Shown in pieces: positions 1 through 47,776 of a stretch of 47,776 nt of DNA. A program made the position numbers and the translations under genes. The stretch is from Chthoniobacter sp. (GTDB taxonomy: Bacteria; Verrucomicrobiota; Verrucomicrobiia; Chthoniobacterales; Chthoniobacteraceae). Within the stretch, counting starts at the first letter, position 1; each line of letters opens with the position of its first letter. Below the pieces are notes generated by a model. That model worked only from the letters and a program-made list of their open reading frames with translations. It searched no databases and had not been told where the DNA came from. The stretch covers positions 1 to 47,776 of the forward strand of contig JAQGOK010000133.1 of assembly GCA_028293645.1 (NCBI GenBank), given 5' to 3'.

Positions 1-822
1 GAGTGGCGAGAAGCCCTCGAAGTGATTGTTCGCGTAAACGTAAACGCGCGAGAATTCCTCGACGCATTGCCGCAGGCGCACCGACCAACTCTCCAGCGAG
101 GAGTCGCGCGGCCACGCCAGCCGATCGTAGCGGTGACTGGCGCGAACCTCGTCGCGTCGCGGCTTCGTCTTCAAGTCGCCCATCAGGCGGACGTAGGCGA
201 AATCCGTGGTTGTCGGGAGGAACTCGAACGCACCCTCTTCCTGATGGTCAAGTGGCGTGACGTCGTTCCAGACCCAGCAGATCCGCTGCGATTCCAGCAA
301 ATGGACGATCCGCGGGAGATGCCAGCCGTCGTGTCGAAACTCGATGGCCCAGCGGACTTCCCGGGGCAGCGACTCGACGAATCCGCGCAGGGCCGCTTCA
401 TCCTGCCGGATCTGGAAAAACGGGGGGAGTTGCACGAGCACGCAGCCGAGCTTCGACCGAAGCGGCTCGATCGCCCGGAGGAATTCGTGCACCAGCTCCT
501 GGCTGTCGCGCAGCTTGCGATCGTGGGTGATCTCGCGCGGCAGTTTGCACGTGAAGACGAACTCGGGCGGCGTGCGCTCAGCCCAATGCTGCGCCACCTG
601 CGGGGTCGGCGCGCTGTAGAAGGTCGAATCGACTTCCACCGAATCGAAGTGCCGCGCGTAAAAGGCGAGGCGTTCCGCCGGGGGCAGATGCTCCGGGTAG
701 AAGCTCCCGCGCCAGTCTTCGAAACTCCAGGCGCACGTCCCGATTTTCAGCTTTGCGGATGGATCCAAAACGTCCGCGCACCATAGGCGTCCGTTGCTTC
801 GGCGAAAGCAGTTTTCCACCAC
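1..822 (-). CDS. DUF72 (YecE-like) family protein, C-terminus runs off the left edge
   Basis: Minus-strand frame reads ...KLKIGTCAWSFEDWRGSFYPEHLPPAERLAFYARHFDSVEVDSTFYSAP...ANNHFEGFSPL, typical of DUF72. Not in the ORF track because it runs off the window. Start uncertain: GTG at 822 or TTG at 768. Confidence 0.85.
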   Translation of the reverse strand, partial: MVENCFRRSNGRLWCADVLDPSAKLKIGTCAWSFEDWRGSFYPEHLPPAERLAFYARHFDSVEVDSTFYSAPTPQVAQHWAERTPPEFVFTCKLPREITHDRKLRDSQELVHEFLRAIEPLRSKLGCVLVQLPPFFQIRQDEAALRGFVESLPREVRWAIEFRHDGWHLPRIVHLLESQRICWVWNDVTPLDHQEEGAFEFLPTTTDFAYVRLMGDLKTKPRRDEVRASHRYDRLAWPRDSSLESWSVRLRQCVEEFSRVYVYANNHFEGFSPL

Positions 823-883
823 GCCGCGCCCGCCTGCTCGCCACTTGACGCTCCCGGAGCGGTTCATTAGCGTGCGCACCCTT

Positions 884-2113
884 ATGTCAAAACCCGCGCT
901 CGTCCTTGCGCTGTCGCTCTTCGCGGCGACTGCATGCCCCCGCGTGAGCGAAGCGGCTGTGATCTATCGCTCCAGCGAAGGGTGGAGCGTCGAAGGCGAA
1001 GACACGCAGATCGAAGGCAGCGCCGCGGAGCAGATGCGTAAGGCGGAGAAAAAGGAAGCGGCTGGAGACGGCGGCGGTGCTTACAACGCGTATCGGGCAC
1101 TGGTCAAAAACTACGGGCAATCCGCACTTGCCCCGAAGGCGCAGCGGAAAGTGGCAATGCTGCTGGAAGCGAATGGCGACTACGACAAGTCGTATGAGGC
1201 ATATTCCGTTTACCTGACGAAGTATCCGCGTGGTGAGGACTTCGACGCAGTCGTCGAGGCGCAGTTCAAGATCGCGAAGCTGTTTCTGGATGGTCAAAAG
1301 CGCAAAGTCTTTGGGGTTCCGTTCGCGTCGTCGATGACCCGCGCTCAGGAGATGTTCGAAGGCATTCTCAAACGCGCGCCGTTTAGCAAATGGGCGCCGT
1401 TGGCGCAGTTCAACGTGGGACAAGCTTTGGAAAAGCAGGCGAAGTATCCCGAAGCGATCGCGGCTTATCAGGTCGTCGTCGCGAAGTATCCCACGGATGC
1501 GATCGCCGATGACGCCCAGTATCAAATTGGTTACGTGCGGCTCCGCGAAGCCCGCGAAGGCTCTTACGATACGGCTTCGCAACAACGAGCACGCGAGTCG
1601 TTTGAGGATTTCGTCATTCGTTACCCCGAGAGCGAAAAGGTGCCGCAGGCTCGCGAAAACATGCGTTCCCTCCAGGGTGGGGTGACCAAGGGCTCGCTGG
1701 ATATCGCGAAGTTTTACGAGAAGACGAAGAAGTACAAGGCGGCGGTCATTTACTACAACGAGGTGGTCAAGCAGCAGCCCGATTCACCGGAGAGCAACTT
1801 CGCCAAGACGCGGATCGAAGCGCTGCGGACGGAGTTCGGCGAAGATGCGCTCCGCGGCGGTCCGGAGCGGACCGAAACGGGGGCCAAGGCGAAGGAACGC
1901 CGCAAATTGCAGGCGCGGATTGATACCGCTTCGCGTCCGGACTACGCAGGTCCGCCCGTGGTCGTGCCGGAACCGGTCGAAGTGGCTCCTGGGAAGCCGA
2001 AGCTCCGCACCTCACCGGACGGCATCCTGCCGATCCCCGCAGTGGAGCCGCCTTTGCCAGCCGCGGAGCAATTGCCGAACACGGACACAGGCTTGCCCCG
2101 GCCACCGCAATGA
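884..2113 (+). CDS. TPR-containing outer-membrane assembly lipoprotein-like protein (BamD/YbgF-like)
   Basis: Signal peptide MSKPALVLALSLFAATACPRVSEA followed by repeated TPR/BamD-like helices (AQFNVGQALEKQAKYPEAIAAYQVVVAKYP); followed by an LptE-like gene. Confidence 0.75.
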   Translation: MSKPALVLALSLFAATACPRVSEAAVIYRSSEGWSVEGEDTQIEGSAAEQMRKAEKKEAAGDGGGAYNAYRALVKNYGQSALAPKAQRKVAMLLEANGDYDKSYEAYSVYLTKYPRGEDFDAVVEAQFKIAKLFLDGQKRKVFGVPFASSMTRAQEMFEGILKRAPFSKWAPLAQFNVGQALEKQAKYPEAIAAYQVVVAKYPTDAIADDAQYQIGYVRLREAREGSYDTASQQRARESFEDFVIRYPESEKVPQARENMRSLQGGVTKGSLDIAKFYEKTKKYKAAVIYYNEVVKQQPDSPESNFAKTRIEALRTEFGEDALRGGPERTETGAKAKERRKLQARIDTASRPDYAGPPVVVPEPVEVAPGKPKLRTSPDGILPIPAVEPPLPAAEQLPNTDTGLPRPPQ

Positions 2114-2631
2114 GGCTTGCCCTATTCCTGCCGCTGATCGCAGTGATCTTCAGCGGCTGCGCTGGATACACGGTCGGGCCGATCAAGCCCAAGCTCATGC
2201 GAGGCGTGCAGTCGATTGCAGTCGGCAGCTTTCGGAACGAAACGCTGGAACCTCGCGTGGAGGTTCTGCTCGCCAATGCGGTGATCAAGCAGATCCAGCA
2301 GGATGGCACCTATCGGGTCGCTCGCGAGGCAGATGCGGATGCGATCCTCGAAGGCACGCTCGACGAAATCCAGCGGCGCCCTGCCCGGAGTGTTCGCGGG
2401 AATGTGCTGCAGACCCGGGAATACACACTGATCCTCCGGGTGCGTTATCGGCTGGTCGATAAGGCGGGGCGCGAGCTCGATGCGCGCGGGGTCATCGGGC
2501 AGACGAGCTTCTTCGTCACCGGCTCCGACACCATCGCGGCCGATGTGAACCAGGATGAACGACAGGCCATCCCACTCGCCGCGGAGGATCTCGCCGTGCG
2601 TCTGGTTTCGCAGATTTCCGAAGGCTGGTGA
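2110..2631 (+). CDS. lptE: LptE-like LPS assembly lipoprotein
   Basis: Lipobox FSGCAGY, then VGSFRNETLEPRVEVLLANAVIKQIQQDGTYRV...; overlaps the upstream stop (ATGA). Confidence 0.75.
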   Translation: MRLALFLPLIAVIFSGCAGYTVGPIKPKLMRGVQSIAVGSFRNETLEPRVEVLLANAVIKQIQQDGTYRVAREADADAILEGTLDEIQRRPARSVRGNVLQTREYTLILRVRYRLVDKAGRELDARGVIGQTSFFVTGSDTIAADVNQDERQAIPLAAEDLAVRLVSQISEGW

Positions 2632-2675
2632 GAAGCGCTCCCGAACGCGCTGTTCGCTGCTGAGCTGACGCACCG

Positions 2676-3341
2676 GTGCTGTATCTCGTCGCCACTCCGA
2701 TCGGGAATCTCGGCGACATCACCTTGAGGGCCATCGAGGTGCTCAAGTCAGTGGACGTGATCGCCTGCGAAGACACGCGCCACAGCGGCAACTTGCTCCG
2801 GCATCTGCAAATCTCGAAGCCGCTCCTGAGCTATCACGAGCATAATGAAGCGAAACGGACGGCCGAACTGATTGAGCAGTTGGCGGCTGGGAAGCGCGTC
2901 GCGCTGATTACGGACGCCGGACTGCCAGGGATCAGCGACCCGGGACACCGACTCCTTCGTGCCTGCATCAGCCGCGGTGTGCCCTACACAGTCATTCCAG
3001 GGGCAAGCGCGGTGCTCACCGCATTGATCGGCAGCGGATTCCCGGCGGAGAAGTTCTATTTCGGCGGGTTCCTTCCACCGAAAAGCGGCGGCCGTGAGCG
3101 CGACCTGCTCGCCGCCGCGTCACGCCGCGAAACCAGTATCTTCTTCGAATCACCGCATCGGCTGCTGAAATCCCTGGCGGTCTGCGCCGCGCATTTCCCG
3201 GATCGCGTGGTGTGTGTCGCCCGGGAGCTGACCAAGCAGTTCGAGGAGTTCCGGATCGGGACCGGCCCGGAGTTGCTCGCCCACTACTCGGCACGATCGG
3301 TGAGGGGAGAGATCGTTCTCTTAATCAGCCCAGCTGACTAA
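2676..3341 (+). CDS. rsmI: 16S rRNA (cytidine(1402)-2'-O)-methyltransferase
   Basis: MLYLVATPIGNLGDITLRA...DTRHSGNLL...LITDAGLPGISDPG...VIPGASAVLTAL; GTG start. Confidence 0.95.
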   Translation: MLYLVATPIGNLGDITLRAIEVLKSVDVIACEDTRHSGNLLRHLQISKPLLSYHEHNEAKRTAELIEQLAAGKRVALITDAGLPGISDPGHRLLRACISRGVPYTVIPGASAVLTALIGSGFPAEKFYFGGFLPPKSGGRERDLLAAASRRETSIFFESPHRLLKSLAVCAAHFPDRVVCVARELTKQFEEFRIGTGPELLAHYSARSVRGEIVLLISPAD

Positions 3342-3560
3342 GATCTGACCCAAAATATTGAGGTAACTTTTCGCAGCGTTGCGAAAGATTGCGGTTTCCA
3401 GCGGCTGGCGCGGGGGGCTGGTGATTTCGGACGAAGGTGCGGTTGGACCGCTCGAGGATGTGCCAACAGTGGTGACGGGACGAATGGAGCGCAGCAAAGC
3501 AGTTCTCAGATTGGCTGCCGCCGGATCGTGGCACATGCACTGCTCCATCTCGAAGAACAC

Positions 3561-4088
3561 ATGTCAGGCCGTCAGCTTCAGCAAGGAGTGGGACTCCACT
3601 GCGCCCCTTTCTCGCAAGGTCGCCTGGGGAACGGGCGCTCTGAAACTGCGGGCATGGCTCTCGTTCAGGTGATCGTCGCCATGGCGATGATCCTACTTTG
3701 CGGTGTTGCGGGAGTCCGCGCGCTCGTGGAGATGAACCGAAAAGCCGCTGCGATGCGGACGCTGAACAACGCGCGTGCCGTCGTGCAACGGAACATCGAT
3801 ACCGCGTTGGGCGTTCCGTTCTCACGCACTGCGGCGCCTGCCGTCCTCGCCATTACTCCCGCTGCCGGGGTGATCTACGACGAAGACGGGAACGGGGACG
3901 GTCTGGTGGATGTGGTAACGCCGCGCAGCGGGGTGGGAGCGGTGGTGCAGGGGACCTTGCTGCGGACCGTGCTGGCGGAGCCGGGGAGTGAAGGGGCGGA
4001 CGTCCGTCGCGTCAGCTTTCAACTCACTTATACTTACCGAGCGAAGCCCTACACTTACCAGATGAGCACGCTACGCGCTCAGGATTGA
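3561..4088 (+). CDS. PilV-like pseudopilin (divergent prepilin leader)
   Basis: ETAG|MALVQVIVAMAMILLCGVAGVRALVEMNRKAAAMRTLNNAR looks like a pseudopilin N-terminal helix; directly upstream of a clear PilW-like prepilin. Start uncertain (3528 GTG or 3561 ATG). Confidence 0.6.
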   Translation: MSGRQLQQGVGLHCAPFSQGRLGNGRSETAGMALVQVIVAMAMILLCGVAGVRALVEMNRKAAAMRTLNNARAVVQRNIDTALGVPFSRTAAPAVLAITPAAGVIYDEDGNGDGLVDVVTPRSGVGAVVQGTLLRTVLAEPGSEGADVRRVSFQLTYTYRAKPYTYQMSTLRAQD

Positions 4089-4090
4089 TC

Positions 4091-4966
4091 ATGCGTTTGA
4101 TCCGATCAACTGCAACTCGGGGCTTCACGCTCGTCGAATTACTCGTGAGTGGCGCGATCGCCAGTACGATCGGCATCGCGGTGTTTATGTTCATGCATGC
4201 GGGCATGTTTCTCGCAGCCAAGAACCTCTCACTAAACCTGACGAGCAACTCAATGCGCACCGCGCTCGATCGGGTCGAGAACGTATTGCAGCAGGGGGAT
4301 AACAATCCGAGCTTGATTGACGCTACGGGTGCGCCGGCGACAGCGCCGGCCGCCGGCGTAAAGGTGGATCAGTTTCTCGGCGCACCCTATGTCGTCACTG
4401 CGCCCGTCACCGGACTCCCTGCGACCACCACCAGCATGACGCTCACCCGATCGACCAATGCGCTCGCCTCGCCACCGTTGCCGAAAGCCGGGGATGTAAT
4501 CCGCATCGATGGAACCGATGCTACCGTGCGGCCACGAGTGGCTTCCGTCGTGGTCGGTGCGATTAACTCCGCACGGCAGCCCATCACCGTCACGCTGACG
4601 GAACCGCTCGGGACGCCTGTCATTTTTGTCTCATCCACAGTGATTACCGCGAAGTTGGTGCGACCCGTAGCGTTCATCGTGCTTCCCAACGGGTCGAGAA
4701 AGGAACTGCGGTATTACGACCGTTTCGAACCAGTTCCAAACGTCCATGACGCGACGCAGTACGTGGTGGTATCGGACCAGATCGGTTTGCAAGGCGAAGA
4801 CGCCACGCCTTTTTCAATGTCTCAAATCGCCGGGAAGAACTTTGTCGCGTTCTCCCTCAGGGTTCGGGCGAGCGACTACGATCGCCGCCTTTTCGGAAAA
4901 CAAGTCGATGAGTTCAACACCTTTAGCCGCGTCGAGACTTACGTCCGGCCGAAGGTTAATCCGTAA
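4091..4966 (+). CDS. PilW-like prepilin-type N-terminal cleavage/methylation domain protein
   Basis: MRLIRSTATRGFTLVELLVSGAIASTIGIAVFMF, canonical G|FTLVELL prepilin signal. Confidence 0.85.
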   Translation: MRLIRSTATRGFTLVELLVSGAIASTIGIAVFMFMHAGMFLAAKNLSLNLTSNSMRTALDRVENVLQQGDNNPSLIDATGAPATAPAAGVKVDQFLGAPYVVTAPVTGLPATTTSMTLTRSTNALASPPLPKAGDVIRIDGTDATVRPRVASVVVGAINSARQPITVTLTEPLGTPVIFVSSTVITAKLVRPVAFIVLPNGSRKELRYYDRFEPVPNVHDATQYVVVSDQIGLQGEDATPFSMSQIAGKNFVAFSLRVRASDYDRRLFGKQVDEFNTFSRVETYVRPKVNP

Positions 4967-4969
4967 GCC

Positions 4970-6763
4970 ATGTATCTTAAACCCTGCCGGGGCAACATTC
5001 TGGTCGTCGCCCTCATCCTGATTGTCGTGGTATCCGGGTTTGTCGCGGCGGCTTTGAATTCGACGAGTAACAGCTCGCGCCAGACGGATCGGAGCCGGGA
5101 CTATGTGGCGGCCCAGGCTGCCGCGGAAGGTGCCTTGGAATATGGCTTTGCCATTTGGAAACGCCGGATCATCGAGCAGAACCGTGCAATCACGACCGCG
5201 GAAGCCAACTCGGACCTCACTCAGCCAGGCTTTCCCGGCTTTGCCTACGCGTCGACTGCCGAAAGGGGGCCCTTGCGGATCGATGCACTTGACGAATATG
5301 GCGCGCCGGTGGCCACTCCGAAACCGGTCACCATCGAAGTCATCAACTATCCTGGATGGCGGGGCCGCACCTACAGTTATCAAGCGCGAGCCAAGGTGAG
5401 GCAGGCTCCCGCGCAGTATAACCTGCGGGCAGGGGTGAAGCGCGGGTTCCAGTATTCCGAAGTCCCCCTCTTCCAGACTATGTTCTTCTTCGAGGATAAC
5501 CTCGAATTCTACAAGCCAGCCTCGATGATCATTAGCGGACTGGTCCATACCAACTCGTTCGCTTATATCAGCGGCCAGGACGGCGTGCCTCTCACGTTCC
5601 TGGATGGTGTGTCTTACGCCAAGGGATACAGCCACAGCTCCGATCCTCCCTTCTCGGATATGTGGAGTGGGTGGACCCCTAATGCCACCCGTTCACCGGT
5701 TTATCCTGACGGAATCGCGGAGCAGGTGCGGCAAGTGCCACGCTTCGAACCGCTGGGCAATGAGCCGGCTTCCGTACTCAACACCACGGATGTGAATCCC
5801 AACAACGATAGCATGCGTGAGTTGATCGAGCCTCCGAACAGCAGCTATCCAGACCCGGTGGAGTTGTCCGCCCGGCGCTTATATAACAAGGCGGGCATTG
5901 TTGTGAAGGTGAATGGTCCGCTCGTCACGGTCACGACCCAGAACGGCACCACGCTCAATGCGGCACGCAAGACGGATATCATCCAAACAGTTGTTGAACG
6001 GACGACCATCTATGACCAACGCGAGGGAAAGAACGTCGATGTGGCGACTGTGGATGTGGCGAAATTAACAGACACCCTGCGGAAGGGTGGAGTTAGCAAC
6101 TTCAACAGCGTCATTTACGTGCATGACACGACGCCTGTCACCGCCCTGGACCCTGAGCCAAAGTCGATTCGTTTGAAGAACGGCGGAGTGCTCCCGGACG
6201 GTGGCCTCAGCGTCGTCAGTGAGAATCCGATCTACATCCAGGGTGACTATAATACCGGGGCTACTACGAACCCGGCGCTTGTCCCTTCGAATGAAGGAGG
6301 GAATCCGAACAATACGGATGCTCCGACACTGACGGGCTACACACGCAAGCCGGCAGCCGTTATCGGAGATGCCGTGATGTTCCTTTCCAACAGTTGGAAC
6401 GATGCCAATGCAGCCCTCCCCGTGACCGATCGCGCAGCGACGCACACCACCTACAATACCGCCATTGTCTCCGGCTTTATGCCTTCCGGATACCAGCCAC
6501 CCTCAGGGGCGCAGTATGGCTACAGCGGCGGGGCCAATAATTTCCCCCGCTTCCTCGAGAACTGGACGGACGACAGTTGCACTTACTTCGGTTCGATGGT
6601 CGAACTCTACCAAAGTAAGACTTTCACGGGAGCTTGGGATACCGGCGTGATCTTCCGGCCGCCGCTACGCCGCTGGAATTTCGACGAGAATTTTCGCTCA
6701 ACTCCCCCGCCGGGGAGCCTTGATGCTGTCATCTGGAGCCGAGGCACCTGGGCCAAATACTAA
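4970..6763 (+). CDS. PilX-like large pseudopilin
   Basis: MYLKPCRGNILVVALILIVVVSGFVAAALNSTSNSSRQTDRSRDYVAAQAAAEGALEYG N-terminal TM/pseudopilin segment; about 597 aa; starts right after the PilW-like gene. Confidence 0.7.
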   Translation: MYLKPCRGNILVVALILIVVVSGFVAAALNSTSNSSRQTDRSRDYVAAQAAAEGALEYGFAIWKRRIIEQNRAITTAEANSDLTQPGFPGFAYASTAERGPLRIDALDEYGAPVATPKPVTIEVINYPGWRGRTYSYQARAKVRQAPAQYNLRAGVKRGFQYSEVPLFQTMFFFEDNLEFYKPASMIISGLVHTNSFAYISGQDGVPLTFLDGVSYAKGYSHSSDPPFSDMWSGWTPNATRSPVYPDGIAEQVRQVPRFEPLGNEPASVLNTTDVNPNNDSMRELIEPPNSSYPDPVELSARRLYNKAGIVVKVNGPLVTVTTQNGTTLNAARKTDIIQTVVERTTIYDQREGKNVDVATVDVAKLTDTLRKGGVSNFNSVIYVHDTTPVTALDPEPKSIRLKNGGVLPDGGLSVVSENPIYIQGDYNTGATTNPALVPSNEGGNPNNTDAPTLTGYTRKPAAVIGDAVMFLSNSWNDANAALPVTDRAATHTTYNTAIVSGFMPSGYQPPSGAQYGYSGGANNFPRFLENWTDDSCTYFGSMVELYQSKTFTGAWDTGVIFRPPLRRWNFDENFRSTPPPGSLDAVIWSRGTWAKY

Positions 6764-6767
6764 TCTG

Positions 6768-7361
6768 ATGCGACTTCGATACTTCCTGATCCTCGTGGGA
6801 CTGCTCCCGCAGTTGTCCTTTGCGGCGCTGGATCTGACGCCGCGCTTCATTGATACCTTCGCTGACGGGATTACCTTTCATCGGCTCTATTTCAGCGACG
6901 GTGAAAAGAAGTTCGTTCTCAGCCTCAATCGTGAAACGGAAGTCACCGCCGAGGGTAACGGCGCGCTTTTCCGCTTCACCAAGCTGAAGGAAGCGAAGTT
7001 CCTGCTGTCACGGTCGCGGCTTTCGCCATCGGACGTGTTTGAGGGCGCCGCTCTCGAGCGCTATCGCGAAGGAGCGAAGCGATTGATGCCAGCGCGAGGG
7101 GTGACGATCCTCGAGGAGGTTCTCAATCCACTGCCGATCAATGGCTGGAAGAGTTTCCGACTGACACTTTCGGGCGAGGTTAATGGGCAGAAATACCTGC
7201 AGAGCGTGACCTTCGTGAATCTCAATGACAGCGACCAGGTGGTGCTGGTCACCATCGCGCCGGAGCGCAGTTTTCCTGAAGCGGCCGACCGCTCTTTCCA
7301 GATTTTCCGCACCTGGCAGGAGATGCTTCCGGGGGACGAGCGTCCCGCTACTTCCAACTAG
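6768..7361 (+). CDS. Secreted hypothetical protein in the pseudopilin cassette
   Basis: ATG 6768; signal peptide MRLRYFLILVGLLPQLSFAA; a C-terminal homolog is present in the second, degenerate cassette. Confidence 0.7.
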   Translation: MRLRYFLILVGLLPQLSFAALDLTPRFIDTFADGITFHRLYFSDGEKKFVLSLNRETEVTAEGNGALFRFTKLKEAKFLLSRSRLSPSDVFEGAALERYREGAKRLMPARGVTILEEVLNPLPINGWKSFRLTLSGEVNGQKYLQSVTFVNLNDSDQVVLVTIAPERSFPEAADRSFQIFRTWQEMLPGDERPATSN

Positions 7362-7382
7362 TCAGCCGCGCAGCCGGAACAG

Positions 7383-7856
7383 CTAGCGTAGCTCCGCGAG
7401 CTTCGCTCTCACTGCGTCGAAGTTCGGTAGGTCCTTTGGCGTGGGCGTCTGCTCCGCATACTGGATGACTCCACTCGCATCGATCACAAAGGCTGCGCGT
7501 GCCGCGCTGTCGCCGATCCCGGCGATGCCCTTGAAGAGCACGTCATAGGCATTGGCCGCTTCCTTGTTCAAATCGCTCACCAAGGTCACCCCAATCTTCT
7601 CTTTCTGGGCCCATGCTTCCTGGGCGAAAGGGCTGTCCACACTGATGCCGATTACTTCGGCGCCAACTTCGGAGTAAGCGCTAAGCCCTTGCGAAACGCT
7701 GCACATCTCCTCCGTGCAGACACCGGTAAAGGCGAGCGGGAAAAACACGAGCACCGTCGGTCTGCCGGGGACCGGCAGGGTCACATCGACCAGCCCTTCG
7801 GCGTTCTTCGACTTCAGGGTGAACGTGGGCGCTTTGGTTCCAACGGCGAGTGGCAT
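7383..7856 (-). CDS. Peroxiredoxin (AhpC/TSA family)
   Basis: MPLAVGTKAPTFTLKSKN...VLVFFPLAFTGVCTEEMCSVSQGL...VIGISVDSPFAQEAW. Confidence 0.93.
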   Translation of the reverse strand: MPLAVGTKAPTFTLKSKNAEGLVDVTLPVPGRPTVLVFFPLAFTGVCTEEMCSVSQGLSAYSEVGAEVIGISVDSPFAQEAWAQKEKIGVTLVSDLNKEAANAYDVLFKGIAGIGDSAARAAFVIDASGVIQYAEQTPTPKDLPNFDAVRAKLAELR

Positions 7857-7918
7857 GATGAGATGTGTGTTTGAAGTTGAGCTACACGGTCTAGGCGCCG
7901 ACTCTCGGCGCCGCAACT

Positions 7919-8425
7919 GTGAATCTCTCTCCATCCGCGCTGACAACTCTTTGGTGGACGCTCACGCTCGTGGTGATGTTCCTCGGCCTCGTCGGTACGG
8001 TGTTGCCGCTCCTGCCCGGCACCACGATCATCCTGCTCGCAGCGGTCGGGCATCATTTCGTCCTGGGTCCGGACAAGAGCATCGGATGGTTCACGATCTC
8101 CGGACTCGCCGTTCTCACCATCATTTCCTACGTGCTCGATTTCGTTAGCGGCACGCTCGGCGCGAAAAAATTCGGCGCGACACGTTGGGGCGCGATTGGC
8201 GGCATTCTGGGCGCCATTGTCGGCCTGTTCTTCGGCCTGCCCGGCCTTTTCCTCGGACCGCTGGTTGGCGTGTTGCTTGGGGAGTTGCTCGGCGGGAAAG
8301 GACTCCTGCCTGCCGGCAAATCCACATGGGGGACGTTTCTTGGCACGACTGCGGGCATCGTCGCGAAGCTGATTATCGCCGCGTTGATGATCGGGTGGTT
8401 TCTGCTCGCGGCGCTTTGGAAATAG
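7919..8425 (+). CDS. DUF456 family membrane protein
   Basis: Glycine-rich TM pattern GLVGTVLPLLPGTTIILLAA...GAIGGILGAIVGLFFGLPGLFLGPLVGVLLGELL. Confidence 0.85.
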   Translation: MNLSPSALTTLWWTLTLVVMFLGLVGTVLPLLPGTTIILLAAVGHHFVLGPDKSIGWFTISGLAVLTIISYVLDFVSGTLGAKKFGATRWGAIGGILGAIVGLFFGLPGLFLGPLVGVLLGELLGGKGLLPAGKSTWGTFLGTTAGIVAKLIIAALMIGWFLLAALWK

Positions 8426-8498
8426 GTTCCAAGTTCCACCTTCTCGACGCGCCGAGCAGTTCATACTTTCCCGCCATGCATCCCACATCCGTTCCGTC

Positions 8499-9311
8499 GT
8501 GAGTTCATCCCTTTTCGATCTTTCCGGAGAAGTTGCGGTGGTAATTGGTGGGACCGGCGTGCTCGGCGGTGCATTGGCTGAAGGCCTCGCGGCTGCCGGA
8601 GCGGGCGTCGCCATCGTCGGTCGGAATACGGAGCGAGGCGAAGCGCGCGTGCAGGTGATTCGTAGTGCGGGTGGAAGTGGGCACTTCGTGAGCGCCGATG
8701 CGATGGACCGCACTTCGTTGCAAGTGGCGCACGAGACCGTTGCCCGTGTGCTCGGTGAGCCGACCATCCTCATCAACGCAGCCGGCGGTAATGATCCGAA
8801 AGTGACGGTCACGGCGGAGCGCGCATTCGAGACGCTCGCGCTCGAGGATTGGCGCGCGAATTTCGACCTCAATCTGGTCGGAGGCGTCCTGCTCCCTTGT
8901 CAGGAATTTGGCCCCGGCATGTGTGCGCGCGGCCGTGGATCGATCATCAACATCGCCAGCGTTTCCGCACATCTGCCGCTTTCCCGAGTCGTCGCCTACA
9001 GCGCGAGCAAAGCCGCCGTGCTGAGCCTCTCCGCGTTTCTGGCCCGCGAGTGGGCCCCGAAACGGGTGCGGGTGAATACGATCACCCCCGGGTTCTTCCC
9101 CGCGGAACAGAACCGCAAGCTGCTCTTCAACGACGATGGCTCGCCCACCGCCCGTACCAACTCGATCCTGGGTCACACGCCAATGGGCCGCTTCGGGACG
9201 AGCGAGGAACTGATCGGTGCATGCGTGTTCCTGGCGAGCGAGAAGGCGAGCAGCTTCGTGACCGGCAGCGACCTGCGGGTGGACGGCGGTTTTTTAAGCC
9301 AGACCATTTAG
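8499..9311 (+). CDS. SDR family oxidoreductase (D-mannonate/fructuronate oxidoreductase-like)
   Basis: GGTGVLGGALAEGLAAAGAGVAIVGRN, NAAGGNDP, SVSAHLPLSRVVAYSASKAAV, VNTITPGFFPAEQNRKLL. Confidence 0.88.
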   Translation: MSSSLFDLSGEVAVVIGGTGVLGGALAEGLAAAGAGVAIVGRNTERGEARVQVIRSAGGSGHFVSADAMDRTSLQVAHETVARVLGEPTILINAAGGNDPKVTVTAERAFETLALEDWRANFDLNLVGGVLLPCQEFGPGMCARGRGSIINIASVSAHLPLSRVVAYSASKAAVLSLSAFLAREWAPKRVRVNTITPGFFPAEQNRKLLFNDDGSPTARTNSILGHTPMGRFGTSEELIGACVFLASEKASSFVTGSDLRVDGGFLSQTI

Positions 9312-9377
9312 CGCCGCGTTCGCTCCGCGGTTCACTCCGGAATTGCCACCGGCACCGCTGCGGCGGAACCTTGGGCC

Positions 9378-10658
9378 ATGCCCAGCCTCTCGCAAACGGC
9401 CACCCCCGGAACGTCGCTCAACGCCGAGCAAAGCGCGGCGCTGATTGCACAAGCCTGTCCCGCCAAGGACTACAAGGATCAGCGCGTTCTCCTGATCGTG
9501 CCGGATGCGACGCGCACCTGTCCGTTGGGGATGCTCTTCGCGGGTTTGCACGAGCAGATCGGCGCGGCGACGCGGCAGTTCGATGTGATGATCGCGCTCG
9601 GGACGCACCCGCCGATGAGCGAGGAGGCGATCTGCGAGCGGCTGGAGATTACGCTCGAGCAGCGCCGCTCCACGTTTCGCGACGTGCGGTTCCTCAATCA
9701 CGAGTGGGACAATCCCGGCGCGCTCCGCAACGTCGGCACGATCTCCGCGGCTGAGATCCACGACCTGAGCGGCGGACTCTTCGAGATGGACGTGCCGGTA
9801 AACATCAACGCGCAGCTCTTCGAGTACGACCAGCTCATCATCATTGGTCCGGTGTTCCCGCATGAAGTCGTCGGCTTTAGCGGCGGCAACAAATACCTGT
9901 TCCCCGGCGTCAGCGGACCCGAAGTGCTGAACTTCTTCCATTGGCTCGGTGCAGTCGTCACGAACCCGATGATCATCGGCAACAAGTGGACGCCGGTGCG
10001 CAAAGTGGTGGATCGCGCCGCCGCGTTCGTGGAAGTGCCGAAGCTCTGCTTCTGCATGGTGGTCGAAAAGGCGGAGCTCGCCGGGCTCTTCATCGGCAGT
10101 CCAGAGGAAGCTTGGGACGACGCGAGCGAGCTCTCGAAGCGGCTGCACATTGAATACAAGGAGCGTCCTTTCCACACGGTGCTGAGCTGCGCGCCGAAGA
10201 TGTACGACGAGCTCTGGGTCGGTGGAAAATGCATGTACAAGCTCGAGCCGGTGGTCGCCGACGGCGGCGAACTGATCATCTACGCGCCGCACATTCACGA
10301 GGTCAGCGTCGTGCATGGGCGCGTGATCGAAGAGATCGGTTACCACTGCTGCGATTACTTCCGAAAGCAGTGGGACAAGTTCAGTCACTACCCTTGGGGC
10401 ACGCTCGCGCACAGCACGCATGTGCGCGGCATCGGGACGTTTGAAGATGGTGTCGAGCGTTGCCGCATCCAGGTCACGCTCGCGACGAGTATCCCCGAGG
10501 AAGTCTGCCGCCGGATCAACCTCGGCTACCGAGATCCTGCATCAATCGATCCCGCCGCGTATGCCGGACGCGAAGAGGAAGGCGTGCTCTACGTTCCCAA
10601 AGCCGGCGAGATGCTCTACCACCTGCGCGACCGGCCGGCATGGGCGCGGGAGATGTAA
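9378..10658 (+). CDS. LarA-family nickel-pincer racemase/epimerase (DUF2088)
   Basis: PDATRTCP, GTHPPMSEEAI and PHEVVGFSGGNKYLFPGVSGPEVLNFFH, whose H...K...H spacing (10 and 16 residues) matches LarA H174/K184/H200. Confidence 0.88.
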   Translation: MPSLSQTATPGTSLNAEQSAALIAQACPAKDYKDQRVLLIVPDATRTCPLGMLFAGLHEQIGAATRQFDVMIALGTHPPMSEEAICERLEITLEQRRSTFRDVRFLNHEWDNPGALRNVGTISAAEIHDLSGGLFEMDVPVNINAQLFEYDQLIIIGPVFPHEVVGFSGGNKYLFPGVSGPEVLNFFHWLGAVVTNPMIIGNKWTPVRKVVDRAAAFVEVPKLCFCMVVEKAELAGLFIGSPEEAWDDASELSKRLHIEYKERPFHTVLSCAPKMYDELWVGGKCMYKLEPVVADGGELIIYAPHIHEVSVVHGRVIEEIGYHCCDYFRKQWDKFSHYPWGTLAHSTHVRGIGTFEDGVERCRIQVTLATSIPEEVCRRINLGYRDPASIDPAAYAGREEEGVLYVPKAGEMLYHLRDRPAWAREM

Positions 10659-10700
10659 GCCGGCGGTGACCGACGAGCCCTTCAGCAGGCGAGTCGGAAC

Positions 10701-12065
10701 TTACTTCTTATGCCAGCTTTGCAGGCAGGCCAGGCTTGCGGCCGAAGCCTCGGCGTATTCGGTTTCCGGAGCCGTGACGATGACCTGCAGCTCTTCACGC
10801 TGATTGAGCCGAACCAGGAGCACGCATGGGCCGCGTGAAAACGTGGTGAACGCGAACAGGCCGGGTGAGGGTCGCTTGGTGAACTCTTCGTTATAGCTCC
10901 AGTTCCGATTCGGCGGCGTGTAAACGTCGCCGGTCCGCCACTGGCCGGTGAAAGTTTTCGACGTGAAGAGCTGCACCATGGAGCCCTTGAAGTTCACGTC
11001 GCTCCAATTCTCCAGCAGCCGGGGAAAATTGTGTGCACCGCCGCTCGCGCCATAGTTGTCGCCATTGTTCGGGAGGGCTGGCGTCGGGTCGTAGCCGGTC
11101 GGGACCGAACCCGCCATGATGGCGGTGCGGACGGTCGTATCGGTCGCGCGCCGATCGCTTCCAGCAACAGTCAGGGAAGGATCGATCGTATCGTCCACGC
11201 CATAAAGAGGGTTCGGCGCGTTCTCATCTTTCCAGTTGTTGGAAAGGATCGTCACCGCGTCGGCCAGCACCGCTGAGGGCACCTGCGCCGTCCCGGTGTA
11301 GCTGTTGTAGTCGCCGCGGATATAAAGTCCCGCGTCCGTCGCCACCGAGAAGCCGCGCTCGTTGGACGGGAGATCAATGGCCTTGTCGTAGGTGGGAAGT
11401 TGCGAGGCGTTTTCGAGGCGGAAAGCCCGTTTGTTCGCGTCGGCGCTCTCGTCGCTAAAATGAACGATCCCGTTGAAGTGCTTCGCAGGATCCGCACTCG
11501 CATTCATCTCCATGATCGCGCTTCCGAGCTTGGTGACATCGACAGGCGTGACGGAGACGTCCTGCTTCTCGCGTCGGTCATGGATGGGCCGTCGATTTCC
11601 CAATGCGGCCACCACCTTCGCGGCGACGGTCGCGCTCACCGGCGTTCCATCTCGACCGAGGACGCTCACGGTCTGGGTTGCCACCCCGCCGACGATCACC
11701 TGCTTCACAGAAACCTTCAGTGCTGCCTGATTGTAGAAGCGGTACGGAGCGATGGTTGCGGGATCCGTATAACCAGTGGCGGGCTTCTCAAGGATCTCGC
11801 GGAACCCATCATTGTTGGGGTTCACATCGGTCGGCTTCGGAGTGGGCGTTGGCGTCGGGGTCGGTTCGGGAGTCGGAACCGGAGTTGGGGTGAGCGTCGG
11901 CACCGGAGTCGCGGGCTTGGGCGTCACGATCGGAATCGGGACCGCGGAGGCGTACTGAATGTGCGCCGCGGATTTCCAGATGACCGCCGTATTCACCGCG
12001 AGATCGGAATTGAACTTCGTGTTCTGGCGCCGGCTGAATTCCCGCGCCCTGATCTGCAAGTTCAC
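10701..12065 (-). pseudogene. Fused C-terminal remnants of PilW-like, PilX-like and third-gene paralogs of the 4091-7361 cassette
   Basis: TDVNPNND, DRREKQDVSVTPVDVTKL, DRRATDTTVRTAIMAGSVPTGYDP and YGASGGAHNFPRLLENWSD...GSMVQLFTSKTFTGQW match the PilX-like protein; the tail VLLVRLNQREELQVIVTAPETEYAEASAASLACLQSW matches the end of the 6768-7361 product. Confidence 0.75.
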
Positions 12066-12094
12066 CCGGATTGCCCGGTACTCGGGATCCCGCG

Positions 12095-12496
12095 TCAGGA
12101 TTTCCAGCGTCGGATCAGCGGTGAACGAAAACGGTTTCTCGCCCGTGCCCGTCCGACGTTTCCGCGCGAGACGGCATAGTTTGAAGGATCCTCAAACACG
12201 GCAACGCCATCGGCGGTCGTGCTCTTCGCCGTGCGATAGTAGCGGAGCTGCACGGCCGCTCCCGAGTTTTCCGGCACGGCCACAAAGGCGCTCTCACGGG
12301 TGATCGACACGGGCGTGTCCTTGGTAACGAAGTCCGGGTTGCCGGTTGTCTGCGGCGGCAACGAAAGCTCGCCCAGCTTTTTGGCAAACTGCAGCTCTAC
12401 GTTTCCGCCCGAAAGGCTGACTGCATCGACACGCGCGGCGATGCGCGGGTCGCTCAAGGTTACCAAGATCGTTTGGGGGTCCAAGGTTTCGGGCAA
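12095..12496 (-). pseudogene. PilW-like fragment, 5'-truncated and frameshifted relative to the downstream fused ORF
   Basis: FVAVPENSGAAVQLRYYRTAKSTTADGVAVFEDPSNYAVSRG aligns with FIVLPNGSRKELRYYDRFEPVPNVHDATQYVVVSDQI; homology continues in another frame as GTGEKPFSFTADP...YRAIRVNLQIRAREFSRR. Confidence 0.65.
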
Positions 12497-12554
12497 CCTG
12501 CGTCTTCCCGAATTCGCAGGCCTGAGAGTGCCGGCGTCACAAACTGACGCGGGG

Positions 12555-15500
12555 TCAGGCGCTGCGGCGCTCGAAATCGTGGAAGATCACTCCGGGTTTC
12601 GCGGCCTGTGCGAGCACTTCGGCCACTTTGCGGCCGAGCGCGTCGATCTCGTACGGCTTGGCGATCATGCCGCTAAAGCCGAAGTCTTCGTAACGGCTCA
12701 TCACCGGATCATTGGCGTAGCCGGAGGAAACGATCGCCCGCACCGAAGGGTCGAGCGCACGAAGGCGCTGGATGGCTTCCTGACCGCCCATCCCGCCGGG
12801 GATCGTGAGGTCGCTGATCACCAGATCGTATTTGCGGCCGGAGTTCATCGCCTCCTGGTATTTGCCGATCGCGGTCAGCGCGTCCTGGGTCTCGGTCACT
12901 TCGTAGCCGAGTGGCTCCAGCGCGCAGGTCACGAGCATGCAGATCGCTTCTTCGTCATCGAGCACGAGCACGCGCCCGTTTCCCACCGGCACCGGCGCGT
13001 CCTTCACGGTGAGCGCTTGCACCTTCTTTTCCGAAGCCGGCAGGCAGACCGTGAAGACGCTGCCGTGCCCGGCGCGGCTTTCGGCGAGGATCACCCCGGA
13101 GTGATTCTTCACGATCGAGTAAGCGGTCGCCAACCCGAGTCCGCTGCTCTTCGGTTTAGTAGTGAAATAAGGATCGAAGATCTTCTTCAGGTATTGCTCG
13201 GGAATGCCGGCGCCTTCGTCCTGCATCGAGAAGCGCACCCATTTTCCGGCGCGCAAACCGAGGCTCGTCGAATCGGTATGCAGTTCGAGGTTCTCCGCGG
13301 TGAGATGCAGGCTGCCGCCCGTCGGCATGGCCTGCTCGGCATTGATCGCCAGATTGTTGATGACCTGCGCGAGTTGGCCGGGGTCCGCGTCCACCGGCCA
13401 GACGGAGTCGGGCAATTGGAAGTGGCAGCGCGTCCGCGAGTCCCGAAGCGTGTAGCTGACCGTGTCGTGGATGAGCTGCGCGATCGATGTGGGCTGTTTC
13501 ACCGGCGAACCGCCTTTCGCAAACGTCAACAATTGCCCGGCCAGTTCCTGGGCGCGGCCGATCGCTTTCCGCGCGGTTGCCAGCCGCGTCGCGACTTGCT
13601 CCTCCGGGTTGCTCGCCAGCGCCAGGCTGATGTTTCCGAGGATGGTCGTGAGGATATTATTGAAGTCGTGCGCGATGCCGCCGGCCACGACGCCGAGCGA
13701 CTCGAGCTTCTCGGCTTTCTGGCGCTCTTCCTCCGCTTTCTGGCGTTCGGTGACATCGCGCAGCACGATGACCACGCCGAGCTTGCGACCGTTCCGATCA
13801 CGAATCGGCGCGCTGCTGCTTTCCGCCAGGCGTTCCGTGCCGTCGCGCGCAACCAGCACGGCCGGGAGAGTGATGCCGTCCGGAGTGCCGCTGGTGGCGA
13901 TGCGTTGCAACGCGTGCTGGCAGGGGCGGCGCGTCCGCTCGTCCAGCAAGTGCAAAACCTCGGCGAGCGGCTTGTTCGCGGCCGCGTCCTGGCTCCAGCC
14001 GGTCAGGCGCTCAGCGATCGGATTCAAGGTCAGCACCCGTCCTTCGTTGTCGATCGTCAGACAACCATCGCCGATTGAGCGCAACGTGACCGCGAGGCGT
14101 TCCTTTTCCGCGGCGAGTGCTTCTTCCGAACGCTTTCGTTCGACCTCCGCGGCCGCACGGGCCGCGAAGATGCGCAACGTGCTTTCGCTGATCCCGGTAT
14201 CGCTGAGCGGCTGCCGATCAAGGATGCCGATGACGCCGATGGCGACCCCGCGGTGATCCGCGAGCGGGATGCCGAGAAACCCTTCGGCTTCAGCTTCCGC
14301 GAGCAGCGGATCTTCGGGAAACTCGACGCGCACGCCGGCGAGATGAGCGCGGTAACCCTTGGCGAGCACCTCGGCGCAAGCGGTGTTCTGCAGGTCGAAA
14401 GGCTCGCTGGCGCGCAACTCGCCCTTCTCCGCGACCGTCAACATCGTGCGCGGGTCGCCTTCGCTCCCGAGCTCCACCAGAAAGGCGCGGTCGTGATCGA
14501 GCGCTTTGGAGAGCTGCTTCAACAGTGAGCGGACGAACTCTTCACCCGTCGCAGCGGTGACGCCGAGCCCAATGTGCTTGAGTGTTTCCTCGCCGCGTTT
14601 GCGTTCGGTGACATCGCGAATGATGGCGCAAAACTGCCGGCGGCCCGAGACCTTCAGCTCGCTCAAACTGATCTCGATCGGGAAAGGGTAGTAGCCCTGC
14701 CGCTGGCCCATGACCGTGAGCGTGGCGCGGCCGACGCTCGCGACATCGTGAAAGAAGAGGCGTTGCGGGATCAGCAGCGAAATGTTCTGGCCGAGCATCT
14801 TTTCGACCGGCTGCCCGAACATCTTTTCGGCTGACGGATTCATCGACTGAATGCAGCCCTGATCATCGACGATCAAAACGCCGTCGAGCGTCGTGGCGAT
14901 GATGCTGTGGGTTTGTGCGAGGGCGCTCTCGGCTTTGCGAAGGTGATCGCGGAAGATGCGGTAGCTCGCCCGCGAAGTGAGGATCAGAAACGTCACGCCG
15001 AGCCCACCGAGCAGGACCAGCCCGACTGTTTGCAAGGCCCTCTGCCGATCGCTGGCGACTGCCGCCTGTTCGACGACCGCGGCGCGACTCCGGACCAGAG
15101 CAGACGCGGACGCGCGGAGGTCGTCCGCAGTGGCGCTGGCTTGCGGGCGACCAACACGCTCGCGCCCGGATTGAAGGGCGGAGATCTCGGGCAATGCAGA
15201 CTGATCGAGCCATTCACGAAAATGGGCGTTCAACGTCCGAACCTGATCGCGCGCTGCACTCTCCGTCAGCATCGGCAAAAGAGTCGTGAGATGCTGATGA
15301 ACCCGCGTGCGGTGGCGGACGAAGCGCTGAAAATAGAGGGGCTGTTTTGTGAGCAGGTAGGCGCGATAGGCCGCGTCCAGATGCGCGATATTGGATTCAG
15401 CGGCCTGCGCGAGGCGCAACGACTCGTAGGCCTGCGCTCGCTTCGTATCGTCCTGGCGGCTGCGCCAGGCCAGCGTGAGGAAAACCGCCGCCACGATCAG

Positions 15501-15623
15501 AATCAGGACGACCGCACAGCAGGCGGACCAGAGAAGGCGGCGGGAGACTCCGCCGTCCTCGGCCAGCCACTTGCGAATCTTCGCAAAGGTAGGGAAGTGA
15601 GACGGCAGATCGGACGGGGGCAT
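12555..15623 (-). CDS. Hybrid sensor histidine kinase (CHASE3-like, PAS, GAF, PAS, HisKA, HATPase, receiver)
   Basis: TM segment near the N-terminus; PAS IDDQGCIQSMNPSAEKMFG; HisKA VVAGGIAHDFNNILTTILGNISLA; HATPase DEGAGIPEQYLKKIFDPYFTTKPKSSGLGLATAY; receiver VLVLDDEEAICML...DLVISDLTIPGGMGG. Confidence 0.95.
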   Translation of the reverse strand: MPPSDLPSHFPTFAKIRKWLAEDGGVSRRLLWSACCAVVLILIVAAVFLTLAWRSRQDDTKRAQAYESLRLAQAAESNIAHLDAAYRAYLLTKQPLYFQRFVRHRTRVHQHLTTLLPMLTESAARDQVRTLNAHFREWLDQSALPEISALQSGRERVGRPQASATADDLRASASALVRSRAAVVEQAAVASDRQRALQTVGLVLLGGLGVTFLILTSRASYRIFRDHLRKAESALAQTHSIIATTLDGVLIVDDQGCIQSMNPSAEKMFGQPVEKMLGQNISLLIPQRLFFHDVASVGRATLTVMGQRQGYYPFPIEISLSELKVSGRRQFCAIIRDVTERKRGEETLKHIGLGVTAATGEEFVRSLLKQLSKALDHDRAFLVELGSEGDPRTMLTVAEKGELRASEPFDLQNTACAEVLAKGYRAHLAGVRVEFPEDPLLAEAEAEGFLGIPLADHRGVAIGVIGILDRQPLSDTGISESTLRIFAARAAAEVERKRSEEALAAEKERLAVTLRSIGDGCLTIDNEGRVLTLNPIAERLTGWSQDAAANKPLAEVLHLLDERTRRPCQHALQRIATSGTPDGITLPAVLVARDGTERLAESSSAPIRDRNGRKLGVVIVLRDVTERQKAEEERQKAEKLESLGVVAGGIAHDFNNILTTILGNISLALASNPEEQVATRLATARKAIGRAQELAGQLLTFAKGGSPVKQPTSIAQLIHDTVSYTLRDSRTRCHFQLPDSVWPVDADPGQLAQVINNLAINAEQAMPTGGSLHLTAENLELHTDSTSLGLRAGKWVRFSMQDEGAGIPEQYLKKIFDPYFTTKPKSSGLGLATAYSIVKNHSGVILAESRAGHGSVFTVCLPASEKKVQALTVKDAPVPVGNGRVLVLDDEEAICMLVTCALEPLGYEVTETQDALTAIGKYQEAMNSGRKYDLVISDLTIPGGMGGQEAIQRLRALDPSVRAIVSSGYANDPVMSRYEDFGFSGMIAKPYEIDALGRKVAEVLAQAAKPGVIFHDFERRSA

Positions 15624-15687
15624 GTGCCCCAGCGAGGATAGCTAGTGCTGTGCCCTGACCCGCCCGGAAGCCAGCCCCGCCAGCGGG

Positions 15688-16218
15688 TTAGTATTCGATC
15701 AAGGCGCGTGCCGGCGTGGACCCCAGGGCGCCTCGCCCGGAAAGAAACGTTAACTCCACAAGGAAAAGGACTTCGGCCAGTTCGCCACCCACGGCTTTGA
15801 TCAGCTGGACCGCTGCTGCCGCGGTTCCGCCGGTGGCCAGCAGATCGTCGATCAAGACGACCCGTTCTCCGCGGTGCAAAGCATCCACGTGCATCTCGAC
15901 GGAGGCTTCCCCGTACTCGAGTGCGTAGGCGATTGCTTCGCAGCGAAAGGGCAGTTTCCCTTTCTTGCGCACCGGCACAAAACCAACCCCGAGTTCATGT
16001 GCGACCGCCCCGCCAAAGATGAACCCCCGGGCGTCGATGCCAACGATCTTGTCCGGTCGTTGCGCCCGCGCAGCTTCCGCGAACCAGCCGACGACTAAAT
16101 TGAAGAGCGGTCCATCACTCAGCACGGGCGTGATGTCTTTGAAGACAATGCCGGGTTTCGGGAAATCGGGCACATCCCGGATCGCCGCGCGAACACGCTG
16201 AAGGTCGGCAGGTGACAT
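15688..16218 (-). CDS. apt: Adenine phosphoribosyltransferase
   Basis: MSPADLQRVRAAIRDVPDFPKPGIVFKDITPVLSD...GIDARGFIFGGAVAHELGVGFVPVRKKGKLP...VVLIDDLLATGGTA. Confidence 0.96.
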   Translation of the reverse strand: MSPADLQRVRAAIRDVPDFPKPGIVFKDITPVLSDGPLFNLVVGWFAEAARAQRPDKIVGIDARGFIFGGAVAHELGVGFVPVRKKGKLPFRCEAIAYALEYGEASVEMHVDALHRGERVVLIDDLLATGGTAAAAVQLIKAVGGELAEVLFLVELTFLSGRGALGSTPARALIEY

Positions 16219-16346
16219 GGCGGAGGGTTCTGGCAGAGGGGCAGGGGAGTTGCAAGACACGGCGGGGCTGGGTGGATCCTGTGCGAAGGTACGTCCCGCC
16301 GTTTGCCAAACCGGGACCGCGCCGATATAAGTCCCGCCCCCGTCGA

Positions 16347-17141
16347 ATGGACCGCCTGCTCCTGATCGCCTCCACGTTCTGCTTCCTGTTTGGCTTTGCC
16401 TACACGATGCACGCACTTGGCGCGCGCGTGTATCGCCCGTCGCGACTGAATTTCTTCGCGCTGCTCGCCGGGTTTGGGCTGCAGACCGCGTTTCTCTACG
16501 TACGAGGCGAACGCGTGGGCCGTTGTCCGCTCACGAGCATCTTCGAAGTGCTCATCTTTCTGGCGTGGGCAATGGTGTTGTTTTACCTGCTGATCGGACC
16601 GGCTTACCGGCTCTCGCTGCTGGGGCTCTTCACGTCACCGCTCGTCTTTCTGCTGCAGATCGGCGCGCTGCTTGGCCTGAAGGATCTGCCGACGCGGACA
16701 AAGATCCCGCCGAATGCCTGGATGGAGTTGCACGCCGCGATCTCGGTGGTCGCCTACGGCGCGTTTGCTTTGGCCTGCGTCGCCGGGGTCATGTATCTGG
16801 CTCAGGAGCGACAACTTAAAACCCACCATATTCATTCCTTCTTCTACCATTTGCCGCCGATCCGGGATCTGGCGGTGGCGAATCGGCGTCTGATCGTGAC
16901 CGGCTTCATGCTGCTGACCGTGGGGATCTTCGCCGGCCTGATGATCGGCAACCTGCAGTCGCACGCCGTGAAGATCGCGTGGTCGATCGGCGTTTGGCTG
17001 CTCTACGGCGGCATTTTCGCGCTGAGCAAAGGACACCGGCTGAGCCCGCGCCGCGCTGCCTGGATGTCCGTGGGCGCCTTTACCGCCGTCTTGCTCACTT
17101 TGTCCGGGATCACCTTCATCGAAGACGCGGTCTCCTACTGA
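16347..17141 (+). CDS. CcsA/HemX-like cytochrome c assembly family membrane protein
   Basis: Multi-TM protein with WMELHAAISVVAYGAFALACVAGVMYLAQERQLK; immediately upstream of hemA, as hemX is. Confidence 0.85.
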   Translation: MDRLLLIASTFCFLFGFAYTMHALGARVYRPSRLNFFALLAGFGLQTAFLYVRGERVGRCPLTSIFEVLIFLAWAMVLFYLLIGPAYRLSLLGLFTSPLVFLLQIGALLGLKDLPTRTKIPPNAWMELHAAISVVAYGAFALACVAGVMYLAQERQLKTHHIHSFFYHLPPIRDLAVANRRLIVTGFMLLTVGIFAGLMIGNLQSHAVKIAWSIGVWLLYGGIFALSKGHRLSPRRAAWMSVGAFTAVLLTLSGITFIEDAVSY

Positions 17142-17143
17142 AC

Positions 17144-18208
17144 ATGGAGATCGTCTGCTTCGGCCTGAGCCATCACACCGCGCCAGTGGAGTTGCGGGAA
17201 CGCTTTGCGATTCCGGAAACGCACGCGGGTGAGGTGGCGACCCGTTTGAAAGCGGCACCCGGCGTGCAGGAAGCCGTCGTCGTCTCCACCTGCAATCGCG
17301 TCGAGTTTTACATTGCCGCCGACGATCACCGCGCCGGAGTCGCTGCCGTCCAGGAGTTTCTCGCGGAACGCATCGGCGACGCGGACGCCGAGCATTTCTT
17401 CCAACACCCGACGGCTGCGAGCATCCGGCATCTTTTCCGCGTCGCCGGCGGGCTGGACTCGATGATTTTGGGCGAGACGGAGATTCTCGGGCAGGTGAAA
17501 AAAGCCTATGCCGCCGCGGCGGAAGCCGGTGCAACGTCGAAGCATCTGAACAAGCTTTTCCAGCGGGCCTTCAACGTGGCCAAAGAAGTCCGCACAAAGA
17601 CCAACATCACGCGCGGGGCCGTCAGCGTCGGCAGCGTCGCGGTCGAACTCGCGGAACGGATCTTCGGACGACTCGCGAGTTGCAAGGTGATGATCCTCGG
17701 TGCGGGAGAGACCAGCGAGTTGACCGCCGGAGCTTTGCACTCCCGCGGCGTTCGTTCCATTTTCGTCGCCAACCGCAGCTACGATCGCGCCGCGGCGCTG
17801 GCCGCAAAGATGAGTGGCACCGCGCTGCATTTCGAAGACTGGCCGCACCAGTTCCGCGATGTCGATATTCTCATCGGCTCGACCTCGGCGCCGCATCACG
17901 TGCTCACGGCAGAGCAACTCATCCCGGTGATGCGCACGCGGGCAGATCGCCCGCTGTTTTGCATCGATCTGGCCGTGCCGCGCGATATCGATCCCGCGGT
18001 GAACGACCTCGACGGGGTGTATCTCTACGACATCGATTCGCTGCAAAAGATCGCCGACGATTCGATGAATGTGCGCCGCCAGGAACTGGTGGTTTGCGAG
18101 GAGATGATCGAGCGGCACGCGCAAGAGTTTGGCCAGTGGCTGGCCAGCGGATGGACCGGCGCGCCGCAAGGCTTTGCGCCCGCCGTTTCCGGGGGACTGA
18201 AATCGTGA
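17144..18208 (+). CDS. hemA: Glutamyl-tRNA reductase
   Basis: MEIVCFGLSHHTAPVELRERFA...VVVSTCNRVEFY...GLDSMILGETEILGQVKKAY...VMILGAGETSELTA. Confidence 0.97.
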   Translation: MEIVCFGLSHHTAPVELRERFAIPETHAGEVATRLKAAPGVQEAVVVSTCNRVEFYIAADDHRAGVAAVQEFLAERIGDADAEHFFQHPTAASIRHLFRVAGGLDSMILGETEILGQVKKAYAAAAEAGATSKHLNKLFQRAFNVAKEVRTKTNITRGAVSVGSVAVELAERIFGRLASCKVMILGAGETSELTAGALHSRGVRSIFVANRSYDRAAALAAKMSGTALHFEDWPHQFRDVDILIGSTSAPHHVLTAEQLIPVMRTRADRPLFCIDLAVPRDIDPAVNDLDGVYLYDIDSLQKIADDSMNVRRQELVVCEEMIERHAQEFGQWLASGWTGAPQGFAPAVSGGLKS

Positions 18209-19161
18209 CGCGTTTCGTGCTCGGCACGCGCGGCAGCGCTTTGGCCCTCGCCCAGGCGGAGCTGACCCGGATCGCGCTGAGTCGCGTTTTCCCCGAGTTG
18301 GAGATCGAGCAAAAGGTATTCGTCACGCGCGGCGATCAGAAGCTGGACCTGAGTTTGATCCGCGCAAATGAGGCGGGAGGAAAAGGGCTCTTCACGAAAG
18401 AACTCGAAGACGCCCTGCTGACCGGGACCATCGATGTCGCGGTGCATAGCTTGAAGGATTTGCCCGGCCAGAATCCGCCGGGGCTGACCGTCACCGCGGT
18501 CCTGGAACGCGCACCGACCGCGGACGTGTTGATCACGAAAACAGCGATGGCGTTTGATGCGCTGCCGCAAGGCGCCGTGATCGGCACGAGTAGCGTGCGC
18601 CGGGCGCGGCAGCTGCAATGGCTGCGGCCGGATCTGCGCGTGCGCGAGTGGCGGGGCAATGTGCAGACGCGGCTGCGTAAACTGTTTGAAGATCCCGATG
18701 TGACTGGGATCGTGCTTGCTCACGCGGGGTTGGCCCGTCTCGGCTGGCTGGGAGAAGCCCTCGAGGCAAGTGGCTTATCGCTCCAGACCGAGGTCGGCAC
18801 CTTCCACGCGCAATCGTTGGGCGCACGCCTATTCCCAGCGATCGGACAAGGCGCGATCGCGCTGCAAAGCCGAGCGGATCGCGCGGAAGTCACGGCGGTT
18901 TTGGCCCGGATCGATCACTCGCCGACGCACCTTGCGATTCGTGCCGAGCGTGAGTTGCAACGGCTCCTCGCCGGCGACTGCGCATTGCCTGTTGGCGTGC
19001 GCACGGAACTCACGGGCGATCAGTTGCGGATGCAGGCAGTCCTCTTCTCGCCGGACGAGTCCGCGCCGCCGTCCGAGGCTGCCGCGGAAGGCACTGACCC
19101 CGAGGTCGTCGCCGCGCAAGTTTTTGATGAACTCACCAATCCCATGGTCTCCCGCACATGA
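18205..19161 (+). CDS. hemC: Hydroxymethylbilane synthase (porphobilinogen deaminase)
   Basis: GTG start overlapping the hemA stop (GTGA); MTRFVLGTRGSALALAQAELTR...GKGLFTKELEDALL...DVAVHSLKDLPG...GDCALPVGV. Confidence 0.96.
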   Translation: MTRFVLGTRGSALALAQAELTRIALSRVFPELEIEQKVFVTRGDQKLDLSLIRANEAGGKGLFTKELEDALLTGTIDVAVHSLKDLPGQNPPGLTVTAVLERAPTADVLITKTAMAFDALPQGAVIGTSSVRRARQLQWLRPDLRVREWRGNVQTRLRKLFEDPDVTGIVLAHAGLARLGWLGEALEASGLSLQTEVGTFHAQSLGARLFPAIGQGAIALQSRADRAEVTAVLARIDHSPTHLAIRAERELQRLLAGDCALPVGVRTELTGDQLRMQAVLFSPDESAPPSEAAAEGTDPEVVAAQVFDELTNPMVSRT

Positions 19162-20681
19162 AGTCCGCAAAGTCTGAAGGCGTTTGTTACCTCGCCGGCG
19201 CCGGCCCTGGCGATATGGGTCTCGTCACCCTCAGGGTGAAAGAGGTCGTCGAGACGGCCGAGGTGATCGTTTACGACTACCTCTGCAACCCGGACATCCT
19301 CAGCTGGGCGCCGGCCGGGACGGAGATCATCTACGCGGGCAAAAAGGCGGGCCAGCACACGCTTGCGCAGGGCGAGATCGATACGCTGCTGGTGGAGAAA
19401 ACGCGCGCCGGCAAACGCGTGGTGCGGCTCAAAGGCGGCGATCCGTTTCTGTTCGGCCGCGGCGGTGAAGAAGCCGAAGCGCTCGCGGCGGCGGGGCTGC
19501 GCTTTGAAGTGATTCCCGGCGTTTCGTCTGCCCTCGCCGCGCCGGCTTATGCGGGCATTCCCGTGACCCATCGCGAGCACACCGCGCAACTCACGATTTT
19601 CACCGGGCACGAGAATCCTGCGATAGCCGATAGCAGCCTCGATTTCGCGCAACTTGCGGTCTCGCCGGGGACGAAGGTGATGCTGATGGGCGTCGAGCGG
19701 ATCGAGGCGATCACCGCCAGGCTTCGCGAGCATGGCACCGCGCCGGAGACGCCGGTGGCATTGGTGCGCTGGGGGACAACGGGGCGGCAACAAACCTTGC
19801 GCGGGACCGTGGCGGACATCGCGCAGAAAGTCATGGAGGCCGGTTTTCAAGCGCCGGCCGTGGCGGTGTTTGGAGATGTGGTGAAGCTGCGCGATCGTTT
19901 GAACTGGTTTGAAACGCGCCCGCTCTTCGGCCGCCGCATCGTGGTCACCCGCACCCGGAAACAAGCAGGAGCCTTGACCGGCGGCTTGCGGCAGCTCGGC
20001 GCGGACGTTTTTGAGATCCCGACCATCCGCATCGAGCCGCCGACGCAAATGCTCGAATTCGGCGAACTGGTGCAGGATTCGCATCAATACGACTGGATCG
20101 TTTTCACTTCGCCAAATGGTGTCGAAGCGTTCTTCAACATGTTCTACCGGCTTTACCAGGATGCCCGGGCGATCGGCGGTGCGAAGATCGCGGCGATTGG
20201 GCCGGCCACCGCGGCGAAGGTCCGCGAGTATCACCTGCATGTGGATTTGCAGCCGGAGGAATTTGTCGCCGAAGGCGTGATCGCGGCGTTTCAAAAAGAC
20301 GGCTCCGTCGAGAACCTCCGCATCCTGCTCGCGCGAGCCGAACAGGCCCGCGACGTCCTGCCGCGCGAGCTGGCGAAGCTCGGTGCGATCGTCGATGAAG
20401 CAGTCGCTTATCGCACGGTGCCGGAGACGGATGATGTGAGCGGAGCCGCGCGACGTTTCGCGGAAGAAGGCGCAGATCTGATCACCTTCACGAGCAGTTC
20501 CACCGTGACCAACTTCATGGCTTTAAAGCTCCCCTGGCCGGCCAATCTGCAGACGGCTTCAATCGGACCGGTCACATCGCAGACCATGCGAGAGCTGGGC
20601 TTGAAGGTGGATGTCGAAGCGAAAAAGTACGACATCCCCGGCCTGATCGCAGCCGTTCGGAAGCACTTCGGTGCGAATTAA
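19158..20681 (+). CDS. cobA-hemD: Fused uroporphyrinogen-III C-methyltransferase / uroporphyrinogen-III synthase
   Basis: N-half VCYLAGAGPGDMGLVTLRV...VVRLKGGDPFLFGRGGEEAEAL (SUMT); C-half RRIVVTRTRKQAGALTGGLRQLGADVFEIPTI...DWIVFTSPNGVEAFF (HemD); ATGA overlap with hemC. Confidence 0.95.
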   Translation: MKSAKSEGVCYLAGAGPGDMGLVTLRVKEVVETAEVIVYDYLCNPDILSWAPAGTEIIYAGKKAGQHTLAQGEIDTLLVEKTRAGKRVVRLKGGDPFLFGRGGEEAEALAAAGLRFEVIPGVSSALAAPAYAGIPVTHREHTAQLTIFTGHENPAIADSSLDFAQLAVSPGTKVMLMGVERIEAITARLREHGTAPETPVALVRWGTTGRQQTLRGTVADIAQKVMEAGFQAPAVAVFGDVVKLRDRLNWFETRPLFGRRIVVTRTRKQAGALTGGLRQLGADVFEIPTIRIEPPTQMLEFGELVQDSHQYDWIVFTSPNGVEAFFNMFYRLYQDARAIGGAKIAAIGPATAAKVREYHLHVDLQPEEFVAEGVIAAFQKDGSVENLRILLARAEQARDVLPRELAKLGAIVDEAVAYRTVPETDDVSGAARRFAEEGADLITFTSSSTVTNFMALKLPWPANLQTASIGPVTSQTMRELGLKVDVEAKKYDIPGLIAAVRKHFGAN

Positions 20682-20723
20682 GGCATTTTCATCTCCATCG
20701 AATCTGAAACTCGGAGAGCTGGC

Positions 20724-21623
20724 GTGAATCCGGCTGATAGCAGTCGGGGTATGCCCGAACCCGAACCGTTCTCCGAACCCGACTTTGACTCGCAGTTGCG
20801 CGGTCTCTTCGAGGAAGCGGCCCAACAGATCAACGAGACCAAGAATACCGCAGGGCTTTTCACCAAGCAGGACGCGGCGCCGAAGGATGCAGTGCGGCAT
20901 TCGGAGGAGCGGGTGCTGCGTGCCTACGCCAGTCTCCCACAGATGATGCGTCCGATGGTGCTCGGGCTGGAAGCGGTGACCCGTGCGACCGGTGAGAACT
21001 CGCAGCTTTTGCAAAAGATCGAGCAGAACGCTCGAGAGTCGGCCGAAGTGCAGAAGCCTTTACCGCAACTCATCGAGAGCCTGCAGGCGATGCTCGAGAA
21101 CCGCAATGGAGTCAGCCAGCGGATGTTCGATGCGCTGCATGAAGAACTCAAAGGGTACAAGGACGGGTTTCTCATGGAATCGGTGCAAAAGCCGATCATT
21201 CGCGATCTGATCTCGCTCTACGACGACCTCAACAAGATTCACCTGCAGATGAAGGACGCCGCCGCGGATATGACCCGCGTGCCCGGCCAGGCGGCGGCGA
21301 TTGCCGCGACGCGGATGAAAACGATGGAGACGAATCTGGAGCATCACTGCGAGTTCCTGATCGAGATTTTGGCGCGGCTGGAGGTCACGATGATGCCGGT
21401 GGGTTTCGGCAGACTCGACAAACAGACGCAGCGTGTGGTTGCGATCGAGATCGCGGAAGATCCAGACGAAGACATGCTCGTGACCAAAACCTTGAAGCGA
21501 GGCTTTATGTGGAAAGACCGCGTTCTCCGCGCAGAAGAGGTAGCCATGCGGAAGTGGAAGGAAGGCTACCTGCACGCGCTCTCGACGACCAATCAGACGA
21601 CCCCCGCCGCCCCTGCCAAATGA
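20724..21623 (+). CDS. Divergent GrpE-like nucleotide exchange factor
   Basis: C-terminal half ILARLEVTMMPVGFGRLDKQTQRVVAIEIAEDPDEDMLVTKTLKRGFMWKDRVLRAEEVAMRKW resembles the GrpE beta-domain; precedes an hsp70 gene. Confidence 0.7.
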   Translation: MNPADSSRGMPEPEPFSEPDFDSQLRGLFEEAAQQINETKNTAGLFTKQDAAPKDAVRHSEERVLRAYASLPQMMRPMVLGLEAVTRATGENSQLLQKIEQNARESAEVQKPLPQLIESLQAMLENRNGVSQRMFDALHEELKGYKDGFLMESVQKPIIRDLISLYDDLNKIHLQMKDAAADMTRVPGQAAAIAATRMKTMETNLEHHCEFLIEILARLEVTMMPVGFGRLDKQTQRVVAIEIAEDPDEDMLVTKTLKRGFMWKDRVLRAEEVAMRKWKEGYLHALSTTNQTTPAAPAK

Positions 21624-21688
21624 ACATTACCACCCCCGGCGGCACGCAAGCTGCACTTCCAAAACTGAGACTTTCGGACCCTGTTATA

Positions 21689-23272
21689 ATGAGCGATTTG
21701 GATAAACCCACAAAGCCGCGGAAAGCGGTCGGTATCGACCTTGGCACCACGTTTTGCGCGATCGCGCACATCGATGCTTATGGCAAACCGCAGATCATCC
21801 CCAACACCGAAAGCGAGCGGATCACGCCGTCGGTGATTCTCTTCGACGGGACGAATGCGATCGTCGGCACGATGGCCAAACAGAACGCCGTCGCGGAGCC
21901 GGAGAAGATCGTCGATTTCGTGAAGCGCGAGATGGGCAAAAGCAAGTCCCAGTTCCACCGCGAGTTTAACGGCAAGATCTATTCGGCTGAAGAGCTCTCC
22001 GCGATCATCATTCGCAAGCTCAAGGCCGACGCGGAGAAATACCTCGGCGAACCCGTGACCGACGCGGTCATCACGGTTCCTGCTTATTTCAACGATGCCG
22101 AGCGGACGGCGACGCTTCATTCCGGCCAGCTCGCCGGCCTGAATGTCCTCCAGGTCATCAACGAGCCGACGGCGGCCGCGCTGGCCTACGGCCTGGATAA
22201 GCTGGAGCAGGAGCAGACGGTTTTTGTCTTCGATCTCGGCGGCGGCACCTTCGACGTGACGATCATGCGCATCGAGAGCAATCACATCCGCATGCTCGCG
22301 AGCAACGGCGACCATCGGCTCGGCGGCAAGGATTGGGATGACATCATCGTCAACTGGGTGGCCGAGGAATTTGATCAGTTGCACAACGACAATCCGTTGC
22401 TCGATCTGCAGAGCTATCAGGACCTCTACAACCGTGCGCTGACTGCAAAGATTCAGCTCTCCAGCCGCTCGCGGACCACGATCGTGCACAGCTTCAACGG
22501 CAAGAGCGTGAAGCTCGACATCACCCGTGAGGATTTTGAGAACCGTGCACGGCATTTGATCGAGAAGTGCAAAACCACGTGTGAAATCGTGATGCAGGAA
22601 GCGAAGCTCGATTGGACAAAGATCGACCGCATCCTACTCACGGGCGGCATGACGCGCATGCCGAGCGTCCGCGAGATGATCAAAGGCATGTCGAGTGTGC
22701 CGATCGCGGATGACGTGAGTCCGGATGAAGCCGTCGCAATCGGTGCGGCGATGCAGGGCGTCCTTTCGATGCTCGGCGAGGAAGATGTGCTCGGCGAACG
22801 CATCCTGCCGCAGGAGGTGCGTGACCGATTCTCCGGTGAAGACGGCTCGTTGATCAAGGTGACCAACATCACCACGCACACCCTTGGAGTGGTTCTTTGG
22901 GACGACACGCGGGTGGAGGAGTACGTCTTCCCGATGATCCGGAAAATGGCGCCGGTGCCGGTCGAGACGAAGAACTCCTTCGGCACGGCCAAGGCGAACA
23001 TGAAGAACGCGATTGTTCGCGTAGTCGAGGGTGAGAGTACGGTGCCGGCCGAATGCACGCCGCTCGGAATCTGCGACATCGAGCTGCCGCCATTTCTGCC
23101 AAAGGGTTCACCGGTCGAGCTGACTTACACCTACAATGAGAATCAGGTGCTCGAGGTGATCGTGGACGCATACGGCCGTCAGAACCGCGTGCAGATTGCC
23201 CGAAATACCGGCCTCTCCGACAGTGAGATCGAATCCGCGACCGCAGATCTCCTTCAGATCACGGTGCTTTAG
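21689..23272 (+). CDS. Hsp70 family protein, short (about 527 aa)
   Basis: VGIDLGTTFCAIAHI, VITVPAYFNDAERTATLHSGQLAGLNVLQVINEPTAAALAYGL, VFVFDLGGGTFDVTI, ILLTGGMTRMPSVREMI. Confidence 0.95.
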   Translation: MSDLDKPTKPRKAVGIDLGTTFCAIAHIDAYGKPQIIPNTESERITPSVILFDGTNAIVGTMAKQNAVAEPEKIVDFVKREMGKSKSQFHREFNGKIYSAEELSAIIIRKLKADAEKYLGEPVTDAVITVPAYFNDAERTATLHSGQLAGLNVLQVINEPTAAALAYGLDKLEQEQTVFVFDLGGGTFDVTIMRIESNHIRMLASNGDHRLGGKDWDDIIVNWVAEEFDQLHNDNPLLDLQSYQDLYNRALTAKIQLSSRSRTTIVHSFNGKSVKLDITREDFENRARHLIEKCKTTCEIVMQEAKLDWTKIDRILLTGGMTRMPSVREMIKGMSSVPIADDVSPDEAVAIGAAMQGVLSMLGEEDVLGERILPQEVRDRFSGEDGSLIKVTNITTHTLGVVLWDDTRVEEYVFPMIRKMAPVPVETKNSFGTAKANMKNAIVRVVEGESTVPAECTPLGICDIELPPFLPKGSPVELTYTYNENQVLEVIVDAYGRQNRVQIARNTGLSDSEIESATADLLQITVL

Positions 23273-23293
23273 CATTCGTGCCTATCCGCTGAC

Positions 23294-24967
23294 GTGTCCC
23301 TGCCCGATCCGCTTCCAGACAATCCGACCCGGTGGGATGGCTGGAAGAACTACAACTCAGACGACGTTTATGCGCGTCTCTGTCTGAGCTTTGATTCAAA
23401 TCCGACGGCGGAGCTGATCGAAGATAACTGCCGCAAACTGCTCGTTTGGTGGCAGAAAAAGCTGCCCTTAAAGAATCAGCCGAGCAATCCGCTCGCGCAG
23501 CTGTTGCGCGGCGGTCTCGACGACGCGCCGAGGTATCTGGCGGAAGCGCGGACGATCCTCCTCGATCCCGAAGCGCGCGCTCGGATTGACCTGGCCTTGC
23601 ATGACCGCGCGATCCTGAACGCGCTCGAGGATTTCAAGAAAGTTCTGGCGTTCGCATTGGGGAACAACCAACTGCGCGATGACGACGAGCAACGGCTGTA
23701 TGAGCGTGGCCGGAATCTGGGGCTTTCACGCGATGAGATGAAGCGTGCGGTGGATGCGGAGTTGCTCCGGCTCGGCGCGGTACGCGTGGGAGCGGCCGCG
23801 CAAGTACCGCTTGCGGCGGCTGTCGGAGCTGCTCAAGGGAATGTTGTCTTCGGCGAGGGAAAAACACCGCCCGAAGAGTTCCGGCGCATCTTGCGGATGT
23901 CCCGTCTTTGTCTCGAGGGCGAAGAGATGAGCGACGATCAGCGGGACGCGATGTGCAATCTGGGTGAAAGCCTCGGACTCACCGGGGGCGAAGCCGAAGA
24001 CCTGATCGATGAATATCTTGAGCAGGTGGATGGAATGCCGCCGCTGCCGATGACCGCCTCTGCGCGCGGCGGGGTGATCGCGCCGCCCGCGCCGAGAACC
24101 GCCGTGCTTCCCGCGCAGCGGAAGGCGGAAGCGGCTCCGGCGCCGAGAGTTGCCGTAGGGCCTAAACCGGTTGTGCAGGTAGTGAACACGTCGCCTCTCG
24201 CGCGCACCCAGGAGCGGCAGGATCACCCAAACTTCCGCAGCGCAACGGGCATGGCGTTTCTCTTCGTTCCCTCTGGTTCCTTCATGATGGGGAGCGCGGC
24301 GCCAGACGCGCAGCCGCACGAGCAACCCGTCGGGCAGGTGACGCAGGCGTGCTTCTACATGGCGCGGTTTCCGGTGACGAACGCGCAGTTCGAACAATTC
24401 GACGCCGCGCATCGAAACAAGCGCGCACCGTGGGCCGACGGAGAGCACCCCGTCGTGTATGTGACCAGCCGCGAAGCCGAGAGCTTCTGCAGGTGGATGA
24501 GTTCACGCGAAGGGAAAAAATACCGGCTGCCGACCGAAGCGGAGTGGGAGTACGCCGCGCGCGGAGTGGAAGGCTACATCTATCCTTGGGGGGAGCGCCT
24601 CGACGCAGGCCATTACGCGAACTTTGCGGACAAAAATACGAACTTCGCGTGGCGTGATCCGAACATCGACGACGGTTTTGCAGAGACCTCGCCTGTCGGC
24701 AGCTTTGTCAAAGGAGCAAGCCCGTTTGGGATCGAGGATCTCGCCGGCAACGTCTTCGAGTGGTGTCTCGACTGCTTTGAACCCTACAAGGGTCGCGAGC
24801 GGGTCAATCCCCGGGGTCAAACCGGCGGTGCGAAGCGAAATTATCGCGGAGGCAGTTGGAAATCACGCGCAGGAAGCCTTCGGGCGAGTGCCCGCGCCTT
24901 CAATCTTCCCGATTACTCGTCGAATGACGTCGGCTTCCGCGTGGTCTGCGAGTGCGAGCCGACCTGA
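23294..24967 (+). CDS. J-like / TerB-like repeat / SUMF1 (FGE-fold) multidomain protein
   Basis: GTG start 22 nt after hsp70. C-terminal SUMF1 fold: MAFLFVPSGSFMMGS...RFPVTNAQFEQF...RLPTEAEWEYAARG...YPWGERLD...DLAGNVFEWCLDCF...RGGSWKSRAGSLRASARAFNLPDYSSNDVGFRVV. Confidence 0.85.
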   Translation: MSLPDPLPDNPTRWDGWKNYNSDDVYARLCLSFDSNPTAELIEDNCRKLLVWWQKKLPLKNQPSNPLAQLLRGGLDDAPRYLAEARTILLDPEARARIDLALHDRAILNALEDFKKVLAFALGNNQLRDDDEQRLYERGRNLGLSRDEMKRAVDAELLRLGAVRVGAAAQVPLAAAVGAAQGNVVFGEGKTPPEEFRRILRMSRLCLEGEEMSDDQRDAMCNLGESLGLTGGEAEDLIDEYLEQVDGMPPLPMTASARGGVIAPPAPRTAVLPAQRKAEAAPAPRVAVGPKPVVQVVNTSPLARTQERQDHPNFRSATGMAFLFVPSGSFMMGSAAPDAQPHEQPVGQVTQACFYMARFPVTNAQFEQFDAAHRNKRAPWADGEHPVVYVTSREAESFCRWMSSREGKKYRLPTEAEWEYAARGVEGYIYPWGERLDAGHYANFADKNTNFAWRDPNIDDGFAETSPVGSFVKGASPFGIEDLAGNVFEWCLDCFEPYKGRERVNPRGQTGGAKRNYRGGSWKSRAGSLRASARAFNLPDYSSNDVGFRVVCECEPT

Positions 24968-25050
24968 GCGGGATCGCCTCCCGGGATCTCGGTTCCCTCT
25001 TCCGTACTGCTCAGTGCCTGAAGGCTGAACACATCCGGAGTGATGCCCTG

Positions 25051-25090
25051 AAATACAAACAGCCAGCCCACTTTCGAGGGCTGGCTGAAT
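25051..25090 (-). terminator. Rho-independent terminator downstream of rpsU
   Basis: 10-bp perfect inverted repeat CAGCCAGCCC / GGGCTGGCTG with 8-nt loop; minus strand follows with TTTGTATTT. Confidence 0.7.
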
Positions 25091-25136
25091 CAAAATCGGA
25101 ATTCTCGCAACCGGCAGGCTCCGGCCTTCGAGAGCT

Positions 25137-25334
25137 CTACTGAGAGTTGAAGCGGAACTTGGCCTTCGCGCGCTTGGCGTTGGCTTTGGCTTTGCGCTTG
25201 GTCTTTTGCGTGGGCGTTTCGAACGCGCGGAGGCGCCGGATCTCGTCCATGATTCCTTCAGTGTCGAGCTTGCTCTTGAGACGTTTCAGAGCGCGATCGA
25301 TAGGCTCTCCTTTGCGCACGATGACTTCAGGCAT
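25137..25334 (-). CDS. rpsU: 30S ribosomal protein bS21
   Basis: MPEVIVRKGEPIDRALKRLKSKLDTEGIMDEIRRLRAFETPTQKTKRKAKANAKRAKAKFRFNSQ. Confidence 0.93.
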   Translation of the reverse strand: MPEVIVRKGEPIDRALKRLKSKLDTEGIMDEIRRLRAFETPTQKTKRKAKANAKRAKAKFRFNSQ

Positions 25335-25654
25335 GTGTTTTCCCTTGGGTAAATGGTTGGTGTAATGCTGCTGGGAATCAGCAGAGGTGGAGCGTAGGAG
25401 GGCGCCCGGAAGCCGTCAATGGCAGCTTTCGGGAAAGTTCCTGCACCCCGAAAGGTGCGCTCATTCCGGGGTTTCAGCTGCTTTCCCGCCGCAACAAACG
25501 CGCAAGTTCGCGAGATCCACGGAGCAGTTGACGGTCCGAGGCATCGTGCATAGTGTCGCGCCGCAGTTTTCGAAGCCCCGCGCGTGGTGCATCACACCTC
25601 GCGCGCTGGGTGGGTTCCCCGCCCGCCCGGCTGATTCGGAAGTGCAATGATCCT

Positions 25655-26083
25655 ATGCAGAAACTCGATTTTGGTGAAGCGCTCGATCTGATTCACAGCC
25701 GGGATCCCCGCTATGATCGTGAGGCTTACCACTTCCTGCGTGATGCGCTTGATTACACGATCAAGCAGCGCAAAAAGGCCAAAGAAGGCATCGGGCACGT
25801 CAGCGGGCAGCAGTTGCTGGAAGGCATTCGCCAATACGCGTTGAAGCAGTTCGGCCCCATGGTGCCGACCGTCCTGGGTTACTGGGGTGTCGAGCGTTGC
25901 GATGATTTCGGCGAGATGGTGTTTAACCTGATCCGCGTCGGGATTTTCGGGAAGACGGACCGCGATTCGATTGAGGATTTCAAGCCCGGCTACTCCTTTC
26001 AGGAGGCGTTCGTGGCGCCGTTTCTTCCTGATCAGCCGTCGGCGCATCCGCGGCTGAACGCGGGGTCGCCGGTCAAAAACTAA
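25655..26083 (+). CDS. Minf_1886 / TIGR04138 family protein (Verrucomicrobia–Planctomycetes restricted)
   Basis: MQKLDFGEALDLIHSRDPRYDREAYHFLRDALDYTIKQ...HVSGQQLLEGIRQYALKQFGPMVPTVLGYWGVERCDDFGEMVFNLI. Confidence 0.85.
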   Translation: MQKLDFGEALDLIHSRDPRYDREAYHFLRDALDYTIKQRKKAKEGIGHVSGQQLLEGIRQYALKQFGPMVPTVLGYWGVERCDDFGEMVFNLIRVGIFGKTDRDSIEDFKPGYSFQEAFVAPFLPDQPSAHPRLNAGSPVKN

Positions 26084-26185
26084 CTTCGGCTCGCGGTTTG
26101 CGAGGAAGCCCGACGGATGGAATGAGTAGGGCCCGTTTTCGCCCGCCTCCTGCCATCCCACCCATCGCACTCAGCTCTTCGCGTG

Positions 26186-28756
26186 ATGAACCACTCGCAT
26201 TCTCCGCTCACTTCCTCCGCTCGTCCGATCACTTTCCCTGCCACGGACGCGCAGACGTTTACGTTGCCCAACGGCTTGGGAATCATCGTTCAGGAGGATC
26301 ACAGCGCGCCGGTGACGAGCGTGCAGGTTTGGATCGAAACGGGGAGCATCCACGAAGACCAGCATCTTGGCGCCGGGCTTTCGCATCTGCTCGAGCATAT
26401 GCTCTTCAAAGGGACGAAAACGCGCGGCGCCAGCGAGTTCGCGCAGCGCGTTCAGGACGCGGGCGGCTACATCAATGCCTACACCTCGTTCGATCGCACT
26501 GTTTATTGGATCGATATTCCTTCGCGCGGCACCAGCACCGCGCTGGAACTGCTGAGCGACGCGGTGATGAACTCGACGTTGCCGCCGGAAGAATACGTGA
26601 AGGAGCAGGAGGTCATTCGGCGTGAATTCGCGATGGGGAATGACGACCCGGACCGGGTGAGCGGACAGGCGCTCTTCGCCACCGCATATCGCGAACACCC
26701 TTATCGCTTCCCGGTGATCGGCCATCTCGATGTCTTCGACGCCATGCAGCGCGACGAGGTGATGGCTTACTACCGGCGGCGCTACGTGCCGAACAACATG
26801 TTCTTCGTCGTGACCGGCGACATCGATCCCGCGGCGGTGCACACCCAGCTCGCGGAAATCTTCGCGCCGTATCCTCGCCGGAGCTTGCCGCCCGTGCTGA
26901 TGCCGCAGGAGCCGCCGCAACTTGCCCGGCGTGAATCCCATATCGAGTTCGCCACCGAGCTGACACGACTGAACCTCGCCTGGCATGTGCCGGGGCTCAC
27001 GCACCCGGATATCCCGGCGCTCGATGTGCTCGCGATGGTGCTCGGCCACGGACGCAGCGCCCGCCTTTACAAGCGACTCCGCGAAGACGCGGCGCTGGTG
27101 CATTCGGTGGACGCCTGGTGTTATGCGCCGGGCCAGCCGGGCTTGTTCGGCATCGACGCCGTACTTGATGCCGAGCATCGGAGTGCCGCACAGGATCAGA
27201 TGCTCGCGATGGTGGCGGAAATTGCCGAGTCGGGCATCACTCCCGCGGAGCTGGAGAAAGCGAAGAAGGCATCGCTCAGCCACCAACTCGGTGCGGTGAC
27301 CACGATGCGCGGAAAGGCCAGCGATCTCGGCTCGAACTGGATCCTCACGCGGAATCTCGACTTCTCCCGCGACTACCTCGCCGCCATTCAGCGCGTCACC
27401 GTCGCCGACATCGCGCGGGTGACTGGCCGATACTGCACGGATCAAAACCTCACGGTCACGTCGCTGAATCCGCCCGGAACGCTCTCGACCGTGAGAGTCG
27501 AGCAATCCGCAGTGCGAGCCGGCGAAGTCCGCCGCACCGAAATCGCGAACGGCTTGCGCCTTCTGGTTCGGGAAGATGCGCGGCTGCCACTTGTCACGCT
27601 GGTTGCCTCGGTCAAAGCCGGCCTGCTTTCCGAAACCGCGGAGAACAACGGCATCACGCGCCTGCTTTCGAAAGTGTTGCTCAAAGGGACTACTCACCGG
27701 ACCGCGGAACAGCTCGCTGACGAGATCGAAGCGGTCGGCGGCAGCATTTCGAGCGACGCGGGTAACAATTCGATCAACGTCTTTGTCAAAGTGATGGAGC
27801 CGGATCTGCGGCTTGGGCTGGAGATCCTTGCCGACGTTTTGCTACACGCCAGTTTGCCGGAGAAGGCGATCGCGCGCGAAAAGGAAGTGCAGCTCGCCGG
27901 GATCAAGGCCGAGGAGGAAGAGCTGACCGTAGTCGCCCGCAATCTTCTGCGCGCGCGGCTCTTCGCGGGGCATCCCTACGGATTGCGCCACTTGGGCGAA
28001 GTGGAGTCGGTGAAGCGCCTGAGCCGCGATGATTTGCAGCGCTTTCGCGACCGCCACCTGGTCGCGCGGAACTGCGTGATCGGCGTTTTCGGAAAGGTTC
28101 ACTCGGAGGAAGTTCAGGCGCTGGTCGAGGAAGTTTTGGGCGGGATGGTGAGTGGCGAACCGGCACTGGTGACCGTGCCGCAGCCGGTTCCGCTGCAAAG
28201 CTCGGTCGAAGTGGAGGAGCTGAAGGACAAACAACAGGCGGTGCTGATGACCGGCTTCCAGGCGGCCGATCTCTTCAGCCCGGATCGCCCGGCTTTGGAG
28301 TTGCTCGATGAAGCCTGCAGCGATCTTGGTTCCCGCTTTTTCCTCCGTATTCGCGAAGAGATGGGTCTCGCCTACTTCGTCGGCAGTTCGCAAATGGCCG
28401 GCCTCGCTCCTGGGCCGTTTGTCTTCTATTGCGGCACCGATCCGGCGAAAGTGGCCGACGTACAGGCCGCGTTGCAGGATGAAATCCGCAAGCTCGCCGA
28501 AGGCGGGCTGACCGCCGCCGAACTGGCCCGGGCTCGGGAGAAGTACCTGGGCGCGCAAGATATTCGCAATCAGTCGAACGACAGCTTCGCGTTCACCTGC
28601 GCACTGGATGAACTCTATGGCCTCGGCTTCGATCATCATGAAACGATGCGGCGTGAGATCGAAGCGGTGACCATCGAGGAAGTCCGGCGCGTCGCCCGGA
28701 AATACTTTGCCGAACAGCCGAGCATCACGGCCATCGTTCGCCCGCCCGCGGCTTAG
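26186..28756 (+). CDS. M16 family zinc metalloprotease, two-module fusion
   Basis: First module has HLLEHMLFKGT (HxxEH) and second-half VLGHGRSARLYKRLRED; a second M16 module follows (ITRLLSKVLLKGTTHRTAEQLADEIEAVGGSI). Confidence 0.93.
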   Translation: MNHSHSPLTSSARPITFPATDAQTFTLPNGLGIIVQEDHSAPVTSVQVWIETGSIHEDQHLGAGLSHLLEHMLFKGTKTRGASEFAQRVQDAGGYINAYTSFDRTVYWIDIPSRGTSTALELLSDAVMNSTLPPEEYVKEQEVIRREFAMGNDDPDRVSGQALFATAYREHPYRFPVIGHLDVFDAMQRDEVMAYYRRRYVPNNMFFVVTGDIDPAAVHTQLAEIFAPYPRRSLPPVLMPQEPPQLARRESHIEFATELTRLNLAWHVPGLTHPDIPALDVLAMVLGHGRSARLYKRLREDAALVHSVDAWCYAPGQPGLFGIDAVLDAEHRSAAQDQMLAMVAEIAESGITPAELEKAKKASLSHQLGAVTTMRGKASDLGSNWILTRNLDFSRDYLAAIQRVTVADIARVTGRYCTDQNLTVTSLNPPGTLSTVRVEQSAVRAGEVRRTEIANGLRLLVREDARLPLVTLVASVKAGLLSETAENNGITRLLSKVLLKGTTHRTAEQLADEIEAVGGSISSDAGNNSINVFVKVMEPDLRLGLEILADVLLHASLPEKAIAREKEVQLAGIKAEEEELTVVARNLLRARLFAGHPYGLRHLGEVESVKRLSRDDLQRFRDRHLVARNCVIGVFGKVHSEEVQALVEEVLGGMVSGEPALVTVPQPVPLQSSVEVEELKDKQQAVLMTGFQAADLFSPDRPALELLDEACSDLGSRFFLRIREEMGLAYFVGSSQMAGLAPGPFVFYCGTDPAKVADVQAALQDEIRKLAEGGLTAAELARAREKYLGAQDIRNQSNDSFAFTCALDELYGLGFDHHETMRREIEAVTIEEVRRVARKYFAEQPSITAIVRPPAA

Positions 28757-28853
28757 CACGCGGTCGCACGAAAGCAGCATCCCGCTGGCCGGGAAGGCAG
28801 TACTCGGCCAAAGGGTTGACGCTTTGCGCGGTTCGCTTTCCTATTCCACTCCC

Positions 28854-30659
28854 ATGCGTTTCCCCCTCGTTTCGTCAATTTTCCTCGTGCTTTCCGCGGT
28901 CGTTCCAAGCCGGGGCGCGGAGGATCCGCTCGCCGATAAACGGCGCCCGGTTGCTTCCACCGAAGCGCTGCCTGCGACCGAAGCGGCTCAGAAAATGGGT
29001 CTGCCTCCGGGCTTTCGCGCACAACTTGTCGCGGCCGAACCGGACGTGGTGCAGCCGATCGCCTACACGATGGACGATCGCGGACGTCTGTGGGTTCTGG
29101 AGAACACGAACTACCCAAACTGCCCCGGCGAAGCGAAGGACAAGATCCTGATCCTCGAAGACACGGATGGAGATGGCAAAGCCGACAAGCGCACGGTCTT
29201 TCACGACAAGATCACGTTCGCCTCCGGCATTGCGGTCGGCTTCGGCGGCGTCTGGGTCGGCGCCCCGCCGAATCTGCTCTTCATTCCAGACAAGAACGGT
29301 GACGACAAGCCGGACGGGGAGCCTGAGACAGTTCTCGATGGTTGGGGCTGGGAGGACACGCACGAGACCCTGAACAACTTCACGTGGGGTCCGGACGGCT
29401 GGATGTACGGCACGCACGGCATCTTCACGAATTCCAACGTAGGCGCGCCCGGCACTCCAAAAGCGGAGCGGACCCCGATCAACGCCGGGGTCTGGCGGTT
29501 GCACCCGGTCACCCGGAAGTTTGAGGTCTATGCGGAAGGCGCGAGCAATCAGTGGGGCGTCGATTGGAACGACCATGGCCAGGCGTTCTTCGAGGCGTGC
29601 GTGATCCCGCACATGTGGCAGTTGATCCAGGGCGCGCGTTATCACCGCCAGGCCGGTTCGCATTTCAACAAACACACCTACGAAGACATCGGCACGATTG
29701 CCGACTTCGAGTACGAGAAGCGCGCCTACTGCGGCGCCATGGTTTACCTCGGAGGCCAGTGGCCGGCGGAGTTCCGGAACACGTTTTTTTTCCAGGACAT
29801 TCACATGAACAAGCTGCGCAACGAGCGGATGGAGCGGCGCGGCTCGGGATACAAGGCGGTGAAGAACATGGATTTCCTGGTGGCGAACGATCCGTGGTTC
29901 CGCGGCCTCAGCCCGCAATACGGCCCGGACGGTTCGGTCTTCCTGAATGATTGGTATGACAAGGTGCCCTGCCACCAGCAGCGCGCGTTCACTGACCGAT
30001 CGAACGGGCGCATTTACAAGATCGTTTACGAGGGAGCGAAAGCTCAGCCGGTTGATCTCGCCAAGGCGACCGACGCCGAGTTGGTCCAGATGCAGTTGCA
30101 CGCGAACGACTGGTTCGTCCGGCACGCGCGGCGGATTCTGCAGGAACGCGGGCCGAAACCCGAAGTACACGCGGCCCTCGCGAAGATGCTGGCCGAGAAT
30201 CCGGACGAGACGCGTCAACTGCGGGCGCTCTGGACTTTGCACTGCACTGGCGGACTGACGGAGGCGTTGGCGGTCCAGTCGCTCAGCGCGAGATCAGAAT
30301 GGGTGCGCGCCTGGACGGTGCAACTTGCCTGTGAAGCGGGTGCTCCCTCCGAAGCGCTGCTTTTGAAGTTTGCGGAAATGGCGAAGGCGGATCCTTCGCC
30401 GGTGGTTCGCCTTTACCTCGCTTCGGGCGCGCAGCGCATCCCAGTGGCTCAACGGTGGCCGGTTTTGGAGGGACTCGCGTCCCGTGCGGAGGATGCAAAG
30501 GATCACAACTTGCCGCTGATGCTTTGGTATGCCGCCGAACCTGCCGTGGCCGCGAACGTTACCAAAGCCGCTGAACTGTTGGCGGGGTGCCAGATTCCCC
30601 AGGTGCAGGAATTCATCACCCGGCGCATGGCCGCCTCAGCTACGGCCCAGGCGCAATGA
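28854..30659 (+). CDS. PVC-type membrane-bound dehydrogenase, beta-propeller/HEAT N-terminal part
   Basis: Signal peptide; LPPGFRAQLVAAEPDVVQPIAYTMDDRGRLWVLENTNYP...ILILEDTDGDGKADKRTVF...IFTNSNVG; no CXXCH in this ORF. Confidence 0.85.
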   Translation: MRFPLVSSIFLVLSAVVPSRGAEDPLADKRRPVASTEALPATEAAQKMGLPPGFRAQLVAAEPDVVQPIAYTMDDRGRLWVLENTNYPNCPGEAKDKILILEDTDGDGKADKRTVFHDKITFASGIAVGFGGVWVGAPPNLLFIPDKNGDDKPDGEPETVLDGWGWEDTHETLNNFTWGPDGWMYGTHGIFTNSNVGAPGTPKAERTPINAGVWRLHPVTRKFEVYAEGASNQWGVDWNDHGQAFFEACVIPHMWQLIQGARYHRQAGSHFNKHTYEDIGTIADFEYEKRAYCGAMVYLGGQWPAEFRNTFFFQDIHMNKLRNERMERRGSGYKAVKNMDFLVANDPWFRGLSPQYGPDGSVFLNDWYDKVPCHQQRAFTDRSNGRIYKIVYEGAKAQPVDLAKATDAELVQMQLHANDWFVRHARRILQERGPKPEVHAALAKMLAENPDETRQLRALWTLHCTGGLTEALAVQSLSARSEWVRAWTVQLACEAGAPSEALLLKFAEMAKADPSPVVRLYLASGAQRIPVAQRWPVLEGLASRAEDAKDHNLPLMLWYAAEPAVAANVTKAAELLAGCQIPQVQEFITRRMAASATAQAQ

Positions 30660-32371
30660 AGCGACTGCTACTTTCCGCCTCGGCTGCGGCGGTGCTCAGC
30701 GGGAGTCTTTTCGCGCAGGAGAAAGCGGCGAATCCGCTCGATGTGCTCGTTCGCACATTGACCAGGATCGAGAACCCGGCCGTGCAGGTGAACATTCTCA
30801 AGGGGATGAATGCATCGCTGAAAGGGAAGCGAGCGCTGGCGGTGCCGGAGGGTTGGAATGAACTCTACGAGAAGCTGAAAACCAGCCCGAACGAAGAAGT
30901 CCGGCAGCAGGCGCAGGCGCTGGCAGCGACGTTCGGCGGCGGCGGAGCGCTCGACGAGATGCGCCAGGCGCTCGCGGATTCGACTGCCGACGAAGCGGCG
31001 CGGAAGGCGGCGCTCGATTCACTGGTCGCCGCGAAGGACGGGCAGGCGCTGCCTTTATTGCTCGAACTGATCGCGCAGCCTGGCGCGTTGCGCGGTCCAG
31101 CCCTTCGCGGGTTGGCGAACTACGACGATCCGCGGATCGCGACGGCGTTGATCGCGGGGTTCGGTGGGTTTGATTCTGCAGAAAAGCGGGACGCGCTGAA
31201 CGTGCTGCTGACGCGGCCCGCCACCGCGAAGGCTTTGATCGCTGCCGTTGAATCCAAAACCATCGAACGCGCAGCGATCACCGCACCGCTCGCGCGCCAA
31301 TTGCAGAGCTTGAAGGAACCGGAGATCGACACCTGGCTCGCCAGGAACTGGGGCATGGTCAAAACGACGTCGGCTGAGAAGCAGGCGCAGATCGCGAAGT
31401 TCAAAGAGTTCCTCACTCCCGACCTGATCGTGCGCGCCGATGCTTCGCGCGGCCGCGCGATCTTTGGCCAGACCTGCGCGGTCTGCCACACGATGTTCGG
31501 TACGGGCGGCACGATCGGACCGGAATTGCCCGGCGCTTACGAAGACATCGATTACCTGCTGCAAAACATCCTCGATCCCAATGCGGTCATTGGTAAGGAC
31601 TACCAGCAGACGTTTGTCCGGCTGAAAGACGGCCAGTCGGTCTCCGGCATCATCACGAGCGAAGATCAAAGTGCGGTCGGTCTGCGCACCCTCGGCGACA
31701 CACTCACTCTGCAACGCGGCGACATCGCGGAGGTCCAGGTGAGCGAGCAATCGATGATGCCGGAAGGCCTGCTCTCGGCGCTCGATGAGGAAGGCGTCCG
31801 CGACCTTTTCGCGTATCTGCGGCAGCGGCAGCAGGTGCCGATGCTCCTGACTTCAGTGAACGCGACGGACTTCTTCAATGGTAACGACCTCAGCCGTTGG
31901 AAGGGATCCAACCAGGCTTGGAAGATCGAGGGCGGCGAGTTGATCGGCCGAGGCAATGCGGAGCGTCCCGAGTCGCTCCTCAGCGACATGGTCGCGAAGG
32001 ACTTCAAGCTTACCGGTCAGATCAAAGTCAGCGGCGCGCAAGCCGCGGCGGAACTCGCTTTTTACGGCTCGACCCGGGAGGGGAAGTTCACCGGCCACGC
32101 GCTCAGTTTCGGAGGCGCGCACACGGCGTCGGTGTGGGATTACTCCGCCGCGCAGCCCAAGCTGCTACCGCAAACGGCTGCGTTTGCTCCTGACGCGTGG
32201 ACGAAATGCGAGATCACCGCCCGTGGCGACAAAGTGGCGGTCGCGCTTGGGGATCAGCCGCCGATCGTGATCGCGCGCCCTCCGGAGACCCGGACCGTGA
32301 TCGGCTTTTATCTCTTCGGCCAGGGCTCGGAGCTTCGGGTCAAGGATGTGACCGTGGAAGTTCCGGAGTAG
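30656..32371 (+). CDS. HEAT-repeat / c-type heme (CAVCH) / DUF1080 protein
   Basis: ATGA overlap with the upstream stop; signal peptide MKRLLLSASAAAVLSGSLFAQ; heme motif GQTCAVCHTMFGTGGTIGPEL; C-terminal DUF1080-like FFNGNDLSRWKGSNQAWKIEGGELIGRG. Confidence 0.88.
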   Translation: MKRLLLSASAAAVLSGSLFAQEKAANPLDVLVRTLTRIENPAVQVNILKGMNASLKGKRALAVPEGWNELYEKLKTSPNEEVRQQAQALAATFGGGGALDEMRQALADSTADEAARKAALDSLVAAKDGQALPLLLELIAQPGALRGPALRGLANYDDPRIATALIAGFGGFDSAEKRDALNVLLTRPATAKALIAAVESKTIERAAITAPLARQLQSLKEPEIDTWLARNWGMVKTTSAEKQAQIAKFKEFLTPDLIVRADASRGRAIFGQTCAVCHTMFGTGGTIGPELPGAYEDIDYLLQNILDPNAVIGKDYQQTFVRLKDGQSVSGIITSEDQSAVGLRTLGDTLTLQRGDIAEVQVSEQSMMPEGLLSALDEEGVRDLFAYLRQRQQVPMLLTSVNATDFFNGNDLSRWKGSNQAWKIEGGELIGRGNAERPESLLSDMVAKDFKLTGQIKVSGAQAAAELAFYGSTREGKFTGHALSFGGAHTASVWDYSAAQPKLLPQTAAFAPDAWTKCEITARGDKVAVALGDQPPIVIARPPETRTVIGFYLFGQGSELRVKDVTVEVPE

Positions 32372-32382
32372 GCGAAGTGGCG

Positions 32383-33924
32383 TTACCGGGCTGACCGAGC
32401 CTCAGACCGGAGCAGCAACGGCAAACGTTTGCGGAGCGCGGCGTCCGCGTCGGCGGTTGTGGGGTAATCAAAAAGGGCCAGCTCGATGACTTGCTGCGCG
32501 AGGTAACGTTCTCGATCCAGCACGGCGCGAAGGCTGGCGGCGCGGAGCGTTCCCGCCAAGGAACCCAACCCCGCCTGGTCGGCAGCAGTCGCTTTCGCCC
32601 GGTTTTCCCAAAGTCCGTGATACACCTCGAGAGTCCCTGCACCTGAGGTGAACGAGTAACCTCGAAAGGGGAGCCGGATGCCGCCGGCTTCGACCACCTG
32701 CTCGCCTCGATCCGCAACCAGCCGATGCCCGACGGCACTCAGGCAAATGTCCGGTCGATGCATGCGCGCCAGGATGCGGGAGCGTGCCGGTCCGGCGTTC
32801 CATTGAAAGGTGTAAGCGACCCAGCGCTCTCCTGAAGGCTCCCGCCAGGTGATGGCCTGGTGATCGTCGAATTTCAGCTTCTCTTTGGAGGCGTCCGAAA
32901 CCGGAATGGTCGTGATCTCCTGAGCGTCGGCTGGTGGCGAAAAGACGAGTTGCGTGATGGTGTCGGTGGAAGCGCGAAACCACCATTCGGTCCCGATCAC
33001 GCAGGCGAACAGCCACACCCCCGTTGCGACTGCAAATGCGGTGGGAAGCGGGTTCGGCCGGTGCTGCCCGTGGGGCGGTGCTGCCGGGGACGAAGGGGGC
33101 GAAAGCTTGAGGCCCAACAGCCAGGTCACGAGCAGGCAGGCGCTGACGATGGAATAACCGGCTGAATCGTGCCAGCGATCGACTGAGCTCAGCCCGGAAG
33201 TGGCGGCCGAATGCGCCAGCCAACTGGCACGCACGACATTGCCGAAGATCGCGGTGACGATCGCCGCGCCGACGAGGCCGGCTCGCGACTTCCCGCTGAG
33301 CCGCATCATTTCACCCAGGAAAATCCCGAGCATCAAGGCGGCTTGCAGGGAGCGGATGCCGCTGCAGGCTTCATCCACGCCGAGAACGCCGGTGCCGACC
33401 TCGATCAGGTGACCGCGTTGCACCGCCAGCGTGCCGGTGAGGTTCAGGATTTCAACGGCGAGCGTGGAGACGAAGCCGGTGAGTCCCTGAATGACGGCGA
33501 TCTCGACGGAACTCGGCCATGGGATGGCAGTCAGGATGAACGCCGTTGGAACGGCAAAATGCGTCATCCATGGAACGCCGCCAGCCATTGCGCAGCAGCT
33601 CATGCTGAAGAGCACGACCAACCCCGCAAAAGCCCAGCTCACCAGACGCCAATCGGGGTTCGGCTGAGCGACCAGCCAGACCGGGAGAAAGAGAGCGGCT
33701 GCGACGCCCGCGAAAAGCACCGTGCCGCTGAGGAGAGGTTTGTCCGGCTCGGGGCGGGTGTTCCACCGCGCCCAGGCGAGGTATGCGCCCAGCGCTGGAA
33801 CCAGCCAGCCAAAGCTATATTGCGGATCGGCCGACCAATGATGCGAGAGGTGCCAGCAGAGCAGCAGCCAAAGCATCAGGGCGGGGAGCCACTTCCAAAA
33901 ACCCCTCAGCCCTTCGCCCGTCAT
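32383..33924 (-). CDS. Exosortase with EpsI-like C-terminal domain
   Basis: Multi-TM protein with DEACSGIRSLQA, FGNVVRASWLA and RWHDSAGY, the exosortase Cys/Arg/His signature; soluble C-terminal region resembles EpsI. Confidence 0.88.
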   Translation of the reverse strand: MTGEGLRGFWKWLPALMLWLLLCWHLSHHWSADPQYSFGWLVPALGAYLAWARWNTRPEPDKPLLSGTVLFAGVAAALFLPVWLVAQPNPDWRLVSWAFAGLVVLFSMSCCAMAGGVPWMTHFAVPTAFILTAIPWPSSVEIAVIQGLTGFVSTLAVEILNLTGTLAVQRGHLIEVGTGVLGVDEACSGIRSLQAALMLGIFLGEMMRLSGKSRAGLVGAAIVTAIFGNVVRASWLAHSAATSGLSSVDRWHDSAGYSIVSACLLVTWLLGLKLSPPSSPAAPPHGQHRPNPLPTAFAVATGVWLFACVIGTEWWFRASTDTITQLVFSPPADAQEITTIPVSDASKEKLKFDDHQAITWREPSGERWVAYTFQWNAGPARSRILARMHRPDICLSAVGHRLVADRGEQVVEAGGIRLPFRGYSFTSGAGTLEVYHGLWENRAKATAADQAGLGSLAGTLRAASLRAVLDRERYLAQQVIELALFDYPTTADADAALRKRLPLLLRSEARSAR

Positions 33925-34007
33925 CGTGCAATGCCACCAGCTCTCGGCGAGCTGGATTCAGCGGGCTTGCATCGGCGCATGGCGGGGATTTTGCTCTGCC
34001 CCAGTTT

Positions 34008-35696
34008 ATGGCACAAGAGACTTTGGACGAAACGCCCCGCAAACGCTGGTGGCTGAAACCGCTGATCGGGATCGTGCTCCTTGCGGTGCTGTCGGTGGGT
34101 GGCTGGCGCGTTTACCGGAGCTGGCAGCTCAAGCAGTTGGTCGCTGAATCCAAGGTACTGATTGAGCGCGGCGATTACCAGAAGGCTGCGCTCGGGCTCC
34201 GGCGGGCTCTTCAGATCAACCAGTTTAGTCCCGAAGCAAACCGCACGATGGCCGAATTGACGGACAAGCTTGGTTTGCCTGAAGGCGTCGAGTGGCGCCG
34301 CGCGACCGCGGGCCTTGCGCCCGGTTCCGTTCCGGACGCCCTGGCGTTTGCGAATTCTGCACTCCGACACGGCGAAGCGGGCGTGGCGCAGAACGCACTG
34401 GCCGGGATCGGGAAGCCGACGGATCAGAAGGCGCAGTTTCACACCTCGGCCGGCAACGCTGCGGTGGCGCAGGGGCAATACTCCGAGGCCGACCAGCACT
34501 TCGCGCAAGCGTTGGAAGCTGACCCGAAAAACGAAGCCGCCGAATACAATCTGGCGGTTTCGCGCATCCACTCACCCGACGTGTCAAAGCGAGACGCAGC
34601 CGTGGAGGCGCTCCGGCGTCTGACCGGCAGCGAACGCGTGGGAGTGCTCGCCCGCCGGGCACTGATCACCTGGCTGCAACGCGAGCAGAAGCTGGAGGAG
34701 GCGCTGCGCCTTGGCGAAGAACAACAGGCAAGCCCGGGCGTCGAATTCCGTGACCGGATTGCGCACCTCGATCTGCTGGTGGCGACCAAAAGCACCGAAG
34801 TGGAAAAAAACCTCGAACAGGTGAAGAGCGCCGCCCTCACGTCAGCTCCCTCGGATGCCGCCGCATTGATGAACTGGTTGCGAATGGCTTCCCGCACCGA
34901 AGAGGCGATCACCTGGGCGGCAACTTTGCCGCCGGCACTCAGCGGCCATCGGGCGATGATGGAGGCACGTGCAGAGTGCCTCGTGGCGTTGGGAAAGTGG
35001 TCGGAGTTGATGGCCACCGTTGAGCCCGGCGATTGGAAGGATTTCGAATTCATCCGGCTCGCCTATCGAGCACGAGCGGGGAAAGAACTCGGCGATCGCT
35101 TCAACAGCAAGACCACCTGGACCTTCGCGACGATCGCTGCGCGTCGCCCAGAGCATCTCAGCAAACTTGCGTTGATGGCGAGTCGCTGGGGCTGGCGCGA
35201 TGAATTGCAGGAGACGCTTTGGGCGGCAACGAAGCAGCCCAACCCGGACTGGGCTCTGCAAATGTTGCACCGGTTGTATCGGCAGGACGGGGATACGAGC
35301 CGCTTGCTCCGAGTGGCCGAAGCGGCGCTCAAAGTGGACGAGAACAATCTACAGGCGCGAAACAATGTGGCGATGCTTTCGCTATTGCTAAAACGGGATG
35401 CCCCCGCGGCACTCGAGAGCGCCCGTCAATTGCACGCCAACGCTCCGCACAATCCGGAGTTCGCCTCGACCTACGCATTCGCCCTGCACCAAGCCGGTCG
35501 GAGCGCAGAAGGGCTGGCGATCCTCAAACAGCTCTCTCCCGAGCAATTGAGAGAACCCGCCATAGCAAGTTACTACGCTTTACTTCTCGACGCCGCGGGT
35601 GAGAAAACGGAGGCCTCGAGCTTTGCGAAAATGGGTCAGGCGGCAACTGTGTTGCCGGAAGAAAAGTCGCTGTTTAGCGGGCTGACCGCGCAGTAG
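34008..35696 (+). CDS. TPR-repeat protein with N-terminal TM helix
   Basis: KRWWLKPLIGIVLLAVLSVGGWRVYRSW TM segment then TPR repeats (LIERGDYQKAALGLRRALQINQFSPEA). Confidence 0.8.
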   Translation: MAQETLDETPRKRWWLKPLIGIVLLAVLSVGGWRVYRSWQLKQLVAESKVLIERGDYQKAALGLRRALQINQFSPEANRTMAELTDKLGLPEGVEWRRATAGLAPGSVPDALAFANSALRHGEAGVAQNALAGIGKPTDQKAQFHTSAGNAAVAQGQYSEADQHFAQALEADPKNEAAEYNLAVSRIHSPDVSKRDAAVEALRRLTGSERVGVLARRALITWLQREQKLEEALRLGEEQQASPGVEFRDRIAHLDLLVATKSTEVEKNLEQVKSAALTSAPSDAAALMNWLRMASRTEEAITWAATLPPALSGHRAMMEARAECLVALGKWSELMATVEPGDWKDFEFIRLAYRARAGKELGDRFNSKTTWTFATIAARRPEHLSKLALMASRWGWRDELQETLWAATKQPNPDWALQMLHRLYRQDGDTSRLLRVAEAALKVDENNLQARNNVAMLSLLLKRDAPAALESARQLHANAPHNPEFASTYAFALHQAGRSAEGLAILKQLSPEQLREPAIASYYALLLDAAGEKTEASSFAKMGQAATVLPEEKSLFSGLTAQ

Positions 35697-35761
35697 GCGC
35701 GAGTTGCGAAAGCCTATACTGTTGACCAAACCATAATTGTGATAAAGATCCGCCCACCCCA

Positions 35762-36583
35762 ATGAAGCTCCACACTGTTCTGTTCTGTTCACTATTTGCG
35801 CTCGCGGTCTCGCCGCATGCGCAAGCTGTCGTGGGTGATCTCACCACCCAGTCCACCGTTGTCATTGCAACGGCTTACGGCGATGCGATTTTCACAACCA
35901 ATTTCACCCGTCCTACGGGGACCGGAGGGTTTGACCCATTCCTCACGATTCAGGCGAATGGCACTGAGCAGGGCTACAACACTTCCGCAAGGAAGGGAGT
36001 GTTCGATACAAACCGGGAGCCGCAACGGAATCATGAGATCCAGTTGAAGGACCTCGCGAAGGTCCAAATCGGCGGCGTGGAGTGTTATTCGTTCGTCATC
36101 GACATCAACGAGCCGAACTCCACCGACAAGTCGAAGATCTCGCTCGATGCGCTAAAGCTTTATACCACGGCGCAGACCAAGCAAACGACGACCAACGTCG
36201 ATGCGCTTGGGATCAAACGGTTCGACCTTGATTCGCTGGGCGACAATTATATCAAGTACAACGACCTCAACTCCGGTAGCGGGCAGGCAGACATCGCGTT
36301 CTTCATCCCGACAGCATCGTTTCTTGCCGGCCCGAACGCAGCGAAATCAACGGATTACGTCTACATGTATCAGCAGTTCGGCTCGAACATCTCCGCCAAT
36401 CTGACCGGCACCAGTCAAGGCGGTTTTGAAGAGACGGCAATCGGCTACGGGATCACCCCGGTACCTGAAGCCTCGACGCTGATTCCGCTCACCGGCATTC
36501 TTGGCCTTGTCTTCGGGACGAATCTGATCAATCGCCGTCGGAAGGCGGCTGCTCAGAGCCACGAGGACGCTCCGAGCGCTTAG
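35762..36583 (+). CDS. Exported protein with PEP-CTERM-like (VPEAST) sorting signal
   Basis: N-terminal signal MKLHTVLFCSLFALAVSPHAQA; C-terminus VPEASTLIPLTGILGLVFGTNLINRRRK. Confidence 0.83.
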   Translation: MKLHTVLFCSLFALAVSPHAQAVVGDLTTQSTVVIATAYGDAIFTTNFTRPTGTGGFDPFLTIQANGTEQGYNTSARKGVFDTNREPQRNHEIQLKDLAKVQIGGVECYSFVIDINEPNSTDKSKISLDALKLYTTAQTKQTTTNVDALGIKRFDLDSLGDNYIKYNDLNSGSGQADIAFFIPTASFLAGPNAAKSTDYVYMYQQFGSNISANLTGTSQGGFEETAIGYGITPVPEASTLIPLTGILGLVFGTNLINRRRKAAAQSHEDAPSA

Positions 36584-36616
36584 TTTCACAAGGCACTCAG
36601 GCAGAAAGCTTCAGAG

Positions 36617-36653
36617 ACGCCGCAACCTTCGGGTTGCGGCGTTTTCTTTTTTT
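36617..36653 (+). terminator. Rho-independent terminator of the PEP-CTERM gene
   Basis: 11-bp perfect stem ACGCCGCAACC-TTCG-GGTTGCGGCGT followed by TTTCTTTTTTT. Confidence 0.92.
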
Positions 36654-36695
36654 GGATCTGCCATCGGCGCCGCGAAGCCAGTCACTGAATACGCC

Positions 36696-37403
36696 TCAGC
36701 TTTCGGCAGATCTGACGGCTGAAGCGGTGTGAAGTAGGCGATTGATCTGCGTCGCCGCATAGGCCGCCCCGAAGCCGTTGTCGATGTTGACGACGGTCAC
36801 TCCACTTCCGCAGGAGGTCAGCATTCCCAATAACGCCGCGACTCCGCCGAAGCTCGCGCCGTAGCCGATGCTCGTTGGCACTGCGATCACTGGCTTGCTG
36901 ACCAGTCCGGCCACAACGCTTGGCAATGCGCCTTCCATTCCGGCGACGACGATCAGGACATTGCAGGCCTCCAGTCGCTCGCGTTCCGCCAGCAGGCGGT
37001 GCAGCCCCGCGACGCCCACGTCCGTCACGCGCTCCACCCGGTTCCCGAAGATATCCAGCGTGATCGCTGCTTCTTCTGCGACCGGTAGATCGGAGGTGCC
37101 CGCGCAGACAACGCCGACCGTGCCGGTCATTTTAGGAAGTGGTTGAGCTTCCGCGGTGATACAGCGCGCCCGAGGATGCCAACGGGCCGTGGGAACTTCC
37201 GCGGCGAACATCTCGTAATGCGCAGCGCTCGCACGCGTGATCAGTAGCACGGGATCGTTCGCCAGGATGGTGCGGCCAATCGCCAGCACTTCCTCCGGTG
37301 TCTTCCCCTCTGCGAAGACCACTTCGGGAATCCCGCACCGCCGCCGGCGGTCGGTATCGACTCGCGCAAACCCGAGATCGACGAACGTTTCCGGCGTCGC
37401 CAC
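36696..37403 (-). CDS. larB: Nickel-pincer cofactor biosynthesis protein LarB
   Basis: GIPEVVFAEGKTPEEVLAI...VVCAGTSDLPVAEEAAITLDIFGNRVERVTDVGVAGLHRLL...VVAGMEGALPSVVAGLVSKPVIAVPTSIGYGASFGGVAALLGMLTSC. GTG start. Confidence 0.95.
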   Translation of the reverse strand: MATPETFVDLGFARVDTDRRRRCGIPEVVFAEGKTPEEVLAIGRTILANDPVLLITRASAAHYEMFAAEVPTARWHPRARCITAEAQPLPKMTGTVGVVCAGTSDLPVAEEAAITLDIFGNRVERVTDVGVAGLHRLLAERERLEACNVLIVVAGMEGALPSVVAGLVSKPVIAVPTSIGYGASFGGVAALLGMLTSCGSGVTVVNIDNGFGAAYAATQINRLLHTASAVRSAES

Positions 37404-37867
37404 TAGCCGCCGGTGTTCAAGATGAGCCGCAACGGGATCATCTTGGATTCGTAGAAATCGTGCTGGCGGAAAAACTTCTGCCCCTGCTCGTTGACGCGAT
37501 CGGTGAGCAGCGTGATTCGCAGGAAGTCCTTCTTCTTCGCGTACTCGACGGCGTGTTTCAGCAACCGGCTGCCAAAGCCGCGTCCGCGGAAATCGCGGTG
37601 AATCACCACGTCCTCCAGCACCACGACAAAGCCGCCCTCCGCCGTGCTGATCGTGAAGAGCAAGTTGATCATTCCGAAGATCGTCCCGTTCTGCCGAAGG
37701 ACGAAAATCCTTCCGCGGTTCGGCTGCTCGAGGATGAGTCGCAATCCTCGCATCTGTTTCGCCCGGTTCGGCTCGAAGTCGCCTTCCTGCGCGAACAGAT
37801 CGATCAGGAGATCGGTCAACTGCGGGAGGTCTTCCAGTGTGGCTTGCTCGATGTGCGGTTCGTCCAT
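37403..37867 (-). CDS. GNAT family N-acetyltransferase
   Basis: VVLEDVVIHRDFRGRGFGSRLLKHAVEYAKKKDFLRITLLTD acetyl-CoA binding motif; 1-nt overlap with larB. Confidence 0.92.
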   Translation of the reverse strand: MDEPHIEQATLEDLPQLTDLLIDLFAQEGDFEPNRAKQMRGLRLILEQPNRGRIFVLRQNGTIFGMINLLFTISTAEGGFVVVLEDVVIHRDFRGRGFGSRLLKHAVEYAKKKDFLRITLLTDRVNEQGQKFFRQHDFYESKMIPLRLILNTGG

Positions 37868-37985
37868 TCGGGTCGGTTGCGACGCTAACGGACTTTGCGG
37901 CTCCGAGGGAAGAACCGGCTTCGGCGAGAGAACCGTTTTCCAGCGCTCACCCTGTGATACCGACGGACCGGTGCCGTCTCTGGAT

Positions 37986-39641
37986 CTATTTCCAGTCCAA
38001 CGCGGTGAGGATTTCGTCCTTTTTCACCCGGTCGGTGTAGTCGGCGAACGTCTCACCCGGCTGCTTCCCAGCATCGTAAACCCGGAGGAGCTTATCGATG
38101 AAGAGATGCACGTCGCGCGCGATGATCTTGCCCTTGAGCAGGTCATTGAAGCGCCGGTTTTGGCCAAGCCGCCCGCCGATGAAGGCGTCGAACGCATCGA
38201 CCGTCTCACCGTTCACTTTGGTGCGCGCACCGCGAAAGCCGATGTCCGCGATCTGATGCTGACCACAGGAGCTCGGGCAGCCGCTGAAGTGGATGCGGAT
38301 CTTATCCTTGTACCAGCCGGAGGTATTCTCGAGCTCAGTCACGAGCGCGAGCATGCGGTTCTTCGTCTCCGAAACGGCGAGATTGCAGAACTCGATGCCG
38401 GTGCAACTCACGCAGCCTTTGCGGAAATTGGACGGCTGGTAATCGAGGCCGAGCGCGTCAAGTTCGCTCTTGAGCGCCTGGAGGTTCTTCTCAGGCACAT
38501 TGATGATCAACAGGTTCTGCTTGTTCGTTGTGCGGATCGCGTCCTGTCCAGCGGCGCAGTATTTTTCCGCCAGGTCCGCGATCTTTCCGAGCGCGCCATT
38601 TCGGATCCGGCCGCCTGGAAAACAAACGCCAACCCAATACAGATCGTCCTGCTTCTGCTTGTGAATGCCGAGGTGATCAGTCTCCTGATCGCGGATCACT
38701 GGGATCTCGTGCTGGCGCTCAAGTTTGAAGTCGAGCAGCTCTTCGACCTTCTCAGCGAGGTACTCGCCGCCGCCATTCTCCCCGCCTCCAAGGTTCCACC
38801 AATCCTCGATGAGGAACTTGAATCGCGCATTGTTGCGCTTGAGCCTGTAACCGTGGTCGCGGAAGAGGCAGCTCACCGCGTGTACTACGGGCCAGACTTG
38901 TTCCGGTTTGATGAAGACCGGCAGTTGTTTGGCTAGCTTTGGTGCGGAGGAGAGGCCGCCGCCAATCATGATTCCGTAACCGCGTTCCTCGCGGCCATCG
39001 ACCACGCGCTTCAGCCCAAACACGGAGCAGCAATTGATGTCCGGCTGCGCGCAATGAATGCAGCAGCCGCTGACAGAGATCTTGTATTTGCGCGGCAGGT
39101 TCGAGAACTCGCGATTGTCCGTCATGTTCCGCGAGACTTCCTCAAGCTCCGGTCTGCCGTCGGTGATTTCGTCTGGATCGATTCCGGCAACCGGGCAGCC
39201 GACGACATTCCGCGTATCATCACCGCAAGCGCCGCTCGTCGTCATCCCGACCGTCGCAAGATCCGCGAAAATGCCCGGGATGTCTTCGATCTTGAGCCAA
39301 TGATACTGGATCGTCTGACGGGTTGTGATGTCCGAAAAGCCGTGGCCAAACCGATCGGCGATCGATTGCAGCATGCGCGCCTGTTGAGCATTCAACTGGC
39401 CGCCCGGAATCTTCGTCCGCAGCATGAAGTAGCCGCTATCCTTCGGCTTCTGCCGGTAAACTCCGTACCACTTCATCCGATCAAAGTCGTCCGCCTCGAT
39501 CGACGCAAACCCGGTCTTCGCGTAACGGTGAATATCGTGGATGACGTCCAGCCCGTCTTTCTCGAGCTTCATCTTCTCCATCTGCGTAAGTGGAATGAGG
39601 CCTTGTTTGACGGCCGCGAAGTTGGGCTGGATATCGATCAT
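37986..39641 (-). CDS. Siroheme/4Fe-4S nitrite or sulfite reductase
   Basis: TTRQTIQYHWLKIEDIP; NVVGCPVAG; KGCVSCTGIEFCNLAVSETK; IHFSGCPSSCGQHQIADIGFRG. Confidence 0.93.
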   Translation of the reverse strand: MIDIQPNFAAVKQGLIPLTQMEKMKLEKDGLDVIHDIHRYAKTGFASIEADDFDRMKWYGVYRQKPKDSGYFMLRTKIPGGQLNAQQARMLQSIADRFGHGFSDITTRQTIQYHWLKIEDIPGIFADLATVGMTTSGACGDDTRNVVGCPVAGIDPDEITDGRPELEEVSRNMTDNREFSNLPRKYKISVSGCCIHCAQPDINCCSVFGLKRVVDGREERGYGIMIGGGLSSAPKLAKQLPVFIKPEQVWPVVHAVSCLFRDHGYRLKRNNARFKFLIEDWWNLGGGENGGGEYLAEKVEELLDFKLERQHEIPVIRDQETDHLGIHKQKQDDLYWVGVCFPGGRIRNGALGKIADLAEKYCAAGQDAIRTTNKQNLLIINVPEKNLQALKSELDALGLDYQPSNFRKGCVSCTGIEFCNLAVSETKNRMLALVTELENTSGWYKDKIRIHFSGCPSSCGQHQIADIGFRGARTKVNGETVDAFDAFIGGRLGQNRRFNDLLKGKIIARDVHLFIDKLLRVYDAGKQPGETFADYTDRVKKDEILTALDWK

Positions 39642-39757
39642 AAAGGGACGAAAAAAGGGTCGCAATTTATGGGCCGCCTCTTTGAATGCAACGCATTTGT
39701 CCCCGTGTGACACTTCTCGCGACGAGGCTGGTGCGGAACAATCGTCATCCAAGCCGA

Positions 39758-39785
39758 TTGACACCCCCGGGTGAACCGCTAAGGT
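39758..39785 (+). promoter_or_regulatory. Candidate sigma70-type promoter for rpmH
   Basis: TTGACA (39758-39763), 16-nt spacer, TAAGGT (39780-39785), 34 nt upstream of the rpmH ATG. Confidence 0.4.
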
Positions 39786-39819
39786 GCCGTCCCTTTTTTC
39801 CGCTCCTACCTACCCCGCT

Positions 39820-39993
39820 ATGAAACGCACGTATCAACCCTCGAAGCGCACGCGCAAGCGGCAGTTTGGTTTCCGCGCCCGTATGAAAACCAAGAACGGC
39901 CGCGCGATTTTGGCGCGCCGCCGTCAACGCGGTCGCAAGCGTTTGCTGCCGAAAGGCGTCGAAGTGCATTACGCACGGCACACGCAGGCCTGA
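39820..39993 (+). CDS. rpmH: 50S ribosomal protein bL34
   Basis: [46 protein letters not shown]. Confidence 0.96.
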
Positions 39994-40004
39994 GGCTGAG
40001 GACA

Positions 40005-40097
40005 ATGATGGATTTTGAATTCTGAATCTTGAATTGAGCTCCGCTCCGCAATCGCGGGTTGAGCCATTCATCATTCAGAATTCATCATTCAGAATTC
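40005..40097 (+). repeat. AT-rich intergenic direct/inverted repeat between rpmH and rnpA
   Basis: Two exact tandem copies of ATTCATCATTCAGA (40066-40079, 40080-40093) plus upstream TGAATTCTGAAT forming the inverted counterpart of ATTCAGAATTC. Confidence 0.75.
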
Positions 40098-40105
40098 CTC
40101 CCTCC

Positions 40106-40471
40106 GTGCCTCGCCTTTGTTTTCCGAAAGCAGCGCGCCTGACTCGCGCTGGCGAGTTCGCGCAGCTCAGACGTCAGGGCGCGTCGTTCCACGGCAGGCT
40201 GATGGTTTTGAGCGTTCTAAAGACTGAGTCCGATGCCGACACTCGCGTCGGTCTGATTACCTCCCGCCGTGTGGGAGGTGCCGTGGTGCGCAATCGCGTC
40301 CGGCGGCAAATGCGTGAGCTTGTGCGGCAAAGCCGTCCGTTATTGGCGCACGGTTTCTGGGTGGCATTGATCGCACGTTCCGGCGCCGCCGGGGCTCCTT
40401 TCGCGGCGATCGAGGCGGAGTGGCTCAGGCTGGCGCGGCGCAGCGCGATTCTTCCCGCCGCATGTTCCTGA
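40106..40471 (+). CDS. rnpA: Ribonuclease P protein component
   Basis: [33 protein letters not shown]...[31 protein letters not shown] start inferred. Confidence 0.9.
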
Positions 40472-40743
40472 TCCGGCTGCTGATTCGCGCGTATCAACTG
40501 CTGCTCTCGCCGATCCTGGAATGGCTGGGCGGCGGTCCCGGTTCCGGCTGCCGTTTCGAGCCGACGTGCTCGCATTACTTTCTGCAGGCTTGCGAAACGC
40601 ACGGAATCCCGCGCGGCTCATGGCTGGGAATCAAGCGCCTCGCCCGCTGCCACCCTTGGGGTGGCGAGGGGCTTGACCCCGTCCCGCCGAAATCTCAACC
40701 CCAGCCCGATGACGAGTGCGGCTCGGGGCATTGCTCACATTAA
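40462..40743 (+). CDS. yidD: Membrane protein insertion efficiency factor YidD
   Basis: [69 protein letters not shown]. Confidence 0.95.
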
Positions 40744-40745
40744 CT

Positions 40746-42527
40746 ATGGATCTCAAAGGTAAAATCGCGGTCGCTCTGGCCGTTGTCACACTGATCGTTT
40801 GGACGATCTTCAATCAGAAGGAAATGGAGAAGGCCGCCGCGCAGCAACGCGCATTGGCCGTTGAAACGCAGCAGAAGAGAGCCGCCGAAGCCGCGCTGAA
40901 TCCAGCGCCCGAGACCGCCCCAGTGGCTCCCGCGGCAGCGCCAGTATTGGCCGCTCCGACAGCGCCGACCGTTCCGGAAATCAAAGAGACGCTCAAGAAC
41001 CCCCGAGTCGAATACACGTTCTCAAACCTCGGAGGCGGCATCACGCGAGCGCTGCTGCTGGATCATGAAGCAGAGCGCGGCAAGAAGATGGCGGTGAACG
41101 AGTTCGGGTCGATCCCGATCGGCGCGATCAGCCATAAGCCGGGCGAAGGGATTCGCGTTCCGTTTACCGCCACGCGTGATGAGTCCGCGCGAGCGATCAC
41201 TTTCGAGCAGACCAACGAGCAGCAACTGCAGCTCACCAAAAAGTTCACCATCGGCCGCCCGGGCGAGCCCGACGAATACGTCGTCGCGCTCGACGTGGTT
41301 TTTGCGAATCGCGGCGCGCAGCCATTGAACGTGCCCGATTACTTCGTCCACACCGGTGCGGCAGCGCCCGTGCATGAGAGCGATTTGCCGACTTACACCG
41401 GACTCAAGTTCGCCGGCGGGAGTTTCGTGGATTCGAGCTGGTTTTCCGCCGGCGGTTTTCTCGGCTTTGGCCATGACGCCCGCCCGGTTTACAGCGAGAG
41501 CCGCCCCGGAACCTCCTGGCTGGGCGTAACGAACCAGTACTTCAGCACGGTGCTGAGCCCGCGCGTCTCCGCGCAGGATGCGGCGCTTCAGTCGAAGCAA
41601 CGCGGGAATTCGATTTGGGCGACGCGCTTCGACATCGCTGAGTCGGACTGGAAACAAAGTGAACGCTCCTCCGCCGGCGGCTCCGCGGTACGCCATGCAG
41701 TCACGGCTGCGCTCGGCATGCCTGGCTTCACGCTGGAGCCAGGCGCCTCCTTCACGCAGAGCTTCCAGCTCTACACGGGTCCGCGCGAATACTCGCGGCT
41801 CAAGCGCTTGGGCGACACCGAGGAGGAGATCATGGATTTCGGAATCTTCGGCATCGTCAGCAAGACGCTGTTGAACGGCATGAACTGGCTGCACGCGAAG
41901 CTCGGCAGCTATGCCGCGGCGATCATCGTGCTGACGCTGATCATCAAGACCCTGCTCTGGCCGCTCCAGAACAAGGCGACCAACTCCATGAAGCGCATGC
42001 AGCTTCTGCAGCCGAAGATGACCGAGCTGCGTGAGAAGTACAAGGACGATCCGCAGCGCATGAACACGGAGATCATGAAGCTCTACAAGGACTTCGGGGT
42101 GAATCCGATCGGCGGGTGTTTGCCGATGCTGATCCAGATCCCAATCTTCTTTGGCTTCTACAACATGCTCGGCCGCGCGGTGGAACTACGGAACAGCAAG
42201 TTCCTTTGGGTGGAGGACCTTTCGATGCCAGACACGGTCGCGATGATTCCCCTGGTTGGAATTCCGCTGAACATTCTCCCGCTCGTCATGGCGGTGACCA
42301 TGTTCTGGCAGATGGCGATTTCGCCGAAATCCGGCGACCCAATGCAGCAGCGCATCTTCATGTTCATGCCGCTGATCTTCATCGTCTTCTGCTACAACTT
42401 CGCCTCCGCCTTGGCGCTTTACTGGACGGTGCAGAATCTGTTTTCTGTAGCGCAACTCTACGCCACGCGGAACCAGACACCCCCGACGCTTGTGAAAAAG
42501 GCTGCCGCGCTGCCGAAGAAAAAATAG
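40746..42527 (+). CDS. yidC: Membrane protein insertase YidC
   Basis: N-terminal TM, periplasmic domain, C-terminal KTLLWPLQNKATNSMKRMQLLQPKMTELREKYKDDPQRMNTEIMKLYKDFGVNPIGGCLPMLIQIPIFFGFYNML. Confidence 0.97.
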   Translation: MDLKGKIAVALAVVTLIVWTIFNQKEMEKAAAQQRALAVETQQKRAAEAALNPAPETAPVAPAAAPVLAAPTAPTVPEIKETLKNPRVEYTFSNLGGGITRALLLDHEAERGKKMAVNEFGSIPIGAISHKPGEGIRVPFTATRDESARAITFEQTNEQQLQLTKKFTIGRPGEPDEYVVALDVVFANRGAQPLNVPDYFVHTGAAAPVHESDLPTYTGLKFAGGSFVDSSWFSAGGFLGFGHDARPVYSESRPGTSWLGVTNQYFSTVLSPRVSAQDAALQSKQRGNSIWATRFDIAESDWKQSERSSAGGSAVRHAVTAALGMPGFTLEPGASFTQSFQLYTGPREYSRLKRLGDTEEEIMDFGIFGIVSKTLLNGMNWLHAKLGSYAAAIIVLTLIIKTLLWPLQNKATNSMKRMQLLQPKMTELREKYKDDPQRMNTEIMKLYKDFGVNPIGGCLPMLIQIPIFFGFYNMLGRAVELRNSKFLWVEDLSMPDTVAMIPLVGIPLNILPLVMAVTMFWQMAISPKSGDPMQQRIFMFMPLIFIVFCYNFASALALYWTVQNLFSVAQLYATRNQTPPTLVKKAAALPKKK

Positions 42528-42536
42528 CGCGATGCC

Positions 42537-42998
42537 ATGAGCCGAAACCCAAGAGAAACCCTCGATTCGATGCTGGGGCTGTTGGGTTTTGTTTGTGAAA
42601 TCAAGGAGATCGAGCACGACCATGGGCTGACCCTGATGGTCTATACCGGCGAGAAGGACCGACTGATTGGCCGCAACGGCGAGCTTCTCGAGGACATCCA
42701 GTTGCTCCTCAATCGCCTGCTCCAGGCGAAGGACAAGCACGCAGGCAAAGTGCAGGTCGATATCGAGCACTGGCGGGAAATGCGCGACGATAGCCTCGCC
42801 CAACGCGTGCGACAGATCGGCGAGATCGTGAGACAGACCGGACGGCCTTATCACCTCGAGCCGATGAACGCCTATGAGCGGCGGATCGTGCACCACGCTT
42901 TCAAAGACGATCCGGAGATTGCCACCTGGAGTCCTCCCGACGACGCACGGATCAAGCGGATCACCTTGAAGCGGCGCGTGGAAGCGTCGGCGGGGTAG
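42537..42998 (+). CDS. KH/R3H domain RNA-binding protein (Jag/KhpB-like)
   Basis: KH LTLMVYTGEKDRLIGRNGELLEDIQLLLNRLL; R3H MNAYERRIVHHAFKDDPEIATWS; directly after yidC. Confidence 0.88.
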   Translation: MSRNPRETLDSMLGLLGFVCEIKEIEHDHGLTLMVYTGEKDRLIGRNGELLEDIQLLLNRLLQAKDKHAGKVQVDIEHWREMRDDSLAQRVRQIGEIVRQTGRPYHLEPMNAYERRIVHHAFKDDPEIATWSPPDDARIKRITLKRRVEASAG

Positions 42999-43046
42999 TC
43001 CGACCGACGCGTTCATCCGTCGTCTGAAAGTTTCCCGAAGTTCCCT

Positions 43047-43075
43047 TTGACAGGCGTGCTCATGCCGTCCAAATT
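43047..43075 (+). promoter_or_regulatory. Candidate promoter for rpoZ (-35 TTGACA; weak -10)
   Basis: Perfect TTGACA at 43047-43052; 17-nt spacer to CAAATT at 43070-43075; upstream of the 43112 ATG. Confidence 0.3.
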
Positions 43076-43111
43076 CGCGTCCCTTTTTCGGTCGCCGCGC
43101 CTCCTTGTTCT

Positions 43112-43342
43112 ATGTCCAGCACTCTCCTCGATGAAGCCCTCAAAGTGATCGTCAGCCAACAGCTTCTCGTCAATATGGTTTCGAAGCGCGTGCGGCAACT
43201 GACGGCAGGGCATCGGCCCATGATCGTGACCGGCCCGCGGATGGGATTCTCGGACATCGCCTTGACCGAGATTATCGAAGGTAAACTCAAGTACGAGGCC
43301 GCTCCGGTGCCGACGGTTCCGGGCGGAGCAACCGGCGGCTAG
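43112..43342 (+). CDS. rpoZ: DNA-directed RNA polymerase subunit omega
   Basis: LVNMVSKRVRQLTAGHRPMIVTGPRMGFSDIALTEIIEGKLKYE. Confidence 0.85.
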   Translation: MSSTLLDEALKVIVSQQLLVNMVSKRVRQLTAGHRPMIVTGPRMGFSDIALTEIIEGKLKYEAAPVPTVPGGATGG

Positions 43343-43372
43343 CGGCTCGGCGCCCGTGCGGCGTTCGAAGTC

Positions 43373-43834
43373 ATGAAGGCGGAGATTTCGGTTAACCGCA
43401 AAGCGCTCCGGGACTACCACATCCTCGAGCGTTTCGAGGCGGGCATTGAACTCAAGGGCACCGAGGTCAAATCGATTCGGGCCGGCTTTGCCAACGTCAA
43501 CAACGCTTACGCGCGCGTGGAGGACGGGCAGGTGTTCGCCTACGACGTGGACATTCAGACTTACGCTCGCGCGAGCTTTGAGCAGCACGAACCCAAACGC
43601 TCGCGCCGCCTGCTGCTGCACAAAAAGGAGATCGATCGGCTCTTCGGGCTTACGCAAATCAAAGGCCACACGCTCGTCGTCCTGCAGATGTATTGGAAAG
43701 AGGCGCGCGTGAAAATCGAGGTCGGCGTAGCGGTCGGCAAGGAAGCCGCGGACAAGCGCCAGGACATGAAAGAGCGCACGAGCCGGCGCGAAGTGGATCG
43801 TGAAGTCGCGCGCTTCAACAAAAAGCACGCGTAG
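43373..43834 (+). CDS. smpB: SsrA-binding protein SmpB
   Basis: SVNRKALRDYHILERFEAGIELKGTEVKSIRAGFANVNNAYARVEDGQVF...DKRQDMKERTSRREVDREVAR. Confidence 0.96.
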   Translation: MKAEISVNRKALRDYHILERFEAGIELKGTEVKSIRAGFANVNNAYARVEDGQVFAYDVDIQTYARASFEQHEPKRSRRLLLHKKEIDRLFGLTQIKGHTLVVLQMYWKEARVKIEVGVAVGKEAADKRQDMKERTSRREVDREVARFNKKHA

Positions 43835-43849
43835 CCGTCGCGCCGCCGT

Positions 43850-44899
43850 TTACAGCAGCGCTTTCGCGATGCCGAGCGCCTTGATGTAAACGCGATGGCG
43901 TCCGCCCAACGCCAGTTCTTCGGCCAGCAGACTCGTCGTCTCGTTGTTTCCGGCGGGGAGCAGATGGTGGTAGGTGCGGCCCTGCGGCAGTCGGACCTCG
44001 ACTCGGAAGAAGTCACCGCTTCCATCGCGGACTACCTCGACGGCAGCTTTGTCGGAGCGCACTTCGCAACGGCTGATCGATCGGCCAGCTTCGGCGGTTA
44101 ACGCGAAAGTCACGGGCTTGCCGCTCGGTGCCGCGAGGAGAAGTTGAGAGCCTTCACAGCTCTGCAACTCCAGCTTGAGTTGTGCGGCAAACCAGCCAAC
44201 GAGCAGCAGGGCCGTCGAGCGAAACTCCGGTGAATGGGAAATCGCCACGTGCTCCAGGCACTCGAGGATCGGCTGGTTTTCGGGATGATCGAACATCTGC
44301 GCGAGCGCCTGCCGCAAGTGCAGGCTGCGGGTCCAGTTGAGATCGCACATCGCGAGCCGTGACTGCGTGTGCGCGAGCGAATCGAGCAGCAGCGTCAGTT
44401 GCGCGGTGGGGTTTCGCCAGAGGTGGCTGTCGAAGACCAGGCGATCGACCCATGCCCAGAGATGTTCGTCGATCGGATCCGGAAATTCGCCCTGCCACCA
44501 GAGAACGAGCGGCAAGTCGGAGTCGAGGTTCGAGAAGAGAATGTTCGGAATCAGATTCCGCGCGCGACCTTCGACCACGAACGAGATCTGCTCGCAGCAC
44601 ACCGGCTTTTCTCCGGCCCGGCCGAGGTGACAATGCGCATTGATCCACGCGCGCGTCCGCGTCTCGGCAGCATCCGGTTCGGCGATGATCAGCAGCGCCC
44701 GGCACGCATGCGTGCGCGTGAATTCATTGATCAACTCGGTGTTCCGTTCGGCCGCTTCGCCAGCTTCGCAATAGATCGCGAAGTTGATCAACGAGGCGCG
44801 CGTTTTCGCGGAGCCGGTCGCTTCCCACAGGCGTTTGATCTCCCGGCCAATCTGGCCGATCTCGACCGGCTCGCCGAGTTTTGCGGTGTCCAGCGCCAT
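43850..44899 (-). CDS. opcA: Glucose-6-phosphate dehydrogenase assembly protein OpcA
   Basis: Directly downstream of zwf (2-nt gap); TRASLINFAIYCEAGEAAERNTELINEFTRTHACRALLIIAEP...LPLVLWWQGEFP. Confidence 0.88.
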   Translation of the reverse strand: MALDTAKLGEPVEIGQIGREIKRLWEATGSAKTRASLINFAIYCEAGEAAERNTELINEFTRTHACRALLIIAEPDAAETRTRAWINAHCHLGRAGEKPVCCEQISFVVEGRARNLIPNILFSNLDSDLPLVLWWQGEFPDPIDEHLWAWVDRLVFDSHLWRNPTAQLTLLLDSLAHTQSRLAMCDLNWTRSLHLRQALAQMFDHPENQPILECLEHVAISHSPEFRSTALLLVGWFAAQLKLELQSCEGSQLLLAAPSGKPVTFALTAEAGRSISRCEVRSDKAAVEVVRDGSGDFFRVEVRLPQGRTYHHLLPAGNNETTSLLAEELALGGRHRVYIKALGIAKALL

Positions 44900-44901
44900 G
44901 G

Positions 44902-46386
44902 CTACATTCTCCGCCAGGTGCGGCCGTCGCGTTCGAGCAAATCGTCCGACTCCTTCGGTCCCCACGAGCCCGATGGATACGTGCAAAGTGGCGGCGGGTT
45001 TTCGCTTTGGTGCCAGGCCTCCTCGATCACATCGACGAACTTCCAGGCGCCTTCCACTTCATCCCGCCGCGCGAAAAGGGTGGCGTCGCCGCTCATCGCA
45101 TCGAGCAGCAGGCGTTCATACGCTTCGGGCGACGCTTTGCCGAAAGAGGTGCCGTAGTGGAAATCCATTTTCACCGGCTCGATGCGGATCGCATTGCCCG
45201 GCATCTTGCACTGCATACGCAGGGAAATGCCCTCGTCCGGCTGAATGCGGATCACGAGCACGTTGGGCCCGAGCGGCTCTGCAGCTTTGTTGAAAAGCAC
45301 GTTGGGCGCGTTCTTGAACTGAATCGCGATCTCCGTGCCGCCTTTCGCGAGTCGCTTCCCGACACGAATGTAAAACGGGACGTTCGCCCAACGCCAATTG
45401 TCCACGTTCACCTTCACCGCCACGTACGTCTCCGTCATCGACGTCGGACTCACGCGGTCCTCCTCGCGATAGGCCTTCACTTCTTTGCCGGCAATCGCGC
45501 CCGCCGCGTATTGGCCGCGTACGACGTGCGTGCCGACTTCCTCAATCGTCATCTGCCGGAGCGAGCGAATCACTTTCACCTTCTCATCCCGAACGCTGTC
45601 GGCGCGGAGATCCGTCGGCGGCTCCATTGCGGTGAGGCAGAGGAGTTGCAGCAGATGGTTCTGCACCATGTCACGGAGGGCGCCGCTCGATTCGTAATAG
45701 GGCCCGCGCTGCTCCACGCCCAGCGGCTCGGCGGCGGTGATCTGAACGTGGTCGATGTAATGGCTGTTCCAGAGCGGCTCGAAGATCCCGTTGCCGAAAC
45801 GCAGCACCATGATGTTCTGCGCGGTCTCTTTGCCTAGGTAATGATCAATGCGGAACGTGTCCTTTTCGCGGAAGACCCTCGCCACGACTTCGTTCAGCGC
45901 GTGCGCCGTCGAGAGATCTGTGCCGAACGGCTTCTCCACGATCACGCGGGTCCACGCGCCGCCTTTCGTCCCGCTCAAGCCGGCCGCGGCCAGCTGCGTG
46001 AGGATTCCTTCGTAGTCGGTCGGCGAGACCGAAAGATAAAAGAGGCGATTGCCCCGCGTTCCACTTTGGGCGTCGAGTTCATCGAGCCGTTTCGCGAGCG
46101 ACTGATATCCCGCGGCGTTCCCGAATTCGCTTTGATGATAGAAAATCCGCGGCGCGAAGCTGCCCCAAATCTCCTCGTTCAAACCGGAGCGCGATGACTT
46201 CGTCGTCGTCTCCTTCAACTCGCCGCGCCAGGAGTCATCAGTCTTGGGCCGACGGGCAAAGCCGACGATGTTCGTGGCTGCCGGCAGATCGCCATCGGCG
46301 GCGAGATTGTAAAGCGCCGGGATCAGTTTGCGGAAGGTGAGATCGCCCGACGCGCCGAAGATTATCACCGTGCACGGCTGCGGCAT
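44902..46386 (-). CDS. zwf: Glucose-6-phosphate 1-dehydrogenase
   Basis: VIIFGASGDLTFRKLIPALYNLA...RVIVEKPFGTDLSTAHALN...FRIDHYLGKETAQNIMVLRFGN. Confidence 0.97.
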   Translation of the reverse strand: MPQPCTVIIFGASGDLTFRKLIPALYNLAADGDLPAATNIVGFARRPKTDDSWRGELKETTTKSSRSGLNEEIWGSFAPRIFYHQSEFGNAAGYQSLAKRLDELDAQSGTRGNRLFYLSVSPTDYEGILTQLAAAGLSGTKGGAWTRVIVEKPFGTDLSTAHALNEVVARVFREKDTFRIDHYLGKETAQNIMVLRFGNGIFEPLWNSHYIDHVQITAAEPLGVEQRGPYYESSGALRDMVQNHLLQLLCLTAMEPPTDLRADSVRDEKVKVIRSLRQMTIEEVGTHVVRGQYAAGAIAGKEVKAYREEDRVSPTSMTETYVAVKVNVDNWRWANVPFYIRVGKRLAKGGTEIAIQFKNAPNVLFNKAAEPLGPNVLVIRIQPDEGISLRMQCKMPGNAIRIEPVKMDFHYGTSFGKASPEAYERLLLDAMSGDATLFARRDEVEGAWKFVDVIEEAWHQSENPPPLCTYPSGSWGPKESDDLLERDGRTWRRM

Positions 46387-46667
46387 CGGCCGGGACGAAA
46401 GGCCTTCGCGCAGCGGGTTGCCAGAGAGAGTAGTCGGATTCAAAGCGGCCCCGTTATAAAGACGGGCGCAGGCGAGAGAAGTGAAAACCTCCGCCTGCTC
46501 TCCTCCGGGTGGGCCAAAGCGAGGACTCGCTGGGGCGTGATTGAAAGTGTGTCGGGAAGACTCATCGCCATTCACCACGCGCACGGCGTCGGAAGAGTGG
46601 AGGTTTCGATTGACGGAAAAGCGCCACCTGATCTTTCTCTTCGCTGGCAGCGCGGAGGTCCCCCCTT

Positions 46668-47776
46668 ATGAACGAACGGCAAGTCAAAGACTCCATCAAC
46701 ACGTACTCGAGCGGCAAGGCTCGAGATGTAGCCTCCACGGAAGGACCCCCCTGCCAGGCACTCTGGTGGTGGATTCCCTTGCTCATTCTCCTCCTCGGAG
46801 TTGGATCAACCGCGCGCGCGGACGAGAATTGGATAAATCTCGAACTGCGCCTGGATCCGGGACGGGCAGGTCACAGCTTTTCGCTTCTTGTTGGTTCGTC
46901 CGGCAGCCTGCAGCAGGGAGGTCTGATCGAATTACCATCCGGCGAGAGCCACACGCTCTTACCAGTCGGGATCAGTCCCAACGAATCTTTCACCCTTGTG
47001 GACCACACCGCGGGCGAAACTCTGGCTTTGCCCCTCACCGCACCAGGTCGGGTATTCCGAATTCCGAAACAGGCGCCACCGAACCTGTTTATCGCAGATA
47101 CTTTCTCGTGGGTCCAGAGCGCGCGGATCACTCGTTCCTGCTCACTGGGAGCAATGCTGCGGGAGGGAGCAACTGGTTTACCCTGGCATCTCCGGTTGGT
47201 CGAACGGTGCCCTACGGCGCCGGAAGTACACGGCATGAGTTTATGGCGCCTTGGTATAGGTCCCCAGCCTTCTCGATCATCGATCTAGCGACCAACGAGC
47301 GATCTAACAGCGGCGAGTTCAACCTGGCCGTTGCCCAATGGTCTCCGAACACAGCGCCCTTACCCGTTCGAGAGCTTCTGATGTTTTTCGATCCCAACCA
47401 GGTCGGCCAGGAGTTCACTCTTCATAGTCGCTTGGCTGGGGGCGCGATCCACAGGCAGACATTTACGGTCCCGGCACTCGATTGTTCACCGGGAGTCTGG
47501 GACCATCAACTGCAGGGTGAGATGGACGAGAGTTCCCTTTCCATCATTGACCGCTTAGGAAATCCCATCACGGTCAACGAAGGGGCGGGTTACCAATTCG
47601 GGATGGTCGCTGTGGGCCTGGAGTTCTGGCTGACCAGAAGTAGTGACCAAGCCACCAGCCCTGTGTCGTGGATGGACAATAGCAATGGCGGGATCTTGGC
47701 TCTGTTTAGCGTGTTTTCCCCTCCGCCGCCACCGCCGCCGGCACGGGTGACGGTACGCTACCCCGATGGGGGCTCG
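46668..47776 (+). CDS. Secreted/membrane-anchored repeat protein with an apparent frameshift near 47054-47090; runs off the right edge
   Basis: TM/signal ALWWWIPLLILLLGVGSTARA; frame 1 coding-like up to TAPGRVFRIP, then a second frame coding-like to the window end (SETGATEPVYRRYFLVGPERADHSFLLTGSN...FSPPPPPPPARVTVRYPDGGS). Confidence 0.55.

Follow-up and report, generated by a model that had tools for sequence, protein, structure and literature searches.

Known pilus-tip systems and the V-W-X-D cassettes

ComZ of Thermus thermophilus is a competence pilin containing a beta-solenoid between its penultimate and last pilin strands; its position has been argued to be the pilus tip, DNA binding has been demonstrated, and ComZ itself resembles GspK (PMC6561018). 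The cyanobacterial hpsA-D genes encode a membrane protein and pseudopilins and may aid polysaccharide export (PMC6495340). The cassettes described here contain four genes, labelled V, W, X and D for the first to the fourth, and the locus of interest lies in a 47,776-nucleotide contig of a Chthoniobacter sp. (the window, meaning the whole stretch of DNA analysed) from a single assembly of 225 contigs and 80% completeness. Two cassettes of other subtypes are intact in this genome, one within the window and the second on contig C136, and the locus is very probably a non-functional remnant of a third.

By domain layout V, W and X are similar to GspI, GspJ and GspK of type II secretion, although the N-terminal profile matches are weak and none is above its cut-off. 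Among prepilin N-termini on V and W, one (V of genome G027) is above the Pfam N_methyl cut-off and the other hits are weak and below it. The Verru_Chthon cassette protein C model (TIGR02599) is matched only over the pilin N-terminus, at 11–16 bits against a cut-off of 256.5. X shares with HpsA (NF038301) a local C-terminal match (E 2.5e-11 for the remnant) and the association with pseudopilin genes, but is much shorter than the 1503-position model and scores 37–53 bits (remnant 42) against a cut-off of 400.

The intact X of the window (4970-6763) was modelled from 40 sequences with a mean pLDDT of 91.3 and a pTM of 0.86, superseding a six-sequence model (pLDDT 48.5). The model shows a helix (residues 9-70), then four pilin-like strands up to residue 166; after a long beta-rich stretch comes a last strand (585-596). 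Its only PDB structure matches with E < 0.001 are three ComZ chains of T. thermophilus (6qvi; Foldseek E 7e-11); no match came from a profile search with X against PDB sequences. The window X thus has a predicted ComZ-like layout of N-terminal pilin helix, sheet, and a solenoid inserted ahead of the last pilin strand, but with about 10% identity and a global TM-score of just 0.30 the likeness is confined to fold and topology and falls short of a close structural match. The X of another intact cassette (L067, 4190-6040) is also predicted to be a ComZ-like tip pilin. From these likenesses the cassettes are inferred to function as pilus-tip complexes.

Organization of the remnant

On the minus strand between 12463 and 10701, three cassette proteins follow one another in the cassette order W, X, D, each represented by its C-terminal part. 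The features of the region are:

3528..7361, plus strand, intact paralogous V-W-X-D cassette of another subtype in the same window
9378-10658, LarA-like gene flanking the remnant
10701..12065, minus strand, fused ORF of 454 codons, first GTG to stop
10704..10829, minus strand, D remnant, C-terminal 41-42 residues of the cassette's fourth protein, fused in frame to X
10830..11831, minus strand, X remnant (ComZ-like minor pilin), running from TDVNPNND to SRG and matching residues 285-618 of the G060 X, which has 622
11832..12164, minus strand, W remnant downstream of the frame change (W residues 267-382), with the native Pro/Thr-rich tail at its C-terminal end
12164..12170, minus strand, frame change within the W remnant, separating the frame of W residues to 263 from that of residues 267 onward
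12170..12463, minus strand, W remnant in the first frame, residues 165-263 of the 445-residue G027 orthologue (PilW-like minor pilin)
12555-15623, histidine kinase gene flanking the remnant

An earlier note on this DNA described a minus-strand ORF of 454 codons running across two junctions in the gene order of the intact cassette, and this description stands (12065-10701). It had extended the homology over 10701-12554; homology is detectable only from about 12463. In local alignments with the window's own cassette, the X part from TDVNPNND to SRG (z = 93, 100 residue shuffles) and the C-terminal ~40 residues of the third cassette protein of that note, here D (z = 11.3, 500 shuffles), match as it claimed. 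The two W pieces do not align significantly to the 4091-4966 product, to which it had assigned them (z = 1.9 and 2.8); the PilW-like identity therefore rests on relatives, and there it is clear. The 12170..12463 piece is 45% identical to the G027 W (E 1e-17; shuffle z 28) and the 11832..12164 piece is 58% identical to a relative's W (E 1.6e-33; shuffle z 38).

The X remnant covers most of the beta-solenoid and the start of the last pilin strand, and is 64% identical to the G060 X (E 4e-135; shuffle z 178 against orthologues). At the DNA level it is 70% identical to G060 over 1014 aligned columns, the alignment beginning at the TDVNPNND codons and stopping at the SRG codons, with both ends sharp and at the joins. 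The D remnant is 54% identical to a relative's D (E 2.4e-8; shuffle z 23). A Pfam search of the remnant gave no match and all its NCBIfam matches are below threshold.

Because the W remnant is split over two frames, the fused ORF contains just the last part of W, its frame being open from about 12190. Neither a prepilin leader nor a signal peptide was found in it, and no obvious ribosome-binding site precedes GTG 12065 or TTG 12496.

Intact cassettes in relatives

Full-length cassettes, which the earlier note had suggested seeking in relatives, are present: the same X subtype occurs in three of 40 genomes searched within the family (G000 plus 39 further assemblies). These are the public Verrucomicrobiota MAGs LBMAG_Verrucomicrobia_hypo.bin3 (G060), F1-20-MAGs024 (G031) and Umea3_bin-0475 (G027), with X identities to the remnant of 63%, 58% and 60%, respectively. 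In G060, W, X and D are consecutive on L085, with V upstream on L086, and W contains a run of N. In G031, V, W and X lie on L065; no D was seen after X, which is followed by a putative aminoglycoside-phosphotransferase-like ORF. In G027, V and W are on L066 and the rest of X and D on L011, the break falling within X. These intact relatives belong to another genus, at the family level.

The three cassettes resemble the remnant in gene order, sequence and the Pro/Thr-rich W tail, but retain V and the N-terminal parts that the remnant, with its fused genes, has lost. Their long Pro/Thr-rich W tails (L065 5467-6741; L066 1171-2508; L085 3388-3948) are unusual for a pilin. A contig scan with the subtype alignment as query returned 31 loci, of which these three are the closest. 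More widely, X relatives occur in many Verrucomicrobiota, including Opitutaceae and Puniceicoccaceae, and on one contig, L077 (G002:C198), a pair of cassettes that differ in subtype face each other (3440-7330 and 11179-7463).

The locus had been proposed to be a collapsed paralogue of the window's pseudopilin cassette. Full cassettes with the same gene order in relatives bear out the collapse; the parent was not a copy of 3528-7361, however, but a member of a separate, older subtype. A stable fused family in relatives, which would have told against a collapse, was not seen: the fused form is absent from every genome searched, and a scan of the contigs with the fused ORF as query found no relative.

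Missing segments and junctions

The N-terminal parts are missing as the earlier note stated, W, X and D starting at residues 165, 285 and 147 of their intact homologues. Measured against the intact cassettes, the remnant has no V; W has lost residues 1-164, X residues 1-284 as well as its final four, and D residues 1-146. Gone with them are the prepilin N-termini of W and X and the N-terminal part of D; the related C-terminal parts are retained, in cassette order. Relative to the intact orthologues the locus is both truncated and disrupted in frame, as is typical of a pseudogene. No V of the remnant subtype lies beside the remnant in the window, and no other contig of the assembly contains this subtype's missing W, X and D segments. 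The G060 gaps that match the joins are roughly 1.0 kb (W tail to X), a loose figure because the W tail is repetitive, and about 0.6 kb (X to D).

The X break corresponds to residue 273 of the window X, inside the predicted beta-solenoid. It removes the membrane helix, all of the pilin sheet except the last strand, and the first solenoid turns, so that the remnant, unlike ComZ, has no pilin domain. The Pro/Thr stretch ahead of the X part was considered as a new linker and rejected, because the W proteins of the intact subtype end likewise; in G011:C10, the one X whose alignment spans the stretch, it is absent. The W/X join falls between the native W tail and the inside of X. The X|D join is flanked by the arms of a perfect 14-base inverted repeat (10786-10799 / 10962-10975), one in the D part and one in the X part; the repeat is probably there by chance.

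Divergence and selection

A tree built from 26 X sequences places the remnant inside the G031_C3/G060/G027 clade (support 100/99) with an end branch of 0.22, against 0.16 for intact G060. It retains 30 of 32 near-invariant X residues, and its X part runs for 334 codons with neither a stop nor a frame change. Third codon positions account for 49% of the private nucleotide changes in the remnant X, against 40-44% in the intact copies. In a test for relaxed selection the codon-position pattern of X resembles that of the intact copies, and the damage is perhaps too recent to register. The remnant subtype, judged from these comparisons, is old, but its X part carries no trace of free drift. The locus had been described as an old diverged duplicate that lost segments. 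The divergence is indeed old, but the damage looks recent, given the short branch within an intact clade and the residues retained. The data fit both recent damage and continued selection on the X part.

Genomic context

The two neighbours of the remnant, the LarA-like gene and the histidine kinase gene, do not share a contig in relatives, where the regions read around each contain no adjacent cassette. The remnant is therefore at a point of broken synteny (window 9294-15623), between two genes that are unlinked elsewhere, and this arrangement would fit a rearrangement that also cost the remnant its 5′ end.

Within the same genus, a C136-subtype cassette (L079; G004:C13, 1172-4980) has frame changes in W (1968-2060) and X (near 4058) and is possibly another decaying copy. 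On this evidence cassette decay is probably recurrent, although draft assemblies do contain false frame changes.

Origin and status of the fused reading frame

The parent cassette would have built the tip of a pilus or pseudopilus. In it V and W would be prepilins and X a tip pilin carrying a ComZ-like beta-solenoid; D would be an accompanying protein, probably with an N-terminal signal peptide. A loss at the 5′ side would have removed V together with W up to residue 164, probably as part of the rearrangement by which the histidine kinase gene came to lie alongside. A deletion of roughly 1.0 kb would account for the W tail running into the middle part of X, and one of about 0.6 kb for the join of the X end to the D end. 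A frame change would have broken what remained of W, and both joins are in frame, apparently by chance, leaving a long open frame. With the N-termini of W, X and D lost, no leader, anchor or export signal is left, and the remnant product could hardly enter a pilus.

The earlier note left the choice between a decaying remnant and a new chimeric protein undecided; the frame change near 12167, which it had not seen, favours the remnant. The fused ORF could alternatively encode a working soluble chimera, in which a W fragment including the Pro/Thr tail precedes most of the X beta-solenoid, with the D tail at the end. Two in-frame joins, for which the chance is about 1 in 9, speak against non-function, as does an X part of undamaged codons whose near-invariant residues and third-position pattern are like those of the intact copies. 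This reading is nonetheless improbable: the ORF has no leader, signal peptide or clear ribosome-binding site, its open frame begins inside a W domain past the frame change, X is broken within the predicted solenoid rather than at a domain edge, and the fusion recurs in none of the relatives searched. That gene collapse has created, from three pilin-cassette C-termini, an in-frame fusion expressed as a new soluble beta-solenoid protein is accordingly quite unlikely.

Nor does the assembly readily explain the structure. A cassette intact in the cell could have been collapsed in so fragmented and incomplete a draft, the W tail is of low complexity, and the relatives break nearby, G027 being split in X and G060 having its N run in W. 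Such an artefact would nevertheless require a frame change on top of three separate losses, no long repeat lies at the X|D join, and the missing segments do not turn up elsewhere in the assembly, which makes this explanation quite improbable as well. A stable fused family unrelated to the cassette can be virtually dismissed, since the pieces correspond one by one to separate genes in the intact cassettes of relatives, in the same order.

A non-functional remnant of a third V-W-X-D minor-pilin cassette is thus much the best explanation of the stretch. It represents ordinary, though unusually clean, bacterial gene decay, with the intact set surviving in related Verrucomicrobiota, and it illustrates the turnover of pilus-tip cassettes in this phylum, in which subtypes diverge, span genera and decay singly. 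The predicted identity of X as a ComZ-like solenoid tip pilin would give these unnamed cassettes a testable role in surface binding, DNA uptake or polysaccharide export.
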